Shown piece by piece: positions 1 through 64,000 of a stretch of 64,000 bases of DNA. The notes beneath the pieces were generated by a model that ran no database searches, had not been told where the DNA came from, and saw only the letters and a list, made by a program, of their open reading frames with translations. Position 1 is the stretch's first letter. Each line of letters opens with the position of its first letter. Source of the stretch: Laetiporus sulphureus 93-53 (Eukaryota > Basidiomycota > Agaricomycetes > Polyporales > Laetiporaceae); the NCBI RefSeq assembly GCF_001632365.1, contig NW_024468515.1, forward strand, positions 620,597-684,596, read 5' to 3'. The translations under genes and the position numbers were made by a program.

Positions 1-172
1 GAAGCGTGCAGTCGATAACGGCTTGAGCCTCCTAGTGGCAAGGAGCCACATACATATATCGCTTCCCGTTACGTGTGACTGTCCTATTTGCAAAATGATA
101 CACGATATTGGTAAATTTTCATGACCAGCCAAGAATATCGCCTCAGCCACTTGATCAAATTGACGTGAATCA
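1..172. other. Downstream flank of the S9 peptidase gene
   Basis: The 172 bases before the stop codon of the first gene hold no coding sequence that I can support. They are presumably the 3' UTR and terminator region of the peptidase gene on the minus strand. The next gene lies outside the window. Confidence 0.4.
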
Positions 173-2397
173 CTAAAGAAACGTGTCAAGATGATGCAAC
201 AGCCGTTTCAAAACATCCTCTGCATTTCGCCGCCCCCGAAAGGTATGCTCCTCCCCTGGGTATATCACGAGCTCCGGCTTTGGGCAACCGATCGCTTCTC
301 GTTCGACTCCTCGCAAGAACGCAATCGACTGCGTTACAGGGATGCGTGTGTCGTCTTTACCGTGAAACAGAAGCAGAGGGATCCGTACGTTCCTGCAATC
401 CCTAATTGGGCTTCCTCGAAGGTACGTCGGTTCGCCAGGCGTCCAAGGGGCACCGCCGCCCAGAGCTGCCTGAAATGCCGTTAATATACGGTATCAGCCA
501 TAAAGAGCGATCAGTTGCATACCACTATGTCGGGCAGGTCAGACGTGGCTGCCAACATGCCCCAATCTGCTACGCCTGCGCCTATGACAGCCGTCTTGAA
601 TATACTGTTGGGACGAGTGCATCCCCACGCAGCGAGGTATCCGCCCTGGCTGAAACCCGCAATGCCGACTCTACTGGCGTCAACCATGCCTTGAGAGATC
701 CCTTCCTCGATCATCGTTCGGATGTCTTCCCAGTCCAGGGTGCCGACCTTTCCATTGGCTGGCTTTTCGAAGGCGTCGCCTCGGCCAATACCTGCAATGC
801 CCATGAGAGGGTGTTTACAATACAGCGGGACATACTTACTACCACGGTAGTTGGGAGACAGCACCAAGTATCCATGAGAGGCCAAGAAGTGACGCCAGCT
901 CCAGTCCTCTGTTGAGCCGCCAGCTCAGTCTCCGTGCCATCACCAAAAGAAAGGGACTCACGGAATGATAATTCCAGCGTATCGCGTCTGCAGAGCAAAC
1001 ATGCTAACTGTCAGACATGCCAGAGTATATCACTCATCAGTGCTTACGTAGTGGGCCCTCCATGCGGCACGACAACGGTAGGCAAATTCCTCGCCTCCAC
1101 GCCTCTCGGATGAGAGATCACACCCTCGACTCGTTCTCCGTCAGAGCTTTGCCAATAGAAGGCCCGGCTGATCGGTGCTCTGTCCGGAAAGAGCCAGCTG
1201 TTATGCGAGCTCAGCTTTCTGCTGACGAGGCCGCGCTTGCCAATCTCTGTCTCAGCGAACCAAATCTCCGGAGGCTCCCCAGCGACAGCGGAGCTGCGAA
1301 GTACTGCGAATGCGTAACGACTTTCCTGGACGCGCTTTATGTCGAGATCCGAGAGACCGTCTGACGTCTCGTACGCGGTGAAGCTGGAGTGCACAGAGTC
1401 GAAGACATCGATCCTGGTTTGCAAACCCGCGGCCACAGTGACAGCGTAATGGTCTCCACCTAGCTTTAAAATATTAAGTGCCTCATCTGCCTCTCCGTAC
1501 GCAAGTCGCTTGGGGTCTGGCTCGTCTAATGACCGCGTCCAGAGCGAAAATGCGGAAATGTAGACAGACTGCGTTGCATTTTGAAGGAACACGAGGTCTC
1601 CCCTCTCTCTCCATACCGTTGCACTCGCTGGCATTCGGACGTGCTGGTAAACATGGTGAATGTTGGACTCGGCCTCCATGATTGAAACCACTGCTTCGGT
1701 CGTCGGATCTCGGCTCATGCTCTCGGCATCTGCATGAGGCGTCGAGCGATAGACGATAGAAGTGCTACCAGCACTCCACGAAAAGGCAAAGACATGTATA
1801 CCACTGGGTAATAGTGATCGGATGCTGAAGAGCAAATGGTCAGTCTGTAGGGAGATTCGTCGGAGCACTCCGTCAAGCTTACGGTTTCTTGGGGTCTTGC
1901 AGATCAAGCAGGAACAAGCCGTCAAAGTTAGCATTCTTCCTCCATATTTCACCAACAGGCTTGTCATTGGCTTCATGAGTCTCATGGTGCCGTGGGCCGA
2001 TGAACGCGATGTACTTCCCATCAGAACAGATCGAAAAAGATAACACCGATTGTTCGACATGGAGAGCGCCGACCCGCTCAGGCTCTGACTCCATCGTAGC
2101 ATCGCCCGCAAGCTTGTAGATGTGCGATGCATCTCCCGCCTTGGCTCGATCAGAGAGGAAATAGATCTCTGACAATCGGGGATGGAAGCAGGGAGAGTGA
2201 TCGTGTGCTGCTCCGGATGTGAGCTTCCGCGCACTGTTATCCTTGGAGGTGTCTGCAATCCAGAGGGCGGAAACCGAGTTGTCTCCCGTCTTGTAATGAG
2301 GGCTGACGCAATATACCACGCGCGAGCCATCCTCCGAGAGCTTCAAAGAGGATATGACATCGGCAGAAACCACTTCTTCTGCAGTCAAGGGATCCAT
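173..2397 (-). CDS. S9 family serine peptidase (acylaminoacyl/dipeptidyl peptidase type)
   Basis: An alpha/beta-hydrolase peptidase of the prolyl-oligopeptidase clan, expected to release N-acylated or N-terminal residues from peptides in the cytosol (no signal peptide seen). Six exons join in phase: 2397-1883, 1824-1048, 987-962, 908-840, 791-523 and 469-173. They sum to 1953 nt, 650 residues, normal for the S9C type. The N-terminal two thirds carry WD/propeller-like blades. The catalytic part shows VPHGGP, then GFSQGG (nucleophile about Ser510), HGKDDTRIP (Asp about 592) and GEEHTF (His about 627), so the triad is intact. The third exon is only 26 nt. The start is the first ATG of an open frame beginning MDPLTAEEVV. 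The exact substrate class within S9 cannot be fixed from sequence alone. Confidence 0.88.
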
Positions 2398-2964
2398 GAT
2401 GTTGCCCTTGAGCCTGGGACCGTGCTAGAATGAGGACAGAACGATGTGGAAGAGAATCTATACAATCAGTCAATCATGGTATATTTAGGGTGAGACGCTA
2501 GCTCCTGATGGTGACCCACGGTCATTGAATGTCTTCCCATTGTAGACGCGGCTGAGTGATACAAGAAGCAGTTAATGCATTGAGATCTGAGTTGCAGCGA
2601 CAAAGTTCAATGCCCTGCGGACTCCTGCGGAGGACAGTCAAAGCGCCACATGAAGTTGCAACGACTTGATCGCAAAATGAATGAACATTCGTATATCTAT
2701 CAGATCATCAACGTTCTCAATAACACGGTAAATAAACCATGTTGGGCAAACGCAAGCGCACATTTTTTTCCGGATGAACTGAGGCTACACCGTTGCAGGA
2801 AATTTGCAAGGTGGCGAGGTGGGAGATTGTCATTTCAGTACGTGCCCACTCCCATTAGTCATCACGAGTAAACGTCCCTTTCGTCCAGCATACACAAGAC
2901 ATCATGATCCTCTTAAAGAGCTACGAGCAAGTTGCAACACCGGACTTCCAAGAATCCTCTAGTA
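2398..2964. other. Intergenic: S9 peptidase promoter and Nup53 3' flank
   Basis: This gap of 567 bases separates two minus-strand genes. It should contain the promoter of the peptidase gene and the 3' UTR of the nucleoporin gene. I see no conserved reading frame or repeat in it. Confidence 0.4.
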
Positions 2965-4424
2965 TCACCACCCAAAAATCAAATCCGACACCTGCTCTAA
3001 TACGCCTTTACTCGGCGACGCTTGCGCACTTCCAGGGCCAGTGGACGCTCCAAACAAGCCGCCGGTGGGGAACACTCTTTGCGGCGTCGCAGTTGTGCTC
3101 GGGCCCGTCCCTGGCTTGCGGAATGCGGAGGCGGCGGGCGCAAGGCGGACGGGGTTCCCAAACGTAGGTGTGGGGGTCGCCGGCGTTGCTGGACCTTGTG
3201 CGCCTGCTGGTGGTGCAGCCTCTTGTGCGGTAGACGTTGAGACCGCTGGAGCAGTTTCCGGCGCTGTGGTAGCCATTTCGGGTGTTTGCAAGACTCCTCG
3301 TACAATGTTGGGTCCGAGTACCGCTTCTGCTTGCGCGGGGTCCTACGAAACACCGTGAGTTCGTATAAGCAGACGCACAGTCACAGGGTACGTACAGTCC
3401 ACTTCACGCCAACCATCCAAGAGCCCGAAAGGACTTCGCCGTTCTTGCGCACCGCGCGCATGGCATCTCCGGGGTTCGTATACCCAATGCGAAAGCAGTT
3501 CGAGATGTTTGCATCCCGGTATGGCACCGTCGTCTGGCCGAACGAGCGGAAGTACTCCGCTGTGACACTATATTTGTCCGGTGGGTAGCCAAAGACATCA
3601 ACATAGAGCGGCTCGGGCGCAGCGGGGGCCGCAGGGGTTGACGGTTTTGGCGTTGAGGGGTTCGAGGACCGGTACAGCGATGCGCGGTTTGTGGAGGATT
3701 CCAGCGTTGAATTCTATGTAGGGTCAGCAAGGGAATATGCAGAGCAGTGGAGTGTCATCGTACCCGTAGTGAGGGGTAGCGGGCAGTATCAGAAGAGACT
3801 TCATTGATGATGTCGTTGACGGAGTTGGTTGGGGGCGCGTCTTCGTCGGCTAAGGGCTGTCTCTGTCTGCGCCTGCATTCGACGTCAGAATCATCTACAC
3901 AGTAGTGACGATGTTAAACATACCGAGAACTCTCAAACATGGAGTCCATGCCAAAGTCGGACGCTGCGCTACCGGCAAAGACGTGATTCAACTTTGCTTT
4001 TGTCTGGACGATCGGCGCTTCTTCGGAGCGCGAACCACCTTGCGGTGATGCCTGGATCAAGTCAGCATAATTCATAATAAACGATGTACATGCATAGTAC
4101 ATTGTTCGGTTGGACGGACTATCAACAAGGTCGTTAGTAAGTGATGTTTGGGCGATGATTGAGGCACTATACCATCAAATAACCTGTTTGGTAGTGACTC
4201 CTGGATTGGCCCAAGCTGTCGTTCAACGAGGAGCCAAATGGTACGTTCATGCCGCTGCCCAGGGCGCTGTGGCGCAGGCTTGGTGATCCGGATGGATTGT
4301 AGTTGGTCACGCCTGGCACGGTGAAGCCACCCTGGTGCGGGGAATGCGAATGGGCAAACAGTGGGCGAGCGTCGTTCGACGTGCTGCCGCTCGCGTTGGC
4401 TGGAGACGAGCCACTCGGGAGCAT
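2965..4424 (-). CDS. NUP53: Nucleoporin Nup53/Nup35 (MPPN-type RRM)
   Basis: A nuclear pore scaffold and linker nucleoporin that binds Nup93/Nic96, Nup155/Nup170 and the pore membrane. Several exons run from ATG 4424 to a stop at 2965. The N-terminal region is Ser/Gly/Asn rich and ends in the conserved QTGYLM segment. An unstructured linker follows. The atypical RRM (MPPN domain) lies around 3410-3720, with VFGYPPDKY, a SVTAEYFRSFG stretch and NCFRIGYTNPGDA. The tail is Ala/Pro/Thr rich and ends exactly in a short amphipathic helix, VLEQVSDLIFGW, which is the membrane-binding C-terminus characteristic of this family. The gene is head-to-head with ZPR1 across 241 bp. Exon borders in the linker are approximate. 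Confidence 0.88.
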
Positions 4425-4665
4425 GGGACGCGTTGGATGAGAGCAGGTGGAACGCGAGGATGGTGGTCAGAGTGAACGGAACGCGTCCGCCACGCGACGC
4501 GCCTTAAGCCCTGAATTTGATGCGTCCCACGTGACGGATCAAAAGCGAGGAGCTTCGAGACTCACCTCGCACAAGTTTATTTCGTCATATATATTCGCCT
4601 CATATACCACTAACTCAAAGAAAAAGGATCTACACGCATATACCATTCCTATAATCCGCTAAAGC
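4425..4665. promoter_or_regulatory. Bidirectional promoter, Nup53 / ZPR1
   Basis: The 241 bp between the two divergent start codons must hold both promoters. An AT-rich TATATAT stretch near 4588-4596 lies about 75 bp upstream of the ZPR1 ATG and could act as its TATA-like element. No other motif is claimed. Confidence 0.5.
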
Positions 4666-6461
4666 ATGTCAAATCCGACTCAACTCTTCCCGTCCATCGG
4701 ATCAGTGGCCGATGAAACGCAGAAAGTCCCAGAAAAGGAGCAGGTGACAGCGTCGGCGCAGACCGCAGACGACGAAGAGAGACCCGTGCAGGAGATCGAG
4801 TCGTTATGCATGAAGTGCGGCGAGCAGGTTCGTCTAACCTACGGCTCTATCTGGGTATCAGATGTTCACTTTATTCCTCAGGGTGTTACGAGACTGCTTT
4901 TGACAACAATCCCCTTCTTCCGTGAAGTGATTGTAATGTCTTTTCGATGTGAGCATTGTGGGTTTTCAAATAATGAGGTACAAGCCGCAAGCACAATTCG
5001 ACGTGAGTACTATTAATTAGCTGATCAGATGAGTCCATGCTAAACTGCATGTGCTAGCGGAGGGCGCTGCGTATACAGTACGTGTCCGGTCAAGAGATGA
5101 TCTCAACCGTCAAATTGTCAAGTCGTCCACCTGCACTGTTACAATACCCGAGTTCGAGCTCACCCTCCCGCCGGGACGCGGACAATTGACCACGATCGAA
5201 GGTCTCCTCCGTGATGTCGTCGCTGATCTCAGCGCCGACCAACCTTTGCGGCGTGTCGATAACGAAGCCACGTACAACAAGATCCAGACGATCATCGACG
5301 GCCTCAAAGGAATCCTGGCAGATGACGAGGACGAGGAAGATGAAAACGGGAACGCGCAGCCGCGTAAGGCGTCCGAGAAGAATGCGCCGATGTGCCCGTT
5401 CACCATCATCGTGGACGATCCCACGGGCAACTCCTTCCTAGAATTTGTGGGCAGCATGGCGGACCCGAAGTGGAACATGCGCACGTACCGCCGCACGCGC
5501 CAGCAGAACATCGACCTTGGCTTGATTGCGCCAGATGAGGCGGAGAAGCCTGCCGCTGAGGGAGCACCACAGGAGGGTCAGGCGAATGGAGAAGAAGAGG
5601 GACCGAAGGTCGTTGGGCCGGAGGGCCAGAATGAGGAGATCTTCGTCTTCCCTGGGACGTGTTCCAGCTGCGGGCACCATATTAACACGCTCATGAAGAA
5701 GGTGAACATTCCGTACTTCAAGGTGAGCTTCCCGGCGGTGAAACCCTCTCCTCGTTATGCTGATGCTGCGTTGTAGGACATTATCATCATGTCGACGAAC
5801 TGCGAGTTTTGCGGATACCGTGACAATGAGGTCAAGTCGGGATCAGCTATCTCGCCGCAAGGCAAGCGGATCACACTGAAGGTGAAAGACAAGGAGGATC
5901 TCAGCCGAGACATTCTCAAGGTACGCCTTTGTTATGATGATAGGTAGGCACTGGACCGGACTGACCTGGGCATGCAGAGTGAGTCTTGCGGTATGGAGAT
6001 CCCTGAGATCGACCTTGTGCTCCAGCAGGGCACACTTGGCGGACGGTTTACCACGCTCGAGGGTATCCTCGACCAGATCTATGACGAGCTCGCGGAGAAA
6101 GTTATCGCCGCAAGTGATTCGCACATGGACGAAGGCACGTTCGAGAACTTCCTCAAGAAACTGAAGGAGGTGTGTTTGTTTGCTGTCTAACGAGTCTTCC
6201 ATCCTCTGACACGCATTACAACAGGTCAAGAGCGCCGAGCGGCCATTCACGGTCATCCTCGACGACCCGCTCGCGAACTCGTACATGCAGAACCTGTATG
6301 CGCCGGACCCCGACCCGAACATGAAGATCGAGATGTACGATCGTACCTGGGAGCAGAACGAGGAGCTCGGCCTGAACGACATGAAAGTTGAGAACTACCA
6401 GGAGGATGCGCAGAAGGTGGAGAGTAAACCGGAACAGGCGAAGGAGACCAAGAAGCAATGA
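4666..6461 (+). CDS. ZPR1: Zinc finger protein ZPR1
   Basis: A conserved eukaryotic protein that acts as a chaperone for eEF1A and links growth signals to the nucleolus. Six exons are seen, the first being 4666-4827. The family layout of two C4 zinc fingers, each followed by a ZPR1 homology domain, is intact. Finger 1 has CMKC and CEHC, and finger 2 has CSSC and CEFC, both with the conserved Cys-x2-Cys pairs. Each homology domain has the signature of a TTLEG or TTIEG segment followed by [13 protein letters not shown] or [13 protein letters not shown]. The linker between the halves is acidic. The C-terminus is short, charged and Lys/Glu rich. The start ATG follows an AT-rich leader and matches the family N-terminus ahead of finger 1. 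Confidence 0.95.
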
Positions 6462-6763
6462 TGGACTGACTGTGTGCACAGGATATCACTAAGGATTTAA
6501 TGTAGGATATAGAAGGCTACCTGTATTGTACGCAAACCCTTAGCATAATGCAATTGTAGAAGGACAAGTAATGTAGCAAAGTAGCATCTCGAACCTCTTG
6601 TACGCTCAGCCGTGAGGTAGTGCCCGCCGAGTTCGTGATCAGCCCCAGCCACAAGTCAATATCAACTCAGTCCGTCACCGTAACCATCCTCTTCGCGAGC
6701 GCCCCTTCATCGTCAGCAAATCAAGCCAGTCACTCGCTTTCTTCGAGACTCTACATCATTAAC
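6462..6763. other. Intergenic: ZPR1 3' flank and UCH promoter
   Basis: This gap of 302 bases lies between two plus-strand genes in tandem. No reading frame with family support or repeat is seen. It is taken as the ZPR1 terminator and UCH promoter. Confidence 0.4.
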
Positions 6764-7938
6764 ATGTCTGAGACATCGAGCCGCTGGATTCCTCTTGAGA
6801 GCAATCCTGACGTTCGTGGCGTGCCTGCTCTCGACGACGGCGCCGCTGATCTTACTTCGGTCATAGGTCCTGAACCAGGTAGGACTCTTGTTATTAAACG
6901 TCTCCTTGCGAAGAATTCAAGTAATTACTCTTGGCGTGGAACGCTGTAGTGGGCTGAGAAGGCCGGATTAGTCCTTCAACAGGACCGGTTTGTGGATGTC
7001 TATGGACTCGATCCTGAGGTATGTGGCAACTCGCGAATCTATGCGCAAGTTCAGACGTTAATGGATCTCACCGTAACGTGGTGAATGCGGGAAATCCAGC
7101 TGTTGGCAATGGTGCCGCAGCCTGTCGACGCCGTGATTCTACTGTTCCCCATCACAGATGCCATCGAGGCACGGGCGAAGCAAGAAGACGAGCGTATCAA
7201 GCTAGAGGGCCAGCATCCGATCGACCCCACCGTGTTCTACATCAAGCAGACGGTGAGCCAGTCATACAGTCGAAACACTGTAGTGGTCTGACTCTGGTTC
7301 CTTGTTGCGAAGATCAGCAACGCCTGTGGGACCATTGGCCTGCTTCATGCATTGGCGAATGTGGGTCTGCCTCCATGCTTCTAAGCTCGTGTGCTGCATA
7401 TACTCATAGTCACCTTAGTCGCACGCTACATTCGTTCCTGACAGTCCCCTTGCTTTATTCATCGACCAGTGCCGAGGTACGCATATCATATTTTCCACCA
7501 GATAATCATGCCGACATCATCGCCGTGATAGACAAGACACCCGAGGAACGCGCAAAGCTTCTCGAGACGACACCCCTCTTCGCTAACATACACGCAGAAG
7601 CCGCGTCGTCAGGGCAGACTGCCGTTCCCTCAGCCGAGGCGAAAGTGGACCTGCACTTCACCTGCTTTGTGCAGGCGCCGAATCCTCCCCGCTCGGTCAC
7701 CGAATGGCCTCATCCGCTCCATCTCATTGAGCTCGATGGGCGCAGGGCGGGTCCGATAGACAGGGGCTTGTCGAAGAATTTGCTAGAGGTGAGTTGTGCA
7801 AGCCATATGGCATGAAGGCTTCCAAAATTACTTTGCTGCGCCGCGCAGGATGTGGCGACTTTCGTGAAGAACAATTATATGTCCCAGACCGCGAGCATGG
7901 AGTTTAGCATGATCGCTCTCGCGTCAAGCGAGGGTTGA
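6764..7938 (+). CDS. YUH1: Ubiquitin C-terminal hydrolase (UCHL3/Yuh1 type, peptidase C12)
   Basis: A cysteine deubiquitinase that trims small adducts from ubiquitin or NEDD8 C-termini in the cytosol. Eight exons sum to 765 nt, 254 residues: 6764-6811, 6867-6878, 6950-7018, 7100-7252, 7313-7360, 7419-7476, 7502-7788 and 7849-7938. The second exon is a 12-nt microexon encoding VLNQ. Including it gives ESNPDVLNQWAEKAGL, which follows the family pattern RWxPLExNPE-V-N-. Active-site residues are present: NACGTIG (Cys about 99), DLHF (His about 181) and ELDG (Asp about 208). Domain length and order match UCHL3/Yuh1, and there is no C-terminal extension of the UCH37 type. Confidence 0.92.
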
Positions 7939-8542
7939 TTTGTCGCAGAGGATGAGGAAGAGCTGCCGAAGAAAGTGTCGACTCTGCTGTAAGAATAATC
8001 GTAACGTAGGCAATGACAGAATTAGTGTACGAGCTGAACGAAAACAACAGGGCAGTATCCTTTTCACAGGCATCGTTGAGCTATATTTGTGCCACCAGCA
8101 ATACGATTTGCATCTTGGCATGAGGTCGGTATGCGATATATCTTTATGGCAATGAACATAACTCGTGGGGTATGCGACCTGTGCAGTTACTTGCATCGCA
8201 ATAGAAGTCAATTTCATGCCATCATGAATCGACGACATTCTTTTGCAACCCTGACACAAATTGACAATAGCATACGGCAGGTTCTTTCGGTCTGTGTATG
8301 CACCACGCCACGAAAGGATTCTACACGCGGACGCAGGCACCGCAAGTTAAGACCGGCCAAGCTGCTACGGAAGCGACGTTTGCATACACTTGTAATTGCA
8401 CGGCGATCAAGAATGGGAACACAATCCTGCTAGAATGGCTCATTGTGCAGAGAAAGCCCTCAATCCTGCACGACATTCGAGAGCTGTCTTGCGCTCGTTT
8501 TCGTTCTTGTCAAAACCTTGGGATGTGCCTGACACTAAGAGT
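7939..8542. other. Intergenic, no supported gene
   Basis: About 600 bases contain only short overlapping open frames on both strands without family features. The stretch is likely the UCH terminator plus the promoter of the small predicted gene at 8543. Confidence 0.35.
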
Positions 8543-9042
8543 ATGGCCGACAATCCTATAAGTTCCGGTCCGACCCAGTGTGTGGTCGTGAAAGCGGATA
8601 GTATGCTTCGCCAGCTGTAGTCCTGGCTGCCGCGTACCTGGCTTTCAGTAGTGCCATGTTGATACGGTCGTCGACTCAGAAATTGAATCAGACTCAGAAA
8701 GACGGTGTGTATACTGACGCCCGCTCATTCACTCTTCTTGCCAGCGTTCCTGCATGCTGCGGCGTTGGCTTTTCTTCGGTATGTTCCTAACACAATGGGT
8801 TTATGTCTGAATGATTGCTGCATTCATATATAATCTGCCGTAGGTTCCGCCTCCGTTACGTTGGCAAGAAGTTTGACACTTTAGTTCATGAGATTCACAG
8901 CATTGTTCTGACATTGAGACTGAGTGTGCAGTATGCCAGGCCCATGGGAGACGAAAGGCATCATAGAGAGCTTTACACTGCTGCACTGTCCTATCGGCCT
9001 ATTCGTTGTCCAACTCCACTAGTCGCTTTCTGTCCGAGATGA
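8543..9042 (+). CDS. Small hypothetical protein (tentative four-exon model)
   Basis: I do not recognise this protein. A phase-consistent model starts at ATG 8543 (MADNPISSGP) and uses three short introns of about 41, 40 and 66 nt. It joins an alanine-rich hydrophobic stretch (FLAAAYLAFSSAML) to a polar segment (STQKLNQTQKDA), a second Ala/Leu-rich stretch (FLHAAALAFL), and a basic segment RLRYVGKKFDTLVHE. This suggests a small protein with one or two membrane or amphipathic segments. Evidence is limited to splice phase and amino-acid composition, and the 3' end may be wrong. It could be a chance assembly. Confidence 0.35.
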
Positions 9043-9930
9043 TTTCCTTGTGAAACGACAATTACAACATAACATGGGATGCCAACATTGCAGACATACA
9101 CTAATATAAAGCAGCTGCTAGTAAGCGATCGGCACGAGCCGTGCAAAGCGATATTTCATGCAATAATCTGTCATTCGTCGAACGGTTCATGGCCGTTACT
9201 CACTCACTGCTCAGATAGGACACATCACTGCGAGACTCTTCGTAGATAGAACAACATGAGACGTCATACCCATAGCACAACGTCCAGAAGGCAAGCGATG
9301 AGACATATGCAGCATTTAACAGACCTGAGAGCAAAGAACACGGACACGTGGATGTAGACGACCAAGACATGGCAGTAGGTCAAGACAACAAAATAGCATC
9401 AAAGAATAAATGTCCAAGACGTGACAAGCTGGAGAGCGCATGGCGATGGAGCATCCAGAAGAAGATTGCGATAGGACTGAAACCTTTGTCATCGAACGTT
9501 GCCAGAGCACGAGATACTAGTAAGCAGAGTGGCGCAGCGTTTCGAGCGATATTGATGAGCATCAGGACATGGAGTTCTAGAGTAGGTGGGCCCGCGTGTT
9601 GTGATAATGAAGAGTATCCAGCAGGATTTCAGGATTGCAGACCCAGACGTATGTTTAATAATGCGAGACCAGAGCGTTCGAGTATTCGAAGGGGATTAGC
9701 GGAGGCGATTTTGAAACCTTCTCGGCCCCCCAATATGCAGATGATAAGTTGACGAGAGACAGAACCATGCAAAGAATGTGCAGATGAAAGATCGGCGTGA
9801 AGCAGGAGATAGCCCGCACGTAGACAAGCATTGATTGCGCGTAGAATGAGTCGCTTTCAAAGGATATCAGCGACCAGATTGCAAAGGATCTTCGACATAG
9901 GCGGCGATGCATATATGTTTAGGATGCCAT
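9043..9930. other. Intergenic, no supported gene
   Basis: Roughly 890 bases hold several minus-strand open frames of 60-85 codons, rich in Leu, Ser and Cys. None of them joins into a recognisable product. They may include 3' exons of the predicted secreted protein that begins at 10116. Confidence 0.3.
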
Positions 9931-10116
9931 TCAGGTGTCATTACCGGAAGAGAGCTTTTCCGCTGCGTATGGGGTCGCGTAGATGTTGCATTGCAGACTT
10001 GGGCCATACAGAGGACCTTGAGGATGAGAATCGTTTGTGACATCGCCAGCTGCTAGGGCGGGCCAGATAGAGCAGATCACGATTGTTGCGATGAAATACT
10101 GCTTCCAAGTCCGCAT
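9884..10116 (-). CDS. Candidate small secreted protein
   Basis: The function is unknown. The minus strand starts at ATG 10116 with a convincing signal peptide: a short basic start (MRTWKQY), a hydrophobic core (FIATIVICSIWPALAA) and a likely cleavage site after ALAA. The mature part is short and polar, with a single Cys (GPLYGPSLQCNIYATPY). A donor GTAATG follows SSG. One acceptor gives a product of about 66 residues ending DPLQSGR, and other acceptors would extend it downstream. The start lies 180 bp beyond the stop of the orphan gene at 10296-13019, on the same strand. Signal-peptide evidence is good, but the 3' structure is a guess. Confidence 0.35.
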
Positions 10117-10295
10117 TGTGATGGTATTGAAATGTGAAAGAGGAGATGAGGCTTGGAATAAGTGGAAATGGACGTTGAACAGCCGTTTTAGTACGATGGA
10201 GAAAAGGAGAGGGGAGAAATGGATGATCGTGCGGGCAGGTCTTCAAGCGGAGGAAACAATCTTGGCTGACATATCCTGTTGCACCTTGCTGTTGC

Positions 10296-13019
10296 TCATG
10301 ATCTGTCGGACACGGACGAGGGTCGTGATGATCTCTTAAATAGACGAGACCAGAATCCCCGCGGAGTGTGTGTGGGGAGAGGAATACGTGTCGACTGCTT
10401 GATGATAGCAGACCTCTTAGAGTCTGGGACGTCGATCGCTGCTTGAGAGGCTATTGTCTCGGCTGGTTGATGTTGAGGAGGAGTGCGGGTAACGTTTCGC
10501 GGCTGCTCGACAGTTGAGTCAGTCCATATCGGAATGGCGAAGACACATGCACTTACAGTAGCAGTGGCGCCGCTGTTCCTTTTGGTAAACAACGAGAGTA
10601 AACGAGAACCCAGGGTAGGGGCAATAACGGGGGAACGGAAGCCTTGTGAGCTGTGATAGCCTACACTGGCGATAACCATGAATCCTCGGGAGTCGCCCTC
10701 GAGAAATTCGGCCGCTTCCTGGAGGGGAAAAAAGACATGAGCACGGTGGAAAAGTGAGCTTCCAGGAACATACCATGCCGTACGACAGAGAAATCTCTGC
10801 CAATTCAAAGGCCTTAGATGTGTTGCATACTGCTGTGAATTCTTCTGGCTCTATCACCTCATAGGAGGAGAGCTCCTCCAGATCGCATGCATCAAGTTTC
10901 TCTGCTTTTCCCTTGCCTTTCTTGAACGCAGCGAGAGGAGGAATGTGTTTACTGTTGTCCTTGTCCGTGTCGTCGTCCTCGTCGTCGCCATAGGAGTTGC
11001 CCATCCTGTTGTTAACATCTATGCGTTGTCTACCCTGCTGAATCAGAGAATCATCCACGAGTTCCAGAGTGTATCGCGAGGAGGAGAATGGGATGAAGTC
11101 ATCTATCCTGACTTCGCAATCTCGTGATACGTGTTTGGCGCGAGGAGCCAGGCGAAGGGAATCGCTTGGGAAGGCGCCCATAAGGATACGCCCTGCATCA
11201 AGCTCATTGTCAATCTCGAGAATCTCTATAGGACCGGCGCGCCAAGGCGCGAAGACAGCGTTGACCCAGCTGAAGCTAGGTGGAATAGCATCGTGACTAG
11301 TTGGTGCATCTACGGCACCATGTATGTGGTCGATATCTTCGTTATCGTCAAAGTTGCCGTCGTCGTCGTCGCCGTCGTCGAAAGTGGTTGCGAAGAGGCG
11401 ACTGAACAATGATAGTATGTCAGTGAAAATTGAGTTGAATGCTCCGGAACGCACTCACCCGAAAACGCGAAGGTCATCTTCGCATTCGTTCTCTGTGTTG
11501 GAGGGCTGTGTTGATAGCACAGGCCCCGCTACATATGTCACAACGTCTGCGATATGTTCCTCCTGCCAGAACTCCACTGCGCAGGAGAATCCGTCGCACG
11601 TGCCGACGATGGGCGACGCATCGACCAGAGCGTCCGGCTGCAGAGTCTTCGCAACGACATATCGAGATCGCTCTTTCGGGAAAGGAAGAGACTCTTGATC
11701 GTAGAGACTTGTAGAAGATGCATCGGGTTCATCATCATAGTCGTCATCGTCATCGTCATCTTGGTCGTCGAAGCACGCGGTGCGCGAGAACATTCGCCTA
11801 GAATGGATGGTCATCCAGATGGAGAGCCAGATCACGTCGTTAATTGACTCACTGCAAGGCGGCAAGGTCTTCATCAAATTCTCCGTCAGGAGTGGGACGA
11901 GATTCAGGAGCAGTGCTGGATTTACATGAGCAGAACTCATTGTCGGAAAAAATAGTGCTACGTACCAAGGTACTTGCAGTGCTATTGAATCAACTTGCTT
12001 CTCTTGAGGAAAGGTAACGGAACGCTTGGGCGATCCGCCCACGGTACGGCTGGGGACGTCAAAGCCCTGAGCAAGAAGTTCCGTACTCCACCAGCATTGC
12101 TCCGGCTGCATGGGAAGAGCCGATGTGCGGTTGTTCGCTGCTGCCTCACCGACAATAAGCGGAAGAGGCGCAGTGGTAGGGGCCATGTTCCTCAAAGAGC
12201 ATCGCAATTCAACTGGTGGGAAAGACACAGAAGAGGAGATAACTCACAAGTCTCTAGAAACTTCGCCAAGGACCTTTACGGCAATATTATCATAGACTGG
12301 CTTGAAGGTGCACGAAGCCGCGGCCTCTGCACCTTCACGCACGGTTGTAGTAATTTCCACGCGTGCCCGCACGTTCTTCGTGACAATTTCCACTTTAATG
12401 TCCTTCTGAGCGGCAGAATCGCGTTTGACAGGGAGAGAAGGCGTCAGATGAGTCGCTACATTCTTGGACAATGCGGGACGGGGAACGACCGGAGCACAAA
12501 TGACCGTTGGGGCTTGGGTAACCGGGCCTCGACGGATGGGAGGACGAGCAGCCGTGCAATTCGAGGAGTTGCGATGGATCGTATCGCGTGGGGACTGCGC
12601 AGGAGAGGGGACGGCGGGACGACGAACACTCACTGACGGCGTGTCAAGCGAGCGTTTCGAAGTAGCAGAAGCCTTTGAGGCAACTGCAGGAAGAGAACGA
12701 GCAGAGGCGGTCTTCGTCATACGAGCATACGACGGAACATTCTCCTTGGGAACCGACGCTGTCTTGTAGACAACACTGGTCGGCCTGGGGCTGGGGCGAG
12801 GTGTACTGGTGAGTCCATTCTGCGAAGCGATGAGCATCAGCACTTATGAGATGAGAGGCGCGCCGAACGTACCTTGCACGCGATAGCGGCGTTGTCTGTT
12901 AGTTTCCGACCAGAGAGTCGGATGAAGGAATGCTCGACAATGGGAGCCTTCTGTACCGAGGAACCGGCACGAAGCAGAGAAGGGGGGACGGGGCTGGAAG
13001 TGCGACTTGCGAAAGCCAT
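10296..13019 (-). CDS. Conserved-looking orphan protein with acidic tracts
   Basis: I do not recognise this gene. A multi-exon minus-strand model runs from ATG 13019 (MAFASRTSSPVPPSLL) to a stop at 10296. The first part is basic and Ser/Pro/Arg/Ala rich, so probably disordered. A more structured middle follows, with PMQPEQCWWSTELLAQGF and KSVTFPQE-like segments. Two strongly acidic tracts of Asp runs then occur near 11720-11765 and 11330-11390. A folded-looking part follows (EIEILEIDNELDAGRILMG type sequence, FIPFSSSRYTLELVDD). The C-terminus is basic, with FWSRLFKRSSRPSS. The join at 11455 is well supported: a GTGAGT donor preserves frame into RLFATTFDDGDDDDG. No signal peptide or membrane helix is seen. 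Nuclear location is only an inference from composition. Confidence 0.6.
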
Positions 13020-13855
13020 CTTTGTCTAGCGAGCAGGGAAACTTGCGAAGATATCTTGCAATTGACCTTGCGAGGCGAGACTGCTTGATGGTAAGAACAA
13101 TGGAAAGAGGGAGGCGGCTGAGTGAAGCATGTCGAGTGTTCACGGATGCGGCTGATAGCCGTTATGGTTCAGACCGTACAGCTAGAATTGAATTCGTGAC
13201 CATCTGTCCAAGATCTTGCGATCATAACTTCCTCGAGAAAGACTGGAGCTACTTCAAGCACAACAAGAACGCAGGGCAACTCACCTCCAATCGTCATGCT
13301 ATTTTGGAAGAACATGTCATCTACGTACGATACCAGGGCCCAAAATTTGGATATCCCAACCATGAGATTGCGCTTAAGATGTCGACAGAGATTAAAGAAC
13401 GCGAGTGATGCATGAGAGGAAGAAGCGAAGCGCAATATCTTACAAGTGATTTTCACTGCAGAACGTCAAACAGAATCTTTATGAGCCTCTTACAAAGTCG
13501 TAGTGAAGTGCGAGATAAGAGTAGGTCGCCTGCGCTCTTCATCTTGCTCCAGCCAAAGTTATACAGCTTTTGAGTGAAGATGATCACTCCGGTGAGAGAG
13601 ATATTTGACACAACATACATAGGGTTCATTTGTGAATCAAGCAGGCCACTTGAACAGGTTCAACATGATGTTGGTTTCCATATGCGGAGATGAACTCGGG
13701 CCACCTAATGCGTGGGAAATCCACTCCAATAGGCATTTCGCACTAGTACTGCTTCACGACACTTGCTTTTCGCGCTCGGCTCGGCTCAGCATATCGACAA
13801 TCTCTGGTGTTCCCACTGCTGCAAGATTTGCCGATTTAATTGAGAGGCTTTCGCC
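13020..13855. promoter_or_regulatory. Intergenic between divergent genes (orphan / PRP40)
   Basis: The 836 bp between two divergent start codons presumably contain both promoters. An open frame of 134 codons at 13007-13408 (+) overlaps the orphan start and has no family features. I see no repeat or clear motif. Confidence 0.35.
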
Positions 13856-16800
13856 ATGAACGTCTGGGTACGTAACGTACTGTGCATTGTGATGACCAAT
13901 GTTGACGTTCCGAAGACTGAGCACAGAAATCCGGAGGGACGTACTTACTGGTTCAATACAGGCACCAGGGAGAGTGTTTGGGAGAAGCCCGATGGTGTGT
14001 TGTTTTTATACGTTTTCGTATACTGTATTGAAGCTGTAATCTACAGATCTCAAGACTCCATTTGAGGTAACCAGGTTAGAATTGCCACAGCATGGACGCA
14101 ATTGACAACCACTTCGTAGCGCGCGCTGAATCAGACGAAATGGAAGGAATACTTCTCAGGAGGGAGGAAATATTACTACAACGTGTGTCTGGATGCATTG
14201 TGATGCTGCTCTCACTTATGACAATCCTCGACAGACCGAGACGAAGGAGTCTAAGTGGGATATGCCCGACGAACTCATCCTGCTCCTGGAGAAGGTAGAG
14301 AAGGAAGGCAAGGCGGCTCAACAGCCGAACAATGCTTTGGTGTTAGTACCATCGTTCAGCTGTACAACTCGAATGCTAACGTTCTTGATCATCACTCCAG
14401 AGCACCGGCCTTCACGTCGGCAGGGAACCTCGGGACCCCAATGCAAGGTGCACCTGCTGCTCTGGGAGGGACTGACCAATCCTTATCCGCCCCCGGTTCT
14501 CAGACGCATCCGAACGGACACATTGGCGAGCTAGCTGTTGGCATGCACACGGGCGCCCTACCGTTCGCGCCGACCAGCGTATTGCCTCCGCGCCCCAACA
14601 TGCCTGATGATCCCGTCATTCCTCACAATGGGTTTGCGACAGTCGAGGAAGGAGAGAAGGCGTTTACTCATCTTTTACGCAAGGCTGGTGTGGATGCGAA
14701 CTGGACTTGGGATCAGACGATGCGTGCCTGCATTACTGATCCACTTTACAAAGCGTTGAACACGCTCGCCGAAAAGAAGGCCTGTTGGCAAAAGGTACGC
14801 ATATACCGCTGTGACGCACAACATCTGATAGCGACTAACAATTGGGTGGCTCCCAACAGTATACGGACGCTTTACGTGCTAAGGAGCAGGAGGAGCGCGA
14901 TGCTCGCTTGTCTAAGTTGCGTCCTGCCATTCGAAACATGCTAAAGGGCAATCCAAACGTGTTCCACTACACTACATTCGCTACCGCAGATAGACTATTT
15001 GCACAGCATCCTATCTGGCAGCAGGCGAAATTTGAGGCCGAGCGAAGGCTGATCTTCGAAGAATACGTCAATGAGCTGAAGCAGCGCGAAGTGGTGCGTG
15101 ACCATCACCGTCATGATTGGAATGACTTCAGACGGGCTCTTCCATGCTCATATCATTTACATGATTTCATAGCAAGAGAGCCGTGCATCCCGTGCTCGCA
15201 GTGTCTCGAAGATTGTCGCGTTGTACAAACGGCTTGATGTGGACGTGACCACGCGCTGGCGCCAGGCTCACCAAATGGTGCTTGATTCAGACGAGTGGAA
15301 AGATGACCCAGAGTTGCAGAAGCTGCCCACACTGGACATACTGCTTGCATTCGAGGACTACAGCCGTGTGCGTGAGCGTGAGTTCGAAGAGCAAATGCGG
15401 CGTGCGCAGGTGGAGAAGACTCGCAAGGAGCGCAAGGCGCGAGAGGCGTTCAGGGTGCGTCTCAATCCTCCTCACCGTCTGCTTCTATTGTTCGATGTGA
15501 TATATCAAACTGTCTTAACCAACGTAGGAGCTCCTTCAGAGCCTAGTCAAGTCCGGCCAAATCAAGGCCCGCACCAAGTGGAAGGAGGTCTATCCCGTCT
15601 TCTCGGAAGACTCGCGCTACCTCAACATGCTCGGCAACCCGGGCTCCAATCCTCTTGAGCTATTTTGGGATGTCATAGACGAATTCGATCAGCAGCTCGA
15701 TGCGAAGATCGACACCGTCGAGGGTGCAATGCGGCGCCACAATCGGAACCTGGAGCTACAGCAGGCCAAGCCCGAGGGCGAGAAGGCCGAAGGCCAGGAA
15801 GCTACGGATGGCGGTGTGAAGCTATTCAAGATCGGTCCCGAGACGACGGAGGAAGCATTCATGGTAGTCATGAAGGCGGAGGAGGATGATGCTATGCGCA
15901 AGCTATCGCAAGCGGATCTCAAGGAAGCATACAATACGGTGAGTAGATCCAAGACGCGTGCCATTATATTGTCGTCTCATTGAATGCGGTTCTAGCTATA
16001 TCTACAAGCTGTCAAGCAGCAGGCGGACGAGAAACGTCGTGCGGAGAGAAAGCAGCGCCACCTGCAGGACGACTTTCGCTATGCCCTTAAGAAGCTCCCT
16101 GAGCCTCTGGATCTCAACCTGTCATATGAAGAGGTATATATTACTAGTAGTGCTTTTGTTATAATGCGCTTATATTCTGTTTTCCAGGCTGTTCAGTTCA
16201 TGCAAGATTTGCCTGAGTTCAAAGCGATTGAAGAAGAGGAAGGCAGGAGAGCCGCTCACGCCAAGTTTGTCAAACGACAGAAGGCACGTTTGACTCACGC
16301 CAAGAGATTCCTTGTGACTCATATTTACTGATAGGAACGCCTGCGGGAACGCGAACGAGAAGCTTCTGAGGACGGCGGCTCCACAACGAGTCGTAAACGC
16401 AAGGAGCCGTCCAAGGACGAACAGGAACGCGGTCGGGATCATCGAGAGAAGGACAGGGAATTAGAGCACCACGACAAACGAACCCATCGCGTCCACGATG
16501 AATATGATAGCCACGGTCGTCGCTCATCCAGAGACTATGCAAACGTACGCGATCGCGACTACCCGAGAGAAAAGGCATATGCTGGACGCGAGAAGGAAAG
16601 AGAGAAGGAGAAGGACAGGGACTATGCGTACAGGTCGTCCCGGCACCACAAAGAATACGAAAGGGACGATAGGCGGCGAGATAGACGAGGCTCGCGCGCC
16701 GACTACGATGCCTATGGAGGCCGAGAGTGGGACGACGGTGCTGGACCGCCTCCACCGCCTCTAGCGCAATATCGCGAGGATAGAGAGAGGAGTGCTTCTC

Positions 16801-17027
16801 TCTACCATGAAGACCCTCGAGAAAAGAGAGATCGGACCATATATGAGGACCGATTGTACGAGGAAAGGCCGGACAAGGTACACAATACTTTCACGTCTCG
16901 CGATGATGTGCTGAAAAATGTGCCATAGAAAGCAAGATACAGCGTGCCTCCCGAAGCATCAGTGGAGGAGGCACCGAAGCAAGAGCCTCCTGCGCGTGCA
17001 GAGACTCCTGAGGAGGGCGAGATTTGA
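13856..17027 (+). CDS. PRP40: Pre-mRNA-processing factor PRP40 (WW and FF domains)
   Basis: A U1 snRNP-associated splicing factor that bridges the 5' splice site and the branch-site protein BBP/SF1. About ten exons are present. The first coding exon is just 12 nt (MNVW) and is joined to the first WW domain ([19 protein letters not shown]). The second WW domain follows ([23 protein letters not shown]). After a Pro-rich linker come several FF domains, such as [18 protein letters not shown] with HPIWQQAKF, and [20 protein letters not shown]. The C-terminus, from about 16340, is an Arg/Asp/Glu/Ser-rich RS-like tail with many RDRD and REKE repeats. The final exon ends at a TGA at 17027. The short stretch between the two WW domains is uncertain because a few residues usually present there are not found. 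Confidence 0.9.
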
Positions 17028-17086
17028 TGCGTACGCGCGCTGAGCATGGGCGCCTCGGAGGAATGTCTGTTAGCTGTCCTACTGAT

Positions 17087-17586
17087 CTACAATACAATGT
17101 CGATTGGCCCGATTCTGAGACGTGTATATTCCTGCTTGTGTGTGACTCTTCTCTGGTAGCCTTTTCTCCTCTTCTTCTTGAAGATCATCTCCATCTTTCC
17201 CTTTGTGTGCTCGACCACAGTTGCCTCCACCTTGACTTTCTCTGGTGGGAGGACGGGGTTGCCGCGCACGGTGTACTCACGCGAGCCGACTTCGTGAATC
17301 TCGGAGAGCTGGAGTATGTCGCCGACGCGTACGTCTTTGAGACGAGGGACGGTGAGGAGGTCCCTCGGCGCGAGGAGATACTTGCGGCCTGCGACGGACG
17401 CGACGACGTACTTGGACGGCTGTGAGCGGAGAAGGGAGAATGCGCTCGGCAAGGTGGTCACGGTTTCTGTATGAAGAGCGCGACGTGCAACTGCACAAAG
17501 TGCGGCAGCAGCGGCAGAGGCAATAATTGAGTGCAACGTCGTGCAGACGAGATCCATTGTCACGCACGTCTGAAGAGACTCGCCAT
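17087..17586 (-). CDS. MRPL21: Mitochondrial ribosomal protein bL21m
   Basis: A large-subunit protein of the mitochondrial ribosome. Two exons, 17586-17568 and 17490-17087, sum to 423 nt, 140 residues. The 19-nt first exon gives MASLFRRL, which continues into ARRALHTET after a GTGCGT...GCAG intron. This makes an Arg-rich, acid-free mitochondrial presequence. The bL21 core follows: KYVVASVAGRKYLL, then VGDILQLSEI, NPVLPPEKVKVEATVVEHT, and the diagnostic KRRKGYQRRVTHKQEYTRL ending in IGPI. A longer unspliced frame to 17671 exists, but it lacks a presequence-like start. Its 3' end is only 59 bp from the convergent PRP40 stop, and it is head-to-head with ATP1. Confidence 0.9.
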
Positions 17587-17804
17587 GGCCGATGGGAAGG
17601 ACAGCGGCGGCAAAGTCGGGAACGCTTGCGGCGGAATGGTCGGAGATTCCGGGCGCATGGGAAAAATGCACGCTGAGCTGAGTCGGAGTGTAAATATCGG
17701 GTTACGTAAGGGAAGGCATCTGGATTCCGAGTTCACCCATAGCGACTGCACGTCAACGAACGACTTCATTCCCTCGTCCTCCCCTTCACTTTTCTTCGAC
17801 CCTC
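17587..17804. promoter_or_regulatory. Bidirectional promoter, bL21m / ATP1
   Basis: Only 218 bp separate the start codons of two nuclear genes for mitochondrial proteins, so they probably share regulation. The gap contains a perfect 8-bp palindrome, TTACGTAA, at 17702-17709. That is the consensus of AP-1/ATF-type bZIP factors such as yeast Yap1. Its use here is an inference. Confidence 0.5.
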
Positions 17805-20031
<2,227 letters not shown>

Positions 20032-20333
20032 AATGTTAATTGCCTGTGAGGTCCAAAATGGTCTGTTTTCACACTACGCATCCGTCTGTTTTCATGATGC
20101 CAATGAAATAGGATGGTTGTAAAACCTAGCTTGTATTTCAGAATATAAATTGCTGAGACACTCTTATACAACAGTGGACCAGTGAGTGAGCGCAGAAACC
20201 CCGGCTTATAGGGCGCTCCCGTGCATGGAGTTTACCATTCAGAGTGCAGCGTCGCGCTGTTCAACAGAAGAGAAAGCTCGAAAATCCACCAGAAACCAAA
20301 CAGCGCGAAAATCGTCCGTATAAGAATAGAAGA
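20032..20333. other. Intergenic between convergent genes
   Basis: This gap of 302 bases separates ATP1 from the convergent DUF2408 gene. It is taken as the two terminator regions. No reading frame or repeat is recognised. Confidence 0.4.
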
Positions 20334-23300
20334 CTACGCCCGCTCTTCTTCCTCCTCCGGCGGGTCGTCGAAGACGTCTTCGTCTTCGTCCTCATCTCCG
20401 TACACCTCATCTTCGCCTTCCTCCATGGCTTCTTTTAGCTATATCCAGCGTCAGATATGGGAGCAAATATAAGTAGCAGTAGCATACCATCTCCAACAGT
20501 TCATGGCATTCGTTTAGATGAGCCATCACGATACCCTGTCCCTCGGGAATCGACCCGTCTACTCCGACGAACTTGCCGTCTTTTCGCATGGAGTCGATCT
20601 GATAGAGAGCTAGCTGATACTAACGAAGTGCGATACCGTTAGCACACACATCGTCAAACCGTAGACAACTTCAAGACTATCGTCGTTTGAAGTACGACTA
20701 GCAGTATATACAGCGCAGGTGATGATAGATGACGCACAGGATAGAGATCTCGTGGAGAGAAAGGACCCCCGTATTTCAACACTTCATTCAAACATTTCTT
20801 CACGGTGGAGAGCTTGTTCGCCTAAAGGGTAGTGGTTAATAACGAGTAGCTCGTTGGTGCAACAGTCGTCGATGCTTACGATAGGCATCAACTCCTCCGA
20901 GACTGGTTCACTCGACGATAGCAAGCGATAGATCAAGCCATAACATCGCCGAAGCAGGTAAAGCAATACCTGACCAGTATTGTCAGTATACGTTGCCAGA
21001 ACGAATCGATGGGACCTACATATTGCCCCGACGGACGGTTGCCGTCGGCATCGACGAACTTGCCATCAACCCGCATCTTGTCGATCTCCTGCAGACTCAA
21101 GCTGTAGTTCCAGAGGTCTGTCTCACGAAGACTCCAGCGGTGAGTCAAAACCTGCAGGCCAACATGTTAGCTGTATGAACATGGAAGTTCAAGCGGTCGC
21201 AGTTCCATACCAGCTGCTCCAGCTCTCGCCGCATCTCGCTGAGCCTGTCATAGATCGGCTTGAGAGACGAGGCTACATATTTCGAATCATCTTGCGCACG
21301 GATCTCCTGTGCAATCTCGAAGCACTCTTCAAGGAGAGACGAACAGATGGCTTGCGATGCTGGCACCGTGCCACCGGGACCTAAGAACTTGCCATCCACT
21401 CGCTTCCTGATAGGGCGATTGACGAATGCGCGTATTCAGCAATCGTGTGCAGGAGGTACAGGGAAGGTCGCAGAGAAAATGTCGGTGAGGAACACGCGAA
21501 AGTGTAGCCGAGTATACGAAAACGTTGGAGTGGTTAATAACGTTGACGTCGCAATCATAACTGGAAAGGGTACTCAACGAATCTATCTTGCGCAGTTCCT
21601 CCATGATCGCCTTCAATTCTGCCTTGGTTCTGGAGCCTTCCTTCTCTTTCGCAACCTCCGCCTTGGGTGTTGAGCCCTTCGTTGGTGTCTTCGCCTCCAA
21701 ATCGCTTGCCGTATCATTAATGCTAGCGGCATATTCCGGAAATGGTGTGCTTTCTCTTGAAGGCACCTTCATAGGGGTAGACTCGTTTGACTTGACAACA
21801 AAGGCGTTGGCATGCTCTATTTCTCTTGCAGTTTCCTTAGCAGCCAAAGCAACCAACTGCCGTCGGATATTGACGAGACGTTCATGAATGGGTACAAGTT
21901 CGGGCGAAAGTACTGCTAGTGACTCCTGCAGGCGTCTCAATACGTTCTCTGTGCGTGTAAGGTTAGCAATTAATCGACAAGGACACACATAAAGAATCAC
22001 GAGATCACGACGTTAACCAGATACGTGGAGAAGCCAGGGTAGAGGATCCTCAACAGCAATGACTTGGAAGGTTACTTACCGCATTCGTTCAGCTGCCTCT
22101 CTAATAGGGTGGTCATCGCCACCGGATGTCTCCCGCTGTCAGCATCATGCCGAACAATCGCCCTACATGAAAGAAGTCAGTCAATATCCTAAGTTAGACG
22201 TGCGGAGTAGGATGCCCTAATTACAAGGTGTCCGCGCAGCCTCTTGAGAGGTTGCTTCATAGCATGATGTCCTACCTGCCAGGTCTGCTCAGCTCCACAC
22301 GCCAGACAAAAAGCAACCCCTCTGAGAGCCACTGGAACAACGAACGTAATGAGACGAAGAGCACACGCACCGTAACTCGGCTAGCCGCCGGTGGAACGGC
22401 GCGAGGTCGGACTCGTTGTAGATTCCTGACTCATCCATATGCTCTAGTATTTGCTGGAAGACATAGTGATTAGATTTGCACGCAGTAGCAATGAGGACAT
22501 AGAAGACGGAGAATCCGGGTATGTGTATGCACATCATTAGCGCGCCAGAATGGGAATGTGAATCCTACGCAGTGCTTCCGCATGAACAGCAGTTCAGTCA
22601 TTTTATACCACTCCAGGAAGCCTGCACGGGCTCGCACACTGGTGATAGAGATGGAGAAAGAGCCTAGTACGCAATCGCTGAATGTGTCTGTGAAAGCTCT
22701 TGCCACTCACGCGCCGCTCGGTCCTTCAACCGGAGCCTGCTACTTTCCCATGCATAGAGAGACCGACCTTAGCGGCCTTTCCAGTCTCTTGATGGATCCA
22801 GACTGAGAAAATATAGACCGTGGCCGACGATCGTCCTATTGGGGACTAATAGGTCCAATAGCACGGAGAATATCCTCGGCCCCTGATCGCGCCAAGAGAA
22901 CACCAACAGTCAAAAAAATTGATGTTACGGCAAGGAAGCTTCCGAATGGCGGTACGTTTCTCGCGACGGATAGAAGATCCGGACACTGTACAATTAGCTG
23001 GAAATCGAAGTGAAGACGCAAGGCAGACATCAAGGCGATGGCATTCCCTGCCTTACCACTTCAAGAATGGGCCACATTCGAGACTCCAGCAAATGCGCGT
23101 TGGCGGCATTGGTGGGAATGCAGCAGACAGACCGAAGAGGACACAAAAGATTACTGCGGGCGCAACGACTCACCCGCATGCTAGCAATTTGACTGTATGT
23201 TGCAGGACATTCCTTCGTTCTCCCGATCGTCAGGAAGAACAAAGATAGGAGGTTGAATACATCGGCCAACGTGGTGTCCAGTCGGTTGTTGTAGGTCGTG

Positions 23301-23693
23301 TTCTCGTCTCGAACTTCATTCAATCGCGTCACTGTAGGCGTAGCATGAGTCAACAGAATCCATCGTCCACGAGGGCTTTGCAGCGATACAACATCGCGTG
23401 GACTCAGGAGTATAGATGAGTGCGAACCTTGACGAATGATAGCCTGATATAATGCATTGACGTCGGATGGCTTGATGTACTCTCCTCTGTCCTTCTTCAA
23501 GGCTGTGAGTCGGTTGCGGATGCTGAGAAGTTGCGATAATCAGCGACCACGACTATACCATGAGCCAAGGAACCTTTTCACTTTATGACGGCCTCAAGGA
23601 TGGGCAGCTCTGCGCAATATGACACTTAGGGTGATCAGCACTACATGCGATTAGCTTGCTCAACATACCCTCCTGGGTTACGGGCGCCGACAT
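20334..23693 (-). CDS. DUF2408-type fungal protein (possible Cub1 relative)
   Basis: A fungal-specific protein of unknown biochemical function. I assign it to the DUF2408 family from memory of its motif, and yeast Cub1 is a possible relative. It has more than ten exons, from ATG 23693 (MSAPVTQEELPILEAVI) to a stop at 20334. The hallmark DGKF repeat occurs three times: VDGKFLGPGGTVP near 21390, MRVDGKFVDADGNRPSGQ near 21060 and MRKDGKFVGVDGSIPEGQ near 20580. Each is associated with a helical segment such as LNECHELLEML. Other helical parts include LKKDRGEYIKPSDVNALYQ and ESGIYNESDLAPFHRRLAEL. A Ser/Thr/Pro linker with STP repeats sits near 21650-21800, and the C-terminus is a strongly acidic Glu/Asp tail. 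The exon structure between about 22450 and 23170 is not resolved. Confidence 0.7.
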
Positions 23694-23981
23694 GCCGGGT
23701 ATTCGATATTGTCTATGGCCTCGATGGCGGCTCGTACAGTGCTGGAAATGTCCCCGCCGTCGTTGGCGATATTGCGGACAGTAATATTGTGGCTCTCACT
23801 GAAGGAGTCAGATGGTCTGGGCCAAAGCGCGCGCACGCATGAACGGCATCGCCACGTGCTATTGCTCGTTTCGGGAGTATTCCCACGGCTGATACTTTAT
23901 CAATGAACAGCGTGTAGCACTGCCGGCGACCTACAACCCCTACGTCTACCTATTTACCACATCAACTGCCGACACGACAAC
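23694..23981. promoter_or_regulatory. Bidirectional promoter, DUF2408 gene / tropomyosin
   Basis: The start codons of the two divergent genes are 288 bp apart, so this stretch should contain both promoters. No specific motif is claimed. Confidence 0.45.
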
Positions 23982-24647
23982 ATGGAGAGAATCAAGGAGG
24001 TGCGTTCAGCACTCAATCGTTGCTGTGCGGTCGCATTGACGCGCTGAAATCAAACCCTAGCGTCTTCAATCCCTTCGCGCTGAGGCCGACAACGCGGTCG
24101 CTCGCGCCGAGGAGGCTGAGGCGAAGAACAAGAAGCTTGAGCAAGTGCTGCTCGAGAAGGACCAGGAGATCACATCTCTCCAACACAAGCTGTCGGTGAT
24201 GGACGCCGATCTCGAGAAAGCGGAGGGCAAGGTCGCCGAAATGAAGGCTGCGCAGGAGGAGGGTGACCAGAGCAAGACAATTAACGAGGGTCTGCAGCGG
24301 AAGATCCAGCTGCTTGAGGAGGAGCTTGACGCTGCAGACAAGAATTTGAAGGATGCGATGGAGAAGTGAGACCCAGCGCTCGATGTCACGATCTTGTCTG
24401 ATGCGTTGTGCTACGTACAGACTGAGACAGGTGGATGTCAAGGCGGAGCACTTCGAGCGGCAGGTCCAACGGCTCGAGCAGGAACGCGATCAATGGGAGA
24501 AGAAGTACGAAGTGCGTGTTGAGACTGACAGTGATGATGTGGCGGCCTCACTGACCCGACATTATCCGCAATCAGGAAGCACAAACCAAGTATCGCGAGT
24601 CGAAAGCCGAACTCGACGATCTCGTGGCCAACATGGAAGGACTCTGA
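23982..24647 (+). CDS. TPM1: Tropomyosin (fungal Cdc8/Tpm type)
   Basis: A coiled-coil actin-filament stabiliser acting in actin cables and the cytokinetic ring. Four exons, 23982-23999, 24061-24365, 24421-24511 and 24576-24647, sum to 486 nt. The product is 161 residues, as long as fission yeast Cdc8. The whole protein is a heptad-rich, highly charged coiled coil with no Pro, for example RAEADNAVARAEEAEAKNKK and KIQLLEEELDAADKNLKDAM, and it ends in DDLVANMEGL. The first exon has only 18 nt (MERIKE), matching the short N-terminus of fungal tropomyosins. N-terminal acetylation status cannot be told from sequence. Identification is firm from length, composition and motif order. Confidence 0.93.
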
Positions 24648-24979
24648 TCAAAGGTCTCGCTGTACAATACACGTCTCACATTGCATACCACTCGGATGGT
24701 GCTCGGATGGTATATCCGGTGCCTCCTTTCCTGCGGATCACTGCCTCTTAGCCATCGTCACGACCATATACTTCCACGTTACCTTACGCCTGCGGTCTGC
24801 CTTTGCTGTCTACCTATGATACTCTTAAATCAACTGAAGGTCAATTCACCATGCAACACCATACACGCAAAGAACTTTCCGAGCTCTCGTCGATGGACAA
24901 GTGGAACAGATACAATCGCTGAGCCATCCGCGGTAAAATTACAGTGCTGCAAGGTGTACAAGGTGACGGCACAAGCTGT
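24648..24979. other. Intergenic between convergent genes
   Basis: This gap of 332 bases separates the convergent tropomyosin and MsrB genes. It is taken as their 3' UTRs and terminators. Nothing else is recognised. Confidence 0.4.
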
Positions 24980-25675
24980 TCAAAGGTTCTGATCCTCGGC
25001 GAATTTCAATGAGACGGAGTTGACGCAATGACGTTCATCCGCTGATTATGATGGGTTAATCGATGGTGCACATCATGCAAGCGACATTCTACGTACTGGG
25101 TGTCTGGAATCCTTCTCCCTGAAAGACGTGGCCGAGATGTCCTCCACATGCTGCACACGTAATTTCCGTGCGAATTCTACCAAGGGAACGGTCTTCATGA
25201 CGGATGACTGCTCCGGGTATGGCTAACAATCGTGTCGGTCAGCACGAGCCCAAACAAGCGTGTGCACGACAAAGCTCACCGTCAAAGAAGGCCGGCCAGC
25301 CGCAACCACTATCGAACTTCGTAGTACTCTTGTACAAAGGGGTGCCACAGCCGGCGCAGGTGTAGACACCCTCGCCCTTGAAGTGCGCATATCTCCCGGT
25401 GCCTGCAGGCTCAGTGCCCTTCTGTCGCAGGATACGAAACTGCGTGGACTATAAGCACGTTTCAATACAAATCGGGGCGATTGTCACACCTGCTCAGGGG
25501 ACAGAATGGCCCTCCACTCGCTCTCACTCTTCGTCTTACTAGGATCGTCCATGACTCGGGTGGAGAAATGGAGTGGCCTGTGATAGATCTTAAAGGATGA
25601 CTGGCTGAGGCGGTGAATCGTTCTCAATCGCACCGTCGGTCTGAGAACGTTGTGATGGAACGAGCGCAAGTTCAT
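24980..25675 (-). CDS. MSRB: Peptide methionine-R-sulfoxide reductase MsrB
   Basis: Reduces methionine-R-sulfoxide in proteins using thioredoxin. The first exon, 25675-25490, encodes a basic, Ser/His/Arg-rich presequence ([19 protein letters not shown]) ahead of WRAILSPEQ, which suggests mitochondrial import. The SelR domain follows with [17 protein letters not shown], the zinc pairs CAGC and [24 protein letters not shown] and [13 protein letters not shown] last intron (GTACGT...TCAG) is needed to reach [11 protein letters not shown], whose Cys is the catalytic residue. The stop is at 24980. An in-frame upstream start at 25861 exists, but it would bury the presequence, so the start at 25675 is preferred. 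All catalytic and zinc-binding cysteines are present. Confidence 0.9.
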
Positions 25676-26082
25676 GGGTTCCCTTACATTAGCTAAGTCC
25701 GACTCCCGAGATGATGTTGCCTCTCCTAGCCTCTCCTGCGCACGTGCTCCCAACAGGGAGGGCGTCGATCGCGATTCGCGATTCGTAACGCGCCATGCAT
25801 GTGACCATATGTCCAACAGGAAGTTAGACGATTGGAAATGGCCACAACGCCCATCAATCAATTAACAAATTAATCTACTCACTCAAAGCTCGTGTATGAT
25901 CGACTCGAATATTATAAATCAATTGGAGTATCTCGGTTTTGAGACTTCTACAGTTGGGTACATGCAAAATCATGCAAATTCAGCTGACAGTTATCCGTCT
26001 GACTATACCATATATTGACATACTGCCGCGTAAAGGTCTTCCGGTCTTTCCAAGCTAGTATACCATGTCAAGCGTCAAGAGA
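25676..26082. other. Intergenic: MsrB promoter and F-box gene 3' flank
   Basis: This AT-rich gap of 407 bases lies between two minus-strand genes. No supported coding sequence or repeat is seen. Confidence 0.4.
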
Positions 26083-27436
26083 CTAGTTCAAGATGGCTGG
26101 ACAGAGTGGCCGCACGTCAAACTTCATCATCGGCTGTGTCATTGGGAAGAAATTGATAGCCCTCAACGGTAAGCCTTCTCGATGCCGCTGCGATAGACAG
26201 GCCCATAGAGAATTATGAATGACGCCGTCGAATTCCCCATCGTAAGCGATGACGATGTGTTCCAAGTGCGGACAGAAATCCAGCTCGCCCAGTGCACATC
26301 AAGCCATTGCTCCTCGTCAAGACATAGTTCGCCAAGGAGAATTGTAACGGCTGTCAGGTTGGGAAGGGTAATCGGGGAAGCGCCAGTGTGCCAGAATGAC
26401 TGGCTGCGTCGCGACTGAGCCCATGGCTACTTCCATTGGAGTTTGAGGGAAGGATGTGTTGACGCTAGTGTTAGGCTGCGACACTCGCTTTGCCGCCCTT
26501 CTAATTCCAGCGTAACGCTTTGAATCCCGAAAGCCAGCTCCTGCAGATACTCCGATTGCTCGAAATGTATGATTTCTGCCTGTGTCGGTATCAAGAAACA
26601 AAGAGTGATAGCGGCCGTGACTGGAAACGACAGGCGAGTCACGAGCTGTATGGCGGAATCATGCCTGTATGATGCAATTTTGAGAATCTTCAACTGTGCG
26701 AGGTCTGCTGTCACTCCCAGCGGTGGTTCATAGGGAATTATATTGAATTCCAGGTCGAGAGTTTCGAGAGCAGGGAAACGACTCAGAGTTATCAGTAAAT
26801 CATCCAGCGATGACAGGATTATGCCGTGTATGCAGAGATGAGTGAGGGCTCTTGATGATAGGTTGAGGTAGTAGCCAGATTCCCGGAACCTGAGCGAGGA
26901 CGGACTAATGATATGACGCAAGGAGAGCCGCTGAGTATCAAGTTGACCTAGGGTTGAGCTCCGAAGCTCCCAGGCGCGTCGTTTGAGACAGGCAATAAAT
27001 ATTATTGATTCTTTCTCACTCAAGGCAACGGCAGAGAAGTCAGTGACGTGTCGATCTTGAGCAGATATCAGATCTGCGAGTATCTGAGCGTTCTGCAAGG
27101 CTGATATGGAGAGCAAGCGGAACCCTGACCCCTGGTACTTATGTGTATAGGGAGTTGCTTTGCCCTCCGGATAGAGGCGTGGAGGAGAAACGGACTAGTA
27201 TGGGTAGTGACGTACACTGAGGTCCACAATTCCGGCGAACTCAAGGCGAGCCTGCGCCAGTACGAGCACACATGTGTCACGGAGATCCAGCTTCTTCGAT
27301 ATATCTCCATCTTTCTGGTAGCGAACGTAGAGCTGTAAGTCAATAGTGTGAATATGTCTCGTAGAATGTCGTCAGGGATACGTCCAATTGTGGCCACCGC
27401 ATTGAAGGCCGTCAGTGCTTGAAGAGTAGGACACAT
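26083..27436 (-). CDS. F-box-like/LRR protein, 3' half uncertain
   Basis: F-box proteins of this large basidiomycete family recruit targets to SCF ubiquitin ligases. The N-terminal part starts at ATG 27436. It has a clear F-box-like segment (IGRIPDDILRDIFTLL, then VTHVCSYWRRLALSSPELW) and continues, after an intron of about 38 nt, into a leucine-rich region (LCIHGIILSSLDDLLITL, FPALETLDLEFNI). The open frame stops at 26427. Similar LRR-like sequence continues downstream in other frames (LTAVTILLGELCLDEEQW, then CPHLEHIVIAYDGEF) up to 26083, but I could not find canonical introns joining them. The gene is either decayed in its 3' half or has introns I could not place. Target unknown. Confidence 0.6.
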
Positions 27437-28725
27437 GTTCTAGGCTGATGATGTAGTGCGGCTCAGGCAAAGGATGCAGAATGTGAACAGAGCGGCCTGT
27501 CGTACCTGCGCAGCGGGGCGTTGCTTCGAATCGCAGAGGCTGAGAGCAAGGTGGTTGGTTGATCTTCTGATTCAAGAACGTCGCTCCTGCACACAGTCCA
27601 CGCCAATCCGTGCCCTAGACGGCCACCTGGTCTGCCAAGAAGCGTTCAAAATTCGTGAAAGCAGAGATCGTGGGTATAAAATGTAAGTGATTAGGCTGTT
27701 GAAGCTTATGGTCTCTTATGGTGGTGAGGGCGAGCGAGCTGAACACTCTTTTGGAATTCACCGGCGATCACCGGGGACCCCATCAATGATGCCTTTTTAG
27801 GGCCTACGCACGTCCTGCAATGGCCGTGCTGTGCTTTGCCTTGTGTTCTTTGGCTTGAAATCCTCCTTATGTAACAAGACTCGCCGCATCAGTCGCGCAG
27901 ATTCTGCGATTGAGTTGTCATAAGCAGGTATCAGAGTCACCCATCATCGCGACGAGCGAGCACCAGACGTCGGGAAATGAGAGACCAGCATTCAAAAAGA
28001 AAGCCAATTCTAGAAATGTAAGACGCTACGTAGACCAAAGCGACATTGGCGCTAGCCAGGTCCGCCTCGTTTTGACCAGAGCCGCCTGGCCGCGGGGCTG
28101 CCTTTCGGCCACTCTTCGTAAACTGTGACGACTTCAAGGCCAGTCCGGGAAAAGATGTGTAACTGGGTTCCTTCGAGTGGATGTGGGGAGCCATAAGGCA
28201 TTGACCCATGGTCGCTCGTTCTATAGCCACAATTCATGCAACCTGCCTGAATCCATTGTGCAAAGGCAACCAAGAGTGCTGGCTCAGTGTGTTCTGTGAT
28301 GGCGAGAGATGAATCGATGACAGGCGATATCCAATGTGCGTATGACCAGCGGAGTGTTGGTTTCTGTTGATTCTCAGCGAGCTATTCGAGGCATCCAGGG
28401 CTAGAAGATGCAGGATGGAAAAAAGTTTTAGTCAGTGGTGGTCGACCGGCAAGCGAAAGTGCACAGACGCGCGTAAAACGCGTTGGTGGCACCCAAACGC
28501 GTCAGTGGCTGATGGCACGAGTCGTGCTTAGTCAGCGTATCGTGACTTTGTCCCGGTCCGTGCTATCTTCGCCTCCTGCGACCGCAGACGTTATATATAT
28601 ATCATCTCGTAACAGAAGGAAAGCCGTCTCCGTATGTATTTTCTTCGGGTCGATGCCATGCACATCGCGTCTTCGCAGCCACTACCATCGCCTCCGTACC
28701 TTCGCACGAATACCAGTCGTCCAGG
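27437..28725. other. Long intergenic region upstream of the SDR gene
   Basis: About 1.3 kb with no supported gene. Minus-strand open frames at 27937-28273 lack an ATG context and known motifs. The right end holds the presumed SDR promoter, described separately. Confidence 0.4.
28478..28602 (+). promoter_or_regulatory. Paired ACGCGT boxes and TATA element upstream of SDR gene
   Basis: Two perfect ACGCGT hexamers (MluI cell-cycle box consensus of yeast MBF) lie at 28478-28483 and 28497-28502, 19 bp apart. A TATATATATA run at 28592-28602 lies about 125 bp before the SDR start codon. Family knowledge links ACGCGT to Mbp1/Swi6-type factors. Function here is inferred. Confidence 0.4.
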
Positions 28726-29846
28726 ATGTCGCAGTTGTTGCGCCTCGAGAAGCTGTTTGACCTTCAAGGACGAGTCGCTCTCGTCACTGGAGGCGGCACG
28801 GGCATCGGATGGATGATTGCGGAAGGACTCGCCGCAAATGGTGCGAGAGTGTACATCACTGGCCGACGTAAGGACGTCCTGGAACAGGCTGCAGCGAAGT
28901 TTGAAAAGGAACACCGGGGTGAAGGGGCCATTATACCGTGCGTGGTTCTGCGCACTCGAGATTGACTGGTTTTGTCGACAGTTCTTATGTAGATTACCCA
29001 TGGATGTGACAGAAAAGAGCAGCATTTCTGCGGGACAGGAAGTCATCGCTTTGAAAGTAGGGAGATTGCATATCCTAGTGAACAAGTGAGTCGCCTCTCG
29101 TGCGTGATGTTTCTGGATAGGCGTACGCATGACTTTGTACAGTGCTGGGCAGACCGGACCTGTTACGCCTTTCCTCAACGATACGAACGCACCAGAGCAC
29201 AAGTCTCCGGAAACGCTAGGACGAGCCATGTTCGACAGCGCATCGTTCAAAGACTGGTCTGAAGTGTTCAGCGTGAATACATTCTCCATCTACTTCATGA
29301 CGACTGCTTTCCTGGGCCTCCTTGCCAAAGGCAGCAAGGACGTGCCTGGTTACACTTCGTGTGTCGTTAACATTACCAGTATCAGTGGAATCAACAAGCT
29401 GGGGCAGGTTCAGGTGGGTTTTGTCATAGCTTTCGATGCGAGAACTTCTGCGATTTACCTCTATGCAAATAGCTTGCATATAACACCACGAAAGCAGCAA
29501 CTGCACACTTGACGAAGATGTTCGCAACGGAGCTGGCACTCAAGAAAGTGCCGGTGCGCGTATGCAGCGTCGCGCCTGGTGTCTACGAGTCGGAAATGAC
29601 GTACCCGACTATCACCCCGGACATGGTTGACAAGATTGGCAAGAGTATTGTCCCTCAGCCACTGCAGAGACCCGGGTCGTGCGTACATGAGACTCTTCAG
29701 GTTGTGTCGGTGCTCATACTTGCTTCAGGGCTCAGGAGGTGGCAGGCACTGTCATTTACCTTGTGTCGCCTGCTGGATGTTATACGAATGGTCAGGAAAT
29801 TGTCGTTGACGGTGGCTACACCGCGGTCAATCCGTCGACGAGATGA
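28726..29846 (+). CDS. Short-chain dehydrogenase/reductase (SDR)
   Basis: A classical SDR using NAD(P)(H); the substrate is not deducible. Five exons are present. The start ATG 28726 leads into MSQLLRLEKLFDLQG and the cofactor motif VALVTGGGTGIG. The NNAG motif is created across an intron (HILVNNAGQTGPVTPF). The catalytic serine is in the INITSISGI-like segment near 29370, and the YxxxK motif (AYNTTKAATAHL) is formed after another intron. The C-terminus has PGVYESEMT and a final exon with VAGTVIYLVSPAGCYTNGQ and VVDGGY, typical of the family. Arg-Arg after the second beta strand (ITGRRKDVL) suggests NADP(H) preference. No targeting signal is seen. Confidence 0.88.
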
Positions 29847-30164
29847 GAGTAGAGCAACGTTGTTGGTGATGGCGAGCTCTGCAGCAGTTCAATTCGATAA
29901 ATGTTCTCTCTGTACATTTCAAGCCAGTAGCCTCTTTAGATACGTAGCTCCGGCGTTCAAATGTTCACGGAAAATATGGACGCCCGGGCCACAGGGTGCG
30001 GGGCGTGCAGATCCAAAAAGTGAGATAGCCCCGAGCCGGGGTATGACGCCAACAAAAAAGGAGCAAGCTTGCCGATATCCTCTCGTACGCGCTCAGCTTA
30101 TAAACCAGACATTGTCGCCATCGCTGGCGTGTTCGACGTGCTCTTTTACCACGTCCCGCTACCA
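29847..30164. other. Intergenic: SDR 3' flank and ABC transporter promoter
   Basis: This gap of 318 bases lies between two plus-strand genes. No additional gene or repeat is seen. Confidence 0.4.
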
Positions 30165-33100
30165 ATGGCGTCGCCGGCATGCTGCTGCGGTGACCACGAA
30201 GGCTGGGGACCTGTGTCCCAGAAGCGGGCCTTTGACCTCACGCTCTGCTTCGAGGAAGGCATCATCCTCTCCACGATCCTCGTGTTCTTTATACTATTGG
30301 GCGCATTCAGGTGCTGGACTATCAAGGCATGGGAAGCACACCAGAGAAGCCGCAAGAGCATTTGGATGCTGCGGGTTAAGTTGGTGAGTTGATGAGACCG
30401 TAACAGTACCGTGACGCGAATAAGCTGAGCCCCCGCCCTGTAGGCGTTTCTCTCTGTCGCGTGCGCTACTAGCTTCGCCAACTTTGTTTTCGTGCTAGCC
30501 ACGCACGCGCCTGTCGCTCTGGTTCAGACCTACATCCTCGAGGTACTAGCGTTGCTCGTGGCACCCATATTGACCTACTTCAATCACTCTCGCACGCGCT
30601 CATCCTCGACACCTCTGTTACTCTTTTGGCCGGTCTACATCCTCAGCCTTGTAGTTTGGGGCCGCACGATAATCCTTCTCTCCACATCAAAGCTCGTGCC
30701 CGTTCTAGCGCTCAAATGCGTCGTCGCGATTCTTGGGCTCGCAGCCTTCGGGCTGGAGTCTCTCGGCACGGAGTTTACACCAGAGGACTGCCCGTCCGGG
30801 GCAACCGACGAGAAGGGGCACGTCGAGAGCCCGCTGTTGACTGCAAACATCTTCAGCATATGGACGTTCTCATGGATGTCGGATCTTATGAAGAAGGGTG
30901 CATCGACGTACATCACCGAGGATGACCTGCCATCACTCATTCCAAGTGACGAGTCCGCGAACCTTGGACGGCGTTTGCAGAATACACGCAAGAAGCAGTG
31001 CGTAGGCTTTGCAGTACTGAGTGCGCATCTACGTTAACTATGGTGCTAACAGCAAGGGATTGTGGACTTCGCTCTTCACCGCATATGGTGGTCCCTACGC
31101 ATTCGCTGCCTTCTTCAAGCTCACACAAGATTGCTTGGCCTTCCTGCAGCCGCAACTCCTTCGATGGCTGCTTGCATACATTTCCGAATATCAAAGCGCG
31201 CGTTCCTCGGGAAGAGAACGTCCAAGCACTGTAGAAGGCTTTGCGATTGTGATCATCATGTTCACGGCGTCGATCGTACAGACCATCATCTTGCATCAGG
31301 TGCGAGCACTGTTTAGTTACTGTTGTTTTTGCTTATGAAGACCTCTCATAGTACTTCCAACGCTGCTTCGAGACCGGCATGCGTGTGCGCGCTGGGCTAG
31401 TGACTGCCATCTATCAGAAGGCATTGGCTCTCTCGAACGACGGCCGTAGCACAGCGTCAGGTGACATTGTTAACCTCATGTCGGTGGATGCGACGCGTCT
31501 ACAAGATCTATGCACTTACGGGCTTATCGCTATCTCGGGGCCGTTCCAGGTAGGTGCCTTGACCAATCCGTTCGCGAGTGCGGCTTGCTTATTGTTTAAC
31601 ATAGATCACTCTGGCCTTCATCTCTCTATACAACATCCTCGGTTGGTCAGCGTTTGTTGGCGTTGCGATCATGGTGTTCTCCATCCCCCTGAACACGCTC
31701 ATCGCGCGGTATATGAAGAGGTTACAAGAGAAGCAGATGAAGAATAGGGACCACCGAACGCGTCTAATGAGCGAGTTGTTGGCGAATATCAGGAGGTGTG
31801 TGCCTTGCGAATGTCACAGAGCAGGCGGGATTTAGGCAGTTTTGTTGCGATCAGTATCAAGTTATATGCTTGGGAAAACGCGTTCACGCGCTGGATTCTG
31901 TCGGTACGGAATGAGCAGGAGCTGAGGATGCTCCGTAAGATTGCCGTTGTTGCAGTGAGTGCTGGACGCTTACCCTCTGCGAGATGCACCGTGTTGATTA
32001 CATTTCAGTCCTTGAACACGTCCATGTGGACTGGTGTTCCGCGTACGTGCATTTAAATGTGTGAGCTCCCCATTCTGACAGTTGCTATGTCCTTCAGTTC
32101 TAGTCGCCTTCAGCTCGTTTGCGGTCGCGTCCGCGACATCGAAGACGCCGCTGACGTCCGATAGAATCTTCCCGTCTATCTCACTATTCATGCTACTCAA
32201 TTTCCCACTCGCCATGGTGATTTTTATCCTGTATTTGCCTTCAGCGCATCACTCGTCCCACTACTAACTTGCTGGGTGATCTCGTAGGTCAGTCAAGTCA
32301 CCTCGAACATCATTGAATCACTCGTGTCAGTCAGGCGGCTTTCTGATTTCCTCGCCACGGAAGAACTGCAACCCGACGCACGCGAGATGAAGACCGATGT
32401 GCAGCTTGAGCTCGGTGATGAAGTGCGTACGAGATGTTGACAGTGACACTGAATTATGACTCAAATGTGGTCTCAGGTCTTGAGAATTACGAATGGAGAG
32501 TTCTGCTGGAACAAGGACGCTCCTGTACCCATCCTCGAGGACATTAATCTGACTGTAAGGAAAGGGGAGCTCGTAGGTATTCTTGGACGTGTCGGAGCTG
32601 GAAAGGTAAGGAATGTGTTGAGCTTAAACTCGTTTTATCTGACGGAAGGGAACTAGACGAGTCTGCTGTCAGCGATCATTGGCGAGATGAGGCGTACCGA
32701 AGGAGAAGTCAAGCTTTCGGGTTCGTTATCATATGCGCCGCAGGATCCATGGTATGTGTGCACCATGTCTCCTTCCCGCGCCATGCCGAACATCCTCGAA
32801 CAGGATCATGAGCGCTTCCATCAGAGATAATATTCTCTTTTCGCATGTTTTTGACGAAGAATTCTATGACCTCGTGCTAGATGGTGAGTAGATTTAGATT
32901 GAATTCAAGCCAGTCAAGTTCTCTAGACTAAAATGACGCTTAGCCTGCGCACTCAGGCAGGATCTGGCTCTGCTGCCGAAGGGTGATTTGACAGAAGTCG
33001 GAGAGAAGGGTACGTCAAACAGGCGTGACTTCTGTACATTGACTGACCGTGAGCCATGGCACAGGTATTACCGTGAGCGATTCAGTAGCACGGCGTGGTG

Positions 33101-36100
33101 AGACATGATGTTTGACACATTCTCCCATAGTTGAGTGGTGGACAGCGCGCGAGAGTGGGCCTCGCGCGTGCAGTATACGCTAGGGCCGATCTGTTAGCAT
33201 TCCTTCATTTGTAGTCTGGATCTCATGCTCACCATGCTCGTTGTGGTAGTGTTATATTAGACGACGTGCTTTCTGCTGTGGACTCTCATGTCGCGCGCCA
33301 TGTATTCGGTGAGTTGTGCTGAATTCATCACCTATCCCTGCTGATTCCTATGATGTGTCTTCGTCGACAGATCATGTCATTGGTCCCCAAGGTCTTCTCG
33401 CCACGAAGGCTAGGATCGTTGTGACTAACAGTATCCATTTCTTGAAGCAGTTTGATCACGTCGTATACATCCGTAGAGGCATTATTCTCGAGCAAGGCGC
33501 ATACAGTGAACTGATCAGTAATCCCGAAAGCGAATTCTACAAGCTCTTGTGAGACACTTACCTTCCCTATCTCTTCGTAGCCGGCTGACATTTCAATGTA
33601 TCTGCGATAGAAAAGGGCATGGGAATCCGACAGCTTCTGGAATGTCCACCCCATTCTTCAGAGAGTCGGCAACGCCGTCTTCTGGAGGAGAAACGGCAGT
33701 GGAGCTTACGGACGATCTGATCGAAGTAAAGCTACAGACAGTAGACAGCAAGCTGACCCGACGTAAGAGCTTCGGGAAAGCAACGCTTGTTGACAGTCTC
33801 CCAATTCGCACCGTCTCTGATGGGGCCACGAAAGAGTACAGCGAACATGGTCGAGTCAAGATAGATGTCTACTTGCAGTACATCCAGGCCGCATCGAAAG
33901 CCGGATTTGCATTCTTCGTTCTGTCGATGATCCTGCAGCAGATCACGGCGGTTGCGGGGAACAACACGCTTCGCTCTTGGGGAGAGCACAACTTGAACGT
34001 TGGAGCCAACCGGGATGCGTGGAAGTACCTCCTTGTGTACGGACTGTATTCGTTATCGTCGACTCTGCTCGGAACGGTTGGCGCGATCCTAATATGGGTG
34101 CTGTGCTCCGTAAGGACCTCCAAACGCTTGCACGACTCGGTTAGTGATTGCAGACTCCGGCGTGCATACATCATATTGCTTACTCTGGGTAGATGCTCCA
34201 TGCTGTAATGCACGCTCCGCTGAGTTTCTTTGAATTGACTCCCACCGGACGGTATGTTTTCGATGTCTTCCGATGCACCTACAACTTTTCATGTTTCGAT
34301 GAGATAGGATTCTGAACTTGTTCTCGCGTGATATCTACGTCGTCGATCAAATCATGGCTCGGGTCAGTATACTAATTCTGTGTAAATTCGACTTGCTGAC
34401 GGGTACGTAGGTCATTCAAGGAACAGTGCGGACAACGTGTACGACTGCTATGATCCTCTTCGTTATCGGATATAGTTTCCCGCTCTTCGTGAGTATGCTA
34501 AATGATTCCGTCGTGAATAAAATCTGATGCCGTAGCCAGCTCGTCGCAGTCCCCCCTTTAGCTTGGTTTTATCTCCGAGTGATGATGTATGTTCGAGTCA
34601 TTTCTAAGCGGCCTCTGATAGTGAAACAAACTCCCTAGCTATTACCTCTCGACATCACGCGAGCTGAAGCGTCTCGATGCTGTCTCGAAATCGCCGATCT
34701 TCGCATGGTTCTCGGAGTCGCTCAATGGCGTGTCGACTATCCGAGCATTTGACCAACAGCAAGTGTTCATCTCGAATAATGAACGTCGATTGGATCGCAA
34801 CCAGATTTGCTATCTTCCTAGGTATGTTCCTATCTGGAAATTCGTCACTGTCATTTGACTGAACCACCCCGTAGCATCTCGGTGAACCGGTGGCTCGCAG
34901 TGAGACTTGAGTTTGTAGGCGCAACCATTATCTTCATCGCCGCGACGTTGTCTTTGGTAGCTCTCGTTACAAGCGGCGTCGACGCGGGTCTGGTCGGATT
35001 TGTACTGTCTTATGCATTGAACACAACTGGGTCTCTGGTAAGAGCTACCAACTACCTCTTTGGCTGGTGTTTCGGCTGATGTGCCGCGCAGAACTGGCTC
35101 GTGCGCTCTGCTAGTGAGGTCGAACAAAATATCGTCAGCGTCGAACGCATTCTGCACTACATCCAGCTGGAACCCGAGGCCCCTGATGAGATACCAGGCA
35201 CTGTGCCTGAGAAATGGCCTTCGAAGGGAGAAATTGAGTATCGGTGCGCATTTCAGAAGTTCGTTGCCCTTCATTAGCGTCTGACAGAAAGTACAGAGAT
35301 TACTGCGCTCGTTACCGCCCTGAGCTTGACCTTGCCTTGCAAGACATCAGTGTCAAAATTGTACGTCCGTTTCGCTTCATCTAAATACTAGCTGGCTCAC
35401 TCTGCCACAAAAGAATCACAGCGAAAAGGTAGGAATTTGCGGTAGGACAGGGTCAGGGAAATCAACGGTTAGTCTCAACCGGATGCGGTAGATTCCATGG
35501 TGATCATTGACGGTCACAATGCAGCTTCTCCTTTCCTTGTTCCGCGTTATCGAGCCTGCATCCGGCACGATCTACGTCGATGGTGTGGACATTACAAAAG
35601 TGGGGTTACATGATCGTGCGTCTGGATCCGAAATTCATGCGATAGTTCAGCTGCTTGAGAGACCGATTCTGTTATTTAGTGCGTTCCGCAATATCCATTG
35701 TGCCCCAGAGCCCAGACCTATTCGAAGGGACGATTCGCCAGAACATCGATCCTACAGGTGCATACCAAGATGCCGACATTTGGGTCGCGCTTGGTCAGGT
35801 TGGTCTCCTTTCTTCAAATTTCCTATCACCCGCAACTGACCGCTTTGCTTCTATTTTCAAACCGATTCTCACAGGCACGCCTCAAAGCGTTTATTGAGTC
35901 ATTGCCCGAAGGGCTCGATGCATCGGTGCGAGAAGGAGGATCGTCCATGTCTGCTGGGCAGCGCCAGTTACTGTGCTTCACACGGGCTCTTTTGCGCAGG
36001 GTATGTTCCCTTCTGTTTGAGGAAGGTTCGTGCTTTATTTACCCGAGATCCTGGTTCGTAGTCGAAGATCCTAGTCCTCGACGAAGGTATGTCCATCACA

Positions 36101-36499
36101 CCAACATGCAATCGATGGGAACTGACCCGCGCTCTGATCAGCCACATCCGCTGTCGATTTGGATACGGACAAAGCTATTCAGGAGATCATACGTGGACCA
36201 TTGTTCGCTGATGTGACCATGCTGACAATCGCGTACGTGCATCTCCGTGTCTGCCCTTGAGTGTTCGCCTCACATGCCCTGTTTCGCCATTCACAGGCAT
36301 AGGATCAACACCATCATGGAATCGGATCGAGTTTTGGTACTGAGCGCGGGAAAGGTACGTTCTATTTTCGTCGATGTTCTGGACGATCGTTTGATCAATC
36401 TTTTGCTTCCAGGTCGCCGAGTTCGATGAACCCCAGAAGCTGCTCGCCAACAAGCAGTCTGCGTTCTACTCGTTAGCAGCCGAGGCAGGCTTGGCTTGA
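30165..36499 (+). CDS. Full-length ABCC (MRP/Ycf1-type) transporter
   Basis: An ATP-driven exporter of glutathione conjugates or amphipathic anions, usually vacuolar or plasma membrane. The gene is split by about twenty or more short introns. An N-terminal TMD0 starts at ATG 30165 (MASPACCCGDHEGW, then hydrophobic helices), followed by TMD1 (for example RVRAGLVTAIYQKAL and IKLYAWENAF). NBD1 has Walker A GRVGAGK (intron directly after the Lys, near 32605), LSGGQRARVGLARA (33131) and VILDDVLSAVD (about 33255), so the Walker B glutamate is Asp, the usual degenerate NBD1 of ABCC proteins. TMD2 follows (LSFFELTPTGRILNLFSRD). NBD2 has GRTGSGKST, MSAGQRQLLCFTRALL, ILVLDEATSAVD and TIAHRINTI, all canonical. 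The product ends at 36499. The 3' exons are very short, and exact borders were checked only at motifs. Confidence 0.92.
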
Positions 36500-37390
36500 C
36501 AGGCATGCACCCTACAACGCAACCGTGCGAATATCAATCACAATGAGACCAAGTGGCATGTTGGCGAAGTATCAGCGCACATTCTTTCGGCAGAAGAATC
36601 GATGTGCGAAGTTCGTCTTACCCTTTCTAGGGCTACAATGTTGTAGTAGGTATTGCCGCATGAGTTATACGGAAGTCGGACATCTCTGCTGGACAATTAA
36701 CGGGTCATAGTCATTGTGTATACCACGCATGAATCGCTATTGGGGATTATGGGGTTAACGCGGGCAAAATGAGCAGAGCCTGTTCGCAATTATGCCTGAG
36801 TAGAACAGTGGCCGCTCGCCGCCGTGCCGCCACGAAGATCGGGCGCTTAGACGCATGTACTTCTTGCTGTTGAACAACATCCGCCAGGCCGAGGATTGAC
36901 CGTTAACGTTGACACCATCGGCGGTCACGAACGTTCTGATTAACGGCATCCCATGTGAGCCAGCTGACAAACGCGTCCGAAGCCCGGAAGTACCCATCAC
37001 CCCCTTCTGCGGTCCGTTTAGCTACTGAACGAGATCTGTTAATTTCCCTTGCGCTCGCATTCGATGCGAAGGAATCTCTGTGGTGCTGGCTAGCAATGTA
37101 TTCCTCGCTATGGATAGTCTCTCGGCTTCATTCATCACGATGAGCTTTTCTCTGGCTGCAAAGTCGGACTATACCCGTCCACGGAATACGTCACCCCGCC
37201 GGCTAAGAAGCAGCTCCTCGGAATTTCGTATGTGCGCTCAGGGCCTACATCGTGTTCATGATCAGGTGTCCCAGCGGACGGGCCGCTTGTCCAATGTCTC
37301 CCGTGCCAGAATTGCAAGTGTCCTTAACCAGTCTATTTTGGACGAGCGTGTGCTATCCGATGGAGGTGGATAGAAGAAATGTCGCAAAAA
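36500..37390. other. Intergenic upstream of the xylosidase gene
   Basis: About 890 bases without a supported gene. It should include the ABC transporter terminator and the xylosidase regulatory region. At 37194-37199 the complement reads GCGGGG (fits the SYGGRG CreA consensus), directly next to GGCTAA at 37201-37206 (the ascomycete XlnR motif). Both are short and may be chance. Confidence 0.3.
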
Positions 37391-37398
37391 TATAAAAA
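37391..37398 (+). promoter_or_regulatory. TATA box of the GH3 gene
   Basis: TATAAAAA lies 61 bp before the predicted ATG. This is a good TATA box match and consistent with an inducible secreted-enzyme gene. Confidence 0.55.
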
Positions 37399-37458
37399 TG
37401 ATCTTGCATCGCCCAGAACTTGGAGGACAGCAGGCAGTCCCCTTGATTCTGTCTCGCC

Positions 37459-39903
37459 ATGGGCTTCCTCTCTGCGTTCGTATGCGTCGCTTTGGCCAGT
37501 GGGGCCTTCGCTCAGGCTGCCTTCCCGGACTGTGTCAGTGGGCCTCTCGCCACCACAACAGTCTGCGATATCACTGCAAATCCAGTTGATCGCGCGGCCG
37601 CTTTGGTCAGCCTGTTCACCTTTGACGAAAAGGTTAACAACACTGGCAACACAAGTCCGGGCGTTCCTCGCCTCGGATTACCGGCATATCAGTGAGTTGC
37701 GAAGACTTGTTTCGAGGTGGTTAGCTTGCTTAGCCACCTGCAGATGGTGGCAGGAAGGACTGCACGGTGTCGCGGAGTCACCTGGTGTCTACTTCGCAGA
37801 GTCAGGACCGTTCAGTTACGCGACGTCGTTCCCCCAACCTATCCTCATGAGCGCTGCGTTCGACGACCCCATGATTTACAATATCGCGACGGTCATCAGC
37901 ACAGAGGCGCGTGGCTTCAATAACAACAACCGCTCCGGGGTGCGTTAGACTCCTCAAATTCTAGATTGCACACTAACGTTGGCACTGCAATTGTAGCTCG
38001 ACTTCTGGACGCCCAACATTAACCCGTTCAAGGATCCTCGCTGGGGCCGAGGTAAGTCCGGCGACACCTCTTTCCGTTTGGATGCTCATTCCACGCAGGG
38101 CAAGAAACTCCGGGCGAGGACCCATTCCACCTCCAATCATACGTCTACAATCTGATCACTGGCTTGCAAGGCGGATTAGATCCCGAGTACAAGCGGATCG
38201 TCGCCACATGCAAGCATTTCGCCGCCTATGACCTTGAGAACTGGATGGGCAATGTCCGCTACGGCTTTGACGCTATAGTGTCCATCCAGGACCTTTCCGA
38301 GTTCTACACGCGTTCGTTCAGGACTTGCGCGCGTGATGCGAACGTCGGAGCGTTCATGTGCTCCTACAATGCCGTGAACGGTGTGCCGTCATGCGCGAAC
38401 TCCTACCTGCTGCAGGACATTTTACGCGAGCACTGGGGATGGACGAACGAAGACCAGTGGGTTACCTCCGATTGCGATGCCATTGAAAACATCTATCAAC
38501 CGCACTATTACGCTCCCACTCGTCAATTGACCGTCGCAGATGCTCTCAACGCTGGTGCGGATCTCGATTGTGGCGAGTATTATCCCTTGAACCTCGGCTC
38601 TGCTTACGAGGAAGGCTTGTTCAACGTCTCCACTCTCGACCGCGCTCTCATCCGGTTGTACTCATCGCTCGTCAAGCTTGGCTACTTCGATCCCGCCGAG
38701 AATCAGCCATACCGAAGCATTGGCTGGGAAAACGTAAGCACTCCCGCCGCTGAGGAGCTCGCCTATACCGCCGCTGTCGAAGGCATTACACTTCTCAAGA
38801 ACGATGGCACACTCCCCCTTTCCTCGTCCATCAAATCGATCGCTTTGATTGGTCCTTGGGCCAATGCGACGACTGAGATGCAGGGTAACTATTATGGAGT
38901 GGCGCCCTATCTCATCAGCCCGCTTATGGCGGCGGAGGCGGCTGGCTACACCGTGTACTACGCCACAGGCCCCGGCATCGACGATCCAACGACGTCGTCC
39001 TTCCCTGCTGCCTTTGAAGCCGCTGCCGCCGCAGATGCGATAATTTATGCCGGTGGTATCAATACGGACGTCGAAGCGGAGGGAATGGATCGCTATACGC
39101 TCGACTGGCCGGGCGTTCAGATTGATTTGATCGACTCACTCTCGCAGTTCGGAAAGCCGTTCGTCGTGCTTCAGATGGGCGGTGGCCAGGTAGATGACTC
39201 GTGCATGATCCCAAACGCGGGCGTGAACGCGATTATCTGGGGAGGGTATCCCGGGCAGAGCGGTGGCACCGCGCTGATAGATATCATCATGGGCAAGGTC
39301 GCGCCTGCAGGAAGGCTGCCCATCACACAGTATCCTATTGGCTACGTCTATCAAATCCCGATGACAGACATGTCACTGCGCCCGAGCGCGACGAGCCCAG
39401 GCCGTACGTACATGTGGTACACCGGCACTCCTGTCTTTCCTTTCGGTTACGGCCTGCACTACACGAACTTCACTGCGTCACTCTCGGAGTCCTCGGCGTC
39501 ATCGTACGACATCTCAACGCTCGTTAGCGGCTGTTCTGGCTATGAGCACCTCGACTTGTGCCCCTTCGCCTCGTACACTGTGAACGTTACGAATACGGGC
39601 AACAGTGTTTCATCAGACTTTGTTGCGCTCCTGTTCGTCGCCGGCGAGCATGGACCAGCACCAGTGCCTAACAAAGTCCTCGCCGCGTACAGCCGCCTCC
39701 ATTCCGTTGCGCCACTGTCGAGCCAGACCACCACGCTCAACCTCACTTTAGGGTCCCTTGCTCGGGCCGACAGCTACGGCAACACGATTCTATATCCCGG
39801 AGAGTATGATTTGGTCCTCGACGTCGATGCAAAATCGACCGTAAGCTTCTCACTTACCGGAAATGAGTCAGTGTTGGACTATTGGCCCCAGCCTACAGCT
39901 TGA
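37459..39903 (+). CDS. Secreted GH3 beta-xylosidase
   Basis: Releases xylose from the non-reducing ends of xylo-oligosaccharides outside the cell, completing hemicellulose breakdown. Four exons, 37459-37691, 37744-37939, 37997-38051 and 38099-39903, sum to 2289 nt, 762 residues, normal for fungal xylosidases. The signal peptide is MGFLSAFVCVALASGAFA. The (beta/alpha)8 domain has [38 protein letters not shown] and CKHFAAYDLENW. The nucleophile Asp286 is in VTSDCDAIEN. The second domain follows (GITLLKNDGTLPL), and the C-terminal fibronectin-III-like part starts near GYGLHYTNF. The WxxD...SDC pattern and WWQE loop favour xylosidase over beta-glucosidase, but arabinofuranosidase side activity is possible. 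Several N-glycosylation sites are visible. Confidence 0.93.
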
Positions 39904-40689
39904 GCAGGATGATTGCTAGACCTTGTACATAGTTTTAGTTTCAAAGCAATTGCTGGAGTGCTGTGTATTTCATGATATCTGAACCATGCAGTGTGAGTGT
40001 TGTGGTGGGCATTGTGGTGAGCATCATGGTGAACATCATGGTACCAAAAAATCATTGGTGAGGAATGATATTGTGCACTGAATAAGATCTACCAATATGC
40101 CCAAATCTCATTAGAGAGATGGTGTAAGTTCATCAAGTTTGGCTGTGTGAACATTCAGCTGTGACGAACTCGTCGCACAAGCGAGAGCTGTGACCTTGAA
40201 CTATGTTCTGTCTGCTGAGCTCACCCCTGGACCACAAGGATGTGCAGGCTTGCAGCTCAACAGCTGCAATCGTTGCAGGTTTGTTACCGCAGCTTTTCTC
40301 AGTACATAAACACAGTGAGTATGCATGTAGTTAAGGACATCTATTGATGAATTATTGTTGCACCACAGCCCATAGTAACTGGCTGACTTGTATCCAAACA
40401 TGCCAGTGGCTGAGCCCTATGTTCCAGGATGCCTGGACTGCAGGGCTTCTCCAATGGCATGTTTGCATGCATGCCAGTGTACAGCAAGGCGGCAGTGAGT
40501 GCACAGTGCAATGCCATCGCCGATGCTCACTGGCATATGAACGTGCATTATGATCATGTGATGGCGTCGAGCAAAAAAGAAGTAGCTCAATCGCGAAACG
40601 TCCGGCTTGAACGTGAAGGCATCTGCGTTCGGTATGTGTTCATATCCATCTGCCACAAAGGCGATCTTCTCTAAAATTACATTTCCAAG
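39904..40689. other. Intergenic upstream of the chromodomain gene
   Basis: About 790 bases, AT-richer than the neighbouring genes. It includes a small 12-bp tandem repeat (40000-40046) and several CATGCCAGTG-like words near 40400-40490. No supported gene is seen. Confidence 0.4.
40000..40046 (+). repeat. 12-bp tandem repeat, about four copies
   Basis: Four imperfect tandem copies of a 12-bp unit, TTGTGGTGGGCA, TTGTGGTGAGCA, TCATGGTGAACA and TCATGGTACCA, lie about 100 bp beyond the xylosidase stop codon. Confidence 0.7.
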
Positions 40690-42212
40690 ATGGTACGAAC
40701 ACGTCCCGCAGCCTTGCACCGGCACAAGCACGATGGTCGCGAGCCCGCGCCCCTGCGGTCAAAATGCTCAACTGCTGGGACGACAGCAAACGCCATCGTT
40801 CAGCATACATCAGGATGGGCCCTGAGCACACCGAAACTGCCTCGCCTACGCAATGTGACGATCAATGGGTATCGCTTCCGGGTTTCACCAATCCTGGATG
40901 GCCTTTTCCGGTTCATGGCTGAAAGGCATCGAATCTTCAAGCGTCGGTTAGAAGGTAGACCCGCTCCCTGGACAGATGATCCAATCCTCGCAAGCTATCC
41001 ATTTACCAACGTCTTCCGTGTCTATGACAAGACTACGCAGTTTGTTCTGCACAGGGTCATCCCAGGGGGGAGTCAGGACATGCAGGAGTCGTGCTTCCGT
41101 GTTATGCTGTTCCGACTATTCAATCACACTGGGACCTGGCAGCTCCTGCAGGACCATTTTGGAGAGATCTCCTGGAGACAATTCGATCTTAAACAATACG
41201 AATCAGTGCTTTCTGCTGCCTATGCTGCTCGCCGGACACTGTATGGGCATGCATACATTTTACCTGCACCGAGATTTGGCGCTGGTGGGATCAATGCCGT
41301 CAATCATCTCCGTCTGCTGCAGATAATGATGGACATGAATGCACCGGAACGCCTGAAGAGATTTCAGTATCTCAAGGATGCTCATGGCTGGCTCTGTCTC
41401 TTTCCTAGCTTGAGTGACTTCACTGCTCTCCAGTATGTGAGCTTCTTCAGTTGGCATGTGCGCATGAACTCACAGCATCAATATCCAGGCTCCTTCTTGA
41501 TCTGAACATGCTTCCCCACTTCAAGTGGAATGAAGATGAATGGGTCGCTTTAGGCCCAGGATCTATGCAGTGCATCCAGAAAATCTTTGGTGAGGCCGTC
41601 AAAGGCCATGAATATGAAGCCTTCCAGTACCTTCATGCTACGCAGCATGAGCACTTTTCTCGGCTGGGCTTCACACCAGACCTCCTTCCCCGTCTTCATC
41701 CAGACCATCGTCCTGGTATCACTATGGTAGACCTCGAACATTCACTTTGCGAATGTGAGAAGTACTCCAGAGAACGCTGGCCTAACATCAAAGGAAAGAG
41801 GACCCAGGTCGGAAAATCCACGTTTACACCAAAGAGTATCACCATCACTGCTGATCTACCCGCACACTGGCTTGAACACCCCCCTTCACATGTCGCCACT
41901 CCTCATCGCCCACCTCCCATCCGAGCAGCAGATGGGGAGCCTCCGGAATACGAGGTATCGCACATTGTCGCCGAAAGGGTAACCCGAGACTCGGTGCAGT
42001 ATTTGATCCGCTGGGCTGGCTATGCACCTCATGAAGATACGTGGCAAAATGTGGCAGATCTACAAGGGGCTTCGATGGCTTTGCGCGAATGGCAGTCCTT
42101 CAAAGAGGATATTCATCGCAAGATGGCTGTTTACAAGCATTCAGATAGCATATTTGGTACGTCATCAAGCATATACGCAAAGCAAGGAAGCAGTGGAAAT
42201 AGGAGGCTGTAG
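40690..42212 (+). CDS. 5-hmdU DNA kinase helical-domain-like protein fused to a chromodomain
   Basis: Two exons, 40690-41432 and 41489-42212, joined by a GTATGT...CCAG intron of 56 nt, give 488 residues. Residues about 70-345 resemble the helical domain (Pfam HMUDK_hel, first described within aGPT-Pplase families) of phage enzymes that hypermodify 5-hydroxymethyl-deoxyuridine in DNA. Visible signature: FRFMAERHRIFKRR, PWTDDPIL (93-100), FTNVFR (105-110), then LLLDLNMLPHFKWNEDEW, a GPGS (270-273), and VDLEHSLCECEKY. Residues about 401-452 are a chromodomain: YEVSHIVAERV, VQYLIRWAGYAPHEDTW, with aromatic-cage candidates Tyr402, Trp423 and Trp433. There is no P-loop kinase domain. The splice joins DFTALQ to LLLDLN exactly at the family motif. 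The C-terminal 25 residues may be mis-spliced. Role (DNA base modification or binding, targeted by methylated histone) is an inference, and the family match is from memory. Confidence 0.8.
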
Positions 42213-42467
42213 CGATGAAAGCGTCACACTATCTCAAATTGCTCCAGGTTATCTAGGACTTTAGACTTACATCTCGGCTTAGACATCTCGATCGGATTGG
42301 AATATGCTTTCCCCAGACACCATCAGCAGATGACCAGTGCGTCATTGTGGAAAAAAATTTTGAACGACAAAAAACTTGGTTTTGTTTTTTGAATCTTTTT
42401 TTACATACGTCCTACAAAACGCAGCGAACAACATTGTACACTATGCGGAACCCCAAAGATATTTGGC
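42213..42467. other. Intergenic between convergent genes
   Basis: This gap of 255 bases separates the chromodomain gene from the P450. It contains A- and T-rich runs around 42350-42410, compatible with terminators for both strands. Confidence 0.35.
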
Positions 42468-44491
42468 TCAAGCACAGAACTCTCTGTGCTTCATGCCGAC
42501 CACGCACTTTACAGGCCTGCGGGCCAGAGCATCATGAACGGCGAGCTGCGTCTGCGTCAATAGACGATATGAGCTACGCTGACGTGTCGCACGTACCTCA
42601 GCGTCATCCTCAACGACAAAATGGTAACGATGGAATATGGTTGCAACAATGATATGTAGCTGCATGAGAGCAAGGTTGCGTCCGATGCATGCCCTGTTTG
42701 AACGCACGAAGCGCGAAGTGAGAAACGAGCGCCGAATAATGATGATTGAACAAGTACCTGGGACCGATCGAGAATGGAGCAAACGCGTCCATCATCTGCT
42801 TCTTCCGAGCGCTGTCCGGCTCGATCCATCGCTCCGGACAGAATTGGTGCGCATTTTCGCCCCATACGGCTTCGCTGCGGTGGACAGTATATATGGGAAC
42901 GCTTATCCATGTACCCTCCTTGAAGGTTTGACCGAGTACGGTCATGCCTCCTGGAGGTACGATACGCGGCAGGCCCGCCCCGACGGTTGAGTGAAGTCGC
43001 AAGCCTTCGTCAATGACCGCATCCAAGTATGGGAGGCGTTTGACCACATCATACGGTGCGATGTCTCCATCGATGGACGCAAACGCGCTGTCGAGTTCGG
43101 CTTGCAGCTTTGCTTGTCGATATTGGTCACGAGCGAGGAAGTGGGTGATGGCGCATGTGGTACTACAGAACGAGATCATTACGAGTTTACAAAACAATAG
43201 CCGTGAACACTCACTTAGCAGTAGTATCAGCACCCGCAATGATCAAGGTGAGCGCCTCCGCACTCAACTCCTCTGGATCCATCGGGTTGCCTTCCTCGTC
43301 CCTACCGTCCAACAGCCGTTGGAGCATGTCCTCGCGGGAGTCGGCAGCAGCTAACCTTCGCATGACGGAAGTGATGGCTAGGCTGGCGAGTCTCGTTGCG
43401 GCATCGGACCCTCTGCGAAAGCCCGGAAGCCGTGCAACGAACGGACGAATATAGGCAGGAAGGAACCCAAGCACCGGAGCAATTTCTGTGCGTGCTGTGA
43501 GGGACTCGACAACCGATAAGTCTTCCAGTTCGAGCCCCAACTTCTCAGGTTCCACACCGGAGGACACAAGCGTGAACGCCTGCAGGCCTTTCTGTGGCGA
43601 CTTTGCGATCTTCGTGATATCGTTGCCCGCGCGGAGCATGCCGAAAGGAGAGCCGAACGACAAATCACCTATGCAGGGAGTAGTGGAGTGTATTGATGAA
43701 GCCGTTCCGACAGCACTATACCATGATCGAGACATACCGATAGTATCAAACGACCTAAAGCCGTACCCTAAAGACCGGCATGAGTTCAACCAGATGGTCA
43801 CCGAACAACAGCGGAAGCCGCTACCCACAAGCCATACAACTGAACCACACACGACCGTCTCGTACAGACCACAAGCTTGAACCTTGCCGCCCCGTCATAG
43901 ATTCGCCCTTGGCTGCCTTCTCGACACGTGAACAGAGTGCATCGAATTGCCGCAGCAGCTCGGCTACATGCACGCGTGAAGTGCTCTCGAGCGCACGTAC
44001 GCTTTGCGGTGCGAACATATGAGACTCGACGTGACGTTTGCGTGCGTGCTCCGCGCGTGAGCACGTGTTGAAGACGGTCCGTTTGCGAAAGTTGGAGAAT
44101 GCGTCGTAGAAGGGAGCCTTCATCGCACCGGACGAATGTCCATAGACCGGATTGAATGCATTGGGGTCAGCGACGGAGATGTGGTTCGGCGATAGACGAA
44201 CAAACGGCCCTAGAGGTGCGTTAGTCTAAGACAGTGCTGAAGATGATGATTTGGCTTACCGTGCGTTCGATGGAGTTCTTCCACCGTCTTCGACCAGCGG
44301 CCTCGCTTGATGATCCAGGCCAGCCAAACGCTGGTGAACTTTGCGAAGATAGGACCTGGATACGAGCGAAGTCCATTTGTATTCACAAGGTAGGGCACAA
44401 CGTAGGATAGAAGAATAGCACCCAAAGCCAAGAGAGTCAGATACAGGGGAGAAACGGACATGCTGGTGACCATTTCGTGGATCAAGTCCAT
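42468..44491 (-). CDS. Cytochrome P450 monooxygenase
   Basis: A heme-thiolate monooxygenase anchored in the ER membrane; the substrate is unknown. About seven or eight exons run from ATG 44491 to a stop at 42468. The N-terminus is a membrane anchor ([20 protein letters not shown]) followed by a Pro-rich hinge with YPGPIFAKF. Further motifs are in order: [22 protein letters not shown] (C-helix), YDTIG-like [16 protein letters not shown]-helix [10 protein letters not shown], ExxR in [12 protein letters not shown], and heme loop [14 protein letters not shown], where an intron separates GPR from ACIGR. The C-terminus [13 protein letters not shown] is typical for this fungal group, which resembles benzoate 4-monooxygenase-like P450s. 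The exon covering the segment around 43760-43880 is the least certain. Confidence 0.88.
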
Positions 44492-44832
44492 GTTCACTAG
44501 TTGTCGCCGAAGATTGGCGAGTTGATCATCCAGACTAGCTTGTGAACGACTCTCTTATATCGCTGCACAAGAGGCGCAACAAACAAGAGAAGCTATTTGC
44601 GGCGAGGTCTGTTCGAGAAGGCATGACGTCTCGGTTCGAACGTATATCGTTCACAGGATACCTGACTGAGATGTTTCCATTATCGCGGTCGCCGTCAATA
44701 TAATCCGCTCCAGCATATGAAGAGCATCACAAGACCATTAGCTTCGGCGCCGCATCCTAGAGCGTGTAAGCACGATTAGATACTTTGTAGTCGATGAACC
44801 TGTCCAGCCTCACGTCTCAGTCCGCGATACAA
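44492..44832. other. P450 promoter region
   Basis: About 340 bases between the P450 start codon and the inverted-repeat element. No gene is seen. The P450 promoter should lie here, so the mobile element sits about 340 bp upstream of this gene. Confidence 0.4.
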
Positions 44833-44920
44833 GGCGTGCTCAATTCTTAGAGTTCGGCACGCCAGTTCAGTTCGTCGACCTCAAATACCAAGGGGACGGC
44901 GATGCCGAGCAAATGCCGAG
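44833..44920 (+). repeat. Left terminal inverted repeat
   Basis: 88 bp, reverse complement of 45452-45539 with one mismatch. Near its inner end it carries two direct copies of ATGCCGAG (44902-44909, 44913-44920), which could be transposase binding sites. Confidence 0.9.
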
Positions 44921-45451
44921 AATTACATAAGCAAATGTGGCTGTTGAGATGTCCGGCAGTTAATTCTATCTTTGGGACATTCCTACATTTCTTGTGTGAA
45001 TTGCTGCTTGTGTAAACCCCAAATTGCGATGCGGACATCCCTGAAAAGAAGACTGCACACCCACAATCTTCTCACGGTTTGTGGTGTCCAGCTGCAGACA
45101 ACCTCGGCGGGGATCACAGTGACGAATGGCTGTGTATCTCACTCTCACAAAGTCACAACATAGATGAGGAACAATAATGACATTGACAGCAGCTACTGCA
45201 TGGTCCTGCATATTGCTGTCATCAAATGTGCTGAGATAGTCTGTGTAATGATTGCTTGGAAGCATTTTAACATTCAGGCTAAGCAACTCTGTGCATACAT
45301 GTTGCAATCCATGGTAAACCAGAGCACTAGGGAAGGTGCGACGGGAGATGGCAATAAAAAATCGAGAAAATGTAAAGCAATCCTTCGGAAATAATCTCGC
45401 CACTCCTGTTCCCTGCCTAGCGTTCCCACGAGCCACTTGGCTTACATAATA

Positions 45452-45539
45452 CTCGGCATCTGCTCGGCATCGCCGTCCCCTTGGTATTTGAGGTCGACGA
45501 ACTGAACTGGCGTGCCGAACTCTAAGAATTGAGCACGCC
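45452..45539 (-). repeat. Right terminal inverted repeat
   Basis: 88 bp, partner of the left repeat at 44833-44920 with 87 of 88 identical bases. Confidence 0.9.
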
Positions 45540-45544
45540 TACAA

Positions 45545-46068
45545 GAATTCAGCTCGAGACATACCTAACAGCGAGAGCTGAGCTCCGTCAGAAGCTCATG
45601 ATAGAAATAACTCAACAGACTTCTCCGCTCGATGCGCGTACGACGGACGCGGACAGTCCCATGCAGTGTTCCGATGCGGGAACACACACAAGCGAGCTTC
45701 TGCAGTTCCCACCAGGCCCCTGGCCGCGCGACGCAGCTGACACGATCGCGACGTCTTCTTTACACGTTTGGGGTCGATAATCGCAGTGCAGGGACTTTCG
45801 CGTACGCAGATCTGCGAGGACGGAAAACAAGGAGAGACGAGGCAGCGCATGCACAGACCGCGGGACAGGACCGCGTTCGGGCACGTGCGCTTTACCTCAG
45901 TCTCTTTTAGGAAGGTCTTTCCTGCAAGGCTAAGATCGCTGTGGCCTGGTCCCCAGTGGCGTCTTTGCAAGTTCAAGTGGCCGCAATTTCCTGTCAACTG
46001 CCAGGACCTCTACTTCTTAAAGAGCTCAGTCTATTGGCTGTGTGACAAGTCTGAACATCCGCTAGACA
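45545..46068. other. Intergenic upstream of CDK7/Kin28
   Basis: 524 bases with overlapping open frames on both strands (up to about 130 codons) but no family features. The stretch is taken as the Kin28 promoter and 5' UTR. Confidence 0.4.
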
Positions 46069-47565
46069 ATGGACGCAGTGGAGAAAGCCAACGCCGAAAG
46101 ACAGAAGAGATGGTAAGCTGTGTCTAGCGTGCAGCGATCCTGATATTCACTTGCGAGAAGGGCCAAAGATGCGAAGGTTGGTGAGGGAACCTACGCTGTC
46201 GTATATCGAGGTGTGTCCCCGAATTTCTTCTCTTAACAGGCGGTCGTTCATGGTCTCCGTCAGGCCGCGAGATATCCACCGGCCGAAAGGTGGCTATCAA
46301 GAAGATCAAGGTCGGCCAATTCAAGGATGGCCTGGACATGTCAGCTATACGCGAGGTCAAGTATCTGCGAGAGCTGAAACATCCGAACGTCATCGAGGCG
46401 AGCCACTCATACCTTCCATTAGCATTAAGTCTCATACGATAGACCGAATAGCTACTGGACGTATTTTCCTCTAAAACAAATCTGAATCTTGTCCTGGAGT
46501 ACTTGGACACAGACCTTGAGCTTGTCATCAAAGACCGGTCACTGGTCTTCCTCCCCGCAGATATCAAGAGCTGGATTGCTATGACGTTCCGTGGCTTGGA
46601 GTTCTGCCACCGGAATTTTATTTTGCACCGCGTTCGTCGCATCCCTCCAAACTATAGGCGTATCAGTATGACTCACCGCCGTTACGAAACAGGACTTGAA
46701 GCCGAACAACTTGCTCATCGCATCGGATGGGCAGCTCAAGCTTGCCGATTTCGGCCTCGCGCGAGAGTTCGCAGACCCTGGGTACAAGATGACATGTCAG
46801 GTCATCACGCGGTTCGCCACGCTCGCTCTTACGTCCGTGCTATCTCTCACCCTCGGTTCTCAGATGGTACCGTCCGCCGGAGCTTCTGTTCGGCTGTCGC
46901 TATTACAGCACCGCAGTCGACATCTGGTCCGTGGGATGTATCTTCGCCGAACTCATGCTGCGCACGCCTTACCTTCCAGGAGAGTCTGACATGGATCAGC
47001 TGAAGACGACCTTCCGGGCACTCGGGACACCGACCGAAGAAGAGTGGCCTGTACGTCAACCAACGTTATATTGGGGGGTCTCGATTCACTGAGACATCAT
47101 TCAGGGCCACACGAAGTTGCCGGACTATGTTCCTGTGGGACTGTTTCCCCGGACGCCCCTTCGAGACCTCTTTACCGCCGCTACTGCTGACTGTCTCAAC
47201 CTTCTCAGCAAATGCTTGATATATGAACCTGGTCGGCGGATCAGCGCAAGAGAGGTGAGCAGTCCGACACATCGTCAGCAGCTCTCATAATCATCGGCGA
47301 TTCGATCCAGGCTCTCAATCACCCGTATTTCTTCGCATTGCCTTATCCTACTCATCCTTCTAAACTTCCCAAGCCGGTCGCAAAGACGAGTTCGAATTTG
47401 CCACTCGAAGAAGTGGACGGTAACGTTGACTTCAGCGGTCCCGGCCCTGGCGTGAAGGCCAACCCACCGAGCAAACTGAAGCGCAGGCTTTCTTCCGACG
47501 AGGTCGACGGCCGGTCAGTAGTGCGGAAACTCGACTTCACGCAACACAGGCAAGCACAGTCATAG
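46069..47565 (+). CDS. KIN28: Cyclin-dependent kinase 7 / Kin28 (TFIIH kinase)
   Basis: The CDK-activating and RNA polymerase II CTD Ser5 kinase of TFIIH, partner of cyclin H and Mat1. About eight exons are present. Kinase motifs in order: [12 protein letters not shown] (Gly loop), [14 protein letters not shown] (catalytic Lys), [19 protein letters not shown] (PSTAIRE-equivalent helix of CDK7), [23 protein letters not shown] (HRD formed across an intron), [16 protein letters not shown] and [14 protein letters not shown] (T-loop). These are followed by [14 protein letters not shown] and [11 protein letters not shown]. The GRITSARE-like lobe end and a Lys/Ser-rich tail complete it. The DMSAIRE helix distinguishes CDK7 from CDK1 and Pho85 kinases. 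An ATG at 46069 starts [15 protein letters not shown]. All catalytic residues are present. Confidence 0.94.
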
Positions 47566-47956
47566 GAGGAGGTCTGAAGGAGGGGGTAATACACAGAGGA
47601 GCACAACACGTTCACTCCAATTCCACAAGCAGCGATGGGACGGCACGTTTATGTACAATACAAATACACTATCGATCTAGTAAAGATATGTTCTTCCAAA
47701 TCCGAGAAAAATATGAGCAGTCTAAGTACAGGGCAATTGGAAGCAAAAAAAAACGCGGGCGAGTCACTACACTTACCATGGAGTCCGGCATGCAATGCAT
47801 CTCTCGGCATGAGGCCTACTGGACAGCGAGCACGTCGAGCTCCCCATCGCAACCGTTGGCCTCGCCTTGCCAGCAGCAGCAAAACTGAAACCAGCAACGC
47901 GAACAACCTGCGACCTCTGCACACTTGTCGCCTCAAAGTCGAGGCACTTCACTTGC

Positions 47957-50546
47957 TCAGCATCCGGGGAGAGGGCAAGACGCGACAAGAGAACCGGGGA
48001 AGTCGAACTTCGGCAAAGCAGCATCCTCCACATCAGTGGCAGCTTGCATCGAATCGAGTCTCGCAAGCGGAGGCAATTCAGGCAGTAACGGTATGAAGCG
48101 GTACTGAGGTAGTTCACTTGGAGCGCACGCCTTTGCAACCGACTTCGAGTCGTCAAGATGTTCCCGTGCGGGAAGTGCTGATTCGGCTTGGGGAACGGAA
48201 ATAGCTGCGATAGCGGTACTTGGTACTGAGGTGATCGCGGACGGCACAGAGATAGGTGCGAGAGCAGCCGCAGGCTCACTCGGTGCAGGGGTGGATGCAG
48301 GCGAAGTAGCCGTAGATGAGGCGGGTGGGAACGGAAGAGACGCGGATGGAGCAGGGGTAAGTTCTGCAGCCGCTGCAGGTGTTGTTTCGAGTGCAGGAAG
48401 CGGAGAAGCACTCGTGGCTGCGCTGACCGTCTCGTTCTCATTCTCTTCTTCCTCGGGTTCTGCCTGGATGCTGTACCGTAGTTTCGAGGGCTCTTTCGGA
48501 GCCGTAGACTTCAACGCAGCATAACCGAGTCCCTTCGACGGTTCGCCCTTCGAAGTTTGTGACGAACCTGCGGACGTATCGCTGGATGACGCATCGGTTG
48601 GAGAAGTACTTCTGCTGTAGGTCTCCGGCTCGACGACCTCTGAAGGCTGCATATAGCCCAACTCTTCGCCGGAAGCAGGAACGTTGTCGATCTCTTCCAC
48701 GGTCACCGCGACTGACTTTGCTCGTTCAACCCTGCTGGCAACGCGATCGGCAGTCGTCTTTCGCTTTTTGAGAGCAGGCCGGTCCTCTTCCTCCTCTGCT
48801 TCTTCCGTAAGAATGATGATTTCGTCTGCTTCCGGAGCAGCTGCGTTTCGATCGGAAGTCAGTAGTTCCGGAGGCGGCCTTGATCGCTTGCTACCCTGCA
48901 AGAAGTCAGCGATATGTACACATATCAGCTATGAGGGATAGGATAGGATTTACCTTCGGGACAGTGCTTTCGATGATCTCTTGCATGGTGGGAGGCCTTT
49001 CTTGCGCTTCCGCAGAAGGTGCCTCGGCTGCGGGTGCCCCAGCTGCTGCTTCGGCAGCAGCTTTGGCGGCGGCTTCAGCGGCTTCCCTCTGCCTACGCTT
49101 CTCGGATCGGTGTCCCTCTATGAATCGCTGCTTAGGTGTTCTGGGCTTGGGAAGGGCAGCGATCACTCTGTATTTGTTCGGATATTGGTGAAGTTGTCGT
49201 CCCATGAGACGTCCAAAGGGGTCGTCGGGTGAGAGCACATATTGTCCCACAGGTTGGTCCGCTGCTAGCACCGCAGCTGCAATTCTGGCCGCTTCAGTCG
49301 ACCGCGAAGACTCGCCCGGCAAGTTCGATCCAGCAGGACGTGGTCGTGGAGGCAGATCAGGAAACGCGTCAGGAGGAAGCCCGTAGAGACTATTCATGCG
49401 CTCGTATATCGAACGCTGTGAATCTAATACCGATGGAGCAGATTTACTCGGACCATCCTGTGGAACGATGTCAAAGCAGGTATATGTCATGACCACCGTT
49501 ACACGCACGTTATTTCCTGCTCGTTTGCTTTCCGAGCCAGACGCAGCCTTCTTTGAATACCAAGTTTCAGGTGGCTTCCAGAAGCCTTGCTGAATTTGCT
49601 CCTCCACGGTCAGGCCTCCTAAGATGCAGACTGGGCCATTGGGGTTATACGGTAGCATTTGTGTGGCCCTAGCTTGGGCCTCCTTCTCCTCGCGTTCAGC
49701 TTTTTCGGCAGCCGCTTTACGCCAGTCGAAGCTCTTGAATCCCAAATCCTCCTTCTCGGGCGGCATCCGCGCGTTCGAAGGAATATACCCTGTACAGATG
49801 TCGTTCATTGCAAACTGGGCATCACAGGAATAAGACGAACGTACCTTTTCCCACCGACGATTTTGCCTTGACTCCCGCGAGCTCTATGTCGCCAAGACGC
49901 TCGTCACCCTTACGCTTCAGATATTCGATCACCTCCGGATTCAGTTCACCCTTGGCTTGGAGCTCGCTGAGTATCTGGGATGCAGTCTGGCGCAAAGGCA
50001 AACGCATTGACACACGCGGTACCGAGACTTGCAAGGGTGGAAGAGGAACTTGTGCTTGTGCGGCAGGCAGAGCGAGAGATTGTGTGCCGAATGAACCAGG
50101 AATATGAAAGGATGATTGTTGCGAACTCTCGGCTTGTTGCGAATTCTGGACTTGCTGCGAACTCTGAGCTTGTGTCGAAAGCTGGGTTTGTTTGAATTAG
50201 AACTTAAAGTGAACAAAATCGCTAAAAAGAACAAACCTCGTCACCGCGTTGTGCGAGCGTGGACGCGGGAGTTATCGGCGCAGAACGCGGAGCTTCTCCC
50301 TCATCTTCGCTCTCGCTTAGGCGGTCGTCATCATCGACCTTTCTGCTAAAGCGGCGTGGATCGATGTAGCTGAGGATCTTCTTGAGACTCCATGAGCCCT
50401 TCTACGAAAGGTATTAGCACGAGGACAGGGGGGGATGTGCGAGGGTGGCATACTGATTTATGCGATTCTTCTTTGCGATGGTAAGGCAAGGAGCTTTCAG
50501 CGCGTGCCTCCTTGCGGCTATCGACTGTACGTTTGACAAAGTTCAT
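47957..50546 (-). CDS. Uncharacterised nuclear-looking protein, Ala/Glu/Pro rich
   Basis: I do not recognise this gene. About five exons run from ATG 50546 (MNFVKRTVDSRKEAR) to a stop at 47957. The order is a basic start and KGSWSLKKILSYIDPRRF; an acidic stretch; a Gln/Ser-rich stretch (SQQ repeats near 50110-50170); a probably helical segment QILSELQAKGELNPEVIEYL; a compact conserved-looking block (FKSFDWRKAAAEKAER, then GPVCILGGLTVEEQIQQGFW); an Ala-rich helix (about 49010-49090); an acidic cluster before KKRKTT (possible nuclear signal near 48760); and a long Ser/Pro/Ala low-complexity tail. The block with ILGGLTVEEQIQQGFWKPP is the best query for homology. Composition suggests a chromatin or transcription regulator, which is inference only. 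Confidence 0.65.
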
Positions 50547-50749
50547 GGTGTGATGGCTGCTGGATCCAACGGACGATGGCGAATGATTAATGGAGCGCAG
50601 ACGCGAAGGTTTGTGTTCAACAAACAACGCGCGCTGCACGTGGCTCTCCTGCGCCTGCCCTGAACTCCACGCGTGCCCGTGACGGGCGCTTGTCGACACA
50701 CCAGCCACAATCCGCTGTTCCCCGTTGTCGCCGTCCGCTGTTGAGAACG
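50547..50749. promoter_or_regulatory. Bidirectional promoter, nuclear orphan / complex I subunit
   Basis: 203 bp separate the divergent start codons. Both promoters must lie in this interval. No motif is claimed. Confidence 0.45.
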
Positions 50750-51460
50750 ATGCCGCAGAAAGTCGTCGAGACTCCCTATCCCCCCATTGATGCAGACCCG
50801 CATGCATTCCGTGTGGTCCGCTACATGCGTCTCTCAGATTACGGTGCCTGGGCGGCCGCAACTGGCGCGTTCCCGGCTGCCTTGTACTTATGGGGTCTGT
50901 GCTCGTGGTGCATTATTATATGGGCTTTATCAATCTCATATGTTGCAGATATGGCGGATCCAACCAAGTTTAAGCTTCGAACTCAACTTCGTCTAGGCGG
51001 CTTGCTCGGATTCGTTGGCGGGTTTCTTCTAGCGTATCAGCGGTCCAGCCGTAAGCATATAGCGATCGAGTATTGGTGGATCATTGATGATCTTTTGTAG
51101 TTCGTTTCTGGGGTTGGACTGAGAACAAGCGCGAGGAGCAGATGGACCGTGAGGAAATGACCGCTCGCGCCCGACGGGGCCTGCCGCTGTATGGGGAATC
51201 ACCTCAACCCGAGTGGATTCAGGGAGTCGCGCACAGAAACTCTGTCTGGTCGCAACTCAAGTTTTGTGAGTGGTGTACGGTGTTCGTATCAGGACAGAAC
51301 TGACGGCGGATCGCAGCTATCATTCCTATGTGAGACACGATCCTTGCAATGGAGTGCTGGCTTTCTTGTTGATCTTGGATTGTACAGGTTCAATCTCGTC
51401 AACCACCCTTATCACGGTACAGACCCGGAGAAATACAAGCCGAAGGAGGATTCATCATAG
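50750..51460 (+). CDS. NADH:ubiquinone oxidoreductase 21-kDa subunit (complex I, fungal)
   Basis: An accessory subunit of mitochondrial complex I found in fungi. Five exons, 50750-50894, 50949-51050, 51101-51265, 51317-51329 and 51388-51460, sum to 498 nt, 165 residues. N-terminal signature: YPPIDADPHAFRVVRYMR and LSDYGAWAAATGAFPAALYL (membrane helix). A second helix follows (LGGLLGFVGGFLLAYQRS). The C-terminal domain has RFWGWTENKREE and NLVNHPYHGTDPEKY. The fourth exon is only 13 nt. It supplies the frame-preserving SIIPM before FNLVNH, in agreement with the family pattern. The short polar C-terminus KPKEDSS ends at 51460. Confidence 0.88.
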
Positions 51461-51593
51461 GGGGCCATTGACAACGTTCTCCTATTACATTGCATATGGA
51501 CTCAGGCAAGCAATGTGAGCACCGCAAAAGCCAGCGGACTGTTCCCGCTCGGGAAACTATATTCGACCTTATGATCCAGCCTTAAGAGACCTG

Positions 51594-53461
51594 TCATACA
51601 CGTCCTCGCTTTCTTCTCCGCCCACTCTCATCATCCTCTTTTCCGTCATTGTCGTTGCTCTCATACTGCTTGTCTTGATCCACGCCTGCAACAAGGCACT
51701 TCACAACTGTCTCCCACATCGTGTCATTGATACTCTTCGCCTTCCCGAGCTGCTCGCGCAGCTTCGCAATCTCGCCTTCCAACTCTGTCACACGCGATTG
51801 CACTGAGATATTCGTGCTTGAACCGCTGCCTGACGTCGAGCCCTGCATGAAGTATGCGTGGTCGCGCAGCATCTCCTCTCTTGAATAGCTGAAGAACGTC
51901 TCAGCATGTGCCTACATGCGAGTGCGTGTCGATCAGTTAAGCATATGATGGGACAATGAATGTCTGACGCACCGCGCTTTGAGGGGGCAGCATCACCAGG
52001 ACTTCGTGCGCTTCTCGCGGCTTCGCGTCGCGCATACGCTGGAAGGGCGCTACGGGGCGCACCACCATCTCCTTCGTCTCCATGCCTGTAGCCAGACTGA
52101 GACTGACATGGCCCACTAAGTCGGGTGGACGAAGCAACGCCATCATATGCGTAATTTTAAGACCCTTGTGCATTGTAAGAGTACGCAGGAGTTGATGTGA
52201 CGCGATGTCATATGTTTGTATAAGCCCCGTTGCTGTCCCTACAAGCAGCAACGACGACGTAAGAGAAATTGTCATGACAGTAACAGGTTGGCTGTGGGCG
52301 CAATCAGTTGTTGAAGGAAAGAACAAGAGCGAAAGCGTGGTATACCGACCCGACTGCAATGAGGCGCTTTTTTGCGCCTTCAGGATCTTGCTCATTGACT
52401 CGTATCGCGTCGCTCACTCCACCGCCGCCGATTGCTTCCATTGCCAGATGACCGAACTTGTCTTCGCGTTGTCGGAACAAATTGACTTGGTGTATAGACC
52501 CGTTGGCAGATGCTGCGAAGAACAGGCGCTCCGTTGCATCCCACGCAAGGCACGTTATCGGCTCTGGAAAGTAGAATGTGCTCAGGAGCGATTTTGAAGA
52601 AAGATCCCATAACTATGACAGTTACGATCAATGAAGAGAAAACGGAGAAGAAGGTTGATTTACTTTCACAGAGTGATCCGTCGACGCAGAGAGGACACGA
52701 CAGGTGGGAAATCGGCCTATACCGCAGATAATGTCGGTAACAGGTAATGTATGATCCGACAACAAGCAGTACGACGTCGGAGGCTCGTTTTGTAGATCGT
52801 CGTCTAGAAGCCTGCTCGCAAATTAGGCAACATGAAATTGATGCAGGACAAGCAGAATTGACCTCGACATCACCCAGACGGTCACGCCCGAGTCTTCGCT
52901 CCCGGATAGCAAAGCTGCGCCGTCGTGGGTGAAGCGCAACACGCTCACTCGTCGGTAGTGAGCGTCCCACGCATTGAACATGATTCCTGATGCGATCTAC
53001 TGCACATGCGAGAGTTGCATCAGGCATTCTGTGGCGAAGGAGCAATGACTAGCCTCCCACAGGAAAATACGCCCATGAGACGTTCCCCCTGCGCAGTATT
53101 TTCCTCCCGGGTCCATCGCAATTGCGGAGAGTTTTTCAGGAAGCACAATTTTGAGCGCGAGTTGATCCTGCTCCGGCGCAAAGTGACGACAATTAGCATG
53201 AGGCGAAGCAAATGGGCGCTCTTAACGCACTTTTTGAAAGTTGTATACATTCAAGATGGACTTGTCTGGCTGAGCAGCGAGCATGAAGCCACCGTGTCCA
53301 TCGCTTGACTGAACAACGGCTGTACAGTGCGTGCTTGCAGAAGTTTGTTTGAAAGATGCCAGTGCAGAGCCAGTCTGTATGTCATGAAAGGATATAGTTC
53401 CAGGTCCAGGAGTGGAAGAAGACGGTGCCGTCGCGCAAAGAATACATTCATGCAGCTGCAT
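51594..53461 (-). CDS. IPI3: Pre-rRNA-processing protein IPI3 (WDR18-like)
   Basis: A WD40 subunit of the Rix1 complex (Rix1-Ipi1-Ipi3) required for ITS2 processing and pre-60S maturation in the nucleus. Several exons start from ATG 53461 (MQLHECILCATAPS). WD-type blades are seen: GTISFHDIQTGSALASFKQT, IMFNAWDAHYRRVSVLRFTH, GAALLSGSEDSGVTVW, TCLAWDATERLFFAASANGS and LLVGTATGLIQTYDIAS. The C-terminal part carries the family-typical coiled coil, VTELEGEIAKLREQLGKAK, followed by KCLVAG and an acidic to basic tail ending in RRRKRGRV. The family identity rests on the combination of WD blades and this C-terminal coiled coil. The intron between blades 4 and 5 was not located exactly. Confidence 0.85.
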
Positions 53462-53745
53462 CTTTCGAACTACGCGGGTGAAGGAACTTTGGCAGAACCA
53501 AAAACCGAAGGCAATATTCTCGATCACATGACCGTGACGTTACGCCCGAATGCGGATGTTCTAAACCATACGCCACCAGACGGCAAGCGGCTCTCGTCCG
53601 GACTGAACATTCTACAACCTTCTCGACAACGCCTGGCCGACTTTGGGTGGAGACCACTCGAAATATCTGGCAAAAACACTCAAAAGCGCTCCCTCGTCAT
53701 CCACTCGCATAGAATTCTCTCTGCTAGGAGCTGGGTAGCTGGACG
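53462..53745. promoter_or_regulatory. Bidirectional promoter, IPI3 / DnaJ protein
   Basis: 284 bp lie between the two divergent start codons. No heat-shock element is claimed, and no other gene is supported here. Confidence 0.45.
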
Positions 53746-55517
53746 ATGGCGACGAATCTCTATGAAGTATTGGGACTGGATCGAGAGGCAACTTCGGAAC
53801 AGAGTACGTGTTTATGCACATTCCATACGATACGATGCTGACGGTGTCGCCAGTCCGGAAGGCTTACCGCAAGCGTGCATTGCAGACGCATCCGGACAGG
53901 CTGATGCAGGGCATGTCTGCGTCCGACAAGGAAGCCGCTGAGGAACAGTTCAGACTGGTCGGTGACCGATCATGAGATTGCATTGTGCATCGGTTAACAC
54001 TTAGTGTAGGTGAATCACGCTTATGAAGTTTTAACCAACGAGGAGAATCGCAAGGTGAGTATGCTTGCTGAATATAAATCATCGAGTCTAACATTGAGTA
54101 GCTTTACGATCGATTTGGCGTATGGCCCCCACCAGTGCCTGAGGTGGAACCCCAGCGCCCGAATGGCTATCATGGCGACTCGTTCGACTCGTTCGCCTCT
54201 GATCCGTTCTTTGGCTCACCATCCGGCTTTGGTTCACGTCGACGCCCATACGCATTCACCGATCCCTTCGAGCTATACAACTCGCTTTTTGGCGACGTCC
54301 ATCGTGGATTTTTCGACGACAATTTCTATACAGACCCCTTCCCCAGCACATCCGTACCTCGCTCGCCTTTTGACCGTATGGGCGATCCATTTGGGCGATC
54401 TATGTTTGGTGGTTCTCTTTTTGGTGGACTAGGTTCTCGCTCATTTCTCGGTGGCTCGATGTTCCCTGAGCGGATGGGCCCTGGTTCAACCTCTCGTGTC
54501 TACGGCAGCGCTTCACAAGCTGTGGGAATGAACGGGCAGTGGGTTTCTCAGAGCACGATGACACGTACGATCAACGGGCGCACCGAGCAAATTACTAAGC
54601 GTCGCGACGCACAGGTTAGTTATTCGACGCTTTTGAGTGTATATGTTCTTCACGCGCGTTGCTACTTTAGGGTAACGAACACATCGTATACTGTTCTCCC
54701 GACGGAGAGCGTTATACTATCAATGGTATCGAGCAGCCCCTTCCGAATGGAGCAATTGGTTCAGCGCCGCCCCCCGCACAACAATTAAACTCTAGTCCAC
54801 CGGCTTTCGCCATCCCTCCTCCGCCTCCTGCGAATTCTTACGTCCCTCCAGCCAACAATCACTATGCTGCTCCTCAACGTCCGCCTCAGGCTCAAGTTCC
54901 TCCGCAGGCGCAAGCATACACGACGCAGACGTCTTCTCCCCCCGCCTACACCGACGTGCCTACACATCGGCCAGGAAGCCGCCACAGCGCAAGTGTTGCT
55001 TCTGCAGCCTACACGTATCCGACGAAGCCAGCGCCGCCCGTGGAGCGAGTTTCTGTTCAACAACAACAGATGTATACAGACCCTCATGCGACCTCCGGTA
55101 GTCAGAGAAGCATGAGCAGCCATGGACACGGTAGTCAAACTTCACACCGTAAGTTATCCGATCTGATCTTCAAGCATTATGTAAGCTAACTCTACATTTG
55201 CGGACCCACTGACCTGCGTTCTACCGGTTGATTGACCAGCATACGTAAGTCAAGCGCCGCCTGCGCACTCGCCCAGGGATAAAGAGAGGGACCCTGCTTA
55301 CCACGGTAGTAAGCGCTTCCACAGAGAGCGCACGAGGTCCGACGGTAGAGAACAGGAGCTTCCCATGAGCGGCGGGCACACTCTGTCTAGAGATTCCAGG
55401 CACAGAGAAGCGCGCCATACTTCGGGCGACGCTGGGCACAGACGAGAGCGTACGGATAACCATCCGCACGAGCATGCAGATGAGCAGGAGAAAAAGCGGT
55501 TCCGCGGCGGATGGTGA
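53746..55517 (+). CDS. DnaJ (Hsp40) protein, DNAJB6/B2-like type II
   Basis: A co-chaperone that stimulates Hsp70 ATPase activity. The J domain is spread over four exons: MATNLYEVLGLDREATSEQ, VRKAYRKRALQTHPDRLM (HPD present), VNHAYEVLTNEENRK and LYDRFGVW. After it comes a Gly/Phe/Ser-rich region with repeated FGG and DPF words, and then a segment of DNAJB6 type (STMTRTINGRTEQITKRRD, GERYTINGIEQPLP). No zinc-finger region is present, so it is not type I. A long Pro/Ala/Gln-rich stretch and a basic, Arg/His/Ser-rich end (KKRFRGGW, stop 55517) follow. The last two exon borders (about 55150-55250) are inferred from GT...AG and phase. The Pro/Gln-rich tail is an extension relative to short DNAJB proteins. 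Confidence 0.88.
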
Positions 55518-56135
55518 GCAGGCATGTGTGAGGATCTGGCCAGCGTGCGACAGTCATTGCTGACTACCCCCTTGATTTCTGCTGTAGGCTAGACAAGATC
55601 GCGAAATTGCTGAAGATTAGAGTATGGCCACACCATTCCCATTAAGCGATTTTGACCGGTTCAAATTCAAAGTGTACATCATTTTGCTATGTGATGTCCT
55701 GCCTGTTGTCGCCATGTTTCATGATTGATTTCTCTCTTGTCGCTCTTGCACAAAAGTCCATGTACAGTACAAGTTCACAACGCAGTTGTTTCGACTTTTC
55801 ATGCAGCCTGCTGTAACAGTCGGTGTGGCAGTTCCCCGGGATTGGATTGCGAGCGCTTCCTCTCCACGAGCTTGTGGCTATCTGCAGTCTCAGCCTGCAC
55901 CGTAAGCATTTGCAAGTACTCCCTGATGTCGTGAGCCACGTCTGTAGCGTCGTCAAGTGGTACCACTCGTGAAGAAACGCTTCCTGTCGGCCATCGTACG
56001 CGTACCTCGAACAACTGAACTTGAAGTCAACTAGAACTATAGTATAAGTGAGCCAAATATGATCGGACCCATGATCAGACGGACCTCTTACTTATATTGC
56101 CAGGTCTTGCAACCCTCCTTCCTCGCGCCGTCAGC
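55518..56135. other. Intergenic, no firm gene
   Basis: About 620 bases. A minus-strand frame at 55799-56014 has a plausible composition (WPTGSVSSRVVPLDDATDVA) but no ATG, so it is not annotated as a gene. The remainder is taken as the DnaJ 3' UTR and the F-box-like gene promoter. Confidence 0.35.
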
Positions 56136-56971
56136 ATGAGAATATCTGCCCGCGGTGAACTAGCCTTGGAGCTTGTCATTGAAATCGCGGAACTGGGCGT
56201 AGCGGACATCGGTGCCGCTCGCAACCTAGCACACGTCTGCTCATGGACGCGCAAACTCGCCCTTCCACAACTGTATCGCACTTTGGCTCCGCTGACCAGT
56301 GTGCATCGGCTGTGCGCTTTCCCCGATCATTTTTGCGAAACGTATGGCTGGATGATCCCATGTCACTCTGTGCATCTTGCTCTACTATGCGCAACATTTC
56401 CTGGGTCTGGTCCACCGTGTTCAACCTCGCATTCTCATACATGTTCCTCGATGCATGTGCGGAAACGCCAGCGTCCTCGCCCGTAGTGCGCTCTGACACT
56501 CTCTATGACGATCGACAGCCCGACTCTATACAGATGCTTTCTTGGGGAAGCATGCTCCCCCAGCTAGCGTCGGTCACGCATGTGCGCTTTCACGCTGGCT
56601 ACGATTGGAATGCCTTGCATCTGAACGTGCACATGGACTCTCTCCGGTTCGTCGCGCTCGCTGCCGACAACGCTAGCTTCCCGGAGCGAGTGATCTTCGC
56701 TATGGTCCTCCTCATGAGAAGGCAGGATATCCAGATGATTGTTCTTGTATTGCCCCCGTCCAACGATTTTGCGACTTGGACTCATCGTGTCACGGACACC
56801 AAATGGTATCATGATAACCTCTTTGTAGTTCCCTTATTGGGACGCACAGATGAACCACGGGCGGAATGGGAAGATGACATTAATGAGAGGGAGGACATCT
56901 GGCAAAGAGCTCGAAGATTCCGGGAAGCGGTCGAAAACGGCAATCGCAATGAGATCGAGAAGATGTGGTAG
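56136..56971 (+). pseudogene. F-box-like protein with an apparent one-base frameshift
   Basis: The N-terminus from ATG 56136 has the degenerate F-box-like start common in Agaricomycetes (LALELVIEIAELG, then NLAHVCSWTRKLALPQLYRTL). This frame runs out after FPDHF near 56334. The natural continuation, FLRNVWLDDPMSLC, followed by a long LRR-like part (LASVTHVRFHAGYDWNAL, VHMDSLRFVALAAD), lies in the next frame and remains open to a stop at 56971. The frames meet in a run of five T (56330-56334), and no GT...AG intron explains the switch. Either a one-base indel has broken the gene or the T run is miscalled. The reading frame on both sides is otherwise intact, which means any mutation is recent. 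Confidence 0.6.
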
Positions 56972-57557
56972 GTTTCGATTCATGCCTCGGAGATCCCAAG
57001 TCACTCAAGCTGTCGCATTAGCACTCCTGATACTGGAGGTTCCGATGATGGGAGCGACTAACACTTTCTCTCGTGTTCCTATTTATCGTCCAATGCTACT
57101 GACTCTAGAAATCCCCCATATGCTCAGATACGAATGCGTTGTTCTGTCTATCGTTCCGCTATGTAAATCTGTTTCCTCTCGAGGGTTGCCAATTGCAAGA
57201 CAAATCTTCGCCCAAAGCATCTCTTTCTTCACGTGTGTATTGCGGCGAAGCTCATGCATTTCGCCAGATAGTATGAACGCTGGTCCGCAAGCGTGCCAAA
57301 TACCACATGAAATGATGCCAGTGAAGACCGCACCAGCAATTGCGTGAAAAGGTATACTACATTGAACGAATGCAGGAGTGATGATGACCAAAGGCAAAGC
57401 GTATGAGTGACCAAACGTCAAAAGATAAGAACAAAGCCTGCAAGTCCGTATAATTTACTATGCATTGCGAGGATGACGTTGATAACCCATAGGTCATAGA
57501 GCAATTAAGCATATCGAAAGAATATGCAAGATCCCATAAAGGAGACAATGAAGGCTA
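56972..57557. other. Intergenic between convergent genes
   Basis: About 590 bases. A minus-strand open frame at 57083-57421 (113 codons, hydrophobic start) lacks an ATG and family features, so it is not called. The stretch is taken as the terminators of the F-box-like and Ste50 genes. Confidence 0.35.
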
Positions 57558-59982
57558 CTAGGCGACTGTTGTCGCCCTAGTCTGCATAGGAGGAAATGCC
57601 GAGGACATTGGCGAGACTTGAGGTTGCGTGCTTGTGGAAACCTCCGCTTCTCCGTACACAGCAGAAAGACCATGAGGACCGCTAGTGCTCGGCGTTTGCG
57701 GGTTTCCGAGACTCGATGGGACTTTACCAATGTACCATGACTGTCATTAGTATATTCAATCAGAAGGATTGAATGCAGCACAAACTAGCGAATACTTACC
57801 GGCACCCATCCACGATCGCCTGTCTCCTCCTTAACAGCCTAGAATTATGGACATCAGTTATGCTAGAAAGATAGATCACTATTGCCACCCTACATATGAC
57901 CAATGATTGTACCGCTTGAACACCCTGACATAGTCGTCCTTCGCCAGGTTGAGCTCTTCCTCTCCTTTCTTCTTGTAGTCCATGAGCGCGATGCCCGGGA
58001 AACTTGTTGACAGGATGCTTAAAGGCAAGATAGGCGTCCGTCCTGCAGGTGATTGTGGTGGCGAGCTGGGGGATGAAGACCGAGCAGTTGCTTCTGCGAT
58101 GGCCGTGGCAACAGGAACTCGTGTTTCGAGAAGACAGCCTGCGGGTACCCAGCCCTGCTTTGCTTGATCTGGTTCCACCAAGCCGGCGCCTGCAGGATCT
58201 CTCTGCACAACCCACCAGCCGCGCGCTCTCGATAAAATGATGAACGTATCTCCACTAAGTAACAAGATCAACGCGTGCCACTACAGGGACACAATGGGAG
58301 ACAATGCACTCACACAACGACATCAAACTCATCCTCCTGTTCTGCCATATATGGATAGATGGCAACCGCATACGATACCCCAGTAGAAGGTGGGATCTCT
58401 CTCACCACGGAGGAGCCCGCAGGGTCCCCACCCTCTGCTGACACAGAACCTGAATGCGAGCTATGTAATTTCGCGTTCTCCGTAGACCCACCTTGCTCAT
58501 CCACACGATCCTTGCTCTCGATGGCCGGCGACATGAGTTCCGGCCATCCTGACTGGGCGTTTGGCACTCCAGTCATCAAAGGAGGTGCTCCGTTCGGATG
58601 GTGTAGCTTCGAAGGATCTTGTCCTGAGGCGTTGCTCTGACTTTGTTGAGCAGATGACGATGGCAGGGACTTGGCGGAGGTTGACGCCTCCGATGCTCTG
58701 CGCGCAGCCTGCTTTTGCTGAGCGACAGCGATGGGGGAACGAATGTCTCTGATGTGCTTCAGCATGAAGACTGGATTCTTTTTAGACTCCTTTAGCTTCT
58801 GGAAAAGTAGCAACGGTTTCTCATCGTAGCTCAAGCACCTCTCGATACGGTTGCCTTGACAAGTATCAGCGACGTGGAAAGGCAACTAGGGCGACAACCA
58901 ATGAAAGGCCTACCTGGCGAACCATAGCAGATAAACATAGCATAGTTCTGCCAATCGTCGTTGTTGATCTTGTATTTCTTGAGAGCAGCTGGCAACACCT
59001 TCCACGCTGGGTCGTCCAGGCTGACCTTGAAACTCTTGAGATTGTCTGAACTTTCCTGTCGCACGGGTTTGGAAGGCGGCTGTAGGGAGCTACTGGATGC
59101 AGCATTCGGATGTGCGCTCGAAGGGGGCTCGGTAGTGATCGGCGTCTGATGAGACCGTGACCTATCCGATGGTGGACCAGAACGAGGACCACTGGAATTG
59201 GTGTCGTGTTCCGCACGTTGCGGTGACGGCTGTGGAGACTCCACTATCTCCGGGGGAGGTATTGGCTTTGTAGGCGAACGAACGGGCTTCCAGGAGGCCC
59301 ACTTAAAGGAATGTGAACGCACAGGGCTTTCTGTCTCTGACTAGAACGTGTGTAAGATATGACGATGAACGATCATGCGATGTACTTGCCTGAGGACGCA
59401 ACACTGTGCTATTCCGGATGTTGCTCACGTCTTCAAGACATGAATGCAGACTGTCGCGTAGATGTCGGTTGTCTTGCTCCAATTGCCGTAGCCGCTCGTC
59501 TGCATTGATTTTGAATATGATCGCTAGGCAGGTTTGAGATTTACTCACTCTGCTCCCTAACCAGCTCGTATAGCTTGTCGACGTTCACCTGTTCCTTCCG
59601 TTCTTCCAGTTCGGCTTCACGAGATTGAATGATAGTCTGTAGATTATCTAGGAGGAACTTACACGGCGGTACATAGTGGTCTGGCTCGATCGGGATTCCT
59701 TGCGCGAGCTTGATGTTATACACACCCTTGAGGATAGCGAGCCGCTGGCCAATGGTCGCAATGCCCACTTCCTTCAGACCTTCGGCATCGAGCCAACAGA
59801 GTATCTCGCCGGATATTCTGTGCTCTGATGGGCCCATTCAGAACGCATCCTGTCCAATCATCCGAACATCACCCACCTCGGATCTGCTGCTCGTAATTGG
59901 GAAGGCCCAACTTGATGAGCCACGCATGAACGTCACCTTCGTCCCAGTCGAGAATACTCGTCCGCAGGTCAACCGAGGACAT
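57558..59982 (-). CDS. STE50: MAPK adaptor Ste50/Ubc2 (SAM, RA, two SH3 domains)
   Basis: A scaffold that links Ste11-type MAPKKK to Cdc42/Ras in pheromone and stress signalling. ATG 59982 (MSSVDLRTSILDWDEGDVH) begins the SAM domain (HAWLIKLGLPNYEQQI, ILCWLDAEGLKEVGI). A coiled coil (ERKEQVNVDKLYELVREQ) and Ser/Pro-rich linker follow, then a Ras-association domain (FKVSLDDPAWKVLPAALKKY, RIERCLSYDEKPLLLFQKL). The C-terminal half has two SH3 domains: AVAIYPYMAEQEDEFDV with GWWVVQRD and GWVPAGCL, and GIALMDYKKKGEEELNL with HWSYAVK and RGWVPSWYIG. Yeast Ste50 has only SAM and RA. The SH3 pair is the basidiomycete (Ustilago Ubc2) arrangement. The last exon is 57558 to about 57745. SH3 ligand-binding aromatics (ALxDY, WW, P) are retained. 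Confidence 0.9.
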
Positions 59983-60321
59983 GTCTGTCGAGGCAAGAGC
60001 TGTGGGATGACGTTCACCTCAAACGAGGGGTTAATGGCGGGAAGTCCCAGAACGAGAGCAGCGGCCCTGCAGCGGCAACAACAGTGACCGGGGTCTGTCT
60101 TGATGTGGTCGCTCTCAGGGCTACAATTATCTGGCAGTTTTCCTGCAGAGGTGCCGTAGGAGCTTTACGTACAGACCACGCAGGACAATGTGCGAGTTGT
60201 GCAGCTGACGGGCGTTTGGCACACACAAGGTCACCACACCGGGTGCAGTGAGGCGCTCTTCGCGGGACACGAATCGACGCGCTCGTAACGCTCATGCTCA
60301 TTGTCTACTCCGTTAAGCTAC
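59983..60321. promoter_or_regulatory. Bidirectional promoter, Ste50 / trafficking-like gene
   Basis: 339 bp between divergent start codons, presumed to contain both promoters. An open frame on the minus strand (60014-60301) has no family features. Confidence 0.4.
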
Positions 60322-63300
60322 ATGGATGACCTCTATCGGAACGCCTGGAGTGACCAAGCAGAGCGTATGCTCCCGGATGTGAAGCCTGCTCTTAGCTCGA
60401 CCTCATGGCTTTCGCCCACACTCGCGCTTTCCGAGGAAGAGGCTGATCTGGCAACACCTTCTTGGTCTACGGGAACCGGTATTCACTGGAATGAGCCTTC
60501 AGAAAACTCGGGCATCTCGTGGACTCAAACAGATACCGACGCGGGCTGGGGGGCAAGTACTTATGAAGGCATCCAGCTTGGCGGGCCTGCCGAGAGGGAA
60601 GAATCGCCGCCGCCATCCACTGCGGAGGCAGACGCTGAGACACAGGCGGAGATTCAGGCACAGGCAGAGACTGAGACCGAGATTGAGAAACGGGAGACGA
60701 CTGTGTCTATTCCTCAATCCCCCAAAGTCTCAGCTGTCTCGGACGTCGAGCCATCGTCGCCGCATTCGCCTGCCGAGATACAATTACCTCCTTCCGTTGT
60801 ATCTTCTCCGGCCTTCGGGACCTTGTCGCTACCACCTGATCAAGATGGCTTCGGCACATTTGCGTCTGCAATAAGCCCAGACGAGGAAACAGCCTTGGCT
60901 TTGGAGGAAAGCGAAATTAATGCGGACGCTTGGGGGTCCGCGTGGGCCACTAGAACTGATGCTGCAGAAAGTACAGAGGAGCCTGTTGATGAGTGGGAGA
61001 CAGCTCGGCGGCTCAGAGCTAAACAAGACCGCAGAGTTGTGAGTCAGTGATGGTGCTCATGGACTAGTCGGTTTGTGAATGACATCGACACAAACAGCCT
61101 CCCGAGGTCTTAGCATCTATTCTGAGTGAATGCGACAGTTTCGTGCGTGACGCATGGCCTACGTCTGAGAATGGGGATGCAGAGGACGAGGAAGGAAGGA
61201 AGGAGGATTGGCAACGTGGGATGGAGAGCGTTGAAGGTCTGTAAGTGCAGGATCATGCTTATAACAGGACATCCGTCTCAATTCGATGCATAGTGAATCC
61301 TTCGTTCAAACCTTTCTACCACCGTTGACCCTTCAGCCGCCCGTGCACTTCGGCAAGACCGAAGTCGCTAAACGGATGGCAACCTCCGTGCGTCTGACGA
61401 AGAACATGGCCCTTACCAAGGGCAGTCCCATGTCGCATTACCTCGCTGCTAAGGGCTCCATTGCGTGGGAGGTTGCTGTTAAGAGTCGCAAGGAGATAAC
61501 TGAAGACGATGTACCCCTAGGTTGGCGGATCTTGGAGAAGGAGCCATCGCATGAAGTCGCCTTTGATGCCAACAAAGGGAAGAAACGAGCTAGCAAGATC
61601 TTCTCATTCTGGGGGCGCAAGGACTCGAGCGTTGCTCATTCTCGCACGTCGTCCCAGACAACCAGCGTGTCGCAGTCGGAGGCTGCACATAGCCCCATTA
61701 TTGGAGAGACTGATTCGCGACGTACTAGCCATGACACTGTTGAGCCAACAGCAAACGCCAGTATGGATAAGATTGCCTCGCCAGTCCAGGTTTCTTCGCC
61801 GGCGTCTCAATCCACTCCGTCCGCCTCTACCTCCGCTGCACAATCACCACCCCCAACGATGTCATCTTATTCGACAGCGCCAGAGCCCCAGTTCGATCAA
61901 GCTGAAGTTCCTTCCCCACCTCTCCCATCCGCCGTCTCGCGTTTCTTGAACAGGTTCTCGCGGCACCGGAGTGCAACGGCTCCTCTAAGCTCGCAGGGCT
62001 CGCTCGCGCTATCATCTGACGACTTGGAATTTCTGTCTGATATCGTGCCCAGTGCAAGTGACGGCAACGATGATGATTTCATCACGAGCTTGAGGGCACT
62101 ACCAAATACAGTGAAGCCAACGCCGCTGCCGCCCATGCTGCCTCCCCCTCCACCTGCGCCGCGGCGTACTGCAAGTCCTGTCAGTAGATCCGGAAGCGCA
62201 GCGCCAGGAACGCAGCCTGCATTGGATGACTTCGACTCGTTCTTCGACTGCTTGGATTCCGGAGCGTCTGCCAATGGGAAGGAGGTCTCATTGTCCCCTC
62301 TTAATGGCACTGCACCTTTGAAGCCTGCGTTTGCTGCTGTGTTGCAACCAACTCGGCCGTCGACGCCTTCTGTGTCCCTTATGCCTGGCGATTCTAATAC
62401 ACCAGAAAAGTCCACTAGTCCTCCACCTCTGGCCGATATCTCGACGAAACAGCCTTTTCAGCCTTTCTTTCTCCCCTCACCACCCTCCTCTCGTTCTCAT
62501 ACTCCTATAGCTGCTACGGGCATAAGGTCAGGTATACCTCCGCCAATCCAGACGATGCCAATAAATGCACAGGCGAAGGCGCAAGCTGACGCATCTTTCG
62601 GTGATAGGGCGCCACCACCACCTATTTCGCGACCCCGATCAACATCTATTGTGTCAACGGCACCATCAGAAGAGATTCGCTCGCCATCTACGCCTGGGTC
62701 GGCTCGCCCATTGGCAGAGCTGTATCCAAACGCGTATCGTGCGAGCGCGGCGTCGAGGTCATTTGTCCTGCCACCACCACCTCCACCGCCAAGCCGTGCT
62801 CAGATATTGCCGCCTCCCCTGGCTCCTCCTCCGCCGGGTCCATCGTTGTCTCGCAAGACGACTGCTCTCAATATATTTGACAATGATGACTTCTCCGACT
62901 ACTTGTCATCGTCCGCGAGCTCGACGTCAGAGCCCGTCCTCCAGCCTGTTTTGGCCTCTACGCCGCGTGTCTCAACTCCCGTTAGCACGCCTTCGTCGAC
63001 CATTCCTGGATCTGCAGCACCTGTGCTCGCTCCCCATCCTGTTCTGCCAGGTCCCTCCTCCAAACCTCCCCGTCTGTCGCTAGCTTCGACATCCAACTTT
63101 GCGGCATTCGATGACGACGAATTCTCGGATTTTCACTCATCGGCCGCTTCGGCGCATCCTAGTACTTCCTGCGATACACCCCTTTTCTCCGAATACCAGT
63201 CCTCCAGCTCTTCTGCAATCCATCGATCAGATTCCTCGAAACAATTTGACTCCCCGACGCTGGATGACAGATTTGCCTCCGAAAAAGCGTTTCTCACCCC

Positions 63301-63874
63301 GGGCAAGACGGTCGGTTTCGACGTTTCCAGTGCTTCTCCGATGCTTTCTACACCTTCGCCGCCCAAACCGATATCCAAGACGGAGTCCATTTCTCCTATA
63401 TCGCCCCAGAAGCTTGCAGAGCCTCAGCCACAGCAGGCGGCAGTAGGAACAGTTTCGAACCTGACCAGGGCGGCATCGCTGAAACGGACGCTCAATTTGA
63501 TGGAACGTGCCGCTGCCCATCCAGGACGATGGCCAGCGCCGCCCTCGCCGCTTCCGGAGGCGATCCCTGCACCACCTCCGGGTCCTGGCACTTTAGCACG
63601 TGTGGACCTATTGGGTGATGAGTGGCATACGAAGGATGGGCCTTCGCCGTCTGTGCCCGCGCTGCCTAACGCCATCAACCCATCATCATCTGCAACTGGG
63701 TTGGGCATTGATAGCAAACCCACGTCTCCTCTACCTCTCTTCCATTCTCAGTCGGTGAGGAGTGCATCCAAAAGTGATGTGTTGGCTACGCGGCCAGCAA
63801 CGACGACGCCGTTGAATGCGTCGAGGAATGGCAGACTTTCAGCGCAAGACTTGCTGTTCTTCGAAGGATTGTAG
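60322..63874 (+). CDS. Large acidic-Phe-motif protein, possible clathrin/AP-1 accessory factor
   Basis: I do not recognise a named family. Three exons are seen: start ATG 60322 (MDDLYRNAWSDQAER), the second near 61101 (PPEVLASILSECDSFVRDAW), and a long third exon from 61290 to the stop at 63874. The N-terminal part contains Glu-rich and Gln/Glu repeats. A conserved-looking globular block lies near 61290-61560 (FVQTFLPPLTLQPPVHF, AWEVAVKSRKEITEDDVPLG). The rest is Ser/Pro-rich and disordered, with PPPPP runs. Recurrent acidic phenylalanine motifs, DGFGTF (about 60846), DDFDSFF (62227), DDFSDY (62885), DDEFSDF (63113) and a C-terminal LLFFEGL, resemble gamma-ear/GGA-ear binding peptides of clathrin accessory proteins such as aftiphilin. 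Function is inferred from these motifs only. Confidence 0.65.
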
Positions 63875-64000
63875 TACGCTTACGAACAGTCATTTACTAA
63901 GTGTAACGTCCTTATAATGACCATGAGGGGGGGTATCGAGAGTACTGGTAGCATCGCAAATCTATTATACATAAGAGGAGTGGAAAGCTGCGGACCATAT
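63875..64000. other. 3' flank at the window end
   Basis: The last 126 bases follow the stop codon of the preceding gene. They hold an AT-rich stretch (TATTATACAT near 63964) but no coding sequence that I can support. Confidence 0.4.

Follow-up and report, generated by a model that had tools for sequence, protein, structure and literature searches.

A predicted HMUDK_hel-chromodomain protein in Laetiporus sulphureus, a possible DNA-base enzyme of bacterial descent

The window analysed here, a 64,000-nucleotide stretch of the Laetiporus sulphureus 93-53 genome, carries on its forward strand a two-exon gene (40690-42212) for a 488-aa protein that joins an HMUDK_hel domain to a chromodomain. As the original prediction had it, both domains are present, and the matches to PF18723 and PF00385 are above the curated cut-offs. 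Exon 1 (40690-41432, forward strand) encodes residues 1-247, an N-terminal tail followed from about residue 67 by most of HMUDK_hel, and the HMUDK_hel profile match found in the fungus's own genome (contig C6, 661484-662071) falls inside this exon. A 56-bp intron (41433-41488, forward strand, GTATGT...CAG) separates it from exon 2 (41489-42212, forward strand), which supplies the last third of HMUDK_hel (LLLDLN...GPGS...LCECEKY), a linker, the C-terminal chromodomain (41949-42095, forward strand, residues 402-450) and the stop codon. Eight in-frame exon joins were listed, and we picked 41432/41489 because it restores Q/LLLDLN, matching the relatives. The start at 40690 has partial backing from an M?R start shared by 33 of 67 fungal relatives. 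At least five relatives (P0004, P0040, P0049, P0053 and P0056) have models that run straight through an intron left unspliced at this position, and the P0059 model apparently does likewise.

The public gene model for the same strain, LAESUDRAFT_735043 (P0001), is 97% identical over 92% of the query. Compared over window positions 40435-42212, it differs in its first exon and 3' splice, with mismatches confined to the model ends; the start and intron of the two-exon model appear to fit the relatives better, and the public model is likely in error. Its disagreement at both ends could be read as a sign that two neighbouring genes had been erroneously merged, an artefact to which we give practically no credence. 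A 264-aa open frame (41418-42212) runs through the final third of HMUDK_hel and all of the chromodomain, and because this single open exon carries both the end of one domain and the other, the fusion is secure at the DNA level. The frame likewise contradicts, at that level, placement of the chromodomain on a separate transcript, an outcome named beforehand as speaking against the prediction. The pairing also recurs elsewhere: a Pfam scan of 67 fungal members, a set that omits short or partial entries, found HMUDK_hel in all 67 and Chromo in 62. With a shared open exon and the same pairing in these relatives, gene-model fusion was rejected.

The HMUDK_hel assignment rests on a full-length match, with residues 67-350 covering positions 2-281 of the 281-position PF18723 profile at E=1.2e-108 and scoring 363 bits against a gathering cut-off of 25; the profile check proposed for the N-terminal part gave a highly significant match. 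In PHROGs, the same part was assigned to phrog_2396, of unknown function (E=2.3e-46), and in an NCBIfam scan of ten proteins the five with HMUDK_hel drew no match. When 22 sequences from phages, bacteria and fungi are aligned, 16 columns are invariant, and the window protein keeps all of them, among them the polar residues R79, D97, N107, R110, D113, Y189, D252, C335 and E336. In phage thymidine hypermodification this family goes by the name aGPT-Pplase1. Apart from HMUDK_hel and Chromo, Pfam returned nothing on the window protein, including no DNA methylase, transposase or integrase domain. The expectation that the protein would lack a P-loop was borne out: no Walker A motif occurs in its 488 residues. 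We also considered a hidden P-loop in the linker, where GKRTQVGKST does not match Walker A and is absent from the relatives compared with it.

The fold proposed for the HMUDK_hel family is an HhH DNA-glycosylase-like helical one. Because PDB searches with the whole P0001 model returned mostly chromodomains, we re-searched the helical domain separately with a bacterial homologue. The predicted model of that domain appears HhH-glycosylase-like and lies near the phage 5-PmdU glycinyltransferase 8z2m; its best structural neighbour in the predicted-model search was QNG1, whose entries show it bound to queuosine and to queuosine 5'-monophosphate. Against a viral structure library, nine matches fell at E<0.001, named as a 5-hmdU DNA kinase (SP10, 637 aa), HMUDK_hel-containing proteins (phiRSL1, phiW-14 and others) and Pplase1, with two unnamed. 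The kinase in the family's name is a label taken from annotation. Sequence kinship to amino acid:DNA transferases (ADDT) was not detected in a weak test with two ADDT rows only.

The C-terminal chromodomain and its fusion, both anticipated from the sequence, are supported as well. PF00385 matches residues 402-450 with E=9.3e-10, above the curated cut-off, and the nearest solved chromodomains by sequence are those of Chp1 (3g7l, E=4e-9) and Clr4 (1g6z, E=1.1e-8). Laid over Chp1 3g7l, an entry whose title names H3K9me3, the predicted model superimposes with an rmsd of 0.9 (Foldseek) or 1.1 (VIA). The presumed aromatic cage is formed by Y402, W423 and Y426, which we take to be the methyl-lysine cage positions, and these columns are aromatic in 47/47, 46/47 and 47/47 rows, respectively. 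From sequence, fold and cage residues, we infer that the chromodomain would dock on H3K9-methylated nucleosomes, and the chromatin targeting suggested by the original prediction is supported as a natural reading of these features. Two Pre-SET matches and seven C5 DNA-methylase-profile matches were found in the fungus's own genome, and H3K9 methylation is therefore likely to be available in it.

Two protein searches, from which we considered the best 120 of 347 and the best 120 of 228 matches, placed relatives in genera that include Trametes, Ganoderma, Sparassis, Lactarius, Russula, Heliocybe, Neolentinus, Jaapia, Punctularia, Clathrus, Hysterangium, Ramaria, Rhizoctonia, Lentinula, Ustilago, Kalmanozyma, Pseudozyma and Thecaphora. 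We take these genera to represent Polyporales, Russulales, Gloeophyllales, Jaapiales, Corticiales, Phallales, Hysterangiales, Gomphales, Cantharellales, Agaricales and smuts. For many of the listed fungal proteins, precomputed domain annotation already shows both domains together, and a profile seeded from 46 fungal members and the window protein recovered the chromodomain in 66 of the 67 members, the exception being Rhizoctonia P0069. The gene is single-copy in its own 38.6 Mb assembly; Heliocybe and Neolentinus have two copies apiece. In Lenzites, a 949-aa model (P0121) joins a DnaJ domain to HMUDK_hel-Chromo and is perhaps a fused gene model. The HMUDK_hel family itself is already known, and the papers surveyed gave no account of its fusion to a chromodomain in fungi. 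The abstract of Iyer 2013 reportedly names basidiomycetes among the organisms with such systems, so this fusion may have been published before.

A horizontal origin had been predicted, with the phage and bacterial hypermodification systems in view, and the horizontal part is supported. Among phage records, 467 of 50,697 match, and all 40 listed are below 29% identity, against 40% for a Streptomyces protein, the highest among listed bacterial relatives; plasmid-borne bacterial copies reach 38.7%. We built an IQ-TREE phylogeny from 87 of 88 chosen rows (one short row was dropped; midpoint rooting was for drawing only and no root was inferred) and a FastTree phylogeny from 283 domain rows. In the former, a branch with support 100/99 sets the fungal rows apart on one side, and another at 100/99 joins them to 13 bacterial rows, whose named sources are Actinomycetota. 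This fungal-bacterial group contains no viral row; of the 18 in the tree, 4 lay among other bacterial rows. FastTree also kept the fungal rows together, with 17 of 74 IMG/VR rows inside the bacterial-fungal part. The fungal sequences were thus not placed among phage sequences, and direct phage origin is disfavoured by identity and by both trees.

Within the fungi, IQ-TREE recovered Polyporales (100/99), Russulales (100/99), Phallales-Hysterangiales-Gomphales (100/99) and smuts (100/100) as coherent groups, and the tree largely tracks fungal orders, with branching among orders partly open. These sequence comparisons support a horizontal gain from bacteria that was apparently old, and the tree would be compatible both with one early gain and with a few transfers between fungi. 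Because some IMG/VR contigs carry bacterial-type copies, a virus is a possible vehicle for such a copy. One of these contigs, L018, is 52.9 kb long, and its HMUDK_hel copy shares 69% identity with the Streptomyces protein; bacterial-type copies may ride on viruses, or this may be mislabelled host DNA.

The gene is flanked by a GH3 gene on one side and a P450 gene on the other. A short TIR element with 104-nt arms that are 95% complementary lies at 44832-45540, 2.6 kb downstream with the P450 gene intervening, and seven further near-full copies in the assembly at 98-99% suggest that it amplified recently. The original prediction was right about this fresh element, but the accessory or mobile surroundings it proposed are not supported, given the single copy, the GH3 and P450 flanks and the largely order-following tree. 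The element and its near-identical copies would suit a selfish gene, or one carried by a transposon, whose chromodomain directs insertion as it does in chromoviruses; chromodomain Gypsy elements are known in fungi (PMC2864245), and fungal TET/JBP genes are described in PMC12730594 as carried by transposons, among KDZ transposases. We consider this explanation very improbable: the gene occurs once in 38.6 Mb, the protein has no transposase or integrase domain, the genes on either side are ordinary, and its phylogeny for the most part tracks fungal orders. Besides the TIR element, no inverted repeats of at least 20 nt were found in window positions 36000-50000. A single-copy, unrepeated gene between ordinary genes disfavours transposon cargo. 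Separately, an 18-bp tandem array of 4.3 copies lies at 50116-50192, and the fungus's own genome gave 41 matches to KDZ transposases, many of them interrupted by stops.

A recurring gene setting surrounds the bacterial relatives. We examined the 80 top-ranking bacterial loci out of at least 496 confirmed candidates; the set is biased to the Streptomyces query, the cassette profiles were seeded from these same loci, and 23 of them have less than 5 kb on one side. In a six-frame profile search, an HTH protein (60 of 80), an ImmA/IrrE peptidase (60), a thymidylate-synthase-like protein (60), a MazG_C-type protein (63) and an acyl-carrier-like protein (41) were found within 6 kb of HMUDK_hel. Where a locus extends 5 kb to either side of the gene, as 57 do, the counts were 45 for ImmA, 46 for the thymidylate-synthase-like protein, 45 for HTH and 47 for MazG_C; a first clustering of the same loci had given lower cassette counts. 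Across whole loci, Nmad2, ThsB-type TIR or SLOG-TIR genes were present in 15 of 80, and 5 of 80 contained none of the profiles. Annotated plasmids carry similar sets, not always complete, and a Mycobacterium intracellulare plasmid has no cassette genes by annotation. L163, L166 and L170-L173 represent a second setting with Nmad2, ThsB-type TIR and SLOG (LD_cluster2)-TIR genes, with HsdR-like genes in some. On a Gloeothece plasmid (L017:114-4024), genes annotated as CBASS cGAMP-activated phospholipase, nucleotide kinase domain (the HMUDK_hel match), NTP pyrophosphohydrolase family and TIR domain follow one another.

The bacterial cassettes include nucleotide enzymes, namely the thymidylate-synthase-like protein, MazG_C and a dCTP deaminase-like protein. 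The first is a family of about 260-270 aa (e.g. L176:6417-7193 and L016:5953-6765), which we call thymidylate-synthase-like on the basis of a Nostoc annotation and a tentative reading of motifs; a two-row alignment found no solved relative and two scanned members had no Pfam match. By analogy, the cassette appears to resemble predicted anti-phage, nucleotide-modification immune systems. PMC13092281 (2026) lists aGPT-Pplase, MazG and MazG-C as predicted, unvalidated defence domains, and reports 42 protective units among 94 tested; its newly validated defence domains include thymidylate synthase and a 5-hydroxymethyluracil kinase, which may or may not belong to the HMUDK_hel family.

Phage relatives suggest what the domain may act on. 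In PaMx11, the HMUDK_hel gene gp50 adjoins the P-loop kinase-like gp49 (AAA_33 barely above the cut-off, HMUDK_HMUD1 below it) and the thymidylate synthase homologue gp51, near gp46, which is the solved 5-PmdU glycinyltransferase 8z2m. The M6-type cassette of SN1 comprises a pyrimidine hydroxymethylase, Nmad5, aGPT-Pplase1, a nucleotide kinase, rSAM, a PLP enzyme and aGPT-Pplase2 (PMC9476957). According to PMC6457204, 5-HMUDK treatment of 5hmU templates reduced in vitro transcription, and its authors speculate on an epigenetic-writer or defence role. It is from the phage gene context that we assign 5-hydroxymethyluracil in DNA as the putative substrate.

Together these results lead us to favour, at somewhat short of even confidence, an enzyme of the HMUDK_hel/aGPT-Pplase1 class that works in the nucleus on DNA bases while tethered to heterochromatin, is derived from bacteria and acts on a 5-hydroxymethyl-pyrimidine-type base. 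Its chromodomain would dock on H3K9-methylated nucleosomes, and the HhH-glycosylase-like helical domain would flip and act on such a base in the DNA nearby; if the phage pathway is a guide, the base is most likely 5-hydroxymethyluracil. According to tree and gene context, the domain would descend from actinobacterial-type copies in a defence-like cassette and would have been joined to a chromodomain afterwards. Its retention across basidiomycetes would most plausibly serve the silencing or policing of transposon-rich chromatin. The original interpretation as a whole is therefore partly supported: its domains, fusion, missing P-loop, horizontal origin and chromatin targeting are backed, and a direct phage origin and a mobile setting are not.

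The weak point of the enzyme reading is that its partner pathway appears empty in the fungus's own genome. No P-loop 5-hmdU kinase occurs in the protein or beside the gene, and uncalibrated profile searches of the genome gave no match for HMUDK_HMUD1, ADDT or MazG_C, nor for Tet_JBP and 2OG-FeII_Oxy_6, considered as a possible source of 5hmU, for which absence is not implied. The protein might instead be a reader or sensor that binds, by flipping, a pyrimidine in H3K9me chromatin that is modified or damaged, and recruits factors without performing chemistry. The missing P-loop fits such a role, as does an HhH-like predicted fold suited to base flipping; PaMx11 encodes the domain on its own, beside a P-loop kinase-like gene, as if supplying base recognition, and in SP10 it would be the base-recognition part of a protein named 5-hmdU DNA kinase. 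Against this, the polar residues invariant across phage, bacteria and fungi resemble an active site and the structural neighbours of the fold are enzymes, and we consider a pure reader unlikely, if a serious contender. Less probable still would be an enzyme for free nucleotides or nucleosides, for example in 5-hydroxymethyl-deoxyuridine clean-up, with the chromodomain giving nuclear placement only. QNG1 as best structural neighbour, with its queuosine and queuosine 5'-monophosphate complexes, and the nucleotide enzymes of the bacterial cassettes point that way; a chromodomain kept in 62 of 67 relatives with aromatic cage columns, and phage copies in DNA-level hypermodification clusters, do not.

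Extending the heterochromatin-tethered enzyme to a biological system is more speculative, and we put it forward as an idea that probably will not hold in full: basidiomycetes would practise histone-guided DNA base hypermodification, or modified-base surveillance, in heterochromatin with a component of bacterial anti-phage origin, HMUDK_hel writing or handling a thymine- or uracil-derived base not known from fungi. This raises the question of whether the silent chromatin of mushrooms bears a non-cytosine DNA mark. It would also make it possible to trace how one part of a defence-like cassette of bacteria turned into a nuclear gene that basidiomycete orders have retained.

Several known systems share parts of this design. 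The phage HMUDK_hel/aGPT-Pplase1 proteins (PaMx11 gp50, SP10 and phiW-14) have the Pfam family, the invariant residues and the predicted fold in common with the fungal protein, which differs in adding a chromodomain, in having no kinase, hydroxymethylase or amino-acid transferase adjoining, and in grouping with bacterial rows. The bacterial cassette provides the closest sequence relatives, at no more than 40% identity over the domain among those listed, and the neighbours in the tree; the fungal locus has HMUDK_hel only, whereas HTH, ImmA, thymidylate-synthase-like and MazG_C genes are not adjacent. Fungal TET/JBP dioxygenases are likewise putative DNA-base enzymes of basidiomycetes (PMC12730594 and PMC8889193) but belong to a separate family that is often transposon-borne. 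Chp1 and Clr4 have the chromodomain cage columns conserved alike, and the window protein differs from them by its fusion to a DNA-base domain.

The plant chromomethylase ZMET2, which with an H3K9me2 peptide was among the structural matches of the predicted models, has an unrelated catalytic domain, and Pfam found no C5 DNA methylase domain in the window protein; the two are alike in architecture, each joining a DNA-base enzyme, putative in the fungus, to a chromodomain. Chromodomain-bearing DNA enzymes are known from plant chromomethylases, where they serve cytosine methylation. If our proposal is true, the fungal protein would be the thymine counterpart of a plant chromomethylase, with bacterial immunity recruited for genome defence.
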